Of a DNA stretch of 48,858 bases, positions 1 to 48,858 are shown in pieces. The translations under genes were made by a program, and so were the position numbers. Under the pieces are notes generated by a model. It saw nothing but the letters and a program-made list of their open reading frames with translations, ran no database searches and was not told the origin of the DNA. Numbering within the stretch: position 1 is the stretch's first letter; every line of letters starts with the position of its first letter. Source of the stretch: Zetaproteobacteria bacterium (GTDB lineage: Bacteria > Pseudomonadota > Zetaproteobacteria > Mariprofundales > Mariprofundaceae); the NCBI GenBank assembly GCA_003228735.1, contig QIFG01000095.1, positions 1-48,858 on the forward strand, given 5' to 3'.

Positions 1-42
1 ATGGCATTGCATCAAGGCAATGAAATGAAACAGTTCCGAACC

Positions 43-72
43 GGACAACTCATGTGCTCTAAAACCGGACAA
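43..72. repeat. two short direct repeats, possible insertion-sequence end
   Basis: A ten-base word of the form aaCCGGACAA occurs at about 43-52 and again, with one change, at about 62-71. Closely spaced repeats of this type are usual at the ends of IS21-like elements, and the neighbouring reading frame ends inside them. The rest of any element would lie to the left of the window, so this is weak evidence. Confidence 0.25.
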
Positions 73-445
73 GTCTATTTGTTGCCAACACAACAGCAAG
101 AAGTCGCAGCCAATTAGCCCAGAGTTTCCCCTTTTGTTCGTCCTCTACTTCTAAGTAAGTTGCTTGCGTAATATAAGCACTCATAGAACAAACCAACCCG
201 GCTATAACTCCAATAACAAAAGATTTAACAGATTGACCGAGCATGCTCGCGTCTATAAGCGTTGAGTCTGGATGGGTGAGAACGTTTCCGTAAAACGTCA
301 GCAATGCCAAAATCGCTCCGCCATTGAATAGTAAAAGGCTTTTAATTGACAGCGTCGCAAAAGAAATCACGCCTTGAAAAGATACTAATTGCCCTTCAAA
401 TGATTTTTCCCAGACCCGCATTCTGTGTTCGTGCTCGTTATCCAT
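59..445 (-). CDS. small hypothetical membrane protein, C-terminus probably altered
   Basis: I do not recognise a named family. The 128-residue product has a charged N-terminus (MDNEHEHRMRVWEK) followed by about three hydrophobic segments (roughly residues 22-50, 70-92 and 110-122), so it is probably an inner-membrane protein with a cytoplasmic start. The last residues (ATNRLVRF) are not hydrophobic, although the final segment looks as if it should continue, and the stop codon lies inside a stretch with two direct repeats (about 43-72) that resemble an insertion-sequence end. My inference is that the gene lost its natural C-terminus to an insertion. It is transcribed toward the window edge and has no clear functional partner here. 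Confidence 0.5.
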   Translation of the reverse strand: MDNEHEHRMRVWEKSFEGQLVSFQGVISFATLSIKSLLLFNGGAILALLTFYGNVLTHPDSTLIDASMLGQSVKSFVIGVIAGLVCSMSAYITQATYLEVEDEQKGKLWANWLRLLAVVLATNRLVRF

Positions 446-742
446 TCATTGCTCCGATTTTCACGTTAGAACCTGGGCGAAAAGGGTCAGGTTTTGAATG
501 TTGAATCACTGCCCTCACAGCCTTTGATTAATGAACTAACCAGAAAGTAGCGCATGGCTGCATATTCAGCAATTTCCCGCATTATGTACATAACCTAATT
601 CACGCTTTCGGCCATCGGCTGCCAAAACCGGATTATCTCATCTGTGGGCTTGACCATCGGCACGGATATGGCGGATATCGGGTTAGGCCTTTACCTTCTA
701 GTTTTTACTGGATGAGGGGGATGATGTTGATGCCTCCTGCTG
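446..742. other. gene-free stretch upstream of ssrA
   Basis: About 300 bases with no reading frame of convincing length or composition on either strand. It holds a partial internal symmetry around 610-690 (ccatcggc words in direct and inverted orientation) but no hairpin with a T-run and no tRNA cloverleaf that I can see. It may be decayed accessory DNA. Confidence 0.4.
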
Positions 743-771
743 TTGTAATTAAAGGCGTAAAAGGGCACAAT
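743..771 (+). promoter_or_regulatory. candidate sigma-70 promoter of ssrA
   Basis: A -35 box TTGTAA (743-748) is followed by exactly 17 bases and a -10 box CACAAT (766-771). The first base of the tmRNA (782) lies 11 bases after the -10 box, as expected for a transcription start. Confidence 0.55.
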
Positions 772-781
772 TTAGGCACAC

Positions 782-1131
782 GGGGGCGTTTGGTTTCGAC
801 GGAGATGCTGAACCCTGTGGGGCATGCCGGGTTGTTGGCCCCGTAAAAAGCTGGCAATTGCATTAATTGCAAACGACGACGTAGAACTAGCTTACGCTGC
901 GTAAGTTACCCCGCTCCTGAGGTGTCCATCCATTAGGAATCCGGGGCCATTTAGATGGAATCGTTTCAAAGGTTGTAGGCTCGTGGCACTTTGAAATTAA
1001 ACCAGTACGAACCGGCCCGGCGGGCACTTTGTTCGTTCGGTTTCCACTGGGCGCTATAAGAACGAACTAAGCATGTAGAACCATTGGCTGATGATTTTCG
1101 GACGCGGGTTCGAGTCCCGCCGCCTCCACCA
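782..1131 (+). ncRNA. ssrA: tmRNA (transfer-messenger RNA)
   Basis: This RNA rescues stalled ribosomes: it enters the A site as an alanyl-tRNA mimic, then serves as template for a degradation tag. The 5' end GGGGGCG pairs over seven positions with CGCCTCC just before the terminal CCA (1129-1131), forming the acceptor stem, and the TTCGAGTC T-loop lies about 20 bases before the end. The tag frame begins at GCA 869 and reads ANDDVELAYAA, ending at TAA 902-904; the AN start and AA end are typical, and the terminal Ala-Ala is the ClpXP/ClpAP signal. The molecule is a one-piece tmRNA of about 350 nt including an encoded CCA. It has its own promoter and terminator, and its protein partner smpB is not in this window. 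Confidence 0.97.
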
Positions 1132-1150
1132 GTCTAGGATGTTTGCTGAA

Positions 1151-1187
1151 GACAAGCCCCTGCTCTTAAAGGGGGCTTGTCATTCTT
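1151..1187 (+). terminator. rho-independent terminator of ssrA
   Basis: GACAAGCCCC (1151-1160) pairs with GGGGCTTGTC (1172-1181) over ten bases around an 11-base loop, followed by a short T-rich tail (attctt). Confidence 0.8.
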
Positions 1188-1214
1188 GACCTTGCAGGCA
1201 GGCGGTGGTAGCAA
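1186..1214 (+). promoter_or_regulatory. possible sigma-70 promoter of the nuo operon
   Basis: TTGACC (1186-1191), 17 bases, then TAGCAA (1209-1214). The -35 box is good and the -10 box is poor. It lies 80 bases before nuoA, directly after the ssrA terminator, where a nuo promoter must be, but other choices are possible. Confidence 0.35.
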
Positions 1215-1292
1215 GCTTGCCCGCGATTTTCACCTGCTTGGGAGCAGGGAATTGCGGGTGGTTAACGCGCGAAGTACAAAAAGGGGAGGGGT

Positions 1293-1664
1293 ATGGGCGC
1301 TAGTTACCTGGCTGCTGAATACGCGCCAATCCTCATTTTTATTGTTATTGCCCTGGCGATGGGTGCAATGCCGCTCATGCTGACCGTGATGGTTGCATCG
1401 CAAAAGCCCGACCCTGAAAAATTATCTGCCTATGAATGTGGTTTTGAAGCATTTGAGGATGCGCGCATGCAGTTCGACGTGCGCTTTTATCTGGTTGCCA
1501 TCCTGTTTGTTATTTTCGATCTGGAAACCGCTTTCCTGTTCCCGTGGGCCATCGTGCTTGATGATATCGGCATGTTTGGCTTTGTTGAGATGATGCTGTT
1601 TCTGGTGATCTTGCTGGTGGGCTATGTCTATGCCTGGAAGAAGGGGGCCCTGCAGTGGGAATAA
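1293..1664 (+). CDS. nuoA: NADH-quinone oxidoreductase subunit A
   Basis: A small membrane subunit of respiratory complex I, at the junction between the peripheral arm and the quinone channel. The 123 residues match the usual family length and hold three membrane spans (about 11-34, 63-86 and 93-113). The conserved YECG motif is at 47-50 in the first loop, and the acidic FDLETAF stretch is in the second span. The ATG follows a strong GGGAGGGG ribosome site. It is the first gene of a 14-gene nuo operon. The stop codon TAA is the first triplet of an inserted MITE-like element; without the insertion the same frame would end at TAG after the same QWE and would overlap the nuoB start. Confidence 0.97.
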
Positions 1665-1966
1665 CTCCGCACCTGCCCCGTCTTTTGCTCCATGGCGGCG
1701 TTGCTGCGATGCTCGAACCCTCACATATGAGCCAATTGCGAAACTCTGAGTGGATGAGTGGCAATCTCACTTCGAGGCCATTTTTGGGATGGAATAAGGT
1801 GCATGGTGGTTCCATGGACCGCAATTCCAGCGCGAAAATGGGCTGGGGTGGGGGAGCCAATCGCCGCGCACGAGTTTTGCAATTGGCTCATGTCCCTGCA
1901 TACGCTCCGGTTCTGCACTTCTCGCGCCTTGCCATGAAACAAAAGTCAGGGCATCTGAGGAGTTAC
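1662..1966. mobile_element. MITE-like foldback element between nuoA and nuoB
   Basis: About 305 non-coding bases. The left end (1662-1687) and the reverse complement of the right end (1940-1965) agree at 20 of 26 positions, both starting TAACTCC and ending CTTTTG. Inside, a 20-base inverted repeat with one mismatch (1727-1746 against 1872-1891) and further weaker pairing make the whole element one long imperfect palindrome centred near 1810. CAGTGGGAA occurs directly outside both ends (1653-1661 and 1967-1975), a 9-base target duplication. Removing the element and one copy gives a nuoA that ends in TAG overlapping the GTG start of nuoB. The right terminal repeat now supplies GAGGAG, the nuoB ribosome site. 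An open frame of about 107 codons across it is the palindrome and not a gene. The autonomous partner is not in this window. Confidence 0.8.
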
Positions 1967-1968
1967 CA

Positions 1969-2445
1969 GTGGGAATAGAAGGTCTTCTGGGCAAAGGGCT
2001 CGTTACTACAACTGCAGACAAGGTTATTAACTGGGCCCGTACCGGCTCGATGTGGCCGATGACCTTTGGCCTGGCCTGCTGTGCTGTGGAGATGATGCAT
2101 GCCGGCGCTTCGCGCTATGACCTGGACCGCTTTGGAGTCGTATTCCGCCCTTCCCCGCGTCAGTCGGATGTGATGATTGTGGCAGGCACGTTGTGTAACA
2201 AGATGGGCCCGGCCCTGAGAAAGGTCTACGACCAGATGGCTGAGCCACGCTGGGTGATTTCCATGGGCTCCTGCGCCAATGGTGGCGGTTATTACCATTA
2301 CTCTTATGCCATTGTGCGTGGTTGCGACCGTATTGTGCCGGTTGATGTGTATGTTCCCGGTTGCCCGCCTACAGCTGAGGCATTGCTGTACGGCATTATC
2401 CAGCTGCAAGAAAAAATCAAACGCACGAATACGATTGCCCGGTAA
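1969..2445 (+). CDS. nuoB: NADH-quinone oxidoreductase subunit B
   Basis: Peripheral-arm subunit that holds iron-sulfur cluster N2, the last electron donor to quinone. The cluster ligands are visible: the tandem pair C37-C38 in [10 protein letters not shown]102 in MGSCANGGG and C132 in VPGCPP. Length 158 is normal. The start is GTG 1969, six bases after GAGGAG; no upstream ATG fits the family alignment. Both this ribosome site and the sequence before it come from the end of the MITE-like insertion, whereas the target duplication preserved the start codon itself. nuoC follows after three bases. Confidence 0.97.
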
Positions 2446-2448
2446 GCG

Positions 2449-3054
2449 ATGAGCGAACAGTCGGCAGTCACAGAACAGGCAGAGACCATGCTTCCCGAGT
2501 TATCCGGTTTGCAGGAGCGCTTTGGCGATCAGGTGATTGATGTGTCGCAGGGCATTGATATGCCAACGGTGGTGCTGGCCAAAGAATCGATCGTTGAAGC
2601 CTGTCATTATCTCAGGGATGAGCATGCCTATGCGCAGCTGATTGATCTTTGTGGTGTGGATATGTCCGAGCATCCGGGTTGGTCTGCTGGCACGCCCCGC
2701 TTTCAGGTTGTCTATCACCTGTTGTCTGTCTCGGGAAACAAGCGTCTGCGCCTGAAGGTTCCGGTGGATGAGCGTGAACTGATCGATTCCGTCGTTGAGG
2801 TATGGTCTACGGTCAACTGGTTCGAGCGGGAAGCCTTCGACATGTTTGGCATTATCTTCAACCATCACCCTGATCTGCGCCGCCTTCTCACCGACTATGG
2901 TTTTGAAGGGCACCCCCTGCGCAAGGACTTTCCGCTTACCGGGCGTGTTGAGATGTTTTTCGATGATACGCAGTGGCGCTGTGTGTACAGGCCAAACAAG
3001 CTGGAGAATCGTGTGCTGATTCCCAAGGTGTGGCCGGGAGATAAGCGTGGCTGA
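2449..3054 (+). CDS. nuoC: NADH-quinone oxidoreductase subunit C
   Basis: The 30-kDa subunit of complex I, in the hydrophilic arm next to NuoD. The 201-residue protein has the family signature near its C-terminal part: [12 protein letters not shown] followed by [21 protein letters not shown], about residues 123-165. It is encoded separately from nuoD, unlike the fused nuoCD of enterobacteria, and its last codons overlap the GTG of nuoD by eight bases, suggesting translational coupling. The ATG lies three bases after the nuoB stop. No cofactor ligands are expected. Confidence 0.96.
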
Positions 3055-4225
3055 GATCAGAAATTACACGCTTAACTTTGGCCCGCAGCATCCGTCCGCA
3101 CACGGTGTATTGCGTCTGGTGCTTGAGCTTGATGGCGAGGTGGTTGAGCGCGCCGAACCGCATATCGGCCTGCTGCATCGCGGTACCGAGAAACTCTTTG
3201 AATACAAGACCTATCAGCAGAATGTGCCCTACTTTGACAGGTTGGATTATGTCTCGATGATGGCCAATGAGCATGCCTATGCGCTGGCCGTGGAGCGCCT
3301 GCTGGGAATCACGCCGCCGGAACGCGCCCAGTATATCCGTGTCCTGTATGCCGAGATCACGCGCGTTCTGAATCACCTGCTGTGGCTGGGGGCGCATGCG
3401 CTGGATATTGGCGCCATGACCGTATTCCTCTATTGCTTCCGCGAACGCGAGGATCTGTTTGATTATTACGAAGCCGTTTCCGGTGCGCGCATGCATGCGG
3501 CCTATTTCCGGCCGGGTGGCGTCACGAAAGATCTGCCAGACGGGCTGCTCGAAAAGATCGATGCGTTCACCGAGCGCTTCCCCGGTTATGTGGATGAGTA
3601 TGAAACCCTGCTGACCGAAAACCGTATCTGGAAACAGCGCACCGTCGATATCGGCGTGGTGGATGAGCAGGCTGCACTGGACTGGGGCTTTACCGGGCCG
3701 ATGCTGCGCGGCTCCGGCGTGGCCTGGGATCTGCGTAAAACCCAGCCTTATGATGCTTATGATAAAATGGATTTCGATATTCCGGTCGGTGCGACGGGCG
3801 ATTCCTATGATCGATATCTGGTGCGTGTGGAGGAGATGCGTCAGGCCAATCGCATCATGAAGCAGTGTGTCGACTGGTTGGCCGCCAACCCCGGTCCGGT
3901 CAAGATTGATGATTACAAGCTGACCAACCCGTCCCGAAGCCTGATGAAATCGGATATGGAAGCGTTGATTCACCACTTCAAGTTTTTCTCGGAGGGCTAC
4001 CCGGTTCCCGAAGGCGAGGTATACGCCGCCGTCGAGCATCCAAAGGGCGAATTTGGTGTCTACATCGTTGCCGATGGTTCCAACAAGCCCTACCGCATCA
4101 AGGTGCGGGCACCGGGGTTTGCTCATGTCGAGGCCCTGGATTACATGTGCCGGGGTCACATGATTGCCGATGTCGTGACGGTTCTCGGCTCGCAGGACAT
4201 CGTATTCGGGGAGGTTGACCGATAA
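3047..4225 (+). CDS. nuoD: NADH-quinone oxidoreductase subunit D
   Basis: The 49-kDa subunit, which shapes the quinone-binding pocket with NuoB and descends from the large subunit of NiFe hydrogenases. The 392-residue length is standard. The N-terminus has the family hallmark [15 protein letters not shown] (about 9-23), then [14 protein letters not shown], and the C-terminus ends in the expected [14 protein letters not shown]. The start is GTG 3047 inside the end of nuoC. Its TAA stop overlaps the ATA that is the expected start of nuoE. Confidence 0.97.
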
Positions 4226-4272
4226 GCGCCCCACAGTTTTCGAAAGCGCGGCTGACTGAAATTGAGGCGCTG

Positions 4273-4719
4273 GTGAAGCGCTATCCGCATGCGCAGTCCG
4301 CACTCCTTCCCGTACTGCATCTGGCGCAGCAGGACTTCGGCCATTTATCCATGGATGTGCAGCAACTGGTGGCTGATACACTGGATATCCGGCTGATGGC
4401 CGTGCGTGAGGTGGTGACCTTCTACACCATGTTCCGTGAGCAGCCCTGCGGTAAATACCTGATGGAAGTCTGCACGAATCCGGGTTGCATGCTGAACGGC
4501 GCTAACGAAGTGCTCCGGCACACATGTGACAAGCTTGGCGTCAAGGTAGGCGGAACGACCCCGGACGGCCTGTTTACGGTTACTGAGGTGGAATGCGCTG
4601 GCGCCTGCGGCGGCGCGCCGGTCGTGCAGATCAACGGCGTCTATCATGAGAAAGTTGACGCCGCCCATATGGATAAGGTTATCGAGGATGCGCGAAGCGG
4701 CGAGGGGGCAGGGGCATGA
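4273..4719 (+). CDS. nuoE: NADH-quinone oxidoreductase subunit E (start codon abnormal)
   Basis: The 24-kDa flavoprotein-arm subunit, binding the off-path [2Fe-2S] cluster N1a. The four cluster cysteines are seen as EVCTNPGC (C-x4-C) and EVECAGAC (C-x3-C). The coordinates begin at GTG 4273, the first standard start codon in frame, which has GAGG five bases upstream. However, the frame is open back to 4219, and the 17 codons before the GTG read [17 protein letters not shown], a typical NuoE N-terminus. The full-length start would then be ATA at 4222, overlapping the nuoD stop as ATAA, with GGGGAGG seven bases upstream. Either ATA initiates, or the original ATG was lost and translation begins at the internal GTG. 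The gene end overlaps nuoF as ATGA. Confidence 0.93.
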   Translation: MKRYPHAQSALLPVLHLAQQDFGHLSMDVQQLVADTLDIRLMAVREVVTFYTMFREQPCGKYLMEVCTNPGCMLNGANEVLRHTCDKLGVKVGGTTPDGLFTVTEVECAGACGGAPVVQINGVYHEKVDAAHMDKVIEDARSGEGAGA

Positions 4720-5993
4720 TTCCTTCTGATCCGAGTCAGGTAACCGCCATCTGTTTCGACAACATCGACGTGCCGAATATGTGCAAGCTTGAGGTGGCGC
4801 GAGAACATGGGGCATATGCCTTTTTGCCCACCCTGCTCAAAGAGTTCACTTCCGAAAAGATTATCGATGAGGTGAAGACCTCGAATATTCGCGGACGCGG
4901 TGGCGCCGGCTTCCCGACAGGGTTGAAGTGGTCGTTTGTGCCGCGCAACACCGGCAAGCCGACCTATCTTTTGTGTAATGCCGACGAAGGCGAACCTGGC
5001 ACGTTCAAGGATCGCGACATCATGCGCTTTGATCCGCACCTGTTGATCGAAGGCATGATCATGGCGGGCTTCGCCCTGGATGTGCGCGATGCCTATATCT
5101 ATATCCGCGGTGAGTTTGTGCATGAGGCCAACGTGCTCAATGAAGCCATTGCCGAGGCTTATGCCGCCAATCTGCTCGGAGAGAATATTCTGGGCACGGA
5201 CTACAACATGAACCTGACGGTGCACCGTGGCGCCGGCGCCTATGTCTGCGGTGAAGAAACAGCCTTGATCGAATCGCTGGAAGGCAAGCCCGGACGCCCG
5301 CGCTTCAAGCCGCCATTCCCGGCCGTGGAAGGCTTTTACCGTTGTCCGACCGTGGTCAACAATGTCGAGACGCTGTCCACCATCCCGGCCATTCTGGAGC
5401 ATGGCGGCAAATGGCACGCCTCCATCGGAGTGCAGAACAGCACCGGTATGAAGATTTTCTCCGTGTCCGGCCATGTCAACAAGCCGGGCAACTATGAAGT
5501 GCCGATGGGCACGACGCTGAGGACTCTGATTGAGCAGCATGCCGGCGGGCTGCAGCACGGCAGTGCACCCAAGGTAATTATTCCGGGAGGCTCTTCAACG
5601 CCGTGGCTTCTGGCCGAGCATTACGATGTGCCGCTGACCTATGACGATATGGTTGAAGCCGGTTCCATGCTGGGCTCCGGTGCGGTGATTGTCATGGACG
5701 AAACAGCCGATCTTCTGGCATTGACCAAGCGCCTTTCACATTTCTATGCGCATGAGTCCTGCGGCCAGTGTACTCCCTGCCGCGAGGGTACGGGCTGGAT
5801 GGAGCGCATCCTGAACCGAATTCAGAATGGCCAGGGCCAGCCGGGCGATATCGAGGCATTGAAGGATGCGGCTGTGCATATGGACGGACGCACGATTTGC
5901 GCCCTTGCTGGAGGTGCGGCGGCTCCTGTATTATCACTGATCAAGCATTTCCCCGAGCTTCTTGAGGCCGGCATCGTGGAGAAAGCGGCATGA
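4716..5993 (+). CDS. nuoF: NADH-quinone oxidoreductase subunit F
   Basis: The 51-kDa subunit that binds NADH and FMN and cluster N3, where electrons enter complex I. The glycine-rich NADH loop RGRGGAGFPTGLKW lies at about 60-73, the FMN-site NADEGEPGTFKDR at about 89-101, and a second glycine-rich HRGAGAYVCGEETAL at about 170-184. The [4Fe-4S] ligands are SCGQCTPCREG (about 349-359) plus the downstream Cys of TICALAGGA. The 425-residue length is normal. It overlaps both neighbours by four bases (ATGA). Confidence 0.97.
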   Translation: MIPSDPSQVTAICFDNIDVPNMCKLEVAREHGAYAFLPTLLKEFTSEKIIDEVKTSNIRGRGGAGFPTGLKWSFVPRNTGKPTYLLCNADEGEPGTFKDRDIMRFDPHLLIEGMIMAGFALDVRDAYIYIRGEFVHEANVLNEAIAEAYAANLLGENILGTDYNMNLTVHRGAGAYVCGEETALIESLEGKPGRPRFKPPFPAVEGFYRCPTVVNNVETLSTIPAILEHGGKWHASIGVQNSTGMKIFSVSGHVNKPGNYEVPMGTTLRTLIEQHAGGLQHGSAPKVIIPGGSSTPWLLAEHYDVPLTYDDMVEAGSMLGSGAVIVMDETADLLALTKRLSHFYAHESCGQCTPCREGTGWMERILNRIQNGQGQPGDIEALKDAAVHMDGRTICALAGGAAAPVLSLIKHFPELLEAGIVEKAA

Positions 5994-8347
5994 CCACGCT
6001 TTATATCAACGATCAGGAAGTTTCCGTCCCCGCCGGCACGAGCATTCTTGAGGCTTGCCAGAAGCATGGCGCTGAGGTGCCGTACTTCTGCTATCACCCT
6101 GAGTTGTCGGTGGCGGCCAATTGCCGCATGTGCTTGGTGGAAGTGGAAGGCTGGCCCAAGCCGGCGGCTTCGTGCTGTACGCCTGTGGCCGATGGCATGA
6201 AGGTCAGCACGCAAAGCGGGACGCTTGAAAAAGATCGCAAGATGATGATGGAATATCTGCTCATCAATCATCCGCTGGATTGTCCGGTTTGCGATCAGGG
6301 CGGTGACTGCAAGCTGCAGGACTACGCCATGCAATATGGCGCTGCCAAAGGCCGTTATGCCGAAGATAAGCGGGCTGTCGAGAATCCCAAGCTTGGGCCA
6401 TTCATTACCACATGCATGACCCGCTGCATTCACTGCACGCGCTGCGTGCGTTTTGCCGATGAAATTGCCGGCACCAGCGACATGGGCGTATTGGATCGCG
6501 GCGATCACATGAGCATCACCGGCATCGTTGATGAATGCCTGAGTTCGGAGCTGTCCGGCAATCTGGCCGATATCTGCCCTGTGGGCGCTCTTCTTGATGG
6601 GCCTTCGAATGATGTCAGCCGTCCCTGGGAGTTGACCCGTCACAAGAGCACCTGTACGCAGTGCCCTCAGGGTTGCGATATCAGTATTGAGTCTCGTAAT
6701 GATGAAGTGATGCGCATTCATCCGATTGAGGACAGTCCGGAGGCATGGATATGTGACCGCGGTCGTTATGTCTATGACGCTTTCCGCTCCGCTAACCGTC
6801 TGCTGACCCCGAAGGCTCGAGTGCGCAACAGGCTGGCCGATGTGGATTGGAATGAGGCCTGTGAGCAGGCCGCAAAACTGCTGAAGGACAAGCGGGTCGG
6901 AATTATCTTTTCACCGAACTGGAGTGTGGAGGGGCTGACTGCGATTCGCCTGCTGCGAGATGCTGCATTTCCCGAGGCGCGTGTTGCCTTCGATCTGCAC
7001 CGCCGGGATTTGCGTCCCTTTGCTTTTGATGAGGGTTTTGGCCAGACCACCCAGCAGATCGAGGATGCCGCCGAAGTGGTGATTCTCGGCTCTGATCTAC
7101 GGCAGAGATTGCCGCTGGTGAAGCAACGTCTGCGTCGGCGAGTGCGTCAGGATAAGCCCGTGACGCGTATCGGAGCGATGAACTACCGCACGAATTCCGG
7201 TATCGAAAAGGATGCTCTGATTCGGCCCAGTGATTGGCCGGCTGTGATTGCCCGCGCCATGGATCAGGTTTCCGAATTTGGCAAGTCGGCTGCCGGCATG
7301 AGCCAGTGGCAGGCGGCTGTGAAAGGCCGGCATGAGGCTGGCAAGCTCCTGGCAGATGCGTTGATGGCGGATTCCTGTTCGTTGCTGGTTGGTGAAGAGA
7401 TTCGCGGCCATTCGGATGCAGCAGCACTGATTCACGGTCTTGATCTGCTCATGCGCGCCTGTGGTCACACGGAGGCCGATAATGACGGGCGCAACCTGAT
7501 TCCCGAGGGGATGAATGCGCAGGCGCTTTCGGCCATCTTTGGCGATATCCGCACCAGTGTCGGCGATCTGTTTGATGCGGCCGCAAATGGAGAGTTGGAT
7601 GCCGTGCTGTTGATCGGCAGCGATCCGGTTGGCGACGGGTTGTTCCCCATGCAGGCCAGAGCGGCTTTGAAGAATGTTCCGCTGGTTCAGGTTGGCGCTA
7701 TTCAGGGCAAGATCAGTGAGCACGCACAGGTATTGCTGCCCGCTGCCGCCTATTCCGAGATTGAAGGAAGCTTCATCAATATGGAAGGCCGCGTACGTGT
7801 GGCCACGTCCCCACTCAAGTCTCTGGGACTGGAAAGGCCACTGTGGAAAGTCATGATGCGCCTGGCCTGCTGCCTGGGTCATGACGTTCCTGCCATACAG
7901 TTGCAAGAGCTTCGCGAGCATGTTTGCAAATTCCTGCCGGATTTGGCGAAGGCTTGGGATGCGGACGACAATGACGCCTTCATAATGTCGACCGGGCGTA
8001 ATTCTGACGCCTCCTGTCTGCCGGCTAAGGCTATGGCAAACGGCGGTGTTCTGGATGTGGTCAGTCGTTACTCTATGTATCGCGAAGGCATGTGGGCACG
8101 GGCCTCAAACTTGCTCTCGGAAGCTGGCAAGCGCCATGCACTGGCGGATGTGATCGTGCATCCGGACACGTTTTCCGGCCTGGGTCTGAGTGAGGGCGAA
8201 AGCGAGTTGCGCACCAGCCGGGGTGATTTCCGTTATCAAGTCAGTACACGCGAGGATGTTTCGCCGGGTGTGGTGTTCGTGGCCAAGCGAGGACTGGCCG
8301 GCGATATATCCAACGAGGTGAGCGTGCAGCTTGGAGGTTTAACATGA
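5990..8347 (+). CDS. nuoG: NADH-quinone oxidoreductase subunit G
   Basis: The 75-kDa subunit, wiring electrons from NuoF toward NuoI and NuoB. The first 220 residues hold the cluster ligands: a plant-ferredoxin type [2Fe-2S] set (CYHPEL, CRMC, then a fourth Cys in AASCC), [14 protein letters not shown] with the His-ligated cluster, and [11 protein letters not shown] with a further Cys in [16 protein letters not shown] near residue 224 starts the molybdopterin-oxidoreductase-like part, which in this family has no molybdenum. At 785 residues it falls in the normal bacterial range. Start and stop both overlap neighbours as ATGA. Confidence 0.96.
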
Positions 8348-9414
8348 GTTGGGTGGACGTTGCCATCCAGGCAGGCATCTGGGCGCTGGAGATTCTGGTG
8401 ATTGCGGCGTCGGTTGCCCTGTCGGTTGCCTATATCATCTATGTTGAACGCCGTGTGATCGGCTGGATGCAGGTGCGTAAGGGTTGTAACCGCGTGGGTT
8501 GGGCAGGCCTGCTGCAGCCGATTGCCGATGGCCTCAAGCTGTTCCTGAAGGAAACGATTATCCCGACCACAGCCAACAAGTTCCTGTTTGTGGCGGCTCC
8601 CGTCATGGCCATGGCGCCTGCCTTTATCGCCTTTGCCGTTGTGCCTTTCGGCGAGACGACGTTGTTTGGCCTGTGGGAGACGGCGCATGTGATGGCCATT
8701 GCCAACATCAATGTCGGCATCCTTTATGTCATGGCGATTTCAAGCCTCAGCATCTACGGTATTCTGATGGCCGGTTGGGCCTCGAACTCCAAATACGCCT
8801 TCCTGGGCGCGATTCGTGCCACCTGTCAGATGGTGTCCTATGAAATATCCATGGGCTTTGCCATTGTTACTGTTCTGATGCTGTCCGGCACCATGAATCT
8901 GGCTGGCATTGTGCATGCCCAGGCCGGGGGTCTGTTACACTGGTACATCATTCCGCTGTTCCCGATGTTTCTGGTTTTCTTTATCTCCGGCGCGGCTGAG
9001 TGCAACCGTTCGCCGTTTGACCTGCCTGAGGGCGAGTCCGAAATCGTGGCCGGATTCTTCGTTGAGTATTCGGGCATGTGGTTCGCGACTTTCTCGCTGG
9101 GTGAATATGCCGCCATGATTTTGATCAGCCTGATGACATCGATTCTGTTCCTGGGCGGCTGGCATGCGCCGATTGCTGCACTGGACGTTATTCCCGGGAC
9201 GGTCTGGCTGCTGGGCAAGGCATTCTTCCTGATATTCGTCTTTATCTGGTTCAGGGCGACATTCCCGCGCTACCGTTATGATCAGTTGATGCGTCTGGGC
9301 TGGAAGGTCTTCCTGCCATGGACCCTGGCCTGGATCGCTGTGATCGGTATCTGCATGTATACGCCGGTCATTCAGGATGTGATCGCCTTCTGGCGTCCGG
9401 GAAGCGGCGCATGA
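8344..9414 (+). CDS. nuoH: NADH-quinone oxidoreductase subunit H
   Basis: Membrane subunit that forms most of the quinone entry chamber and links it to the proton pumps. The 356-residue protein has about eight membrane spans. The conserved cytoplasmic loop after the first span is visible ([34 protein letters not shown]), as is the acidic loop [26 protein letters not shown] around residues 219-242 and the [15 protein letters not shown] motif near the end. It starts by ATGA overlap with nuoG and is followed by a 70-base gap before nuoI. Confidence 0.97.
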
Positions 9415-9484
9415 CAATTTTTCTGGCCGGAAAAATTACATGCCCGCAGGGCGCCCGTATGGGTGATGCAGCCGGAGGCGCATC

Positions 9485-9973
9485 ATGAATCTGATTCAGC
9501 GCGCTGTACGCACCTGGCTGCTGACGGAGTTGCTCCGTGGCATGATGCTGACCGGCAAATACTTTTTCAAGAAGAAAATCACGGTTGAGTATCCGGAGGA
9601 GCGCACGCCGCTTTCTCCACGTTTTCGCGGTTTGCACGCCCTGCGCCGCTACGATTCCGGCGAGGAGCGTTGTATCGCCTGCAAGCTGTGCGAGGTGGTG
9701 TGCCCGGCCCTGGCCATCACCATTGAGTCCGAAGAGCGTGGAGACGGTACAAGGCGTACGACGCGTTACGATATTGATATGACCAAATGTATTTTCTGCG
9801 GTTTTTGCCAGGAGGCGTGCCCTGTGGACGCCATCGTTGAAACCCAAGAGTTCGAGTATGCCAGCGAGACGCGTGCCGAGCTTTATTACACCAAAGATAT
9901 GCTGCTGAAGGTTGGCGATCGCTATGAAAAACAGATCGACGCTAATTTAGAAGCGGATGCCCGTTACAACTAG
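9485..9973 (+). CDS. nuoI: NADH-quinone oxidoreductase subunit I
   Basis: Ferredoxin-like subunit with two [4Fe-4S] clusters (N6a and N6b), which carries electrons from NuoG to NuoB. Both C-x2-C-x2-C-x3-CP motifs are complete: [12 protein letters not shown] at about 62-73 and [12 protein letters not shown] at about 101-112. An amphipathic N-terminus (about 1-40) lies along the membrane arm. The 162-residue length is typical. The ATG follows GGAGGCGCATC, a good ribosome site. Confidence 0.97.
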
Positions 9974-9998
9974 GGCATAGGGGAGAGATAAGGAAACG

Positions 9999-10583
9999 AT
10001 GTTGGAAGCCGCGTTCTTTTACCTGTTTGGCGGACTTGCCGTAGTCGCCGCCCTTGGCGTGGTGATGGCGCGCAACACCATCCATTCAGTGATGTTCCTG
10101 ATCTTCTGTTTCTTCAATGCTTCGGGCCTGTTCTTCATGCTTGATGCGGAGTTTTTGGGCATCATCCTGATTCTGATCTATGTCGGCGCTGTGATGGTGA
10201 TGTTCATGTTTGTCATCATGATGCTCGAGGTGAACTTCGCCCGGCTTCGAGAAGGCTTTCTGCAATACCTGCCGATCGGGGGCGCGATTGCCGTGATGTT
10301 GCTGATTGAACTCATAGCGGCGGCAACCAGCGGCGTGTTTTCCAGTAAGACCGCATCCACAGTTGAGCACTTTGGCCGTGAAGTGAACAACACAATGGAG
10401 ATCGGCAAGGTGCTGTACACGAAATACCTGCTCGGCTTCGAGATCGCAGCCATTATTCTGCTGGTGGCGCTGGTTGGCGCAGTCGTACTGACGTTGCGTT
10501 CACGTAAGGACGCCAAGTATCAGGTCATATCCAAACAGGTGAAGGTGCGCAAGGAAGACCGCCTGCGCAAGGTGGAGATGTAG
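9999..10583 (+). CDS. nuoJ: NADH-quinone oxidoreductase subunit J
   Basis: Membrane subunit next to NuoH and NuoK with five expected spans. The 194-residue protein shows the family's conserved third span ([26 protein letters not shown], about residues 50-75), which carries the pi-bulge helix that rearranges during turnover. The C-terminal tail after the last span is basic and cytoplasmic ([13 protein letters not shown]). The start ATG lies 25 bases after nuoI behind GGGGAGAG. nuoK begins one base after its stop. Confidence 0.95.
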
Positions 10584-10584
10584 C

Positions 10585-10890
10585 ATGATTGGACTCTCAT
10601 CCTATCTCACCGTTGCAGCTTGCCTGTTCTCGATTGGCGTGATCGGCCTGTTTCTGAATCGCAAGAATGTCATCACAGTGCTGATGTGCATCGAGTTGAT
10701 GTTGCTGGCGGTGAATATCAATTTCGTCGCCTTCTCGCATTTTCTCCAGGATCTGGCCGGCCAGATATTCGTGTTCTTCGTGTTGACGGTGGCGGCCTCC
10801 GAGGTGGCGGTGGGTCTGGCCATTCTGGTCGTGTTCTACCGTAACCGCCGTTCGATCAATGTTGATGACATCAATACCTTGCAGGGATAG
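10585..10890 (+). CDS. nuoK: NADH-quinone oxidoreductase subunit K
   Basis: Small proton-translocating membrane subunit, related to MrpC of Na+/H+ antiporters. The 101 residues match the family exactly. There are three spans, with the two conserved glutamates that form the proton path: Glu37 in [12 protein letters not shown] and Glu73 in [12 protein letters not shown]. The C-terminus [10 protein letters not shown] is the usual one. Tight spacing to nuoJ (one base) and nuoL (nine bases) supports a single transcript. Confidence 0.96.
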
Positions 10891-10899
10891 GGGAGGAAG

Positions 10900-12876
10900 A
10901 TGACGCTTAGCATAACCGAACTTCTCCTGATCCCGGCCCTGCCGCTGATCGCTGCTCTGTTGACCGGCATATTCGGCTGGGCGCTGAAGGAGAAGCTTTC
11001 CCACCTGATCTGTTGTATTGGCGTGATTGCCGCTGCTGCCCTGTCCGTGCATGTCTTTTTGCAGGTGCTCGATGGCGCCAGCTTCCACGGCAACATCTGG
11101 ACCTGGATGATTTCCGATAACTTCATCGTGCCCGTCGGCCTGATGATCGACCGGCTGAGCGCCATCATGATGGTTACCGTCACGATCGTATCGGCCTGTG
11201 TGCATATCTATACGATCGGCTACATGCACGGCGATCCGGGATATTCACGGTTCTTCTCTTATATCTCTGCCTTTACGTTCTCGATGCTTGTGCTGGTGAT
11301 GGGCAACAACTTCTTCACGCTGTTCTTCGGCTGGGAGGCGGTGGGCCTTTTCTCCTACCTGCTGATTGGTTTCTGGTTCAAGCGCGAGAGCGCCAACGTG
11401 GCGGCCATGAAAGCGTTTATCGTCAACCGCATTGGCGACTTTGGCTTTGCCATCGGCATCCTGGCCGTGTTTTATTACTTCGGCACCATCGAGTACAAGG
11501 CGGTGTTCGAGGCTGTGCCTGCACTTGTGGCCGCTGATTTCAGTCTGGACTTCATGGGCTGGGAGGTTTCGGCCATCACCTTCATGTGCGTGGCCCTGTT
11601 TATCGGCGCCATGGGCAAGAGCGCACAGGTGCCGCTGCATGTCTGGCTGCCTGATTCGATGGAAGGTCCGACACCGATCTCCGCCCTGATCCATGCCGCC
11701 ACGATGGTGACCGCCGGCGTGTTCATGGTGGCGCGCCTTTCCCCGATGTTCGAATACTCCGAATTCGCACTGGCGATGGTAACCGTCATCGGCGCCATCA
11801 CGGCCTGGATGTGCGCCACGATCGGCCTGGTGCAGAATGACATCAAGCGCGTGATTGCCTATTCGACCTGTTCACAGCTTGGTTACATGTTTGTGGCCTG
11901 CGGCGTTTCAGCCTATTCGGTCGGTATCTTCCATCTGATGACGCACGCCTACTTCAAGGCTCTGCTGTTCCTGGCCGCTGGTTCGGTCATCCACGCCGTC
12001 ATGGCCGAGCAGGACATCCGCAAGATGGGGCAATTGAGGAAATACATGCCGGTGACCTATATAACGATGCTGATCGGCGCCATCGCCCTGGCGGGTGTGC
12101 CGCCGTTTGCCGGCTTCTGGTCGAAGGACATGATTATCGAGGCGACCATGGTGCGCGATATGGGCTGGGCCAGCGAGGTGGCCTACTGGGCTGTACTTTC
12201 CGGCGTGTTCATGACCGCCTTCTACACCTTCCGCATGTTCTTCCTGACCTTCCATAATTCGGATCGGGTCGATGAGCATGCCAAGTCACATCTGCACGAA
12301 TCGCCAAAGGTGATCACGGTGCCGCTGATAATTCTCGCCGTGGGCGCGATGCTGGCCGGCTGGTGGGGTGTGCAGGCGCTGGGCATTACCAATGCGGAGA
12401 TGGCCAACAACTATTTCGGCAGCGCCATCTTTGTCATGGATGCGCATAACCCACTGATCACGCTGGAAGAACACGGTTCGCACGGCTGGTATCACTTTAT
12501 CTTTACCGCACCGTTCTGGCTGGCCATCGGCGGCATCGGGCTGGCTTTTTTCATGTATTTCCGCGAGACGACGCATCCGGCCAGGATCGCCGCCACCTTC
12601 CCGTGGCTGCACTCCTTCCTGCTCGACAAGTGGCGCTGGGATGAGATGAACTGGAAGGTGCTGGTTATGCCGGCGCGTTGCCTGGGCAACATCCTGTGGA
12701 AGAAGGGTGATCTGGGCATGATCGACGGCAAGATCATTCACGGCGGCATCGTGGGCACTGTGCTGGCAGGCGCTGCCAAATTGCGCAACCTGCAAACCGG
12801 TTATGTTTATCATTACGCATTTGCCATGGTCATCGGCGTTTTCGGCCTGCTGACCTATCTGCTGCTGGGGAGTTAG
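10900..12876 (+). CDS. nuoL: NADH-quinone oxidoreductase subunit L
   Basis: The distal antiporter-like proton pump of complex I. The 658-residue protein has about 16 membrane spans, including the conserved GWEAVGLFSYLLIGFW (about 145-160, with the pump glutamate), MGKSAQVPLHVWLPDSMEGPTPISALIHAATMV (about 234-266, with the pump lysine) and the broken helices near HAYFKALLFLAAGSVIHA. The C-terminal long lateral helix region is present. The TAG stop is shared with the left terminus of the second MITE; removing the element leaves the same stop and places it six bases before the nuoM ATG. Confidence 0.97.
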   Translation: MTLSITELLLIPALPLIAALLTGIFGWALKEKLSHLICCIGVIAAAALSVHVFLQVLDGASFHGNIWTWMISDNFIVPVGLMIDRLSAIMMVTVTIVSACVHIYTIGYMHGDPGYSRFFSYISAFTFSMLVLVMGNNFFTLFFGWEAVGLFSYLLIGFWFKRESANVAAMKAFIVNRIGDFGFAIGILAVFYYFGTIEYKAVFEAVPALVAADFSLDFMGWEVSAITFMCVALFIGAMGKSAQVPLHVWLPDSMEGPTPISALIHAATMVTAGVFMVARLSPMFEYSEFALAMVTVIGAITAWMCATIGLVQNDIKRVIAYSTCSQLGYMFVACGVSAYSVGIFHLMTHAYFKALLFLAAGSVIHAVMAEQDIRKMGQLRKYMPVTYITMLIGAIALAGVPPFAGFWSKDMIIEATMVRDMGWASEVAYWAVLSGVFMTAFYTFRMFFLTFHNSDRVDEHAKSHLHESPKVITVPLIILAVGAMLAGWWGVQALGITNAEMANNYFGSAIFVMDAHNPLITLEEHGSHGWYHFIFTAPFWLAIGGIGLAFFMYFRETTHPARIAATFPWLHSFLLDKWRWDEMNWKVLVMPARCLGNILWKKGDLGMIDGKIIHGGIVGTVLAGAAKLRNLQTGYVYHYAFAMVIGVFGLLTYLLLGS

Positions 12877-13156
12877 GGCCTGTTAACACTAATGATGATT
12901 GAAGCGCTGCTGTCCCAAATAAGGCCAGTCAAGGCGCGAGGAGGAATATTTGGTGAATCCAAATAAACGACAAGCAATGCTGGATGGCCTCGCCTTTATT
13001 GGACACAGCCGGGGCGCAGCCCTGCGGGACGGGCCATTTTTGTGCTCTGCGGCGTTATTTCTCGCTGATGTGCATCAAGCACACTGTGCTCGAAATGCCT
13101 TGCTGAGCCACAAAAATGACCGCGTCGCTGCGTTTAGAATTAGTGTTAACAGGCCC
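12877..13156. mobile_element. MITE-like element between nuoL and nuoM
   Basis: A 280-base non-coding insertion with perfect 18-base terminal inverted repeats, the left one starting GGCCTGTTAACACTAAT just after the nuoL stop (TA at 12874-12875 included, the perfect match is 20 bases: 12874-12893 against 13139-13158). A TA dinucleotide lies outside each end, the target duplication expected of IS630/Tc1-type transposition. The inside holds at least two imperfect hairpins (about 12906-12925 with 12985-13004, and a GCCATTTTTGTG arm near 13031 with its complement near 13112). It has no transposase, so it would need a partner elsewhere. It separates the GGGGAG at the end of nuoL from the nuoM ATG. 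It shares neither its ends nor its target rule with the nuoA/nuoB element. Confidence 0.85.
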
Positions 13157-13162
13157 TAGGCG

Positions 13163-14728
13163 ATGGGCGAGTTGAACAACGTTCTGGGCTTCCCGATTCT
13201 CTCCCTGAGCATCTTCCTGCCCCTGATTGGAGCGGCGGCTATCTGGCTGTTCGTTCATAACGACCAGGCCGTGCGCTGGTCCGCGCTTCTTGTTTCCGTG
13301 GCCACCTTCCTGGTGACGCTGCCGCTGTGGTTCTCGTTCGATACTTCCACGCACCATATGCAGTTCGAGGAGTTCCACCCCTGGATTGAGACATTCAACA
13401 TCAATTACCAGCTTGGCGTGGACGGTATTTCGGCGCCGTTTATCCTGCTGACAAGCCTGCTGACGGTGATCTGCGTGATTTCCGCCTGGGAGTGCATTGC
13501 CAAACGCATCAAGGAATACATGATCGCCTTCCTGGTGCTGGAGACGACGCTGATCGGCGTGTTCGCGGCCCTGGACACGATCCTGTTCTATTTCTTCTGG
13601 GAGGCCATGCTGATTCCGATGTATCTGATTATCGGCATCTGGGGCGGCAAAAACCGGGTATACGCCACCGTCAAGTTCTTCCTGTATACGCTGACCGGCT
13701 CGGTGCTGATGCTGATTGCGCTGCTGGCCATGTACTTCGAGGCCGGCAACACCTTTTCCATCTTGGCCCTGATGGACTACCCGTTCAGCTTTGCCTGGCA
13801 GTTCTGGATTTTCCTGGCCTTCCTGATCGCCTTTGCCGTCAAGGTGCCGATGTGGCCGGTGCATACCTGGCTGCCGGATGCGCATACCGAGGCGCCGACA
13901 GCCGGTTCCGTGATTCTGGCCGGTATTCTGCTGAAGATGGGGGCTTACGGTTTCCTGCGTTTCTCACTGCCAATGCTGCCCGATGCCTCGCAATACTTTG
14001 TGCCGCTGATGGTGGGCTTAAGTCTGATCGCCATCGTCTACATTTCGCTGGTGGCGATGATGCAGACGGATCTGAAACGGCTGATCGCCTATTCCTCGAT
14101 TGCACATATGGGCTTTGTCACCCTGGGCACCTTCATGTTTACACAGCAGGCGGTCGAAGGCGCCATTATCAACATGATCAGCCACGGCTTTGTTGCAGCC
14201 GCGCTGTTCCTCTGTGTCGGCGTCATGTACGACCGGCTGCATACGCGTGAGATCGGGGATTATGGCGGCGTAGTCAATGTTATGCCGGTGTTTGCCGCGG
14301 TGATGCTGTTGTTCTGCATGGCCAATGTGGCCTTACCGGGAGCCTCCTCGTTTATCGGCGAGATCATGGTGTTGATCGGTACCTTCAATGCGGAGCCGGT
14401 GCACCTGGGCATGTCCACGAAGTGGGTGGCCATTGCGGCGGCAACGAGCATTGTGCTTTCGGCCTGTTATACATTATGGATGTACAAACGCGTCATCATG
14501 GGCGATCTGACCAAGGATACGGTGAAGTCGATGCCGGACATGAGCGTGCGCGAATTCGCCTACTTCGTGCCGCTTATTCTGCTGGTGGTCTGGATGGGCC
14601 TGTATCCGCTGCCGGTGCTCGATGTGATGCACGTATCGGTAACGCACCTGATCGAGCAGGCCACGACCAGCAAGGATGCCGTAGCCCAGGCTCTGGCCCA
14701 GGGCCTGCCGCCCACCGGAATGCATTGA
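13163..14728 (+). CDS. nuoM: NADH-quinone oxidoreductase subunit M
   Basis: The second antiporter-like proton pump of complex I. The 521-residue protein has about 14 spans, with FYFFWEAMLIPMYLIIGIWGG (pump glutamate, about residues 138-158), FAVKVPMWPVHTWLPDAHTEAPTAGSVILAGILLKMG (pump lysine, about 223-259) and the later SHGFVAAALFLCVGVMYDR segment. The ATG is chosen from the family start. Its present ribosome site is poor (only AGG within CCTAGGCG), because the MITE has displaced GGGGAG, which would lie seven bases upstream in the uninterrupted sequence. NuoM may therefore be made at a lower rate or by coupling through the element. Confidence 0.97.
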   Translation: MGELNNVLGFPILSLSIFLPLIGAAAIWLFVHNDQAVRWSALLVSVATFLVTLPLWFSFDTSTHHMQFEEFHPWIETFNINYQLGVDGISAPFILLTSLLTVICVISAWECIAKRIKEYMIAFLVLETTLIGVFAALDTILFYFFWEAMLIPMYLIIGIWGGKNRVYATVKFFLYTLTGSVLMLIALLAMYFEAGNTFSILALMDYPFSFAWQFWIFLAFLIAFAVKVPMWPVHTWLPDAHTEAPTAGSVILAGILLKMGAYGFLRFSLPMLPDASQYFVPLMVGLSLIAIVYISLVAMMQTDLKRLIAYSSIAHMGFVTLGTFMFTQQAVEGAIINMISHGFVAAALFLCVGVMYDRLHTREIGDYGGVVNVMPVFAAVMLLFCMANVALPGASSFIGEIMVLIGTFNAEPVHLGMSTKWVAIAAATSIVLSACYTLWMYKRVIMGDLTKDTVKSMPDMSVREFAYFVPLILLVVWMGLYPLPVLDVMHVSVTHLIEQATTSKDAVAQALAQGLPPTGMH

Positions 14729-14737
14729 GGTAGAACG

Positions 14738-16198
14738 ATGGCAAATATCACGTTTCCGTTTCCGTTCCCCGTAATCCTGCCTGTGCTGCCGGAGATCATC
14801 GTGGCGGTCATGGCCATGGTCATCCTGATCTGGGATCTGTTTCTGCCGGCTGAGCGAAAGCAGTGGACGGCCTATGCCGCGATTGCCACCTGCCTGGTTG
14901 CTATTGATGCCACGCTGAGAACAACCGGCGCCGATGCGCAGATGGCCTTCTATGGCCAGTTTGTGCTCGATCCGTTTGCCGGCTTCACCAAGCTTCTGAT
15001 TATCGGCGCCACGATATACGGCATTGTGCTGTCGCTGGACTACATGAAGAGCGAGAAGAATATCGGCGAATATTACTCGCTGATGCTGTTCTCGATGCTG
15101 GGCATGATGCTGATGGTGTCGGCGACAAACTTCATCATCATGTATCTCGGCCTTGAACTGATGGCTCTGTGCCTCTATGTGCTGGTCGGCTACCAGCGCG
15201 ATGTGCTGCGCTCATCCGAAGCGGCGCTGAAATACTTCATTCTCGGCTCATTGGCCTCCTGCATGCTGCTGTATGGCATTTCCTTCCTGTATGGCCTGAG
15301 CGGAAGCCTTGATTTTGCCGCCGTCGGCCAGGCTCTCGGCTCGCTCGGTGATAATTCCTCGATGGCTGTTTCTCTGGGTCTGGTCTTCATCATTGCGGGC
15401 ATGGCCTTCAAGGTGTCGCTGGCGCCATTCCATATGTGGACGCCGGACGCATATGAAGGTGCGCCAACGCCGATTACAGCCTTCATGGGTGTTGCGCCCA
15501 AGGTGGCTGGCTTTGCCATTCTGGCGCGAGTCGTTATTGATGCCCTGCCATCACTGCAAGCCGACTATGTCACCATCTTCTCCTGGCTGGCCGTGCTGTC
15601 CATGGCGGTCGGAAACATAGCGGCCATCGCCCAGCGCAATATCAAGCGCATGCTGGCCTATTCCACCATCGGCCATGTCGGCTTTATCCTGCTTGGCCTG
15701 ATTGCCGGGGGCCCAGAAGGCTATTCGGCCATGCTGGTTTATCTGGCTGTTTACCTGTTCATGAACATGGGTGCATTCGCCATCATTATTCTGATGCGTC
15801 GCGAAGGGATTCAGGGTGAGTTGCTGGATGATTTTGCCGGCATGTCCAAGGTTCGGCCCGGCTATGCGCTGGCCATGGGCCTGTTCATGTTCTCCCTGGC
15901 AGGCATCCCGTTTCTGGGTGGCTTCTGGGCGAAATACGCTGTACTGATCGCCGCCGTTCATGCCGGCCATTTGTATCTGGCTCTGATCGGCATTCTGTTC
16001 TCGGCTGTCGGCGCTTTCTATTACATCCGCGTGGTGAAATACATCTACTTCGATGAAGAGCGCGTTGCATTTGATTTCAGTGAGAACCCCCTGATGCAGG
16101 CTACCGTGGCCGTGACCGCTATTGTGGTCGTGGCTATCGGAATCTTCCCGCAGCCGCTGATGGATATCTGCCGCGCTGCCCTTGGCGGTATCGTTTAG
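14738..16198 (+). CDS. nuoN: NADH-quinone oxidoreductase subunit N
   Basis: The third antiporter-like pump subunit, last gene of the operon. The 486 residues give about 14 membrane spans. Family landmarks: NFIIMYLGLELMALCLYVLVGY with the pump glutamate (about 130-151), AFKVSLAPFHMWTPDAYEGAPTPITAFMGVAPKVA (about 222-256), KRMLAYSTIGHVGF, and GIPFLGGFWAKY. The ATG follows GAGGTAGAACG after a nine-base gap from nuoM. A rho-independent terminator follows after 20 bases. Confidence 0.97.
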   Translation: MANITFPFPFPVILPVLPEIIVAVMAMVILIWDLFLPAERKQWTAYAAIATCLVAIDATLRTTGADAQMAFYGQFVLDPFAGFTKLLIIGATIYGIVLSLDYMKSEKNIGEYYSLMLFSMLGMMLMVSATNFIIMYLGLELMALCLYVLVGYQRDVLRSSEAALKYFILGSLASCMLLYGISFLYGLSGSLDFAAVGQALGSLGDNSSMAVSLGLVFIIAGMAFKVSLAPFHMWTPDAYEGAPTPITAFMGVAPKVAGFAILARVVIDALPSLQADYVTIFSWLAVLSMAVGNIAAIAQRNIKRMLAYSTIGHVGFILLGLIAGGPEGYSAMLVYLAVYLFMNMGAFAIIILMRREGIQGELLDDFAGMSKVRPGYALAMGLFMFSLAGIPFLGGFWAKYAVLIAAVHAGHLYLALIGILFSAVGAFYYIRVVKYIYFDEERVAFDFSENPLMQATVAVTAIVVVAIGIFPQPLMDICRAALGGIV

Positions 16199-16218
16199 TC
16201 TTTTCATGAGTTCTTTAG

Positions 16219-16244
16219 GGCTCGCCATTTCGGCGGGCCTTTTT
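16219..16244 (+). terminator. rho-independent terminator after nuoN
   Basis: GGCTCGCC (16219-16226) pairs with GGCGGGCC (16232-16239) including one G-T pair, with a five-base loop, followed by TTTTT. It closes the nuo operon. Confidence 0.85.
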
Positions 16245-16305
16245 ATGAAGGGGGATGCGGAAAGGGCGTTGGAGCATGATGGGTGTAAGCGAATGGCGAT
16301 AGCGC

Positions 16306-16334
16306 TTGCTATCTGTGTCCATTCTGAGTATAAA
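16306..16334 (+). promoter_or_regulatory. sigma-70 promoter of rpmE
   Basis: TTGCTA (16306-16311), exactly 17 bases, TATAAA (16329-16334). It lies 33 bases before the rpmE start and just after the nuo terminator. Confidence 0.65.
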
Positions 16335-16367
16335 TCGCGCCCTTTTTAGTGATACGGAGTAATAATA

Positions 16368-16580
16368 GTGAAGGCTGACATTCATCCTGAATATGTAACC
16401 GCCAAGGTTGTCTGCAACTGCGGCAATACGTTTGAGACACGTTCGACCAAGGGCGATATCCATGTGGAGATCTGTTCCGCCTGCCACCCTTTCTATTCGG
16501 GTAAGCAGAAGATTGTTGATACCGAAGGCCGTGTTGAGCGTTTCTACAAGAAGTACGGCAAGAAAGAAGCCAAGGCTTAG
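16368..16580 (+). CDS. rpmE: 50S ribosomal protein L31
   Basis: Ribosomal protein bL31 of the large subunit, forming a bridge between subunits. The 70-residue protein is the zinc-binding (C+) form: CNC at 16-18 and CSAC at 37-40 are the metal ligands. The start is GTG 16368, ten bases after GGAG; the next in-frame starts would cut the family N-terminus MKADIHPEY. In many bacteria the C+ form is replaced by a C- paralogue under zinc shortage; no such gene is in this window. Confidence 0.96.
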
Positions 16581-16592
16581 GGCGGGTTTATC

Positions 16593-16940
16593 ATGTATGC
16601 AGTAATCCAGACGGGCGGCAAGCAGTATCGCGTACAGGAAGGCGATATTCTCCGCGTTGAAAAGCTGAATGCCGAACCCGGCGCCAAGGTAAGTTTTGAT
16701 AAGGTGCTGATGATCGGCGAAGGCGACAAAGCCAAGGTCGGCAGCGATGTAGCCAAGGCCAAGGTTCCTGCTGTTGTTACTGAAAACGGCAAGGGCAAAA
16801 AGGTTGTGGTTTTCAAGAAGAAGCGCCGCAAGAATTACCGGATCACACAGGGACACAGGCAGGCATATACTGCCGTTCGTATTGGCAAGATTGCCGCTCC
16901 AAGGGCGAGCGCTGCCAAAAAGACGGCGGAAAAGGAGTAA
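16593..16940 (+). CDS. rplU: 50S ribosomal protein L21
   Basis: Ribosomal protein bL21, binding 23S rRNA with L20. It begins with the standard [25 protein letters not shown] and holds [25 protein letters not shown] near residues 73-97. At 115 residues it is about 12 longer than usual because of an Ala/Lys-rich tail ([13 protein letters not shown]). It is paired with rpmA three bases downstream, the near-universal order before obgE. Confidence 0.96.
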
Positions 16941-16943
16941 GGC

Positions 16944-17192
16944 GTGGCACATAAAAAGGCAGGCGGTTCCAGCCGTAACGGACGCGATTCAAACGCCAAG
17001 CGCCTTGGCGTGAAAAAATATGGTGGCGAGCAGGTCATTGCCGGCAACATTCTGGTTCGCCAGCGCGGCACCAAGATTCGCCCGGGTGCAAATGTCGGAT
17101 GTGGCCGTGACTACACCCTGTTCGCACTGTCGGACGGAAAGGTGGAGTACTTCAAGCGCGCAGGCCGTACCACAGTGCGTATCGCCAGCTGA
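16944..17192 (+). CDS. rpmA: 50S ribosomal protein L27
   Basis: Ribosomal protein bL27, whose N-terminal tail reaches the peptidyl-transferase centre. The 82 residues begin [29 protein letters not shown], the usual sequence, from a GTG start seven bases after GGAG. No N-terminal extension of the kind cleaved in Firmicutes is present. A terminator follows, so obgE is probably transcribed separately. Confidence 0.97.
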
Positions 17193-17214
17193 TACGCTGA
17201 CTGAGGATTTTTAA

Positions 17215-17241
17215 GGGCGCGCATTGTCGCGCCCTTTTTTT
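17215..17241 (+). terminator. rho-independent terminator after rpmA
   Basis: GGGCGCG (17215-17221) pairs with CGCGCCC (17228-17234) around a six-base loop, followed by seven T residues. Confidence 0.9.
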
Positions 17242-17286
17242 ATGGCCTGAACAGGATGTGCTGTCATCAGGGGATGAATCCCATAG

Positions 17287-18325
<1,039 letters not shown>

Positions 18326-18331
<6 letters not shown>

Positions 18332-19468
18332 CGAACAAGAGATGATCTCCGGAAGGTTCGGCGCCTGGTGGTAAAGGTGGGCAGCTCACTACTGGCCGAT
18401 GCCAGCCATGGCATCAAGCAGGCCGTGGTGGAGCGCATCGCCGACCAGATCGCCAGGCTTTGCGCTGATGGCCTGGAGGTGGTGATCGTGACGTCAGGCT
18501 CGGTGGCGCTTGGCCGGGTGCATATGGGCTGGGTCGGGCGGCACTTGTCGGTGCATGAAAAACAGGCCGCTGCCGCTATCGGCCAGCCGCTATTGATGCA
18601 TGCCTATGCGCGCGCCTTTGCCAGGCATGATCTGCATGTGGCGCAGATGCTGCTGACCAAGGACGATCTCAGGCATCGCCGCCGCTATCTGAATGCGAGC
18701 AACACCAGTGAAACGCTGTTTTCGATGAGTGTGATTCCGGTTGTGAATGAAAATGACACCGTTGTTGTGCAGGAAATCAAATTCGGCGACAACGATAATC
18801 TGGGTGCGTTGGCCAGCCTGCTGATTGATGCCGAGATGCTGGTGATGTTGACTGATGTTGATGGCCTGCATGAGCGTAATCCTGCCGAGTATCCCGAGGC
18901 GAAGCGCTTATCCCTGGTTGAATCCATTACACCGGAGGTTATGAGCATGGCAGGCGATGTGGGAAGTCATTTTGGCACCGGCGGTATGGCGAGCAAACTG
19001 AATGCCTCGCGCATTGCCACGCGTGGCGGCGTGGCGTTTGCCATCATCAACGGCCACGAGGATGGCGCTCTCAGCCGGTTGCTGGCAGGAGAAGATGTCG
19101 GCACATTGTTTCTGTGCGGCGTGGATCGGCAGTCCAAGCGCAAGCATTGGATAGCTGAGATACTCAAACCGGCCGGACGCATCATCATCGATGTTGGCGC
19201 CGAACGTGCAGTCAAGCGGCATGGCGGCAGTTTGCTGCCGGTGGGCGTTACCGATGTCGAGGGCATGTTCGACAAGGGCGAATGTGTCGAACTGTGTGGC
19301 CCGTCGGGCGTGATTGCCCGTGGGCTCTGCAACTATAATGCTGATGAAATGCGCAGGCTGGTCGGCGTCAGCAGTGCCGACATTGAGTCAGTGCTGGGGT
19401 ACAGTGATTTTTCATCGGTGATTCACCGGGATAATTTGGTACTGATGCAAGCCGAAGACGGGATGTAG
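18326..19468 (+). CDS. proB: glutamate 5-kinase
   Basis: Phosphorylates L-glutamate to glutamyl 5-phosphate, the first and feedback-inhibited step of proline synthesis, in the cytosol. The amino-acid kinase domain is at about 1-260 (VVKVGSSLL at 13-21, SGSVALG, VNENDTV, FGDNDNLGALAS, LTDVDGL). A PUA domain occupies the C-terminal about 100 residues (GRIIIDVGAERAVKRHGGSLLPVGVT onward). The 380-residue length is normal for the PUA form. The start is ATG 18326, in the second copy of the tandem duplication, with GAGGAAG upstream. proA follows after 12 bases. Confidence 0.96.
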
Positions 19469-19480
19469 GGAGGCAAGGGC

Positions 19481-20737
19481 ATGGATGCCAAGTCAGTTAT
19501 CAACAAGCTTGGAGCGCAGGCAAAAGCCGCGGCCGGCATCATGCGGGCGGTGGATACCGGCGCCAAGAACGATGCCCTGCTGCTGGCGGCCACCGTGCTG
19601 CGGCGTGAGGCGGACGAAATCCTGGCGGCCAATGCCCTGGATATGCAGGCGGCATCAAAAAGCGGTCTGAGTGAGTCAATGCAGGAAAGGTTGCAACTGG
19701 ATGCAGCCCGCGTCGAAGCCATGGCGGAGGGGCTGGAGCAGATTGCCGCCCTGCCCGATCCGGTGGGCGCGGTGACGAACCTGAGCAATCGCCCTTCCGG
19801 TATTCAGGTTGGACACATGCGCGTACCTCTTGGCGTCATTGGCATTATTTACGAGTCACGGCCGAATGTTACAGCTGATGCTGCGGGCCTGTGCCTGAAG
19901 TCCGGCAATGCGGCCATTCTGCGAGGTGGTTCGGAAGCCATTCACTCCAACCGCGCTGTTGCCGCCTGCCTGCGCCGCGCGCTGGTGGATTCGGACCTGC
20001 CGCAGGATGCCGTGCAACTGGTTGACAGCACGGATCGTGCGCTCGTTGGCGAATTATTGAAATCAGAGGATTTCGTGGATGTCATTATTCCGCGTGGCGG
20101 CCGCTCGTTAATCGAGCGCGTAGCGAGTGAGTCCAGGGTACCGGTGATCAAGCACCTGGACGGTATCTGCCATGTGTATGTGGACAGCAATGCCGATCTT
20201 GATATGGCGCTGGATATTGCGATCAACGCCAAGGTGCAGCGGCCCGGCGTCTGCAATGCGATGGAGACATTGCTGGTGCACCGGGATGTGGCGAATGAGT
20301 TCGTGCCCAGGGCTGTACACGCCATGCAGGCGCAGGGAGTTGAAATACGCGGCTGCGAAACCACCTGCAAGCTTGTCAAAGGCGTTGCGGAAGCTAGCGA
20401 GCAGGATTGGCAGACCGAATACCTGGCTTTGGTGTTGTCGGTACGCGTGGTGGACGATGTGGAGGCTGCCATGCAGCACATTGCCAGCTACGGCTCCGGG
20501 CATACCGACACCATCGTGACCAGGGATTATGATACGGCCCAGCGCTTCCTGCGCGAAGTGGATTCTTCCTCGGTGATGGTCAATGCCAGCACGCGCTTTG
20601 CCGACGGCTTTGAATACGGCCTCGGCGCGGAGATCGGCATTTCCACGGATCGCCTGCATGTGCGCGGGCCGGTCGGCCTGGAAGGGCTGACGAACCAGAA
20701 GTGGATTGTGCTCGGCCATGGCGAGGTTCGGGGCTGA
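19481..20737 (+). CDS. proA: glutamate-5-semialdehyde dehydrogenase (gamma-glutamyl phosphate reductase)
   Basis: Reduces glutamyl 5-phosphate with NADPH to glutamate semialdehyde, the second step of proline synthesis. It is an aldehyde-dehydrogenase fold protein of 418 residues, the normal length. The catalytic cysteine is Cys258 in [14 protein letters not shown]; the N-terminal cofactor region shows [36 protein letters not shown]. The ATG follows GGAGGCAAGGGC. Its C-terminus [25 protein letters not shown] is standard. Confidence 0.96.
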
Positions 20738-20771
20738 ATGGGGCAGTTGGTTTTTCCGCTTCTCTGACGGT

Positions 20772-21425
20772 TTGCAGAAACTGAATCCCACGTCCATTGG
20801 CCTGTTCGGCGGCAGTTTTGATCCGCCGCATGTTGGACATGTGGCGTTGCTGCAGGCCGCACTCGAATTTCTGCCTGAGGTATGGGTGGTTCCGGCCGGC
20901 AATCCGGTGCACCGGAAGCTCTCTGAACGGGCAGATGCGTACACTCGCCTTGATTGGATGCAGCGTACTTTTGCTGATGAGGCGCAAGTTCAGGTGCTCG
21001 ACTGGGAAATGGATACCCGAAAGCCGACTCCCACCATTGAGACCCTGCGCCGCATGCGGGAACTGCATCCGGAGCTGAGTCCCGTTTTGCTCTTGGGCGA
21101 AGATGCCTTTGCCGGCATATCCACCTGGGTGGACTATCCCGAGCATCTTGGCTTGTGCGATGTGGCGGTGTTTTCGCGCTGTGGCCAGCCGCAGTCCGAG
21201 CCAGGTGACTGGCGTCCCGCACAGATCGATCAATGGCAGGAGCAGGCAGAAGGAAGTGGCCGTATCATCAGGGTCGAAGTGCAGTTGCCTGATGTGTCTG
21301 CCACTCTCTTACGCAGGATGGCCATGCAGGGGGAGTCCCTGCGCGGCCTTGTCCCCGAAATCATCAGAAATGATATTGAAAGCGCGTATGGGAAACATCG
21401 CGCCGGAACAGGAGTTGGAATTTGA
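20772..21425 (+). CDS. nadD: nicotinate-mononucleotide adenylyltransferase
   Basis: Joins nicotinate mononucleotide and ATP to give deamido-NAD in NAD synthesis. The nucleotidyltransferase signature GLFGGSFDPPHVGH is at about 9-22, and the second motif is ISTWVDYPEH; the C-terminal SATLLRRMAMQGESLRGLVPEII corresponds to the ISSTxIR element, here with SATLLR. The start is uncertain: the frame is open back into proA, and TTG 20772 gives a family-like MQKLNPTSIGLFGG and 217 residues. An ATG at 20718 lies inside proA and would add 18 residues with no family match. rsfS overlaps its stop. Confidence 0.9.
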   Translation: MQKLNPTSIGLFGGSFDPPHVGHVALLQAALEFLPEVWVVPAGNPVHRKLSERADAYTRLDWMQRTFADEAQVQVLDWEMDTRKPTPTIETLRRMRELHPELSPVLLLGEDAFAGISTWVDYPEHLGLCDVAVFSRCGQPQSEPGDWRPAQIDQWQEQAEGSGRIIRVEVQLPDVSATLLRRMAMQGESLRGLVPEIIRNDIESAYGKHRAGTGVGI

Positions 21426-21781
21426 ACGAACAGGATGCATTTGAAAAGTTCAGTCAGAGCATTGTCGATGCGCTGGAAGACAAAAAGGCGCTTGATCTGA
21501 TCGTTTTGGACGTACGCGGCCATAGTCCGGTTGCCGATCGCTTCATTCTGGCATCGGGGCGTTCGGACAGGCACCTGAAGGGTCTGGCAAAGGCTGTATC
21601 GGAGGCTGCGCATAAACAGGGTCTGGTGGCGCATATCGAAGGCATGGAGGCTCTGGAATGGTTGCTGATCGATCTTGGCGATGTGGTTGTGCACCTGTTT
21701 TTGCCGGAGATCAGGCAGAGCTTTCAGCTTGAAAAATTGTGGGCTGCGCCCGACAAAGAGGCCAGCGCCAGCATATCGTGA
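21422..21781 (+). CDS. rsfS: ribosomal silencing factor RsfS
   Basis: Binds ribosomal protein L14 and blocks subunit joining when nutrients are short. The 119-residue protein contains the DUF143 core: LDLIVLDVRGHSPVADRFILASGRSDRHLKGLAKAV at about 26-61 and GMEALEWLLIDLGDVVVHLFLPEIRQSFQLEKLW at about 76-109. The start is TTG 21422, overlapping the nadD stop as TTGA with GGAG upstream. It is part of the common nadD-rsfS-rlmH gene string and overlaps rlmH by four bases. Confidence 0.95.
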   Translation: MNEQDAFEKFSQSIVDALEDKKALDLIVLDVRGHSPVADRFILASGRSDRHLKGLAKAVSEAAHKQGLVAHIEGMEALEWLLIDLGDVVVHLFLPEIRQSFQLEKLWAAPDKEASASIS

Positions 21782-22227
21782 AGCTGCGGTTGTTTGTGAT
21801 TGGGCGTGGAGCCAGTGGGCTTGCTGATTTTGAAGCACGGTTTATCAGACGCATCAGGGCATATGCTGAAGTTGATGTCATTGAGTTGCCGGAGGGCCGG
21901 GGAAGGCAGGCGGAGCAGCGCCGGCAGGAAGAAGCCAGGCACATCCTGCGCCGGGCCGGCAAGGGGTTCGTTTTATTCGATGAAAAGGGGCAGGCGCTCG
22001 ACAGTCGGCAATGGTCCGTGTTTCTGGGCCGCCTTCCTGGCAATGCGTCCCTGGATTTTGTAATTGGCGGGGCAGATGGCGTCAGCGGTGAGGTTCGGCA
22101 AACCGCTGCCCATGAGTGGAGTCTGTCCCTGTTGACGCTGCCGCATCAGCTGGCGCGTGTGCTGGTTCTGGAGCAGATATACCGGGCCTTCACGATTCAA
22201 CAGGGCCATCCGTACCACCGCGCATGA
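21778..22227 (+). CDS. rlmH: 23S rRNA pseudouridine-1915 N3-methyltransferase
   Basis: SPOUT-class methyltransferase that modifies pseudouridine 1915 in helix 69 of 23S rRNA on assembled ribosomes. The 149-residue length is normal. Visible motifs: the SAM-binding knot segment LDFVIGGADGVSGEVRQTA (about 102-120) and the C-terminal LPHQLARVLVLEQIYRAFTIQQGHPYHRA, which is nearly invariant. The start is GTG 21778, overlapping the rsfS stop as GTGA. The end overlaps the EnvC-like gene as ATGA. Confidence 0.95.
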   Translation: MKLRLFVIGRGASGLADFEARFIRRIRAYAEVDVIELPEGRGRQAEQRRQEEARHILRRAGKGFVLFDEKGQALDSRQWSVFLGRLPGNASLDFVIGGADGVSGEVRQTAAHEWSLSLLTLPHQLARVLVLEQIYRAFTIQQGHPYHRA

Positions 22228-23423
22228 GAAATTTGTGGAATCCTCGAAAACATCCGAGCTGCTTGCTGCGGTTTTTCGAGGCTCCCCTTTGTGTCTTGCT
22301 GTTCTTTGTCCTGCTGTCTGCAGGTATGCCACCCGCCTTCGCTGAGACGGAGACCCCGACCGAGCTTAAGAAAATCGAGCAGGAGCGCGCCCGCCTGACG
22401 ATCGTACGTGAGAGGCTGGAAAAGCAGCTTGGCAGTCTGGGTCATGAGTTAAAGACGCTGGACAGCGCCCTGGTCGGGGCCAGGGCCGCCAGTCGTCAGG
22501 CGGGGGAGCGGACAAGGCAGGCCGATGTTGCATTGACGCAGTTATTGGAGAAACAGCGAAGACTTAAGGAGCGCGTCGCCCGCCTGCGGCGTCAGATGCA
22601 GGATGAGGTGGCCGTTGCCTACCGGCAGGCCGGCAGCAGGCGCCAGAGCTTGCTTGCCCTGCAAAACGCCTCTGTTGCCGAGATTCCACATCGTCAATAT
22701 ATGCTGTCCAGGCTGCTTGCTTCCCAGCAGCGGGATCGCCAGGAATATGTCGATGGTTTAAAGGAGTTGGCCAGGCTGGAGGATGAGGCCAGGCTTCGCC
22801 GCGATGATCTGGAGAAATTTCGTATTCAGAAAAAGGAAGCGGAAGCGCGGCTTACGGAAAAGCGCCAGGCAAAGCGGGCCATGTGGCGCAGGGTGAAGCA
22901 GGATGCACAGTTGACCCGCCAGCGTGACCGGCAACTTGCCTTACAGGAAGAAGCATTGCGAAAGCTCCTGGCCGGATTGGGAGCAAGGCTCTCCGTTGAG
23001 GATGAGGCCGTCTCCTGGGTTTCGGTGCGCAAACAAAAGGGCGCGCTTCCCTGGCCGATCAAGGGGAAGATTGTGCGTGCCTTTGGCACCAGGCCTGCGC
23101 CTGACAGGCCGGGACTTGCCGGGGTGCAGCTTGCGCCACGCGGGCACGCTAGGCAGGTTAAGTCGATCGCTGCCGGCCAGGTGCGTTATGCCGACTGGTT
23201 TGGCGGCTATGGCCTGATGATGATTGTGGATCATGGTGATGGCCTGATGAGCGTATATGCGCATAATGATGCTTTTCTCAAGCGTTTTGGTGATTGGGTG
23301 CAGGCTGGAGAAGTATTGGCAGAGGCCGGCAGTACCGGCTGGGTAGAGAGCGTGTTGTTGTACTTTGAATTGCGTGATGCGGGCAAAGCGGTGAACCCGG
23401 CCCGCTGGTGCAGCAGAAAGTAA
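22224..23423 (+). CDS. EnvC-like murein hydrolase activator with degenerate LytM domain
   Basis: Probably a periplasmic activator of cell-wall amidases at the division site, by analogy with EnvC. Residues about 18-41 form a signal peptide (LCVLLFFVLLSAGMPPAFA). A long coiled coil spans about 45-255 (many Arg/Glu/Leu heptads). The C-terminal about 130 residues are an M23/LytM fold (GYGLMMIVDHGDGLMSVYAHND, LYFELRDAGKAVNPARW). The zinc ligands are largely lost: the first His and Asp positions read GLAGVQL, and the last HFE position reads YFE. That is typical of EnvC and argues against catalysis. The start ATG overlaps the rlmH stop. The next gene, a C-terminal processing protease, is the usual companion. 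Confidence 0.9.
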   Translation: MRNLWNPRKHPSCLLRFFEAPLCVLLFFVLLSAGMPPAFAETETPTELKKIEQERARLTIVRERLEKQLGSLGHELKTLDSALVGARAASRQAGERTRQADVALTQLLEKQRRLKERVARLRRQMQDEVAVAYRQAGSRRQSLLALQNASVAEIPHRQYMLSRLLASQQRDRQEYVDGLKELARLEDEARLRRDDLEKFRIQKKEAEARLTEKRQAKRAMWRRVKQDAQLTRQRDRQLALQEEALRKLLAGLGARLSVEDEAVSWVSVRKQKGALPWPIKGKIVRAFGTRPAPDRPGLAGVQLAPRGHARQVKSIAAGQVRYADWFGGYGLMMIVDHGDGLMSVYAHNDAFLKRFGDWVQAGEVLAEAGSTGWVESVLLYFELRDAGKAVNPARWCSRK

Positions 23424-23494
23424 AATATGAGAGTAGCCTCGCGAAACCTGTTCGCAAAAGGATGTGCGGGTAGCTCATGGAACTGGAGCATAAG

Positions 23495-24808
23495 ATGACC
23501 TTGAAGTTTCGACGTCTGATAGTAGCCGCTGGCCTGGTGGTTGTAGTGACCATGGCCATTGCCGCCTGGAATCCGGCCGGCCAAATGGCCGTAGCGGCCA
23601 CCAGTTATCAACAGTTGCAGAAATTTTCGCATGTCATGGAGATGGTGCGCCGCTCGTATGTGGAAGAGGTCGACGATGAGAAAATCATCGAAGGGGCGCT
23701 TTCCGGCATGCTGTCGAATCTGGACCCGCATTCCACCTATCTGGACAAGGAAATGTATGGCCAGATGCAGGTGGAAACCAAGGGGGAATTTGGCGGCCTG
23801 GGCATCGAAATATCTGCAGCCGAAGGCGGCATACGCGTCGTTTCCCCTATTGAGGACACACCTGCCTATCGCGTTGGCATCAAGGCTGGCGACCTGATTC
23901 TCAAGATTGACGATCAGATTGCCCGCGACCTGACACTGATGGAATCAGTCAAGTTAATGCGCGGCAAGCCAGGCACCTCGATACGGTTGACGATCTTCCG
24001 CGAGGGGGAATCAACTCCGCTGGAGTTCACCGTTGTGCGCGATGTTATCAAGGTAAAGTCTGTCAAAAGTGATTTTCTGGCGCCGGGCTACGCCTATCTT
24101 CGCATTACCCAGTTTCAGGAGCGTACGGCCAGTCTCATGGCCGAGCAGGTGGCCAGCCTGATCAAGCGGTCTGGAGATCACCTGCAGGGAGCAGTGCTTG
24201 ATTTACGCAGCAATCCGGGCGGCCTGTTGAATCAGGCTGTTGAGGTTTCGGATCTGTTTTTGAACAATGGCGGTATCGTCAGCACCAAGTCCCGCACGGG
24301 CAGCAATATGTCCTTCAAGGCGAAGAAGGGCGATGTATTAAATGGGTTGCCGCTGGTTGTGCTTATCAACAACGGCTCGGCTTCGGCCTCCGAGATTGTT
24401 GCTGGCGCCCTGCAGGACAACCACCGCGCTGTGCTTGTCGGCATGCCGAGCTTTGGCAAGGGCTCGGTTCAGTCCATTATCCCGCTGCCGGATGGCTCCG
24501 CACTGAAGCTGACCACCGCATTGTATTACACGCCCAGTGGCCGCTCCATCCAGGCTACCGGCATTGAGCCGGATATTCTGGTGGAGCCGGTACTTGTAGC
24601 GGATGCCGCCAAGAAGAAGAAAATACAGGCTGTACTGGAACGCGATCTCAAGGGGCATATTGAGAATGGCGATTCCCACAAGGATAAGCCTGAGGCTGCC
24701 AAGGGCGAACCCAGCAAGGCAATGCTTGGCAGGCTGGAGCAGGATGTGCCCCTGCAGCGGGCACTGGATCTACTCAAGGGTCTGCATGCTCTGCGTAACG
24801 CCGGGTGA
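23495..24808 (+). CDS. S41 family C-terminal processing peptidase
   Basis: A periplasmic serine protease of the CtpA/CtpB type, which trims C-termini of exported proteins. Residues about 8-36 are a signal or anchor segment (LIVAAGLVVVVTMAIAAW). A PDZ domain is at about 95-175 (GEFGGLGIEI, IKAGDLILKIDDQ), then the S41 core. The Ser-Lys dyad is seen as NNGSASASEIVAGAL (Ser within 295-299) and SFGKGSVQ (Lys322). A Lys/Glu-rich tail follows the protease core. The chosen ATG 23495 has GGAG six bases upstream; an ATG at 23477 is also possible. It lies between the EnvC-like gene and the deacetylase, the usual order in several Pseudomonadota. Confidence 0.94.
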   Translation: MTLKFRRLIVAAGLVVVVTMAIAAWNPAGQMAVAATSYQQLQKFSHVMEMVRRSYVEEVDDEKIIEGALSGMLSNLDPHSTYLDKEMYGQMQVETKGEFGGLGIEISAAEGGIRVVSPIEDTPAYRVGIKAGDLILKIDDQIARDLTLMESVKLMRGKPGTSIRLTIFREGESTPLEFTVVRDVIKVKSVKSDFLAPGYAYLRITQFQERTASLMAEQVASLIKRSGDHLQGAVLDLRSNPGGLLNQAVEVSDLFLNNGGIVSTKSRTGSNMSFKAKKGDVLNGLPLVVLINNGSASASEIVAGALQDNHRAVLVGMPSFGKGSVQSIIPLPDGSALKLTTALYYTPSGRSIQATGIEPDILVEPVLVADAAKKKKIQAVLERDLKGHIENGDSHKDKPEAAKGEPSKAMLGRLEQDVPLQRALDLLKGLHALRNAG

Positions 24809-24839
24809 CACGGCACATCTATGTAGTTAGAGATTAGGC

Positions 24840-25757
24840 GTGCGCCGGCCCCCGGTTTGGTTGCATGCCACCTTACTGCTGTTGCTGTGTATGCTGGGGT
24901 TGGGCACCTGGCTATCGATGACAACGGATGAAGAGGGTGCGCCGGGCCATCGTGAACAGGCATTATCCGGGCCTGGGGACGTAACGCCAACTCCGCTTTC
25001 CCCGAAACTCACTTATGAGGACTTCCAGCTTGCTCCTTCTCTGCGGGAGATGACCGGCAAGCGGAATCAGGCCAGGGCTCCGTCAAAGGGCATCGCCATT
25101 ATCATGGACGATGTCGGGTACGATCTTAAGCAGGTGCGCCGGGTATTGGCGCTGCCCTTCCCTGTAGCGCTGTCCATCATGCCTGACGCTCCTCATGCCA
25201 GAGAGTCTGCGGAGATGGCTAACAGCAATGGCCGTATTGTGATGTTGCACATGCCCATGCAGCCCGTCAGCCAGCTTTCCAGCGCCAAAACAAGCGAAGG
25301 CTTTCTGCGCGCCGATATGCGCCGGCCGGAGGTAAGGCGGCTGATTTCCGGAGCGCTGGGGAAAGTGCCTTATGTTTCGGGCATCAATAATCACATGGGA
25401 TCTCTGCTGACAAGCATGGCTATGCCCATGCGGTGGGTCATGGAAATATGCCGGCAGCAGGGGCTGTTTTTTGTGGATTCCCGCACCAGCAAGGAGACGG
25501 TGGCGGCTGAACAGGCCAGGCTGGCCGGAATTGGCTGGGGTGAGAGGCGGGTATTTCTCGATCACAATCCTGATCCCGAGGATTTGGAAACCGCCTGGAA
25601 ACTTGCCAAACGTTACCTGGCCCGTGATGGCTATTGCATCGTGATATTGCATCCCCATGCCGAGACCCTGGACTTTCTGGAGCATCGGATTTCCGAATTC
25701 GATAAGCGCCAAATTGTCTCTGTGACTGATTTATTGCATCAGGGACAGGAGACCTAA
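24840..25757 (+). CDS. divergent polysaccharide deacetylase family protein
   Basis: Belongs to the divergent polysaccharide deacetylase family (Pfam Polysacc_deac_2, YibQ-like), predicted periplasmic, substrate unproven. The N-terminus has a signal or anchor segment (LHATLLLLLCMLGLGTWL, about 8-25). The core has IAIIMDDVGYDL (about 84-95, with the two metal-type aspartates), ALSIMPDAPHARESAEMA, VMLHMPMQP, GINNHMGSLLT and FVDSRTS. Those are the conserved blocks in order. Length is 305. The start is GTG 24840. It is found downstream of envC and ctp genes in many genomes, which suggests a cell-wall role. Confidence 0.9.
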   Translation: MRRPPVWLHATLLLLLCMLGLGTWLSMTTDEEGAPGHREQALSGPGDVTPTPLSPKLTYEDFQLAPSLREMTGKRNQARAPSKGIAIIMDDVGYDLKQVRRVLALPFPVALSIMPDAPHARESAEMANSNGRIVMLHMPMQPVSQLSSAKTSEGFLRADMRRPEVRRLISGALGKVPYVSGINNHMGSLLTSMAMPMRWVMEICRQQGLFFVDSRTSKETVAAEQARLAGIGWGERRVFLDHNPDPEDLETAWKLAKRYLARDGYCIVILHPHAETLDFLEHRISEFDKRQIVSVTDLLHQGQET

Positions 25758-25944
25758 GCCCTTTACAGGATATCTCAAAATCGACGATGATAGCCTCAAA
25801 TAGTGCTGAATATTCAAGGGGAGACTGAAACCCACCTTAGGGAAAGGCAAGTTACAGTCGGATAGTTGAATAACCTGGAGCCCGGATGGGAAGATAGCTT
25901 GATGATGATTGAGGGGTTGCAGGAAATGTCGTTGATTGGCAGAT

Positions 25945-25954
25945 GGGAAGGTAG
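25945..25954 (+). promoter_or_regulatory. ribosome binding site that decides the pilM start
   Basis: GGGAAGGTAG sits eight bases before TTG 25960. This fits better than the upstream TTG at 25936, whose nearest AGGAAA lies only about ten bases ahead and would add eight residues without family match. The 200 bases between 25758 and this site hold no gene. Confidence 0.45.
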
Positions 25955-25959
25955 CTCTG

Positions 25960-27096
25960 TTGCTTCGTAAGACTGGTACGCTGATGGGCCTGGATATTGG
26001 ATCGAGCAGCATCAAGCTTATTGAGTTGATGCGGACTCCTTTCGGCTATGAACTAAGATCCATAGCCGTGATATCCCTGCCTCAGGGGGCGGTTGAAAGC
26101 ACGGTGGTAAAAGATTCAGCCGTCGTATTGCAAGCGCTGACAGATGCAATAGAAGTTGCGCAACCTTCGACACGAAAGGTGGCAATCTCCGTTTCAGGCC
26201 CGGCGGTCAGCATCAAACGCGTCAGTGTGCCAAGGATGCCCCATGATGATTTGCCGGCCTACATAAACAAGCGGGCGGGCAAATATCTGGACTGTGATAT
26301 CAATAAAGTGTTTTTCGATTATCAGATATTGGGAAACGTGGCGGATAATCCCACACAGCTGGATATTATTTTAGCCTCCTGCAAACGGGAGGTGGTTGAG
26401 CCATATCAGTCATTGCTCGGAAAGGCCGGGTTGCAGGCCGTGTGTTTGGATTATTCCGCGTTTTGCCTGGAAAATGCAGCCGAATTGATTCAAGGGCGCG
26501 CAACACGGGAATACCCCGATCCGATGGAGGATGTCCATGGGAAACGGTGGATGCGGAGGACCGCATTGTGGTTTGAAAAAAAGCGCATACCGATGCGCTG
26601 GTCTGAACATGCTGATGCGCTGGTCAACATCGGGGTTCATACAAGCGATATCAATATCCTGCAAAATGGGCACATGAGCTATGTGGCGGACTGCGCCTGT
26701 GGGGTCGAGAAGCTGACACAGGAAATCCAGCATTTTCATGACATGAACTATCAGGATGCGGAACAGATGGAGAGGATACGTTCCCCGGAGATCAATTCTC
26801 AGGCGCTGGAGGATTATTACGAAACACTTGCGGCAGGACTACAGCAGGCGTTTGAGGCTTATGCCGTTAAGCATGCGGCTCATCCCATCCAGAAGATTCT
26901 GGTCAGTGGAGGCGGCGCCCTTATCCCTGGTTTGGAGCATCAATTGGAGCAGCGGTTGGGAATCAAGACAATGGCGGCAAATCCATTCTCGACCATCAGA
27001 GCCAAGGCATCCCGTTTTAATGCTGGTTATCTGAGGGCCATCGGGCCAACGATGATGGTGTCCGTTGGCCTGGCCCTGCGGGGTTTTGACGAATGA
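25960..27096 (+). CDS. pilM: PilM-like actin-fold protein
   Basis: Cytoplasmic actin-like ATPase of the type IV pilus alignment complex, which binds the N-terminal tail of PilN. The phosphate-1 loop GLDIGSSSIKLIEL is at about residues 10-23; the later nucleotide-binding GGGALIPGLEHQLEQRLG is at about 313-330. A basic insertion of about 35 residues (around REYPDPMEDVHGKRW) stands before the DALVNIG block and is not usual for PilM. No pilO, pilP or pilQ follows; instead the next gene starts with a PilN-type tail. The start codon is taken as TTG. Function as PilM is inferred from fold and partner. Confidence 0.82.
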   Translation: MLRKTGTLMGLDIGSSSIKLIELMRTPFGYELRSIAVISLPQGAVESTVVKDSAVVLQALTDAIEVAQPSTRKVAISVSGPAVSIKRVSVPRMPHDDLPAYINKRAGKYLDCDINKVFFDYQILGNVADNPTQLDIILASCKREVVEPYQSLLGKAGLQAVCLDYSAFCLENAAELIQGRATREYPDPMEDVHGKRWMRRTALWFEKKRIPMRWSEHADALVNIGVHTSDINILQNGHMSYVADCACGVEKLTQEIQHFHDMNYQDAEQMERIRSPEINSQALEDYYETLAAGLQQAFEAYAVKHAAHPIQKILVSGGGALIPGLEHQLEQRLGIKTMAANPFSTIRAKASRFNAGYLRAIGPTMMVSVGLALRGFDE

Positions 27097-27148
27097 TGGG
27101 ATCAGGCATGTTTGGCAGGTTTTCCCGTATGCCGCCCAAGAGTACGCG

Positions 27149-27925
27149 ATGATCCGCATCAATATGTTGCCGCATGAAAAAGCGCTTCAAGTTCAACCGA
27201 GGTCTCCCGGCAAGTATTACTCTTTGGCTGTTGTATCAGTTGCTGCTGTGCTTGCGTTGGGCTGGTATATGAAATACATGACAAAGACTCCTGAGCCCGA
27301 AGAGGCAAAGTCCTTTGAAGTGGCCCAAGCTCCTGCATCACCAAAGCAGACGAAGAGAGGCGGGGTTCTGGCGTTTCCGGACGGGCATGAGAGCGAGGCT
27401 GTTCCCGCCGGGAGAAATATCCTGCATGAATCCAGGCCCGCCTCCCCTGAATCGCAGACTGTGGATAAAGCCGCTCTGGAAGCTGCCGATGTTAAAGATA
27501 AAGTGATGGCGCAGACCCAAGCTTCCATTGTTGAAGATCGTGCGCCGAAGACGGTTCAGGAAGTTGATATGAAAGCCAGTGACCTTAAGTCCGCCCTGAT
27601 GAGTGTAGAGGCATGGCGTCTGGCCTGGAGTGAGCGCGATGTCGATAGCTATTTTGCTGCCTATGGTGATAACTTTGTCCCATCAGGGCGTTTTGACTTG
27701 ATTGAGGAATGGAAGCGCTACAAACGACGTGTAATTTTGTCTAAAGTCTTTATCCATGTAAGCCTTGGCGATATCAAGGCTGATTTGCTTGAATCGGGGC
27801 GACATGTTGCCGTGCGTTTTTTGCAGCAGTTCAGCTCCGATAGCTTCAGTAGCGAAAATGAAAAGGAACTTGTTCTCGAGAAAGGCGATAATGGGTGGAA
27901 AATTGTTCGTGAGATCAGCAAATAG
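27149..27925 (+). CDS. PilN-type N-terminal tail fused to a periplasmic NTF2-like domain
   Basis: Not a recognised gene. The 258-residue protein begins MIRINMLPHEKA, which matches the MIxINLLP tail by which PilN docks on PilM. One membrane span follows (about 24-41), then a long low-complexity linker (about 42-150). The C-terminal domain from SVEAWRLAWSERDVDSY (about 151) to the end is NTF2/Cds6-like and shares AWR, W, DxDxY, F, DL, WxRYK with the C-terminus of the following L,D-transpeptidase. The ferredoxin-like domain of true PilN is absent. It follows pilM after 52 bases and overlaps the next gene. I infer an inner-membrane link between a PilM ring and the cell wall. Confidence 0.75.
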   Translation: MIRINMLPHEKALQVQPRSPGKYYSLAVVSVAAVLALGWYMKYMTKTPEPEEAKSFEVAQAPASPKQTKRGGVLAFPDGHESEAVPAGRNILHESRPASPESQTVDKAALEAADVKDKVMAQTQASIVEDRAPKTVQEVDMKASDLKSALMSVEAWRLAWSERDVDSYFAAYGDNFVPSGRFDLIEEWKRYKRRVILSKVFIHVSLGDIKADLLESGRHVAVRFLQQFSSDSFSSENEKELVLEKGDNGWKIVREISK

Positions 27926-29207
27926 AGTTTTACTTGGCCTGGCATTGGTCTGCCTGGGGCTGTATCCGGTTGAGGCTGCTTCCGGCCTGGATGCTGAGCA
28001 GAGCATTCGGGCATACAAGGAATTACAGGCCGGCGAGCACCCGGCTGTCCAGGCTTTGTCGCAGAATGAACTTGCTGTGCTCAAGGCGGTCAGCGCACTA
28101 AAGGCCGGCTGGCCCAGGCAGGCTCTCCAGATTTTACAGCAGGACGAAGTCTTAAAAAAGGATCCGCTTGCCGCCCTGATTGAGGCCGAAGCTCACCGCC
28201 GCCAGGCCCTGGATGCCGTAGCCCGGGCCGGAAGCTATATTCAGTCGTTGGATGCAAAGAAGAAGAATCTGGAAACGGCCGATCTGTCGCAGGATTTGAT
28301 CGAAGCAGAGGTGCGTCTGCAGGCCTTTGTCGATCAACTCGATGGCATTGATGGCGTCCCGTACGATTTACTTGCGCTTGCCAGCAATGTGCACAATGTG
28401 TTCATGGTTGATAAGGGGCGTTCGCGGATGTTTGTTTACGAGCGCGATGATTCCGGAAATTTTCAGCGAGTGGCGGATGAATATGTTGTCACCGGCGCCA
28501 AGGCTGGCGATAAGCAGTTTGAAGGAGATAAGCGAACGCCCAACGGTATCTACCGCTTTGTCGATAAGTTGTCCGGCTCCGGGTTGGACCGAAAGTATGG
28601 CCCCGTAGCTTTTCCAATCGATTATCCCAATTCCCTGGATCAGTTAAATCACAAAAATGGTAATGGTATCTGGATGCATGGCTTTGATGTTGGTGTCGGA
28701 CGCCGGCCGCCACGCGATACGCGCGGATGTTTTGCGCTACCCAATGATCGCTTGCAGGCAATGAGTCAACATGTGCGCCTTGGCGATAGCTGGGTTGTTG
28801 TCGGTGAGAACTTCGTATTTTCTGATGAGGATGCTCGCCAGCAGCAGCTCGATAATGTGCGTTCAAGTATTGATGCCTGGCGCAAGGATTGGGAGTCCCT
28901 GGATACAGACGCCTATATCAGCCATTACCATCCAAAATTCCGTGCCGGCAAGAAGGATTTGAAAGCCTGGCATCGCTATAAGAAGCGCATCAATCGCGGC
29001 AAGCAGTTTATTCAGCTTAAGCTCGATGATTTCACTATTATTCTCGATCAGAATCCGGCTGGATTTTCCCAGATGGTCGTGGCGGAGTTCGAGCAGGATT
29101 ACCGTTCAAATAACTATGCAGACCATACGCGCAAGCGCCTGTATCTGGCGCGAGATGAAAAAAACGAACCATGGCGTATCCTGATCGAGGAACAGATTCG
29201 GCCATGA
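27891..29207 (+). CDS. L,D-transpeptidase (YkuD) with C-terminal NTF2-like domain
   Basis: A periplasmic enzyme expected to form 3-3 cross-links in peptidoglycan or to attach a protein to it. The chosen ATG 27891 (AAAGG five bases upstream) gives a signal peptide (about 1-27, ending PVEAA) and 438 residues. A helical region precedes the YkuD domain (about 165-310). The active site is visible: His263 in IWMHGFDVG and Cys280 in RDTRGCFALPNDR. Residues about 325-438 are an NTF2/Cds6-like domain (DAWRKDWESLDTDAYISHY, AWHRYKKRIN) like that of the preceding protein. The start lies 35 bases inside the upstream gene, in another frame, so the two are probably co-translated. A GTG at 27909 is an alternative start. 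Confidence 0.9.
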   Translation: MGGKLFVRSANRVLLGLALVCLGLYPVEAASGLDAEQSIRAYKELQAGEHPAVQALSQNELAVLKAVSALKAGWPRQALQILQQDEVLKKDPLAALIEAEAHRRQALDAVARAGSYIQSLDAKKKNLETADLSQDLIEAEVRLQAFVDQLDGIDGVPYDLLALASNVHNVFMVDKGRSRMFVYERDDSGNFQRVADEYVVTGAKAGDKQFEGDKRTPNGIYRFVDKLSGSGLDRKYGPVAFPIDYPNSLDQLNHKNGNGIWMHGFDVGVGRRPPRDTRGCFALPNDRLQAMSQHVRLGDSWVVVGENFVFSDEDARQQQLDNVRSSIDAWRKDWESLDTDAYISHYHPKFRAGKKDLKAWHRYKKRINRGKQFIQLKLDDFTIILDQNPAGFSQMVVAEFEQDYRSNNYADHTRKRLYLARDEKNEPWRILIEEQIRP

Positions 29208-29219
29208 TGGCCGGCCGCA

Positions 29220-30338
29220 ATGAGTAAAAAAGAGGAATCAAAACCCGCTGGCCAGGTCAAGGACCATACCGCCAAGCGTATGCAGCAACTGGTGGAAGAG
29301 AACAGGCACCTGCGCCAATATGTTACTGAGGTCATGAGCCGTCTGCGTGAGAACGAGCGGCTGTTCTCACGCCTGTTTGAATTGGAAACAAGGGTGCTGG
29401 CCGCTTCCGATGTTGAGGTTTTGTGCTTTACCCTGCTCAAGAGTATGCGCGAGGATTTTGATCTGGATATGGCGCGCTTCTGGATCGATCAATCCGGTCT
29501 TGCCGCAGGGCGTCAGTTAACCTCGCTGTCAGACAATGATCTGGTCTGGCTTGATGGCGAGGAGATCAGGAAGGCGGGACTGGCCGGTAAGCGGGTTTGC
29601 CTGAAAAGCCTTTCGCCCAAAAGGAAATTTGCCTGGCTGGCGGCTCGCGATGAACATCTTGGCTCACTGGCGCTGCTTACACTTGGCGATCTGGATGCGC
29701 CTTTTGGCGTGCTCGGATTGGGCTCGGTGGATACGGATCGTTTTCGTCAGGATCAGGGCACGGACTTTCTGCAGCATCTGGCCCAGGTGGTCAGCCTGGG
29801 TCTTGAGAATGCGTTCTCGCGTGAACGGTTGGACAAGCTTGCCTCCAGCGACACATTGACGGGAAGCAAAGACATGCGTTTTTTGCAGCCTCACAGTCAC
29901 CAGCCACTGTCACAATGGTTTGGACGGGATATGAATGTGGCCTGCCTGTATATGGATGTGGATGGCTGGAAAGATGTTATTGAAAAGCAGGGCCAGAAGA
30001 GCGCCGATGATATGCTGATCAAGCTCAGTGAGATCGTACGCGCGCATATTCGCGAACGCGATCCTCTGATCCGCATGAATGGGGACGAATTTTCCCTGCT
30101 GCTGCCTGGCTGCACAAAGAAGAAAGCTACGGAAATCGCTTTGCGGATTCTGGAAGATTGCAAGGCGGCGAAGGTGGATGGGGAAGACATCGGCATCAGT
30201 ATCGGGCTCGCCTATTGTCCGGCGGATATAGAAATGCAGGTCAAAGAGCTGATCGAATCCGCAGATCAGGCCATGTATGTGGCCAAGGCGCTGGGTGGCG
30301 GGCGTCTGGAGTTGGCGGAAGACGGGGAATGCAGCTAG
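29220..30338 (+). CDS. DUF484 (GAF-like) plus GGDEF diguanylate cyclase domain
   Basis: A likely cyclic di-GMP synthase or sensor. Residues about 20-60 form a coiled coil, about 60-200 resemble DUF484/GAF (RLFSRLFELETRVLAASDVEVLCFTLLKSM, then a DxDxxRFW segment), and about 235-372 form the GGDEF domain. The signature reads NGDEF at 287-291, with Asn in the first position; related variants are often still active. DQAMYVAKALGGGR near the end is the usual closing motif. In Pseudomonas and relatives a stand-alone DUF484 gene lies directly before xerC; here the same position holds a DUF484-GGDEF fusion. Its end overlaps xerC. Confidence 0.85.
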   Translation: MSKKEESKPAGQVKDHTAKRMQQLVEENRHLRQYVTEVMSRLRENERLFSRLFELETRVLAASDVEVLCFTLLKSMREDFDLDMARFWIDQSGLAAGRQLTSLSDNDLVWLDGEEIRKAGLAGKRVCLKSLSPKRKFAWLAARDEHLGSLALLTLGDLDAPFGVLGLGSVDTDRFRQDQGTDFLQHLAQVVSLGLENAFSRERLDKLASSDTLTGSKDMRFLQPHSHQPLSQWFGRDMNVACLYMDVDGWKDVIEKQGQKSADDMLIKLSEIVRAHIRERDPLIRMNGDEFSLLLPGCTKKKATEIALRILEDCKAAKVDGEDIGISIGLAYCPADIEMQVKELIESADQAMYVAKALGGGRLELAEDGECS

Positions 30339-31213
30339 CACAGGCGATTAAGGAATTTCTGCACGAGCTTGCAGAGGTGCGCCTGGCGTCACCCAATACC
30401 GTTGCCAGTTATGGCCGGGATTTGCGCGACTTTCTTCAGGGCCATAAAGATTTACCGGTTGCTGATATTACCCGGCAACATCTTCAGGACTGGCTTGTGC
30501 AGTCGCATGCAGCAGGTCTGGCGCCGGCAAGTATTGCCCGGCGATTGTCTGCTATGCGCAGCTTTCTCAATATGGCAGTGGAATCAGAATGGTGCAAGGA
30601 AAATGTTGCCGCTGGACTTCGCCCTCCCAAACAACCGCAGCGCCTGCCGCGCACATTGCCGCCGGAGCAGACTCAGTTGCTGCTGGGAAAAACCGACGCC
30701 AGGACAGAACAGCGGGATATTGCATTGCTGGCCGTGATGTATGGCTGCGGTCTGCGTGTCTCTGAAGCCGTGGGCCTGGATATCAACGATATATCTCTGG
30801 ATATGGCTGAGCTGCGCGTGCTCGGCAAAGGGCGTAAGGAGCGGATTGTGCCGGTTCCCGAAGGTGTGCTTCGCTTGCTGCGCGACCATCTTGGAGTCAG
30901 GCGTCAATGCGCCGATCACGATCAGCAGGCTGTATTTCTGAACCGGAACGGAGGACGGCTTTCCGCCCGAGGTGTGCAGCACATGTTGAAAAAACGCGCC
31001 CTGGCAACCGGCGCGGATGTATCGGTAACGCCGCACCGTCTGCGCCATTCCTTTGCCACACACCTGCTTGCCGGCGGCGTTGATTTGCGCGCCATTCAGG
31101 AATTGCTGGGCCATGCCTCGCTGACAACCACCGAACGTTATACGCATCTGGACATCAAGAGCCTGACCGAGGCCTACGATCAGGCCCACCCCCGAGCCAA
31201 GCGAAGGCGGTGA
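30329..31213 (+). CDS. xerC: tyrosine recombinase XerC
   Basis: Site-specific recombinase that, with XerD, resolves chromosome dimers at dif. The 294 residues show the SAM-like N-terminal domain (about 1-90) and the catalytic domain. The catalytic set is complete: Arg143 (GCGLRVSEA), a lysine in LGKGRKER near 168, His236 and Arg239 (HRLRHSFATHLL), His262 (LLGHASLTTTERYTHL) and nucleophile Tyr271. The ATG overlaps the stop of the DUF484-GGDEF gene, so the two are probably one transcript. The start is short of a strong ribosome site (GACGGGGA). Confidence 0.92.
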   Translation: MQLAQAIKEFLHELAEVRLASPNTVASYGRDLRDFLQGHKDLPVADITRQHLQDWLVQSHAAGLAPASIARRLSAMRSFLNMAVESEWCKENVAAGLRPPKQPQRLPRTLPPEQTQLLLGKTDARTEQRDIALLAVMYGCGLRVSEAVGLDINDISLDMAELRVLGKGRKERIVPVPEGVLRLLRDHLGVRRQCADHDQQAVFLNRNGGRLSARGVQHMLKKRALATGADVSVTPHRLRHSFATHLLAGGVDLRAIQELLGHASLTTTERYTHLDIKSLTEAYDQAHPRAKRRR

Positions 31214-31565
31214 GATCGTAATTGAAACGAAAAAAGGCGCGCAGCCAGTTTGACTTCACGTCTTTTTACTGTGAATTTTTTCCTTGTTACAGGGCGGCGA
31301 GCGATAGCCATCCCCCACTCTGCTTTAATCATTTCGTATCAACCCATTTTCAGACCCAGAAGGAAGGAGGGGGCTTTTGGTCAATCGCATGGCCTGTGCT
31401 ACAAGTATGCTGTTGTTGACGGGAAACTATCAGCCAGCAGGTGAATTAAGTATTGCGCCCCCGAAATTGCGAGAGATATCCTGTTGAAACAGGCAATCTA
31501 CTTGTCATGACAACAAGCAGGAGGGTAGGTTCTGCGCTGGTTAGAGAGGGGCAGGGAGAAGAAGT
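31214..31565. other. gene-free stretch after xerC
   Basis: About 350 bases with A/T-rich composition at its start and no convincing coding frame; the short frames here lack a ribosome site and family-like composition. The end contains AGAGAGGGGCAGGGAGAAGAAG, which serves the following gene. Confidence 0.4.
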
Positions 31566-31889
31566 ATGAGCAGCGAAGAACAAAGCCGCCTGGAAATTAC
31601 CCTTGAAGACATGAATGGAAAATTTGACCTTCTCCTGGAAGGCCATACATCTCTTGAAAATATGGTAACCGATCACCGCGCCGAAACACGCCAGGACAAA
31701 CAGGAACTCTTGTCGCTGATCAAGACAGTTCATGACTCACTGGATGCCAAAATTGATGGGGTTGAACAGCGCCTGGATGCAAAGATTGATGGAGTGCGGG
31801 ATGAATTGAAGGAAGACATCCACGCCGTAGGTGAAAAGGTGGAAGGTCATGAAGATCGCATTGCTCAACTGGAGAAAAAAGCCGCCTGA
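31566..31889 (+). CDS. small coiled-coil protein of unknown function
   Basis: I do not recognise a family. The 107-residue product is very acidic and charged, with no signal peptide and no membrane span. From about residue 30 it is a continuous predicted coiled coil, and the seven-residue phrase DAKIDGV occurs twice (about 59-65 and 70-76), as DAKIDGVEQRL then DAKIDGVRDEL. The ATG follows GGGAGAAGAAGT, a good ribosome site. Neighbours are xerC and two XRE regulators, so no function can be inferred. It could be a structural or adaptor protein. Confidence 0.6.
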   Translation: MSSEEQSRLEITLEDMNGKFDLLLEGHTSLENMVTDHRAETRQDKQELLSLIKTVHDSLDAKIDGVEQRLDAKIDGVRDELKEDIHAVGEKVEGHEDRIAQLEKKAA

Positions 31890-31936
31890 GTACTTTGTAA
31901 AAGTGCAAGGTCAATATCCGGCCCCGATCCGCCGGG

Positions 31937-32290
31937 CTACAGGGTTCTGAGAAACTCCAGCAGGGCGGTTTTCCGCCTGGCTGACAGGCCGGAATATATT
32001 CGCATAACTTCCTTTTGATCGGCCTGAATGAAATCCTTGTCCTGATCGTAAACGGTTTCAGTCTCTCGTACACCGGCGACATAAATCATTTCTCCACGTC
32101 CGGTGGCCAGCCATTCAAAGCGGACATCCAGATGCCAGGCCAGCCGGGAAAGGTTCAAAACACTGGGGACAGTCACCCCGCGTTCCCATTGACCGCAAGC
32201 CCCACGGGAGACGCCAAGCATCGAGGCGAGCTGAGCCTGTGATAATCCCTTGTTCTTGCGGGCAAGCGTAATTCGTTGAGCAATATCCAT
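31937..32290 (-). CDS. XRE-family transcriptional regulator
   Basis: DNA-binding helix-turn-helix protein. The HTH_3 domain fills about residues 4-62: RITLARKNKGLSQAQLASMLGVSRGACGQWERGVTVPSVLNLSRLAWHL. The sequence FEWLATGRGEM after it is common in phage CI-like and related regulators. The remaining 50 residues are charged and end in a helix (RRKTALLEFLRTL). It has no partner protease domain. The upstream region contains a 54-base repeat (from 32335) that also precedes the second XRE gene. Its target is unknown; autoregulation is plausible. Confidence 0.85.
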   Translation of the reverse strand: MDIAQRITLARKNKGLSQAQLASMLGVSRGACGQWERGVTVPSVLNLSRLAWHLDVRFEWLATGRGEMIYVAGVRETETVYDQDKDFIQADQKEVMRIYSGLSARRKTALLEFLRTL

Positions 32291-32334
32291 TTGCCAAAGG
32301 ATAGTATTGCTTTCTTATTGCTGACAAGTATTTA

Positions 32335-32388
32335 TGTACATGCTTGGAAAGTGGTCAGGGGTCAGCGATCCGGGCATAGGTGAAACAG
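32335..32388 (+). repeat. dispersed 54-base repeat, copy A
   Basis: Starts with TGTACATG, then GGAAAG, and contains the identical 22-base block GGGGTCAGCGATCCGGGCAT (32358-32377) found in copy B (32876-32928). The two copies agree over almost their full length, with a one-base indel. This copy lies 45 bases upstream of the first XRE gene. Confidence 0.8.
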
Positions 32389-32410
32389 CAATAACTCATG
32401 CCTGGCACCA

Positions 32411-32776
32411 TTATTCATTGGCTTTCCTGGCATTAGGGCTGACGGCTTTGAGCACAGCTTCGATTGCGCTCAGACCTTCGTCGAGCAGCTCGCCATCACT
32501 GGATGCCTTGAGCAGTTTGGCAGAGACTTGCTTGGCTTTTGGACTAGCTTCATTTGCAGCTATAGATGGAATGTGAGTCAACTCAGACACCGTCATCTCT
32601 AATGTCTGTGCAATCCTGTCCAGGGATTCGATTGAGATGCCCACTAAGCCCCTCTCAACCTTACTTAGTTGCGATGGGTCCATGTCTGCCAACAGCGCCA
32701 GTTTATTCACGCTCAATCCAGTTCCGCCTCTCAAAAAGCGAATACGCTCCCCCACCTGTTTCTTGATATCACGCAT
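32411..32776 (-). CDS. XRE-family transcriptional regulator
   Basis: A second helix-turn-helix regulator, not closely similar to the first. The HTH domain is at about residues 5-62 (IKKQVGERIRFLRGGTGLSVNKLALLADMDPSQLSKVERGLVGISIESLDRIAQTL). The C-terminal part is helical (SDGELLDEGLSAIEAVLKAV) and has no known fold to me. The start ATG 32776 fits the family; ATGs at 32794 and 32812 would add 6 and 12 residues, and none of the three has a good ribosome site. The gene reads toward the first XRE gene and lies between the two copies of the dispersed repeat. Confidence 0.8.
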   Translation of the reverse strand: MRDIKKQVGERIRFLRGGTGLSVNKLALLADMDPSQLSKVERGLVGISIESLDRIAQTLEMTVSELTHIPSIAANEASPKAKQVSAKLLKASSDGELLDEGLSAIEAVLKAVSPNARKANE

Positions 32777-32875
32777 ATAAGGGAAGCGTTGCATCCGTGG
32801 AATATCATGCAAGGAATGTCCGTCCGTAGCATAAGGCTTGACATTCCATAGTAGTCTGTGAACCTAACGAATCTT

Positions 32876-32928
32876 TGTACATGTCTGGAAAGAGTGAGGG
32901 GTCAGCGATCCGGGCATAAGAGATACAG
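32876..32928 (+). repeat. dispersed 54-base repeat, copy B
   Basis: The partner of copy A (32335-32388). It lies about 100 bases upstream of the second XRE gene on its reading strand and directly before the start of the TPR/barrel gene. Both TPR gene and XRE gene could be controlled from here. Confidence 0.8.
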
Positions 32929-32961
32929 GGAGTGGGCCAGTATCTGGCCTGGGAGACGGGA

Positions 32962-34551
32962 GTGAAATATCTATCAAGAAGTATAACGGCAGTTGGCCCC
33001 TGCTGTTTAATCCTGATTGGGGCAATCTTTCTTGCTGGCGCAGCCGCCGCGCAAAGTCAGGCAACATCCGCCGAGGAGATTGATTCTGCGAGCGCGGAGG
33101 AGCAAAAGCAGCCATCGGTTCTTATTGAGGACGGCCTGGCCGCCTTTCGGGCAGGCGACTTCGAGAATGCCTACAATCTATTGCTCCGTGGGCTGCCTTC
33201 GTTTCCGAATGATCTGATTGCGCATTACTTCGCGGGTATAGCCGCTCTTAACATCGGCAAGGCATCTGAGGCCAAGACCCTTTTCCAGACATCCATCGAA
33301 ATAGACCCCGAATATCTGGATGCCCATTATCAACTTGGCATTTTGCTGGTGAACGAAAAGAAAGATTACGAGCGTGCAATCAAGAGTCTGTCGCGTGTTT
33401 ATGCCAAAACTCCGAAACGTGAAAATCTCGGTTTCTTTCTCGGCCTGGCCCATTACGAGCTTGGCCAAACATCAGAAGCGCTCCGTTATTTCAATGAAGG
33501 CGTAGCCGGGGATGACGATATCAGGGGCCTGACTTCCTTCTATACGGGCATGATCTATCTCAAGCAGGAGCAAAAGGAAAAGGCTCTGGTTGCATATCAG
33601 CAGGTGAAATCCATTGATTCGGCCTCGCCCTGGGCAAGGGAGTCCGAGCGGATTGTTGCATCCATTCTTGCAGGCAAGCCGCCAGACGAAAAGCCATTCC
33701 GCATTTCGCTGGCCTACAAGATTCAGTCCGACACCAACGTCAATCTTTCGCCCACGGAAGCCATCACGGGGGTTGAACCGAAACGGAGCGGCGCCACCTC
33801 CATTATATTCCTGCATGGGGAATACGACATTATCCGTACCAACACATGGGGCCTGACCGGCACCTATTCATTGCTGGACTCGGAACCTCATGTGGCAGGC
33901 GTGGAGCGCATTCAGGATCACACGGGCGGGCTGGGCCTTTCAAGGGCAGGGCTTTTCGGAGGCAGAGGCGTTGCCAGGCTGAATGGTTCCTTTGAGTTCC
34001 TGAGCGGGGATAACCAGAAACGACTGGTATCCTACAATGTGCTTCCATCGTTTACCTTCCACACGAACCGGAACAACATGACCATCGTTCGTTACGGCCT
34101 CACGAGCACGAACTTTTCAAGCGATCCGGCAAACACGGCGGATCGCCGCGATAATACACTGCACGAACCCGGCATCCTTCACTTCATCCATTCGGGAGAT
34201 TTCGCCCATTATGTACAGGCCGGCTACACCTACGCACAGCAAAGGGCGAAAGGCGATAACTGGGATTACCATGCCAACCGGTATGTGCTTGGCGGCCAGT
34301 ATTCATTTGCGAGAAACTTGCGGCTGAATGCCTACGTGAACTACGCCAGAATCCGGTATGACAACGAGAATAATATCTTCGGCGTTTTCCGCCGCGACCG
34401 GCAGACAGATGTCAGCCTGATTCTTTCACGGGATTTGAATGACCACTTCACCTTAACCGTGGATGGCCGCTTCACGAGAAACAACTCAAATATTGATCTT
34501 TACAAATACAGGAAGTATGTCGCATCCGGCGGCATCACATGGTCTTACTAA
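32962..34551 (+). CDS. TPR plus beta-barrel outer-membrane protein
   Basis: Predicted outer-membrane protein of about 529 residues. A signal peptide covers about residues 1-32 (LILIGAIFLAGAAAA). TPR-like repeats follow (about 55-230: AFRAGDFENAYNLLLRGLPSFPNDLIAHYFAGIAAL, LDAHYQLGILLV, FFLGLAHYELGQTSEALRYF). The rest (about 245-529) alternates like beta strands (FRISLAYKIQSDTNVNLSP onward) and ends in the aromatic ITWSY expected for barrel assembly. The layout recalls Slam-type surface lipoprotein exporters (TPR plus DUF560), but I cannot confirm that family. The start GTG 32962 follows GGGAGACGGGA; a GTG at 32932 is a weaker choice. A small secreted-protein gene follows. Confidence 0.75.
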   Translation: MKYLSRSITAVGPCCLILIGAIFLAGAAAAQSQATSAEEIDSASAEEQKQPSVLIEDGLAAFRAGDFENAYNLLLRGLPSFPNDLIAHYFAGIAALNIGKASEAKTLFQTSIEIDPEYLDAHYQLGILLVNEKKDYERAIKSLSRVYAKTPKRENLGFFLGLAHYELGQTSEALRYFNEGVAGDDDIRGLTSFYTGMIYLKQEQKEKALVAYQQVKSIDSASPWARESERIVASILAGKPPDEKPFRISLAYKIQSDTNVNLSPTEAITGVEPKRSGATSIIFLHGEYDIIRTNTWGLTGTYSLLDSEPHVAGVERIQDHTGGLGLSRAGLFGGRGVARLNGSFEFLSGDNQKRLVSYNVLPSFTFHTNRNNMTIVRYGLTSTNFSSDPANTADRRDNTLHEPGILHFIHSGDFAHYVQAGYTYAQQRAKGDNWDYHANRYVLGGQYSFARNLRLNAYVNYARIRYDNENNIFGVFRRDRQTDVSLILSRDLNDHFTLTVDGRFTRNNSNIDLYKYRKYVASGGITWSY

Positions 34552-34570
34552 TGTTATTCAGGAGGCTGTT

Positions 34571-34801
34571 ATGAGCCATAACAACTTGTTTATTGGATTT
34601 CAGAATTATGTGCCAAAGTTATTCATTCTGGTTTGCCTTGGCGTTTTTTTCACTGGTGGACTGGCAGCTTCTGCAAAAGCTCAAGACTCCAATATGATCA
34701 CTTCTTTTAACTTCTTGGTTGACAGGTTGCGAGCTTTTGCTTCCGAGGAAAGGCGTTCGTTTAATGTGCTTTTCTCAGCCACGACTGCAGGGAATATTTG
34801 A
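34571..34801 (+). CDS. small secreted protein of unknown function
   Basis: The 76-residue product has a clear signal peptide (about 14-38: VPKLFILVCLGVFFTGGLAASAKA) and would leave a mature peptide of about 38 residues with no cysteine, beginning QDSNMITSFNFLVDRL. The ATG follows AGGAGGCTGTT, one of the strongest ribosome sites in the window, 19 bases after the TPR/barrel gene, so the two are probably co-transcribed. No family is recognised. It could be a client or small partner of the outer-membrane protein. Confidence 0.55.
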   Translation: MSHNNLFIGFQNYVPKLFILVCLGVFFTGGLAASAKAQDSNMITSFNFLVDRLRAFASEERRSFNVLFSATTAGNI

Positions 34802-34990
34802 TCAATGAACATAATGGCTAACTAAGAGAGTGTGAGCACTTGGTATTCCACGTATTTTCTCCTACAGGTGGACATGGTTTCCACCATATCTCATATTAAG
34901 CCAAAAGGGGATAGGAGTGACGTTGCAGCCATATCCGCTGTGATGACTTCTCTGGTTTAGGCGCAAGCCAATGTTCATGGAGGGTATCGA

Positions 34991-36028
34991 ATGTCTATCC
35001 CGTTTAAGAATCCAACACCGCATCACACCTTTAACGTAAGCAGAGAAAAATCAGCGCTTACCCGGCATTTTAGAAAGCGGGGAGTGCCGCGCTCCCAGAG
35101 CGGCAAGCTGCTGCTTGCAAGCTGGAATATCGCCAATCTTGGCGCTCAAAGCAGAACCGGGGACGATATCAAGGTCATTGCCCATATCCTGAAGCGGTTC
35201 GATCTCATTGCCGTGCAGGAGGTGAATGCGCGCTTCCGGCATTTTGTCGATGTTGTCCGCGAGATGGGGAAGAGCTTCGACTATGTTATGAACGACACGG
35301 CGGGCAACACCGAGCGGCTGGCCTTCATCTACCGAAAGCGGAAGGTGAAAACGAGAAACCTGTTTGGTGAAATCGCGCTCAGGAAACGCGAATATCCCAA
35401 GCGCACCGTGACTGTCCGCTATAAGGAAAGGAGAGTGGAAAAGAAGGTGAAGTATCCTGGGGTCAGGTTCGTGCCTTTTGATCGCAACCCTTATATCGGC
35501 TCATTCCGCGCCGGGGCACTGGATTTCACCCTTGCCAATGTGCACCTGTATTTCGGCAGGTTTCAGAACTCCAAAAAGCCGGAAGATCATGCAAAATACT
35601 GCCGCCGCGTGCTTGAGATTTTTGCCCTGAGCCGGTGGGCAAGCCGCCATACCGAGCCTGAAACCACCTACGATCAGGATATTATCCTGCTGGGCGACAT
35701 GAATGTTCCGAACATGCAGCCGGACGAGAGCACATATAAGGCATTGCTTAAATTCGGCATGCAGCCGCTTGAATACCTCACCAAGACGGGCGGTTCAAAT
35801 ATCGGTAACGACAAAACCTATGACCAGATGACCTTTGCGCCCGGAAGTATCGGTGACAGGATTGTCGGCAAGGGAGTCTTTGATTTTGACAATGGCGTGT
35901 TCCGGGACTTGTGGAAACAATTAGATGCGGACTTGCCAAAGAGGCGCGCGACATCCAAATTCAATGCCCATGTTAAGCACCACTTTTCCGATCACCGGCC
36001 TGTCTGGGTGGAACTGGATATTGGCTGA
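34991..36028 (+). CDS. endonuclease/exonuclease/phosphatase (EEP) family protein
   Basis: A metal-dependent phosphodiesterase fold. Visible blocks in order: LLLASWNIANLGAQ (about 41-54, first Asn), IAVQEVNAR (about 73-81, catalytic Glu), LANVHLYFG (His), DIILLGDMNVPN (about 233-244, Asp-x-Asn) and HHFSDHRPVWVEL at the end (about 330-342, Ser-Asp-His). These are the conserved EEP residues, but the substrate (nucleic acid, lipid or phosphoinositide) cannot be told from sequence. The N-terminus is basic and lacks a signal peptide, so the protein is probably cytosolic. The ATG follows GGAGGGTATCGA. Confidence 0.88.
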   Translation: MSIPFKNPTPHHTFNVSREKSALTRHFRKRGVPRSQSGKLLLASWNIANLGAQSRTGDDIKVIAHILKRFDLIAVQEVNARFRHFVDVVREMGKSFDYVMNDTAGNTERLAFIYRKRKVKTRNLFGEIALRKREYPKRTVTVRYKERRVEKKVKYPGVRFVPFDRNPYIGSFRAGALDFTLANVHLYFGRFQNSKKPEDHAKYCRRVLEIFALSRWASRHTEPETTYDQDIILLGDMNVPNMQPDESTYKALLKFGMQPLEYLTKTGGSNIGNDKTYDQMTFAPGSIGDRIVGKGVFDFDNGVFRDLWKQLDADLPKRRATSKFNAHVKHHFSDHRPVWVELDIG

Positions 36029-36092
36029 CAAGGCTTCGACCCTATGATCTCCCTGATCAGAAAAGACGGTCAGTTGCCTTCACCCACAGCAT

Positions 36093-36110
36093 TGTACTAT
36101 GATTTGTACA
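36093..36110 (+). promoter_or_regulatory. candidate YefM operator
   Basis: TGTACT (36093-36098) and TGTACA (36105-36110) lie with starts 12 bases apart, upstream of yefM. The E. coli YefM-YoeB operator consists of two palindromes with TGTACA cores at that spacing, so autorepression here is likely. Confidence 0.6.
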
Positions 36111-36132
36111 AATATTGACTGGAGATCATGCC

Positions 36133-36387
36133 ATGAAAGCAGTTACCTATAGTACAGTACGGCAAAAACTGGCCGGCATGATGGATAATGTCTGCGAGGC
36201 GCACGAGCCGATTATTGTGACCCGGCAGAAGTCGGAGTCTGTAGTCATGATGTCTCTTGAGGACTACGAAGGCATGCGTGAAACATGTTACCTGATGAGC
36301 AATCCGCGCAATGCCATGCGTCTTATGCAGTCCATTGAAGAACTTGAAACTGGCGGCGGGACGGGACACTCTCTGGCCGGGGAATGA
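36133..36387 (+). CDS. yefM: type II antitoxin YefM (Phd/YefM family)
   Basis: Antitoxin that binds and neutralises YoeB and represses its own operon. The 84-residue protein has the Phd/YefM fold: MKAVTYSTVRQKLAGMMDNVCEAHEPIIVTRQKSESVVMMSLEDYEGMRET (about 1-51). The C-terminal half, which wraps the toxin, follows. The ATG has GGAG eight bases upstream; an ATG at 36115 is less likely. The stop overlaps the yoeB start as ATGA. The TGTACA sites upstream agree with YefM autoregulation. Confidence 0.93.
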   Translation: MKAVTYSTVRQKLAGMMDNVCEAHEPIIVTRQKSESVVMMSLEDYEGMRETCYLMSNPRNAMRLMQSIEELETGGGTGHSLAGE

Positions 36388-36638
36388 AAATCGTCTTCGC
36401 CGAAAAGGCGTGGGAAGATTATCTGTACTGGCAACGAAATGACAAAAAGATGCTTCGGCGCGTCAATGCGCTGATCAAAGAGATCACCCGTACGCCGTTT
36501 AAAGGCCGGGGCAAGCCTGAACCCCTGAAAGAGAACTTGGCCGGTTACTGGTCCCGAAGAATCGACCACGCCCATCGGCTGGTGTACAAGGCAGATGATG
36601 CGGCAGTGTACATCGCCCAGTGCCGCTTTCATTATTGA
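36384..36638 (+). CDS. yoeB: type II toxin YoeB (mRNA interferase)
   Basis: Ribosome-dependent endoribonuclease of the RelE superfamily. The 84-residue length and sequence are typical: MKIVFAEKAWEDYLYWQRNDKKMLRRVNALIKEI, then PEPLKENLAGYWSRRIDHAHRLVYK, and a C-terminal QCRFHY. The catalytic residues known in YoeB (Glu near 46, Arg near 65, His near 83) all have matching positions here (PEPLKE, HRLVYK, RFHY). It overlaps yefM by four bases. Confidence 0.95.
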   Translation: MKIVFAEKAWEDYLYWQRNDKKMLRRVNALIKEITRTPFKGRGKPEPLKENLAGYWSRRIDHAHRLVYKADDAAVYIAQCRFHY

Positions 36639-36713
36639 CGAAAACAAACTCGATGGCGTGGCTTGGTGCGAGCAATCCAGCTATGCTGCGATGTATTACT
36701 TGGAGGTGATACC

Positions 36714-36917
36714 ATGAAACTCAAGGTGGTCATCCACACGGCAGAAGAAGGAGGGTACTGGGCTGAAGTTCCGGCCATTGCAGGTTGCGTGTCACAAGGC
36801 GACTCCTTCGAGGAACTGCTATCCAATCTTTATGAAGCCGTAGAAGGCTGCCTCTCCGTAGATATTGAGGACGTAGAACTGTCTGATAAGGATCGTCTTC
36901 TGGAGATTGCTGTTTGA
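36714..36917 (+). CDS. hicB: HicB-family antitoxin
   Basis: Antitoxin of a HicA/HicB module. The 67 residues form the short HicB fold: MKLKVVIHTAEEGGYWAEVPAIAGCVSQGDSFEELLSNLYEAVEG (EGGYWAEVPxxxGCVSQG is the signature). No C-terminal DNA-binding domain is present, so it is the short form. The ATG follows GGAGGTGATACC, a strong ribosome site. Its stop overlaps the TTG of hicA. The antitoxin gene comes first, the reverse of the classic E. coli order. Confidence 0.9.
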   Translation: MKLKVVIHTAEEGGYWAEVPAIAGCVSQGDSFEELLSNLYEAVEGCLSVDIEDVELSDKDRLLEIAV

Positions 36918-37120
36918 AGCAAATCAGCGGCAAAAGGTTTTGCCGGATTCTGGAAAAGTTCGGTTGGATCCAAAGTCGCGTTTATGGAAGTCACTATATT
37001 TTCACAAAACCTGGAAACTCCATCCGTATTTCGGTGCCAGTGCATGGCAACAAACCACTGAAAATCGGTCTGCTTAGACATTTTATGAAGATTACAGGTA
37101 TCTGTGAAGATGATCTTTGA
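36914..37120 (+). CDS. hicA: HicA-family toxin (mRNA interferase)
   Basis: A small double-stranded-RNA-binding-like ribonuclease that blocks translation. The 68 residues carry the catalytic histidine in YGSHYIF (about residues 25-31), and the family pattern SGKRFCRILEKFGW at the start. The start is TTG 36914, overlapping the hicB stop (TTTGA). No standard ATG lies in a suitable place. Translation is probably coupled to hicB. Confidence 0.9.
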   Translation: MKQISGKRFCRILEKFGWIQSRVYGSHYIFTKPGNSIRISVPVHGNKPLKIGLLRHFMKITGICEDDL

Positions 37121-37135
37121 TGCGTGTCTCCGCGA

Positions 37136-37627
37136 ATGATATTTTCACTTATCTGGGCGCAGAATAATAATGGTCTGATCGGCAAGGATGGCCAGTTGCC
37201 GTGGCGGCTGCCCGCTGATCTGGCCTGGTTCAGGAAGCAGACGATGGGCAAGCCCATACTCATGGGCCGGAAGACCTTTGAATCCATTGGTAAGCCCTTG
37301 CCGGGCCGTACAACTTTGATCCTGACCCGGCAGGAAGACTATAACGCCGAAGGTTGCACCGTAGTTCGCAATCTGGATGAGGCGAAGGCTGCTGTCCCGG
37401 ATGCGGGAGAGATCATGGTGATTGGTGGAGCAGAGGTGTATGCCCTGACTTTACCCGAAGCCACACGTCTATATATCACTGATATCGATGCCGTCCTTGA
37501 AGGCGATGTATGGTTCCCGGACTTCGAACTTGGGGATTGGCGCGAGACCTCACGCGAGGATCACGGGCCGGATGAGGCGAACCCGTATTCCTACAGCTTT
37601 ATTACACTGGAAAGAAAACAAAGCTAG
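37136..37627 (+). CDS. folA: dihydrofolate reductase
   Basis: Reduces dihydrofolate to tetrahydrofolate with NADPH; target of trimethoprim. Visible motifs: SLIWAQNNNGLIGKDGQLPWRLPADLAWFRKQTMG (substrate loop, with the Trp and the Asp of LPADL), GRKTFESIGKPLPGRTTLILTR (NADPH binding) and MVIGGAEVYALTLP. The start is taken as ATG 37136 to match the family's MIxSLI; a GTG at 37124 adds four residues. Length about 163. It lies right after the hicBA module and 10 bases before ribF. Confidence 0.94.
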   Translation: MIFSLIWAQNNNGLIGKDGQLPWRLPADLAWFRKQTMGKPILMGRKTFESIGKPLPGRTTLILTRQEDYNAEGCTVVRNLDEAKAAVPDAGEIMVIGGAEVYALTLPEATRLYITDIDAVLEGDVWFPDFELGDWRETSREDHGPDEANPYSYSFITLERKQS

Positions 37628-37637
37628 GCTTCAGCAT

Positions 37638-38567
37638 ATGCAGATATTACGTTCCTTCAATGCGGCTGCGCAGGCCGAGGGTATCCATGGCGGTGCGGTC
37701 ACGATCGGCAACTTCGATGGCGTGCACATGGGGCATAAGCAGATTCTGGCCGAACTCAGGGGCCATGCCCTGGCCGTGAACGGCCCGGCCGTTGCCGTCA
37801 CTTTTGATCCGCATCCGCGCGCCATCCTGTATCCGGAAGAGGCTCCCCGCCGCCTGTGCCACCTGCACGAACGGCTTGAACTGCTCAGGGACTCCGGCCT
37901 GGATGCCGTGATGCTGCTGCACTTCAATAAGGAACTGGCCGCGCTGAGCGCAGATGAGTTTATGCGCCAGCTTCATGCGTCACTCGGATCCAGCCATATC
38001 CATGTCGGCTACGATTTTGCCTTCGGCCACGACCGCGCCGGACATGCCAACGATCTGCGCATGCTGGGCGAGGAGCTTGGCTTCAACGTCAGCGAAGCAT
38101 CGGCCTTTGAAATGCATGGCGCCGTGGTTTCGTCCAGCCGTATTCGTTCTGCCATCGAGGCGGCGGATTTCAGGCTGACCGAAGAGCTGCTCGGCCGCTC
38201 CTACACCGTATCCGGTCATATCTGCAAGGGCGAGGCTCGCGGCCGGGAACTTGGCTTTCCGACGGCCAACCTCGATCTCAAGGACTTGTCGCATCCGCCT
38301 GTTGGCATCTATGCCGTGCGGGCGCGCTGCGAGGGGAAGCAGTGGGATGGCGCTGCCTATATCGGTTACCGGCCCACCTTTGCCGGACGCACGCTGTTGC
38401 TCGAAACACATTTGTTCGACGACAGCCCGGAGCTTTATAACAAGAATCTTCAGATCAGCTTTGTCGAGCGAGTGCGTGAAGACCGCGCCTTTAAGGGAGC
38501 GGACGACCTGGCTCGCCAGATCGCAAAGGACTGTGAGGCAGCTAGAGAAATATTGAGCAAGGCATGA
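37638..38567 (+). CDS. ribF: bifunctional riboflavin kinase / FAD synthetase
   Basis: Converts riboflavin to FMN and FMN to FAD. The N-terminal adenylyltransferase domain shows VTIGNFDGVHMGHKQIL (about 22-38) and SSSRIRSAIEAADF; the C-terminal kinase domain (about 180-309) shows GEARGRELGFPTANLDL and PVGIYAVRA. The 309-residue length is normal. The ATG at 37638 gives the family start. In many Pseudomonadota ribF-ileS-lspA is a fixed block; here a GxxExxY gene stands between ribF and ileS, and its start overlaps the ribF stop as ATGA. Confidence 0.95.
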   Translation: MQILRSFNAAAQAEGIHGGAVTIGNFDGVHMGHKQILAELRGHALAVNGPAVAVTFDPHPRAILYPEEAPRRLCHLHERLELLRDSGLDAVMLLHFNKELAALSADEFMRQLHASLGSSHIHVGYDFAFGHDRAGHANDLRMLGEELGFNVSEASAFEMHGAVVSSSRIRSAIEAADFRLTEELLGRSYTVSGHICKGEARGRELGFPTANLDLKDLSHPPVGIYAVRARCEGKQWDGAAYIGYRPTFAGRTLLLETHLFDDSPELYNKNLQISFVERVREDRAFKGADDLARQIAKDCEAAREILSKA

Positions 38568-38977
38568 ACCACCAAGTCACAAAGACACCAAGAAAGGATA
38601 TTCCGGAAGAGACCAATCATATCGCCCAGCAGATTGTTGATGCGGCATTTTCCGTTCATTCAGCACTCGGGCCGGGATTGCTTGAATCGGTGTATGAGTC
38701 CTGCCTTTGCCATGAACTAAGGAAACGTGGCTTGTGCTTTGAACGCCAGCTATTCTTGCCCGTCATTTACGACGGCGTAAAGCTGGATGCGGGCCTTCGC
38801 CTTGATTTGCTGGTTGGCAATCAGGTTGTGGTTGAGCTTAAGGCCGTGGAATTGGTTCAGGAAGTACATAAGGCGCAGTTGCTGACTTATCTGAAGTTGA
38901 CTGGCCACAGGCTTGGGCTGCTGATCAATTTTAATGTTCCCGTCATCCGGAAGGGCATAACAAGACTGGCCTTGTAA
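38564..38977 (+). CDS. GxxExxY-domain protein
   Basis: The signature GLLESVYESCL (about residues 38-48) defines the GxxExxY family, thought to have a PD-(D/E)xK nuclease-like fold; function unproven. Later blocks fit: FERQLFLPVIYDGVKLDAGLRLDLLV and VVVELKAVE, where the Asp and the E-x-K could be metal ligands. Length is 137. The gene is bounded by an inverted repeat: 38567-38584, three bases inside the start, and 38979-38997, two bases after the stop. It interrupts the usual ribF-ileS order. Its N-terminal phrase MNHQVTKTPR is encoded by the repeat and is not part of the fold. Confidence 0.88.
   Translation: MNHQVTKTPRKDIPEETNHIAQQIVDAAFSVHSALGPGLLESVYESCLCHELRKRGLCFERQLFLPVIYDGVKLDAGLRLDLLVGNQVVVELKAVELVQEVHKAQLLTYLKLTGHRLGLLINFNVPVIRKGITRLAL
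38567..38584 (+). repeat. left inverted repeat of the GxxExxY unit
   Basis: AACCAC, five variable bases, CACAAAG. The complement AACCAC, six bases, CACAAAG stands at 38979-38997 just after the stop codon. The same words occur, again inverted, between lspA and lon. Confidence 0.75.
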
Positions 38978-38978
38978 A

Positions 38979-38997
38979 CTTTGTGCCTATCGTGGTT
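38979..38997 (-). repeat. right inverted repeat of the GxxExxY unit
   Basis: Reads CTTTGTGCCTATCGTGGTT on the plus strand, the inverted partner of 38567-38584. It lies directly after the stop codon of the GxxExxY gene and before the ileS ribosome site. Confidence 0.7.
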
Positions 38998-39014
38998 AAT
39001 TATGGAGTTTTATC

Positions 39015-41798
39015 TTGACTGAGAAGTTCGATTACCGACCGACCGTTTTCCTGCCGAAGACGGAGTTCCCGATGCGTGGCAATTTGCCGCAGAATGAGCC
39101 GAAGCGGCTGGCGAAATGGGAAGAGGAAAAGCTGTATGAACAGCTGCGCGAGCTGCGAAAAGACTCGCCGAAGTTCCATTTGCATGATGGCCCGCCTTAC
39201 GCAAATGGTTCAATCCATATCGGTCATGCCCTGAACAAGGTGTTGAAGGATATCGTTGTCCGCTCCCGCTCCATGCTCGGCTTCGACGCCCCCTTTGTTC
39301 CCGGCTGGGATTGTCATGGCCTGCCGATCGAGCTGAAGGTCGAAGAAAAATTCAAGAAGAAGAAGAAGGAAGACATCAGCGATTCCGAATTTCGTGCTGC
39401 CTGCCGCGAATATGCGAAGGGGCAAATCGATGTGCAGCGCGAGGAGTTCAAGCGGCTCGGTGTGATTGGCGACTGGGGGCATCCGTATATCACCATGGAC
39501 TACCGTTTCGAGGCCAACACAGTACGCGAAGTCGGTAAGTTTCTGGCCAACGGTGGCCTGTACAAGGGCGCCAAGCCGGTGCACTGGTGTGTCTCCTGCG
39601 CCACGGCTCTGGCCGAGGCCGAGGTCGAATACGAAGACCACACCTCGCATTCGATTTATGTGAAATTTGCCGCCGACGAAGATTTGACTGACATCGATCC
39701 TGCTCTCACCTGTAGCAATCCCGGTGATGTCGCCATCGTTATCTGGACGACAACGCCGTGGACGATTCCGGCCAACCTGGCTGTCTCAGTCGGTCCTGCC
39801 ATCGAATACAGCGCCGTGAAAATCACGGATGCGGGCGATAACGCCAATCTCAAAGCGGGCGAAATCCTGATTCTGGCTGAAGAGCTTAGGGGGAAGGTTT
39901 TGGCCGAAATTGGCGCAAAAGGCGACGTTATTGCGCATTTTCCTGGGAAAACACTCGATAATCGTCGTTTCCGCCATCCTTATCTCGATCAGGACGCCCC
40001 GATTCTGGTTGGTGATCATGTGACGCTGGAGGCCGGTACCGGCTCTGTACACACGGCCCCCGGCCACGGTCAGGAAGATTACGAGATCGGCATGCAATAC
40101 GGCCTGCCTGCATTTAACCCGGTCGGCGATACCGGTGTTTTTGAAGCCGGTACGCCTGTGGTTGAAGGGCGGCATGTCTATCAGGCCAACGCCATTATGG
40201 TTGAGCACCTGCAAAACTGTGGCGCACTGCTGGAAACCAGCCAGGTGAAACACTCCTACCCGCATTGCTGGCGCTGCCACAAGCCGCTGATTTTCCGCGC
40301 TACCCCGCAATGGTTTATTTCGATGGATGTGGGCGGCCTGCGCGACAAGGCGCTGGCTGAAATCGGCAAAACGGCATGGACGCCTGAGTGGGGTGAAAAC
40401 CGTATCCGCGGCATGGTTGAGCAGCGGCCGGACTGGTGTGTGTCGCGCCAGCGCAACTGGGGCGTGCCGATTACTGTAATCCTCTGCACGCAGTGTAAAT
40501 CACATGCCGTGACCACGCCGGAAGTATTGGAACATATCGCCGGGCAGGTTGAGCAGGGCGGTGCGGATGTCTGGTTCTCTGAGGATGTGTCTGAATTCCT
40601 GCCAAGGGATGCAGCCTGTCCGCAGTGCGGCGGTGCGGAGTTCGAAAAGGAAACCGATATCCTGGATGTCTGGTTCGATTCCGGCAGCACGCATGCCTGC
40701 GTGCTCGAGCAGCGTGATGATCTGGATTCACCTGCCGACCTCTATCTGGAAGGCTCCGACCAGCATCGCGGCTGGTTCCAGTCGTCATTGCTGGAGAGTG
40801 TCGGTACGCGCGGCGTCGCTCCGTTCAAGGGGGTGCTGACGCACGGCTTTGTTGTCGACGGGCAGGGAAACAAGATGTCCAAGTCACGCGGCAATGTCAT
40901 TGCACCGCAGAAGATCATCCAGCAAATGGGCGCCGATATCCTGCGACTGTGGATTGCTTCAAGCGACTACTCGGCTGACATTCGCATTTCCGATGAGATT
41001 CTGAAACAGCTGGCCGAGGCCTATCGCCGCATCCGCAACACGATCCGTTTTGTTCTCGGCAACCTCGAAGGTTTTGATCCGGAGTGCGATGCTGTTCCGG
41101 TTGAAAAGCGGCAACCGCTGGACCAGTGGGCTTCACATCGGCTGTCACAGCTTGAGCGTCATGTGCATGCCTGCAATGAGAGCTATCAATTTCATCGTAT
41201 TCATCAGGAAATCCACAACTTCTGTTCGGTGGATCTGGGTGGCTTCTATCTGGATGTCATCAAGGATCGCTTGTATTGCGATGCGGCCGACTCGGAAAGG
41301 CGCCGGTCTGCCCGCGCCACACTGTATGACCTGGCCGATACACTGATTCGCCTGATTGCACCTGTGCTGCCGTTCACGGCCGAAGAGGCATGGGAACACC
41401 TGCCGGGATCGGATGAAAAAAGCATTCATTTACAGACCTTCCACCCCGTAGCCGACATCCGGATTGATGAAGCGGCATGGGAGAAGTTCTTTGAGATTCG
41501 TGAGCAGGTGAATACGGCGCTTGATCAGGCCAAGAAGGATAAGGTGGTCGGTTCCTCCATTGCCGCCACGGTGACGGTGCCAAATCTGGACGCCTCATTT
41601 GCCGAACAGCTTGGGGAGAGCTATGAGCAACTGTTCATTGTCGCCAAAGTGGCTGCGGGTGAAGCCATTTCAGTCAAGGTGGCGGACGGGGTGAAATGTC
41701 CGCGCTGCTGGAATGTAGGCGAGGCCGCCCACCCGGATCATGCCGTGCACAATGAGCTTTGCGGGCGCTGCTTTGAGGCGGTTGAATCGCAGGCATGA
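39015..41798 (+). CDS. ileS: isoleucyl-tRNA synthetase
   Basis: Charges tRNA(Ile). The 927-residue protein is a class I synthetase: HIGH signature at 68-71 ([11 protein letters not shown]), editing domain with [11 protein letters not shown] (about 242-252), KMSKS at 620-624 ([10 protein letters not shown]), and a C-terminal zinc finger CPRCWN with CGRC (about 895-920). All catalytic parts are present and the length is typical of the bacterial type. The start is TTG 39015, seven bases after ATGGAG; the family alignment supports it. lspA overlaps by four bases, the common ileS-lspA coupling. Confidence 0.96.
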
Positions 41799-42262
41799 GC
41801 CGTTTGCACAAGCAGATCGGCCTGTTCGGCCTGCTGCTGATCGCTGATCAGCTCAGCAAATGGTGGATTGAACAACCCGGCTTCAACTCGTTTGCCGTGA
41901 TCGACGGCTTTTTCAACATCGTTCGCGCCCACAATACCGGCGTGGCGTTTTCACTGTTCGCAAACCTGAAGCAGGAATACATCCTTACCGGCGTGACCCT
42001 TGGTATTGCCGCCATGGTGTCGATATGGTGGTGGCGTGAGCGCCATTCAAGGAGTGTGGAACCCTGGTTGCTGGTGCTGATTCTGGTCGGTGCGGCCGGC
42101 AATATCTGGGATCGTATCCAGCATGGTTATGTCGTGGACTTCCTTGATTTTTATCTACGCATCAATGGCCAGGAATATCACTGGCCGGCATTCAATGTGG
42201 CCGATTCCTGCATCAGCATCGGCGTGGTTCTGCTACTGATCACCAGCTTCAAAAAGAGATAG
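41795..42262 (+). CDS. lspA: lipoprotein signal peptidase (signal peptidase II)
   Basis: Inner-membrane aspartyl protease that removes signal peptides from diacylglyceryl-prolipoproteins. The 155-residue protein has four spans. The catalytic aspartates are visible: Asp115 in GYVVDFLDF and Asp137 in [19 protein letters not shown] and [10 protein letters not shown] are further conserved blocks. It overlaps ileS as ATGA. After its stop comes the inverted-repeat pair described between lspA and lon. Confidence 0.95.
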
Positions 42263-42272
42263 ACAAGAAATT

Positions 42273-42447
42273 CACCACCAAGACACAAAAAGGCGGAACG
42301 CCGTTTGGACGGATTTCAGGCCGCCCGAAGGGCGAGGGCCGGAAGCCCAGGTCACAAAGACACCAGGAAAAACCGGGGTTATGGAAGTAACATCTCCAGA
42401 CAGCGTGTTTATTCTTTTTCTTTGTGCCTTGGTGTCTTGGTGGTGTT
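42273..42447. repeat. inverted-repeat unit between lspA and lon
   Basis: CACCACCAAGACACAAA (42273-42289) and its longer inverse (42420-42447) bound about 130 bases with no gene; a further direct piece, CACAAAGACACCAGG, is at 42353-42367. The words match those around the GxxExxY gene. The right arm is inside the 3' end of lon and encodes its last residues. Between the arms is a G+C-rich stretch (about 42291-42350). Confidence 0.75.
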
Positions 42448-44889
42448 CTGTTTCTTCTTTCGTCTGACAGGCCTGAGGCGGATGCCGAATATCAGCTTTG
42501 CCACCTCGTTGAAATGTTTGACGTAATGGATGGTCAGGCCTTTCGCCACATTCTTCGGTAACTCTTCCACATCCACTTTATTGGCATACGGCAGGATAAC
42601 CTCCGAAATGCCCAGCCGCTTGCAGGCCAGTAGCTTTTCCCGCTCGCCGCCGATTGGCAGCACATCGCCGGTCAGGGTCATCTCGCCCGTCATGGCAATG
42701 GATTTCGGCGCCTTATCCAGGGCCAGAGACAGTAAGACGGTTGCCATGGTGATGCCTGCCGAAGGACCGTCCTTGGGCACGGCGCCTTCCGGCACATGCA
42801 GATGCACAAAGCGCTTGTCGAAGAAACCGGTGTCTGCGCCAAAGCGGTACAGGTTGGATGAGATGTAGGACAATGCCGTTTCGGCGGACTCCTGCATGAC
42901 CTTGCCCAGTTGGCCGGTCAGCTTCAGTCCCCGGCGATCCTGATGCACCACGGTGGTTTCGATAGTCAATGTGGTGCCGCCCAGGGCTGTCCAGGCCAGG
43001 CCTGTACAGACGCCGACGCCGGTGCGCATGTGTTTTTCGTAGAAACGCGGCTTGCCGACATACTCGTCAACATTGCGCGCACCGATGCGGATCGGTGTTT
43101 CACATTCTTCCTCGGCCAATTTCCGGGCCACCTTGCGCAGCAGCTTTTTCAGCAGTTGCTCCAGCTGGCGGACTCCAGGTTCACGCGCATAGTCTTCCAC
43201 CAGTTTATTCATCGCTGAATCGGAGAGTGAAACCTCCTTTTTGCTCAGGCCATGCGCCTCAAGCTGACGCGGCCACAGGTGTTTCTTGCCGATGGCCAGC
43301 TTCTCGAAGCCCATGTAGCCGGGCAGGCGGATGATCTCGGAACGATCCAGCAATGGCCTTGGCACCGTATCAAGCTGGTTGGCCGTGAGCATGAACAGCA
43401 CACGCGACAGATCGAAGCGCAGATCCAGATAATGATCGAGGAAGTCCGAGTTCTGTTCGGGATCGAGCACCTCAAGCAGGGCGCTGGCCGGATCACCACG
43501 GAAATCCGAGCCGATCTTGTCCACCTCGTCGATCATGATAACCGGATTGGCGGCCTTCACCTGTTTCAGGGCCTGAAGAATTTTGCCCGGCATGGCGCCG
43601 ATGTAGGTGCGCCTATGCCCCTTGATCTCGGCCTCATCGCGCATGCCACCGACAGAAAAGCGGTAAAATGGCCGGTTGAGTGCTTCAGCCACGACCTTGC
43701 CCAGCGAGGTTTTGCCTACGCCCGGCGGGCCGACGAACAGGATGATCGAGCCGCCGACCTCTTTCTTTCTGGCGCCTACGGCAATGAACTCCAGAATGCG
43801 ATCCTTGACGTCCTCCAGGCCGGAGTGTTCGCGGTTCAACACGCGTGAGGCAAGCTTCAGGTTATACCGGTCGCGGGTATATTTTCCCCAGGGCAGGGCG
43901 GTGAGCCAGTCGAGATAGTTGCGCGAAACGCCATACTCCGGGGAACTGGGGTCGAGCATCGAGAGTTTGCCCATTTCCTCGTCGAAACGTTCCTGCGCTT
44001 CTTCCGATAGCGTCAGCTTTTTGATGCGTTCGCGCAGGCGATTCGCCTCCTGATCCTTTTCGTCGATCTCCATGCCGAGTTCCTGCTTGATCTCATGCAG
44101 TTGCTCATGCAGGAAATATTTACGCTGCTGATCGGAAACGCGTTCATCGATATTCTTGCGGATACGGCTCTGCACCTTACTGACATTCAGCTCCCGGTTG
44201 AGCAGGGTCATCACCTTCTTCAGGCGCTCGAAGATCGGATACGTTTCCAGCACATCCTGAAGCTCCCCGCGATCCGCCGTTGTCAGGCTGGCGGCGAAAT
44301 CGGCCAGGTGATGCGGCTCGGTCAGTCCGAATCTGGACAGGAACATCCTGAGTTCTTCTTCGTGCAGGGGATTGTGTTTCAAGAGCTCCTTGATCGTATT
44401 GACGATGGCGACCGTGTAGGCGCGCAGCTCGATGTTGTCTTCGTAGGATGTTTCCTCGTGATATTTCACGCGCGCCTGGATGGGGGGTGTGTCGCTTAAC
44501 AGGCCCTCAATGCGGAAACGACTCAGGCACTCCACGACCAGATGCAGGCCATGACCCTCAATCTCAATCGCCTTCATAACCCTGGCTACAACGCCGACCT
44601 CATAGAGGTTCGATGGCGTGAATTTTTCTTCCTCATCACGCAGCAGAACAAGGCCGATATGGGGCTCTTTTCCATCTGCCAGTTGACGAACTGCGCCGAT
44701 CATCTCGTCGCCTTCAAACACCAACGGCACGATCAGGCCGGGAAATAAAGGACGACTGTTCAGCGGCAGAAGGGTCAGGTAAGGGGGGAGTTGTTTGCTG
44801 GCGATGGCCAGGGACGAGACGTGCACCCCCTCGGCGGACTCGATATCTGACGGGTCAATAATTTCGGGATCATGGATTGAATCGTTCAT
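42409..44889 (-). CDS. lon: ATP-dependent protease Lon
   Basis: Degrades misfolded and short-lived regulatory proteins in the cytosol. Layout (826 residues from ATG 44889): N-terminal LON domain (about 35-230, starting LTLLPLNSRPLFPGLIVPLVFEG), AAA+ domain with Walker A GPPGVGKT (Lys393) and Walker B VIMIDEVDKIG, and the protease domain with Ser710 (PKDGPSAGIT) and Lys752 (GGEREKLLACKR), the Ser-Lys dyad. The last 12 residues, NTTKTPRHKEKE, are encoded by the repeat that also borders the GxxExxY gene. A TTG at 44907 is an alternative start but would lie upstream of the candidate heat-shock promoter. Divergent from htpX. Confidence 0.95.
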   Translation of the reverse strand: MNDSIHDPEIIDPSDIESAEGVHVSSLAIASKQLPPYLTLLPLNSRPLFPGLIVPLVFEGDEMIGAVRQLADGKEPHIGLVLLRDEEEKFTPSNLYEVGVVARVMKAIEIEGHGLHLVVECLSRFRIEGLLSDTPPIQARVKYHEETSYEDNIELRAYTVAIVNTIKELLKHNPLHEEELRMFLSRFGLTEPHHLADFAASLTTADRGELQDVLETYPIFERLKKVMTLLNRELNVSKVQSRIRKNIDERVSDQQRKYFLHEQLHEIKQELGMEIDEKDQEANRLRERIKKLTLSEEAQERFDEEMGKLSMLDPSSPEYGVSRNYLDWLTALPWGKYTRDRYNLKLASRVLNREHSGLEDVKDRILEFIAVGARKKEVGGSIILFVGPPGVGKTSLGKVVAEALNRPFYRFSVGGMRDEAEIKGHRRTYIGAMPGKILQALKQVKAANPVIMIDEVDKIGSDFRGDPASALLEVLDPEQNSDFLDHYLDLRFDLSRVLFMLTANQLDTVPRPLLDRSEIIRLPGYMGFEKLAIGKKHLWPRQLEAHGLSKKEVSLSDSAMNKLVEDYAREPGVRQLEQLLKKLLRKVARKLAEEECETPIRIGARNVDEYVGKPRFYEKHMRTGVGVCTGLAWTALGGTTLTIETTVVHQDRRGLKLTGQLGKVMQESAETALSYISSNLYRFGADTGFFDKRFVHLHVPEGAVPKDGPSAGITMATVLLSLALDKAPKSIAMTGEMTLTGDVLPIGGEREKLLACKRLGISEVILPYANKVDVEELPKNVAKGLTIHYVKHFNEVAKLIFGIRLRPVRRKKKQNTTKTPRHKEKE

Positions 44890-44896
44890 ATCCCTT

Positions 44897-44925
44897 ATGT
44901 AGGGCAATAAGGTCTTTCTTTCAAG
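44897..44925 (-). promoter_or_regulatory. candidate sigma-32 promoter of lon
   Basis: On the minus strand CTTGAAA (44925-44919), 14 bases, CCCTACAT (44904-44897), close to the heat-shock consensus CTTGAAA / CCCCATnT. The transcription start would fall at or next to the ATG at 44889, so the message may be leaderless. Confidence 0.55.
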
Positions 44926-44926
44926 G

Positions 44927-44955
44927 CTTGAATTTGCTTATTGTTGTCCGCACAG
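44927..44955 (+). promoter_or_regulatory. candidate sigma-32 promoter of htpX
   Basis: CTTGAAT (44927-44933), 14 bases, CCGCACAG (44948-44955). The -35 box is good and the -10 box weak. It stands back-to-back with the lon promoter; the two -35 boxes form the palindrome CAAGGCTTG. Confidence 0.4.
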
Positions 44956-44984
44956 TAATGAAAACTAATTCTATGGAGGCATCC

Positions 44985-45887
44985 ATGCGCTGGTCTAAAG
45001 GCATTTTCATGCTTGTTATAACCAACCTGCTGATTTTCTTCACATTGGCGATTTCGGGAAACATCCTGATTCATTTCGTGTTGCCTTCGTTCGGCATCGA
45101 TCTCAGGGGCAGTGTGGTCACACAGGACTTCGCCTGGGCGCTGATCTTCGGTTTTGGCGGCGCTTTCATCTCGCTCTGGCTCTCGAAGTTTTTTGCCAAG
45201 CGCGGCATGCGCATGCAGCGGGTGGAGCAGCCATCCACGCCAAAGGAAAGGCTTGTGTTCAATACCATACAGGAACTGGCCGGACGGGAAGGCATTAAAA
45301 TGCCGGAGGTCTGGGTGTACATGGATGATGTGCCCAATGCCTTTGCCACCGGGCCGACACGCAATTCGGCCATGGTGGCTGTTTCCTCCGGACTGGTTCA
45401 GAACCTTTCGGATGCAGAGGTCAAAGCCGTGCTGGCGCATGAGGTCGGGCATGTGACCAATGGCGATATGCTGGCCATCACGTTGTTGCAGGGGTTGATG
45501 AACACCTTTGTGTATTTCCTGGCCCGCATGATTTCAAGGCCCATCATGGCGCGGAACCATTTCGCAGGCTTCATGGTCTATATGGCATTGCAGTTCGCCC
45601 TGTCCATCCTGGCCATGATCCCGATCTGCTGGTTTTCGCGCCGTCGCGAATTCCGCGCCGATGCCTATGCGGCTTCCGCCATGGGCGCCGACCCGATGAT
45701 AAGGGCGCTGGCCAAGATTGATGCGCTGGCCCAGCAGACGCTGACCTCCCAGCATCGTGAGGAAGGCATGAACGAGGATGCGCTGGCGACCTTGAAGATT
45801 CACGGCCAAAGCAGAGGGCTTGGCCATCTTTTTGCAACACATCCGCCCATTGAAGATCGTATCGCAGCCTTGCGCCACCGGACTTAA
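44985..45887 (+). CDS. htpX: heat-shock membrane metalloprotease HtpX
   Basis: Zinc protease of the inner membrane that helps clear damaged membrane proteins with FtsH. The 300-residue protein has two N-terminal spans (about 6-28 and 38-62) and two later ones. The zinc motif HEVGH is at 152-156 (AVLAHEVGHVTNGD), with the third ligand Glu in RRREFRADAYAA. The ATG 44985 lies five bases after GGAGGC. It is divergent from lon, and both sit at candidate heat-shock promoters, which agrees with their known roles. Confidence 0.95.
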   Translation: MRWSKGIFMLVITNLLIFFTLAISGNILIHFVLPSFGIDLRGSVVTQDFAWALIFGFGGAFISLWLSKFFAKRGMRMQRVEQPSTPKERLVFNTIQELAGREGIKMPEVWVYMDDVPNAFATGPTRNSAMVAVSSGLVQNLSDAEVKAVLAHEVGHVTNGDMLAITLLQGLMNTFVYFLARMISRPIMARNHFAGFMVYMALQFALSILAMIPICWFSRRREFRADAYAASAMGADPMIRALAKIDALAQQTLTSQHREEGMNEDALATLKIHGQSRGLGHLFATHPPIEDRIAALRHRT

Positions 45888-45924
45888 GTAAGGCGGCAAG
45901 TAAAAGGGCATGGGAGGCAGAGCA

Positions 45925-46650
45925 GTGCGGGATAAACACAAGACTGCCGCCATGCTTGCTATCGGCAACGAGATTCTTTCCGGTCGTACTCGTGACGCCA
46001 ATGCATGGCTGGCGGCACAGCGCCTGTTCGAGTGCGGTTGCAGGCTGGTGGAGATCGCCGTGGTGCCTGATGCCGAGTCCCATATTGTGTCGTCGCTGAG
46101 CCGGCTCAAAGACAGCTATGATGCCGTGATCACCAGTGGCGGCATCGGCCCCACGCATGACGACATCACGATGCAGTCTGTGGCCAGGGCTTTTGATGTC
46201 GCCCTTGTCGAAGATGAAGGCACGCTGTCGGCAATGGCCCGTCGCTATGGCAGGGCCAGCCTCAATTTTGGCCGCAAGCGCATGGCGAGGCTGCCTGAGG
46301 GCGCTGCCCCCATCATCTGTGAGAAGAGCATTGCGCCCGGCGCGCATATCGGAAACGTCTACGTGCTTGCCGGCGTGCCCGAAATTTTTGCTTCCCAGCT
46401 TGAAACCATTCTGGATAATTTTGGCGACAGGCCGTTCATGCGCCGGCAGCTTGATGTGGCTTTGCCGGAAAGCAGCTTTGCAAAACCATTGGAGGAAATT
46501 CAGGCGCATTTTCCGAATGTGGAAATCGGCTCCTACCCGCATCGCTGTGGCGGCAGGCCGGAGGGGAAAGTCTGCCTGAGCAGCCAGGATGCGCCGCAGC
46601 TTGATGAGGCTGTGGCTGCAGTTCGGGCTATGCTGGAGCGATTAGGTTAA
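45925..46650 (+). CDS. CinA-type molybdopterin-binding (MoCF) domain protein
   Basis: A stand-alone MoCF_biosynth domain of the CinA N-terminal kind. Visible: AAMLAIGNEILSGRTRDANAWLAAQRL (about 8-33) and SYDAVITSGGIGPTHDDITMQSVARAF (about 67-93). The C-terminal nicotinamide-nucleotide amidase domain of full CinA is absent; the end (about 150-240) is a small unassigned domain. A role in molybdenum cofactor chemistry or ADP-ribose pyrophosphatase activity has been found for relatives but cannot be assigned here. The GTG 45925 has GGGAGG seven bases upstream; an ATG at 45910 is also in frame. Confidence 0.87.
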   Translation: MRDKHKTAAMLAIGNEILSGRTRDANAWLAAQRLFECGCRLVEIAVVPDAESHIVSSLSRLKDSYDAVITSGGIGPTHDDITMQSVARAFDVALVEDEGTLSAMARRYGRASLNFGRKRMARLPEGAAPIICEKSIAPGAHIGNVYVLAGVPEIFASQLETILDNFGDRPFMRRQLDVALPESSFAKPLEEIQAHFPNVEIGSYPHRCGGRPEGKVCLSSQDAPQLDEAVAAVRAMLERLG

Positions 46651-46665
46651 AAGCAGGAAGGGAAC

Positions 46666-47027
46666 TCAGCGGCTGGAGTAAACCGTGGTTTTTCCGTGTT
46701 TATCGAAGGTAAGGACGTCATAATGTTCTTTGGTTTCGCCTTCCATGCCGGGTGAACCGATGGGCATGCCCGGAACTGCCAGCCCCCGCACCTCAGGCTT
46801 TTCCTTGAGGAATTTCCGAATCACATCGGCAGGCACATGGCCCTCGAAAACATAGCCGTCTATCACGGCGGTATGGCAGGAAGCCAGATTCGGTGTAACG
46901 CCAAAGCTGGCCTTGATTTCGCCCATATTTTCGCTCTTTATGGTTTCAACTTCGAAGCCATTTTTTTCCAGATGTTTTACCCAGTCTGTGCAGCAGCCGC
47001 AATACGGGCTTTTATAAACAACCACTT
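46666..47027 (-). pseudogene. DUF411 metal-binding protein, body separated from its signal peptide
   Basis: The family's conserved core is present: VVVYKSPYCGCCTDWVKHLEKNGF, with CxCC-type cysteines, and GMPIGSPGME near the end. DUF411 proteins are periplasmic and often sit near copper-handling genes. Here the frame begins directly at the core, without a signal peptide, because an IS3 element is inserted before it. A GTG at 47025 keeps the core open, so an unexported fragment might still be made. Joining this part to 48309-48393 with one copy of the AAG target restores an in-frame protein of about 147 residues. Confidence 0.9.
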
Positions 47028-47116
47028 AGAGCCGGACCCGGAAAATTGGACAGTGTTATAAGTGGATACCTTGCCTAATCTGAGCCACCGAAGGCGGCGT
47101 CATAAAGGAGCAAGGA

Positions 47117-47416
47117 ATGAGAAGAAAGAGAAGGAACCACGGAGCAGGATTCAAAGCCAAAGTTGCCCTGGCGGCATTTCGGGGCGACAAGACACTGACG
47201 GAACTGTCGTCGATGTTTGATGTTCATCCGAACCAGATTGCAGAGTGGAAGAAACAACTTCTGACAGGGGCATCGGATGTTTTCTCGGGTCCGAGGAAAA
47301 ACGGCGATGATCCGGATATTCAGGCGATGCATGCGAAGATCGGTCAGCTAACGCTGGAGAATGATTTTTTAGAACAGGCGCTCACCAAGGCGGGACGACT
47401 GAGCGCAAAGCGATGA
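47117..47416 (+). CDS. IS3-family transposase OrfA
   Basis: Helix-turn-helix DNA-binding protein of the element, 99 residues. The HTH part is at about 5-55 (RNHGAGFKAKVALAAFRGDKTLTELSSMFDVHPNQIAEWKKQLL), followed by a leucine-zipper-like helix (HAKIGQLTLENDFLEQALTKAG). The ATG follows AAGGAGCAAGGA. It overlaps orfB by four bases, in the -1 frame, so an OrfAB fusion by frameshifting or plain coupling is possible. Confidence 0.93.
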   Translation: MRRKRRNHGAGFKAKVALAAFRGDKTLTELSSMFDVHPNQIAEWKKQLLTGASDVFSGPRKNGDDPDIQAMHAKIGQLTLENDFLEQALTKAGRLSAKR

Positions 47417-48243
47417 TGAACCGCAACCACACGTTACCCGTGATCAGGCAGTGCCGGATACTGGCGTTGCCAAGATCGACAGCCTACTACCACCCACGGC
47501 CTGTATCGGAGGCTGATCTGCAACTGATGCGCCGGATTGATGAACTGCATCTGGAGATTCCCTTCGCCGGCAGCCGCATGCTACGGGATCTTTTGCGGCT
47601 GGACGGTCTCAGGGTTGGTCGCAAGCGCATTCAGCGCCTGATGAAGCGTATGGGCATCCATGCGCTGTACTGCAAGCCGAATACGAGCAGGAAGCATCCG
47701 GCCCATCCGGTTTATCCATATCTGCTGCGCAATTTGCAGATTAACCGACCGAACTATGTATGGGCGGCGGATATCACCTACATCCCGATGCGCAGGGGCT
47801 TTGTGTATTTGTTTGCCGTTCAGGATTGGGCAAGTCGTCGTGTGCTCTCCTGGCGGCTATCCAACACGATGACAACGGACTTCTGCATTGAGGCTGTCGA
47901 GGAGGCTATCGCCCGCTTCGGCGCACCGGAGATATTCAACACCGATCAGGGTAGTCAGTTCAGCAGCATGGAGTTCACCGGCCTGCTCAAACAGCATGGC
48001 ATTGCGATCAGCATGGATGGCAAAGGCTGCTGGCGGGACAATGTGTTCGTCGAGCGTCTATGGCGCAGCATCAAATATGAGGAGGTTTACCTGCATGCCT
48101 ACGACACGGTGACAGCGGCTAGGCAGGGATTGGATCGCTACATCCGCTTCTACAACCAGAGACGACCACACAGTTCGCTTGACGGCATTACGCCCGATGC
48201 GTTCTACTACGAAAATCTGATCTCACTGCCAAAAGCAGCGTGA
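47413..48243 (+). CDS. IS3-family transposase OrfB (DDE integrase fold)
   Basis: Catalytic transposase with the rve integrase core, 276 residues. The DDE triad is intact: Asp120 (WAADITYIPM), Asp178 (FNTDQGSQF) and Glu214 (DNVFVERLWRS), with 35 residues between the last two, as usual. The N-terminal HTH_21 region has RIDELHLEIPFAGSRML and KRIQRLMKRMGI. C-terminal RYIRFYNQRRPHSSLDGITPDAFYY is the normal ending. The element therefore looks active. Confidence 0.95.
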   Translation: MMNRNHTLPVIRQCRILALPRSTAYYHPRPVSEADLQLMRRIDELHLEIPFAGSRMLRDLLRLDGLRVGRKRIQRLMKRMGIHALYCKPNTSRKHPAHPVYPYLLRNLQINRPNYVWAADITYIPMRRGFVYLFAVQDWASRRVLSWRLSNTMTTDFCIEAVEEAIARFGAPEIFNTDQGSQFSSMEFTGLLKQHGIAISMDGKGCWRDNVFVERLWRSIKYEEVYLHAYDTVTAARQGLDRYIRFYNQRRPHSSLDGITPDAFYYENLISLPKAA

Positions 48244-48308
48244 GCAGAAACCGGCAGGAGTCCACTTATAAATCAGGATTTACTGTCCAAATAAATGGGG
48301 CCACCTCT

Positions 48309-48393
48309 CTTCGGCAGCCTGGGCGACCGGCATATTCAGGCAGAGAATCATGATTGCCATAAAGGCTACCGTTACGTTCAGTCCAAGTTTCAA
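48309..48393 (-). pseudogene. 5' fragment of the DUF411 gene (signal peptide)
   Basis: Read on the minus strand from TTG 48393, six bases after AAGGAG, it encodes a complete signal peptide: MKLGLNVTVAFMAIMILC, then LNMPVAQAAE, with an AxA cleavage site. It ends at the IS3 insertion. It is too short to be noticed alone. Its frame continues into VVVYKSPYCGCC of the body fragment once the element is removed. Confidence 0.85.
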
Positions 48394-48458
48394 TATGAAC
48401 TCCTTAGGGGCGGATAGTGGAACTATACTACCTGTTAAATGTTATGCTAAGTTCTAAT

Positions 48459-48474
48459 GGGGGTGCCGCTTGCG
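48459..48474 (+). promoter_or_regulatory. candidate sigma-54 promoter of the pilin gene
   Basis: GG at 48460-48461 and TTGC at 48470-48473 have the required -24/-12 spacing (first G of each pair 12 bases apart). The upstream half (GGGGGT) is a poor match to TGGCAC. Pilin genes in Pseudomonas and Geobacter are sigma-54 dependent, and the start of the gene lies about 55 bases downstream. Confidence 0.35.
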
Positions 48475-48530
48475 ATGTGGCCAGATGCGTTACCAACTTT
48501 TCTCGCGGTGTATGAAGGGGGGATTAAACG

Positions 48531-48773
48531 ATGCGTAAGGAAAAAGGCTTTACGCTTATCGAGGTGCTTGTCGTGGTGGCTATTATCGGCATTTTGGCCG
48601 CTATCGCGATCCCGCAGTATTCGGCTTATCGCACCAATGCGCTTAATACTGCTGCATACTCTGATCTGCGTAATGCCATGACTGCCGAGGAAGCGTATTA
48701 TGCATCTAACCAGGAGTTTTTTGCGTTAACTGTGGTTGCTAGTGCTTCCGGCGCTCAGAATGGTACTTACTAA
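48531..48773 (+). CDS. short type IV pilin (PilA-like)
   Basis: A prepilin of 80 residues. Leader MRKEKG is cut before Phe by prepilin peptidase; the mature protein starts FTLIEVLVVVAIIGILAAIA with the essential Glu5. The mature part is only 74 residues, so it lacks the usual globular domain with a C-terminal disulfide loop, and there is no cysteine. SAYR and SDLRN after the helix match Geobacter PilA. Nine of the 74 residues are aromatic (F1, Y24, Y27, Y37, Y50, Y51, F57, F58, Y74). The ATG follows AAGGGGGGATTAAACG. The frame ends before the window does, so it is complete rather than cut off. Confidence 0.9.
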   Translation: MRKEKGFTLIEVLVVVAIIGILAAIAIPQYSAYRTNALNTAAYSDLRNAMTAEEAYYASNQEFFALTVVASASGAQNGTY

Positions 48774-48836
48774 TACCTTCATAAATAAAGCCACATGCAG
48801 AGTTCCACAGGTGGTTCGGATCAAGGCACGGTGCGC

Positions 48837-48854
48837 AGGGAATGGTTGTTCCCT
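48837..48854 (+). other. small hairpin downstream of the pilin gene
   Basis: AGGGAA (48837-48842) pairs with TTCCCT (48849-48854) around a six-base loop. No T-run is visible before the window ends, so it may or may not be a terminator. Confidence 0.3.
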
Positions 48855-48858
48855 TGCC

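Follow-up and report, generated by a model that had tools for sequence, protein, structure and literature searches.

The window analysed here is a stretch of 48,858 nucleotides from a zetaproteobacterial draft genome (assembly GCA_003228735.1, contig QIFG01000095.1), which is 1.88 Mb in size, 95.6% complete and 0.06% contaminated. The Zetaproteobacteria are a class of iron oxidisers. As the original prediction described, positions 25960-29207 of the window hold three consecutive genes on the + strand: a PilM-family gene (PilMx), a gene for a protein that joins a PilN-type tail to an NTF2 domain (MID), and a gene for a YkuD-NTF2 enzyme, whose start overlaps the 3' end of MID by 35-68 bases. Pilus genes other than the pilM-type and pilN-type pieces are absent from the locus and the gene order pilMNOPQ is not seen; a search of the locus for PilO, PilP and PilQ found none. 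The canonical pil operon of the genome is located elsewhere, on contig C8, and has pilM followed directly by a pilN that starts MIRINLLPH.

PilMx (25960..27096, + strand) was assigned from family profiles and a structural model, with the start chosen from the sequence. The likely start codon is the TTG at 25960, which is preceded by a GGAAGG site; an alternative TTG lies at 25936, and the stop is at 27096. Its identification as a homologue of the actin-like PilM of type IV pili was borne out by a full-length profile match (Pfam PilM_2, 198.6 bits, cut-off 27; TIGR01175, 208.2 bits, cut-off 133) and by the PilM fold of the AlphaFold2 model (pLDDT 88). The top Foldseek matches of this model are all PilM structures (TMt 0.86 for 5eou_B and 0.89 for 2ych_A), and TM-score ranks the PilN-containing structures 5eou and 2ych first, possibly as a bias of the predictor. 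Alignment with canonical PilMs revealed a basic, aromatic insertion of about 30 residues (26494..26607, + strand) that is specific to PilMx and separates one half of the actin fold from the other. The model has low pLDDT at residues ~192-220 and places a helix at residues 204-215. A membrane-binding helix was considered for the insertion and dropped, the hydrophobic moment having no stand-out peak inside it.

The genome encodes two full PilMs, of which PilMx, the second, is about 46% identical to the canonical copy. It falls among the PilMs of the class on a long branch, and a sister relationship to the PilM of its own genome was not rejected (p-AU 0.52) in a tree built without long outgroups; the tree with long outgroups lacked resolution. 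All 12 positions that are invariant across 33 aligned PilMs are retained in PilMx, including G325-G326, but 20 of 60 class-invariant positions are lost, against 0-2 in most canonical copies, a pattern expected of a copy freed from its pilus partners. Nine of the 20 losses lie at residues 89-148, which probably belong to region 1C, close to the cleft that binds the tail, and they may affect how strongly a tail would be docked. A search of the GTDB r220 contigs with PilMx alone returned no relatives. Strongly diverged PilM homologues occur in three other genomes (L084 in G006:C25, L092 in G054 and L093 in G060), near no listed Cds6_C gene.

MID (27149..27925, + strand; 258 aa; profiles and model) begins with the PilM-docking-type tail MIRINMLP (27149..27172), which is followed by a single membrane helix at about residues 25-44 (27221..27280; from hydropathy, helix 31-44 in the model), expected to be oriented N-in/C-out. 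A flexible linker rich in Ala, Glu and Pro, of about 95 residues (~45-140; 27281..27568; low pLDDT and composition), leads to the NTF2 domain (27569..27919; PF24125, Cds6_C, 65.6 bits). The architecture proposed for this protein from the bare sequence was thereby recovered in full. Further Pfam families up to E = 1 are absent from MID except for SnoaL_3 over the NTF2 stretch, the Pfam scan detected no TPR in it, and an NCBIfam scan gave zero matches. The modelled NTF2 domain has a pLDDT of 92-98 and its best structural matches are Bd1075, Csd6 and Pgp2; the prediction of single structures, suggested beforehand as a check, came out in favour for both PilMx and MID.

The tail was compared with 27 canonical PilN heads of the class, in which the first 8 residues are almost invariant. 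MID keeps 7 of these 8 and also matches its own PilN at H9, but over the following 16 residues (9-24) it shares only 2, against a mean of 7.2 of 16 between canonical heads and that PilN; the PilN-invariant R10 and R14 are lost. The match of 7/8 to a near-invariant motif, together with the adjoining pilM gene, argues that MIRINMLP is more than a chance resemblance, and its conservation next to so divergent a stretch is the pattern that selection for PilM docking alone would leave. A phmmer search of the PDB with the bare tail yielded only repeat artefacts with designed TPR proteins. Beyond the tail, the periplasmic coiled coil and the ferredoxin-like PilO-pairing domain of PilN are missing. With an NTF2 domain in place of the PilN periplasmic fold and no PilN family match, MID is not a PilN.

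The third gene (27858..29207, + strand; profiles and alignments; alternative start 27891) encodes an LD-carboxypeptidase-type YkuD enzyme with a signal-peptide-like segment at the N-terminus. The YkuD catalytic domain (28398..28802; 54.9 bits, alignments) contains H274-G275 and, in the motif TRGC, C291; H274 and C291 are invariant in 11 relatives and align with H157 and C174 of Pgp2. These are the catalytic residues first reported as His263 and Cys280, a numbering which is valid for the start at 27891 and becomes H274/C291 from 27858. The enzyme aligns over both domains (residues ~180-445) to Bd1075, Csd6 and Pgp2 with E-values of 9e-29 to 5e-32, and by these nearest relatives it is a predicted LD-carboxypeptidase of the Csd6/Pgp2/Bd1075 type. 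This family sets helical or curved cell shape. In Pgp2 the NTF2 pocket binds peptidoglycan and the domain is required for that binding (PMC8038945), while Bd1075 needs its NTF2 domain to be directed to the convex face (PMC8938487).

The NTF2 (Cds6_C) domain of the enzyme (28857..29192, + strand; 89.5 bits) has the same pocket residues as that of MID. The relationship between the two domains, claimed initially from a few shared motifs, was confirmed by the occurrence of PF24125 in both and by BLASTP (E = 2e-13, 30% identity over 122 residues); the domain has two copies in this genome among the matches listed. The equivalents of Pgp2 Y233, F242, K257 and K307 are 4/4 in the enzyme and 4/4 in MID, where they are Y168, F176, K192 and K239. 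The C-terminal Glu expected to match Pgp2 E324 is invariant and found in both domains, which makes E255 of MID its probable counterpart.

In related genomes the gene order is proA nadD rsfS rlmH envC ctpA, deacetylase, slot, enzyme, GGDEF, xerC, and this synteny is intact on both sides of the locus described here. The slot, between the polysaccharide deacetylase gene and the enzyme gene, is occupied in relatives by a secreted signal peptide-TPR-NTF2 protein. In some of them a gene for a membrane protein, DUF502-like, accompanies the deacetylase gene. The GGDEF gene of the window (29220-30338) is a DUF484-GGDEF fusion with an NGDEF motif and adjoins xerC; across the class the gene after the enzyme gives a match of similar length. 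Most of the class has a TPR-NTF2 gene before the carboxypeptidase gene, as have bacteria of Beta-, Gamma- and Desulfobacterota type. Two zetaproteobacterial genera have no partner gene at the slot, so the enzyme can do without a partner.

When GTDB r220 was scanned with the enzyme alignment, 80 loci were obtained, which belong to Zeta-, Beta- and Gammaproteobacteria, Desulfuromonadales, Desulfovibrionales and, in one record, to what is titled Chloroflexi. Of the 80, 72 contain two or more NTF2 genes and 67 a gene with both TPR and NTF2; a PilM within 4 kb was found in none (0/80). In the Desulfuromonadales type the partner is a single protein with a protein-kinase-like domain, a membrane helix, TPR and NTF2 (L198:2201-4318, L251:2264-4318 and similar). 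The HRD/DFG catalytic motifs of the kinase-like head look degenerate by eye, and the head is possibly a second cytoplasmic coupling of the same module. The variety of partners identifies the NTF2-LD-carboxypeptidase pair as a widespread module, the partner of which is able to acquire heads of several kinds. It is this conserved pair with its changing heads that gives the finding its reach, and no description of a TPR-NTF2 and LD-carboxypeptidase-NTF2 gene pair was found in the literature searched.

The PilMx-MID arrangement occurs in 1 of 78 genomes of the class, the slot being without a PilM in the other 77. Here the partner adjacent to the enzyme ends in Cds6_C, as elsewhere, and has no TPR head; a search of the genome for such a head gave only a generic match of 23.7 bits. 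By sequence comparison the head of the partner was swapped in this lineage: the signal peptide and TPRs are gone, and a second, diverged pilM and a pilN-like 5' end stand in their stead. Class-wide and phylum searches found no second PilM beside Cds6_C among the matches listed, and comparison by eye of the places of PilM and Cds6_C revealed no shared neighbourhood elsewhere, likewise among the matches listed. The original prediction had named the absence of such neighbours from all other genomes as grounds for giving it up, and a conserved system of the three genes is not supported: a PilM stands next to the NTF2 protein in this genome alone among those searched. Wide conservation is seen for the NTF2-NTF2 gene pair itself.

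The reading favoured here, with a probability of about one half, is that a duplicated PilM, working apart from the pilus, anchors at the inner membrane an NTF2 protein that binds peptidoglycan, next to an enzyme that trims the wall. Duplication within the lineage would have brought a pilM and a pilN 5' end to a place before the NTF2 gene, where they replaced its secretion signal and TPR head and gave a bitopic product. In the cytoplasm the dedicated copy PilMx would grip the PilN tail of MID; canonical PilM could be the binder instead. The one helix of MID would span the inner membrane and the linker would bring the NTF2 domain with its peptidoglycan pocket to the wall, where it may bind stem peptides near the enzyme with the same pocket. 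Next to MID, the periplasmic LD-carboxypeptidase would trim tetrapeptides to tripeptides. PilMx would cluster or position its NTF2 partner and thereby local wall trimming, which might be concentrated or excluded where MID is clustered. The likely outcome would be that the wall is edited locally or the cell curved, without the pilus proper taking part. Against this reading stand the occurrence in one genome, which gives no comparative case for selection on the combination, several PilMx substitutions in residues 89-148, and the two genera that have the enzyme but no partner gene at the slot.

The best-surviving alternative, although an improbable one, makes MID a pilus accessory, whose tail competes with PilN for canonical PilM or recruits PilMx into the pilus ring, the NTF2 domain anchoring the machine to peptidoglycan or opening the wall. 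PilM rings do dock PilN tails (PMC13039148, PMC5285504), a canonical pil operon is present in the genome, and the tail of MID matches that of its own PilN, H9 included. However, MID lacks the ferredoxin-like fold needed for pairing with PilO, a dedicated and strongly diverged PilM adjoins it, and the locus, devoid of further pilus genes, is syntenic with the wall-editing pair.

Somewhat less probable again is a direct pairing of the two NTF2 domains, with MID anchoring the enzyme to the membrane or activating it instead of binding peptidoglycan. NTF2-like folds often dimerise, and the genes for partner and enzyme are adjacent and share the domain in many classes. Both domains retain the peptidoglycan pocket residues, however, and the fusions of the domain to SurA, LptD, SPOR and Lcl_C in relatives fit a general wall-binding module better. 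The dimer of Csd6, moreover, forms through a domain other than NTF2 (PMC8038945).

The arrangement is still less likely to be a relic of rearrangement, in which a duplication brought in pilM and the pilN 5' end and the resulting fusion is either neutral or in decay. Its restriction to one genome in 78, the long branch of PilMx and the loss of a third of the class-invariant positions (20/60) would all suit a relic. Against this, both frames are intact despite an identity of only ~46% between PilMx and its own PilM, the tail was selectively retained amid the turnover of its surroundings, and the pocket residues and fold of the NTF2 domain are preserved. That the enzyme is an L,D-transpeptidase making 3-3 cross-links, which the NTF2 protein would position, as first supposed from its YkuD family membership, is very unlikely, since its closest solved full-length relatives over both domains are LD-carboxypeptidases, which favours trimming over cross-linking, and the loops of Pgp2 are reported to leave room for one stem peptide only (PMC8038945).

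Compared with known systems, the enzyme resembles Csd6 of H. pylori, Pgp2 of C. jejuni and Bd1075 of Bdellovibrio in its YkuD domain, C-terminal NTF2 and pocket residues; in the literature searched neither an NTF2 partner gene nor a PilM is described with them, whereas here a partner with the same domain lies next door. With the TPR-NTF2/LD-carboxypeptidase pair the locus has in common its position, the enzyme and the NTF2 domain of the partner, and differs in the head, which there is a secreted TPR or, in loci of the Desulfuromonadales type, a kinase-like domain in the cytoplasm followed by TM and TPR, and here is a PilN tail. Type IV pili likewise combine an actin-like PilM with an MIxINLLP tail on a bitopic protein, but have the PilN periplasmic domain and PilO/PilP/PilQ where MID has NTF2 and none of these. 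PilM and PilN are also reused outside the pilus in the PilMNO-derived FcpMNO flagellar cage of Campylobacterota (PMC11870540), where FcpN, unlike MID, still has FcpO as a partner and works for the flagellar motor. In FtsA-FtsN the bitopic protein likewise acts on wall enzymes, and its short cytoplasmic tail is bound by an actin-like protein in the same interdomain cleft (PMC7613929). That system belongs to division and regulates synthesis, not trimming, and its mode of binding in the cleft differs from that of PilN. FtsN itself carries a SPOR domain. CcmA-Csd5 of H. pylori consists of unrelated proteins, a bactofilin and SH3 rather than PilM and NTF2. By analogy, FtsA-FtsN (PMC7613929) and CcmA-Csd5 (PMC9507126) are the nearest working parallels and FcpMNO (PMC11870540) the nearest reuse of PilM. 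The initial statement that no system of this form is described has to be qualified, as these three share parts of the logic; the locus is a new combination of the logic known from FtsA-FtsN and CcmA-Csd5.

A wider proposal is put forward tentatively and ranks below the favoured reading: an actin-like scaffold built on PilM and no longer tied to type IV pili may position peptidoglycan trimming through a bitopic PilN-tail/NTF2 adaptor, as an undescribed wall-editing or cell-shape module and one of several cytoplasmic couplings acquired by the widespread NTF2-LD-carboxypeptidase pair, the kinase-like head being found elsewhere. The authors of the Bd1075 study state that they know of no mechanism by which one lateral wall is targeted (PMC8938487). 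For the placement of trimming enzymes of the Csd6/Pgp2/Bd1075 type on one side of the cell, a widespread partner that shares their NTF2 domain, and in some cases is probably coupled to a protein in the cytoplasm, offers a concrete starting point for tests. The locus also clearly shows PilM and a PilN tail reused without a pilus, which complements the FcpMNO cage; with the PilM version in one genome, the claim stays modest.

Three further features were recorded. In some of the GTDB loci (L198:5694-6473, L203, L211, L216, L222, L225) a third NTF2 gene, downstream of the enzyme, is an Lcl_C-NTF2 fusion. Within the class, envelope proteins that are unrelated to one another carry the Cds6_C NTF2 domain, which is fused to SurA-type chaperones, lies inside LptD and is fused to a SPOR protein (L134-L136, L138, L140; L139). 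Positions 32932-34551 of the window encode a TPR protein whose C-terminal region resembles an outer-membrane barrel (DUF2860/SlipAM matches).
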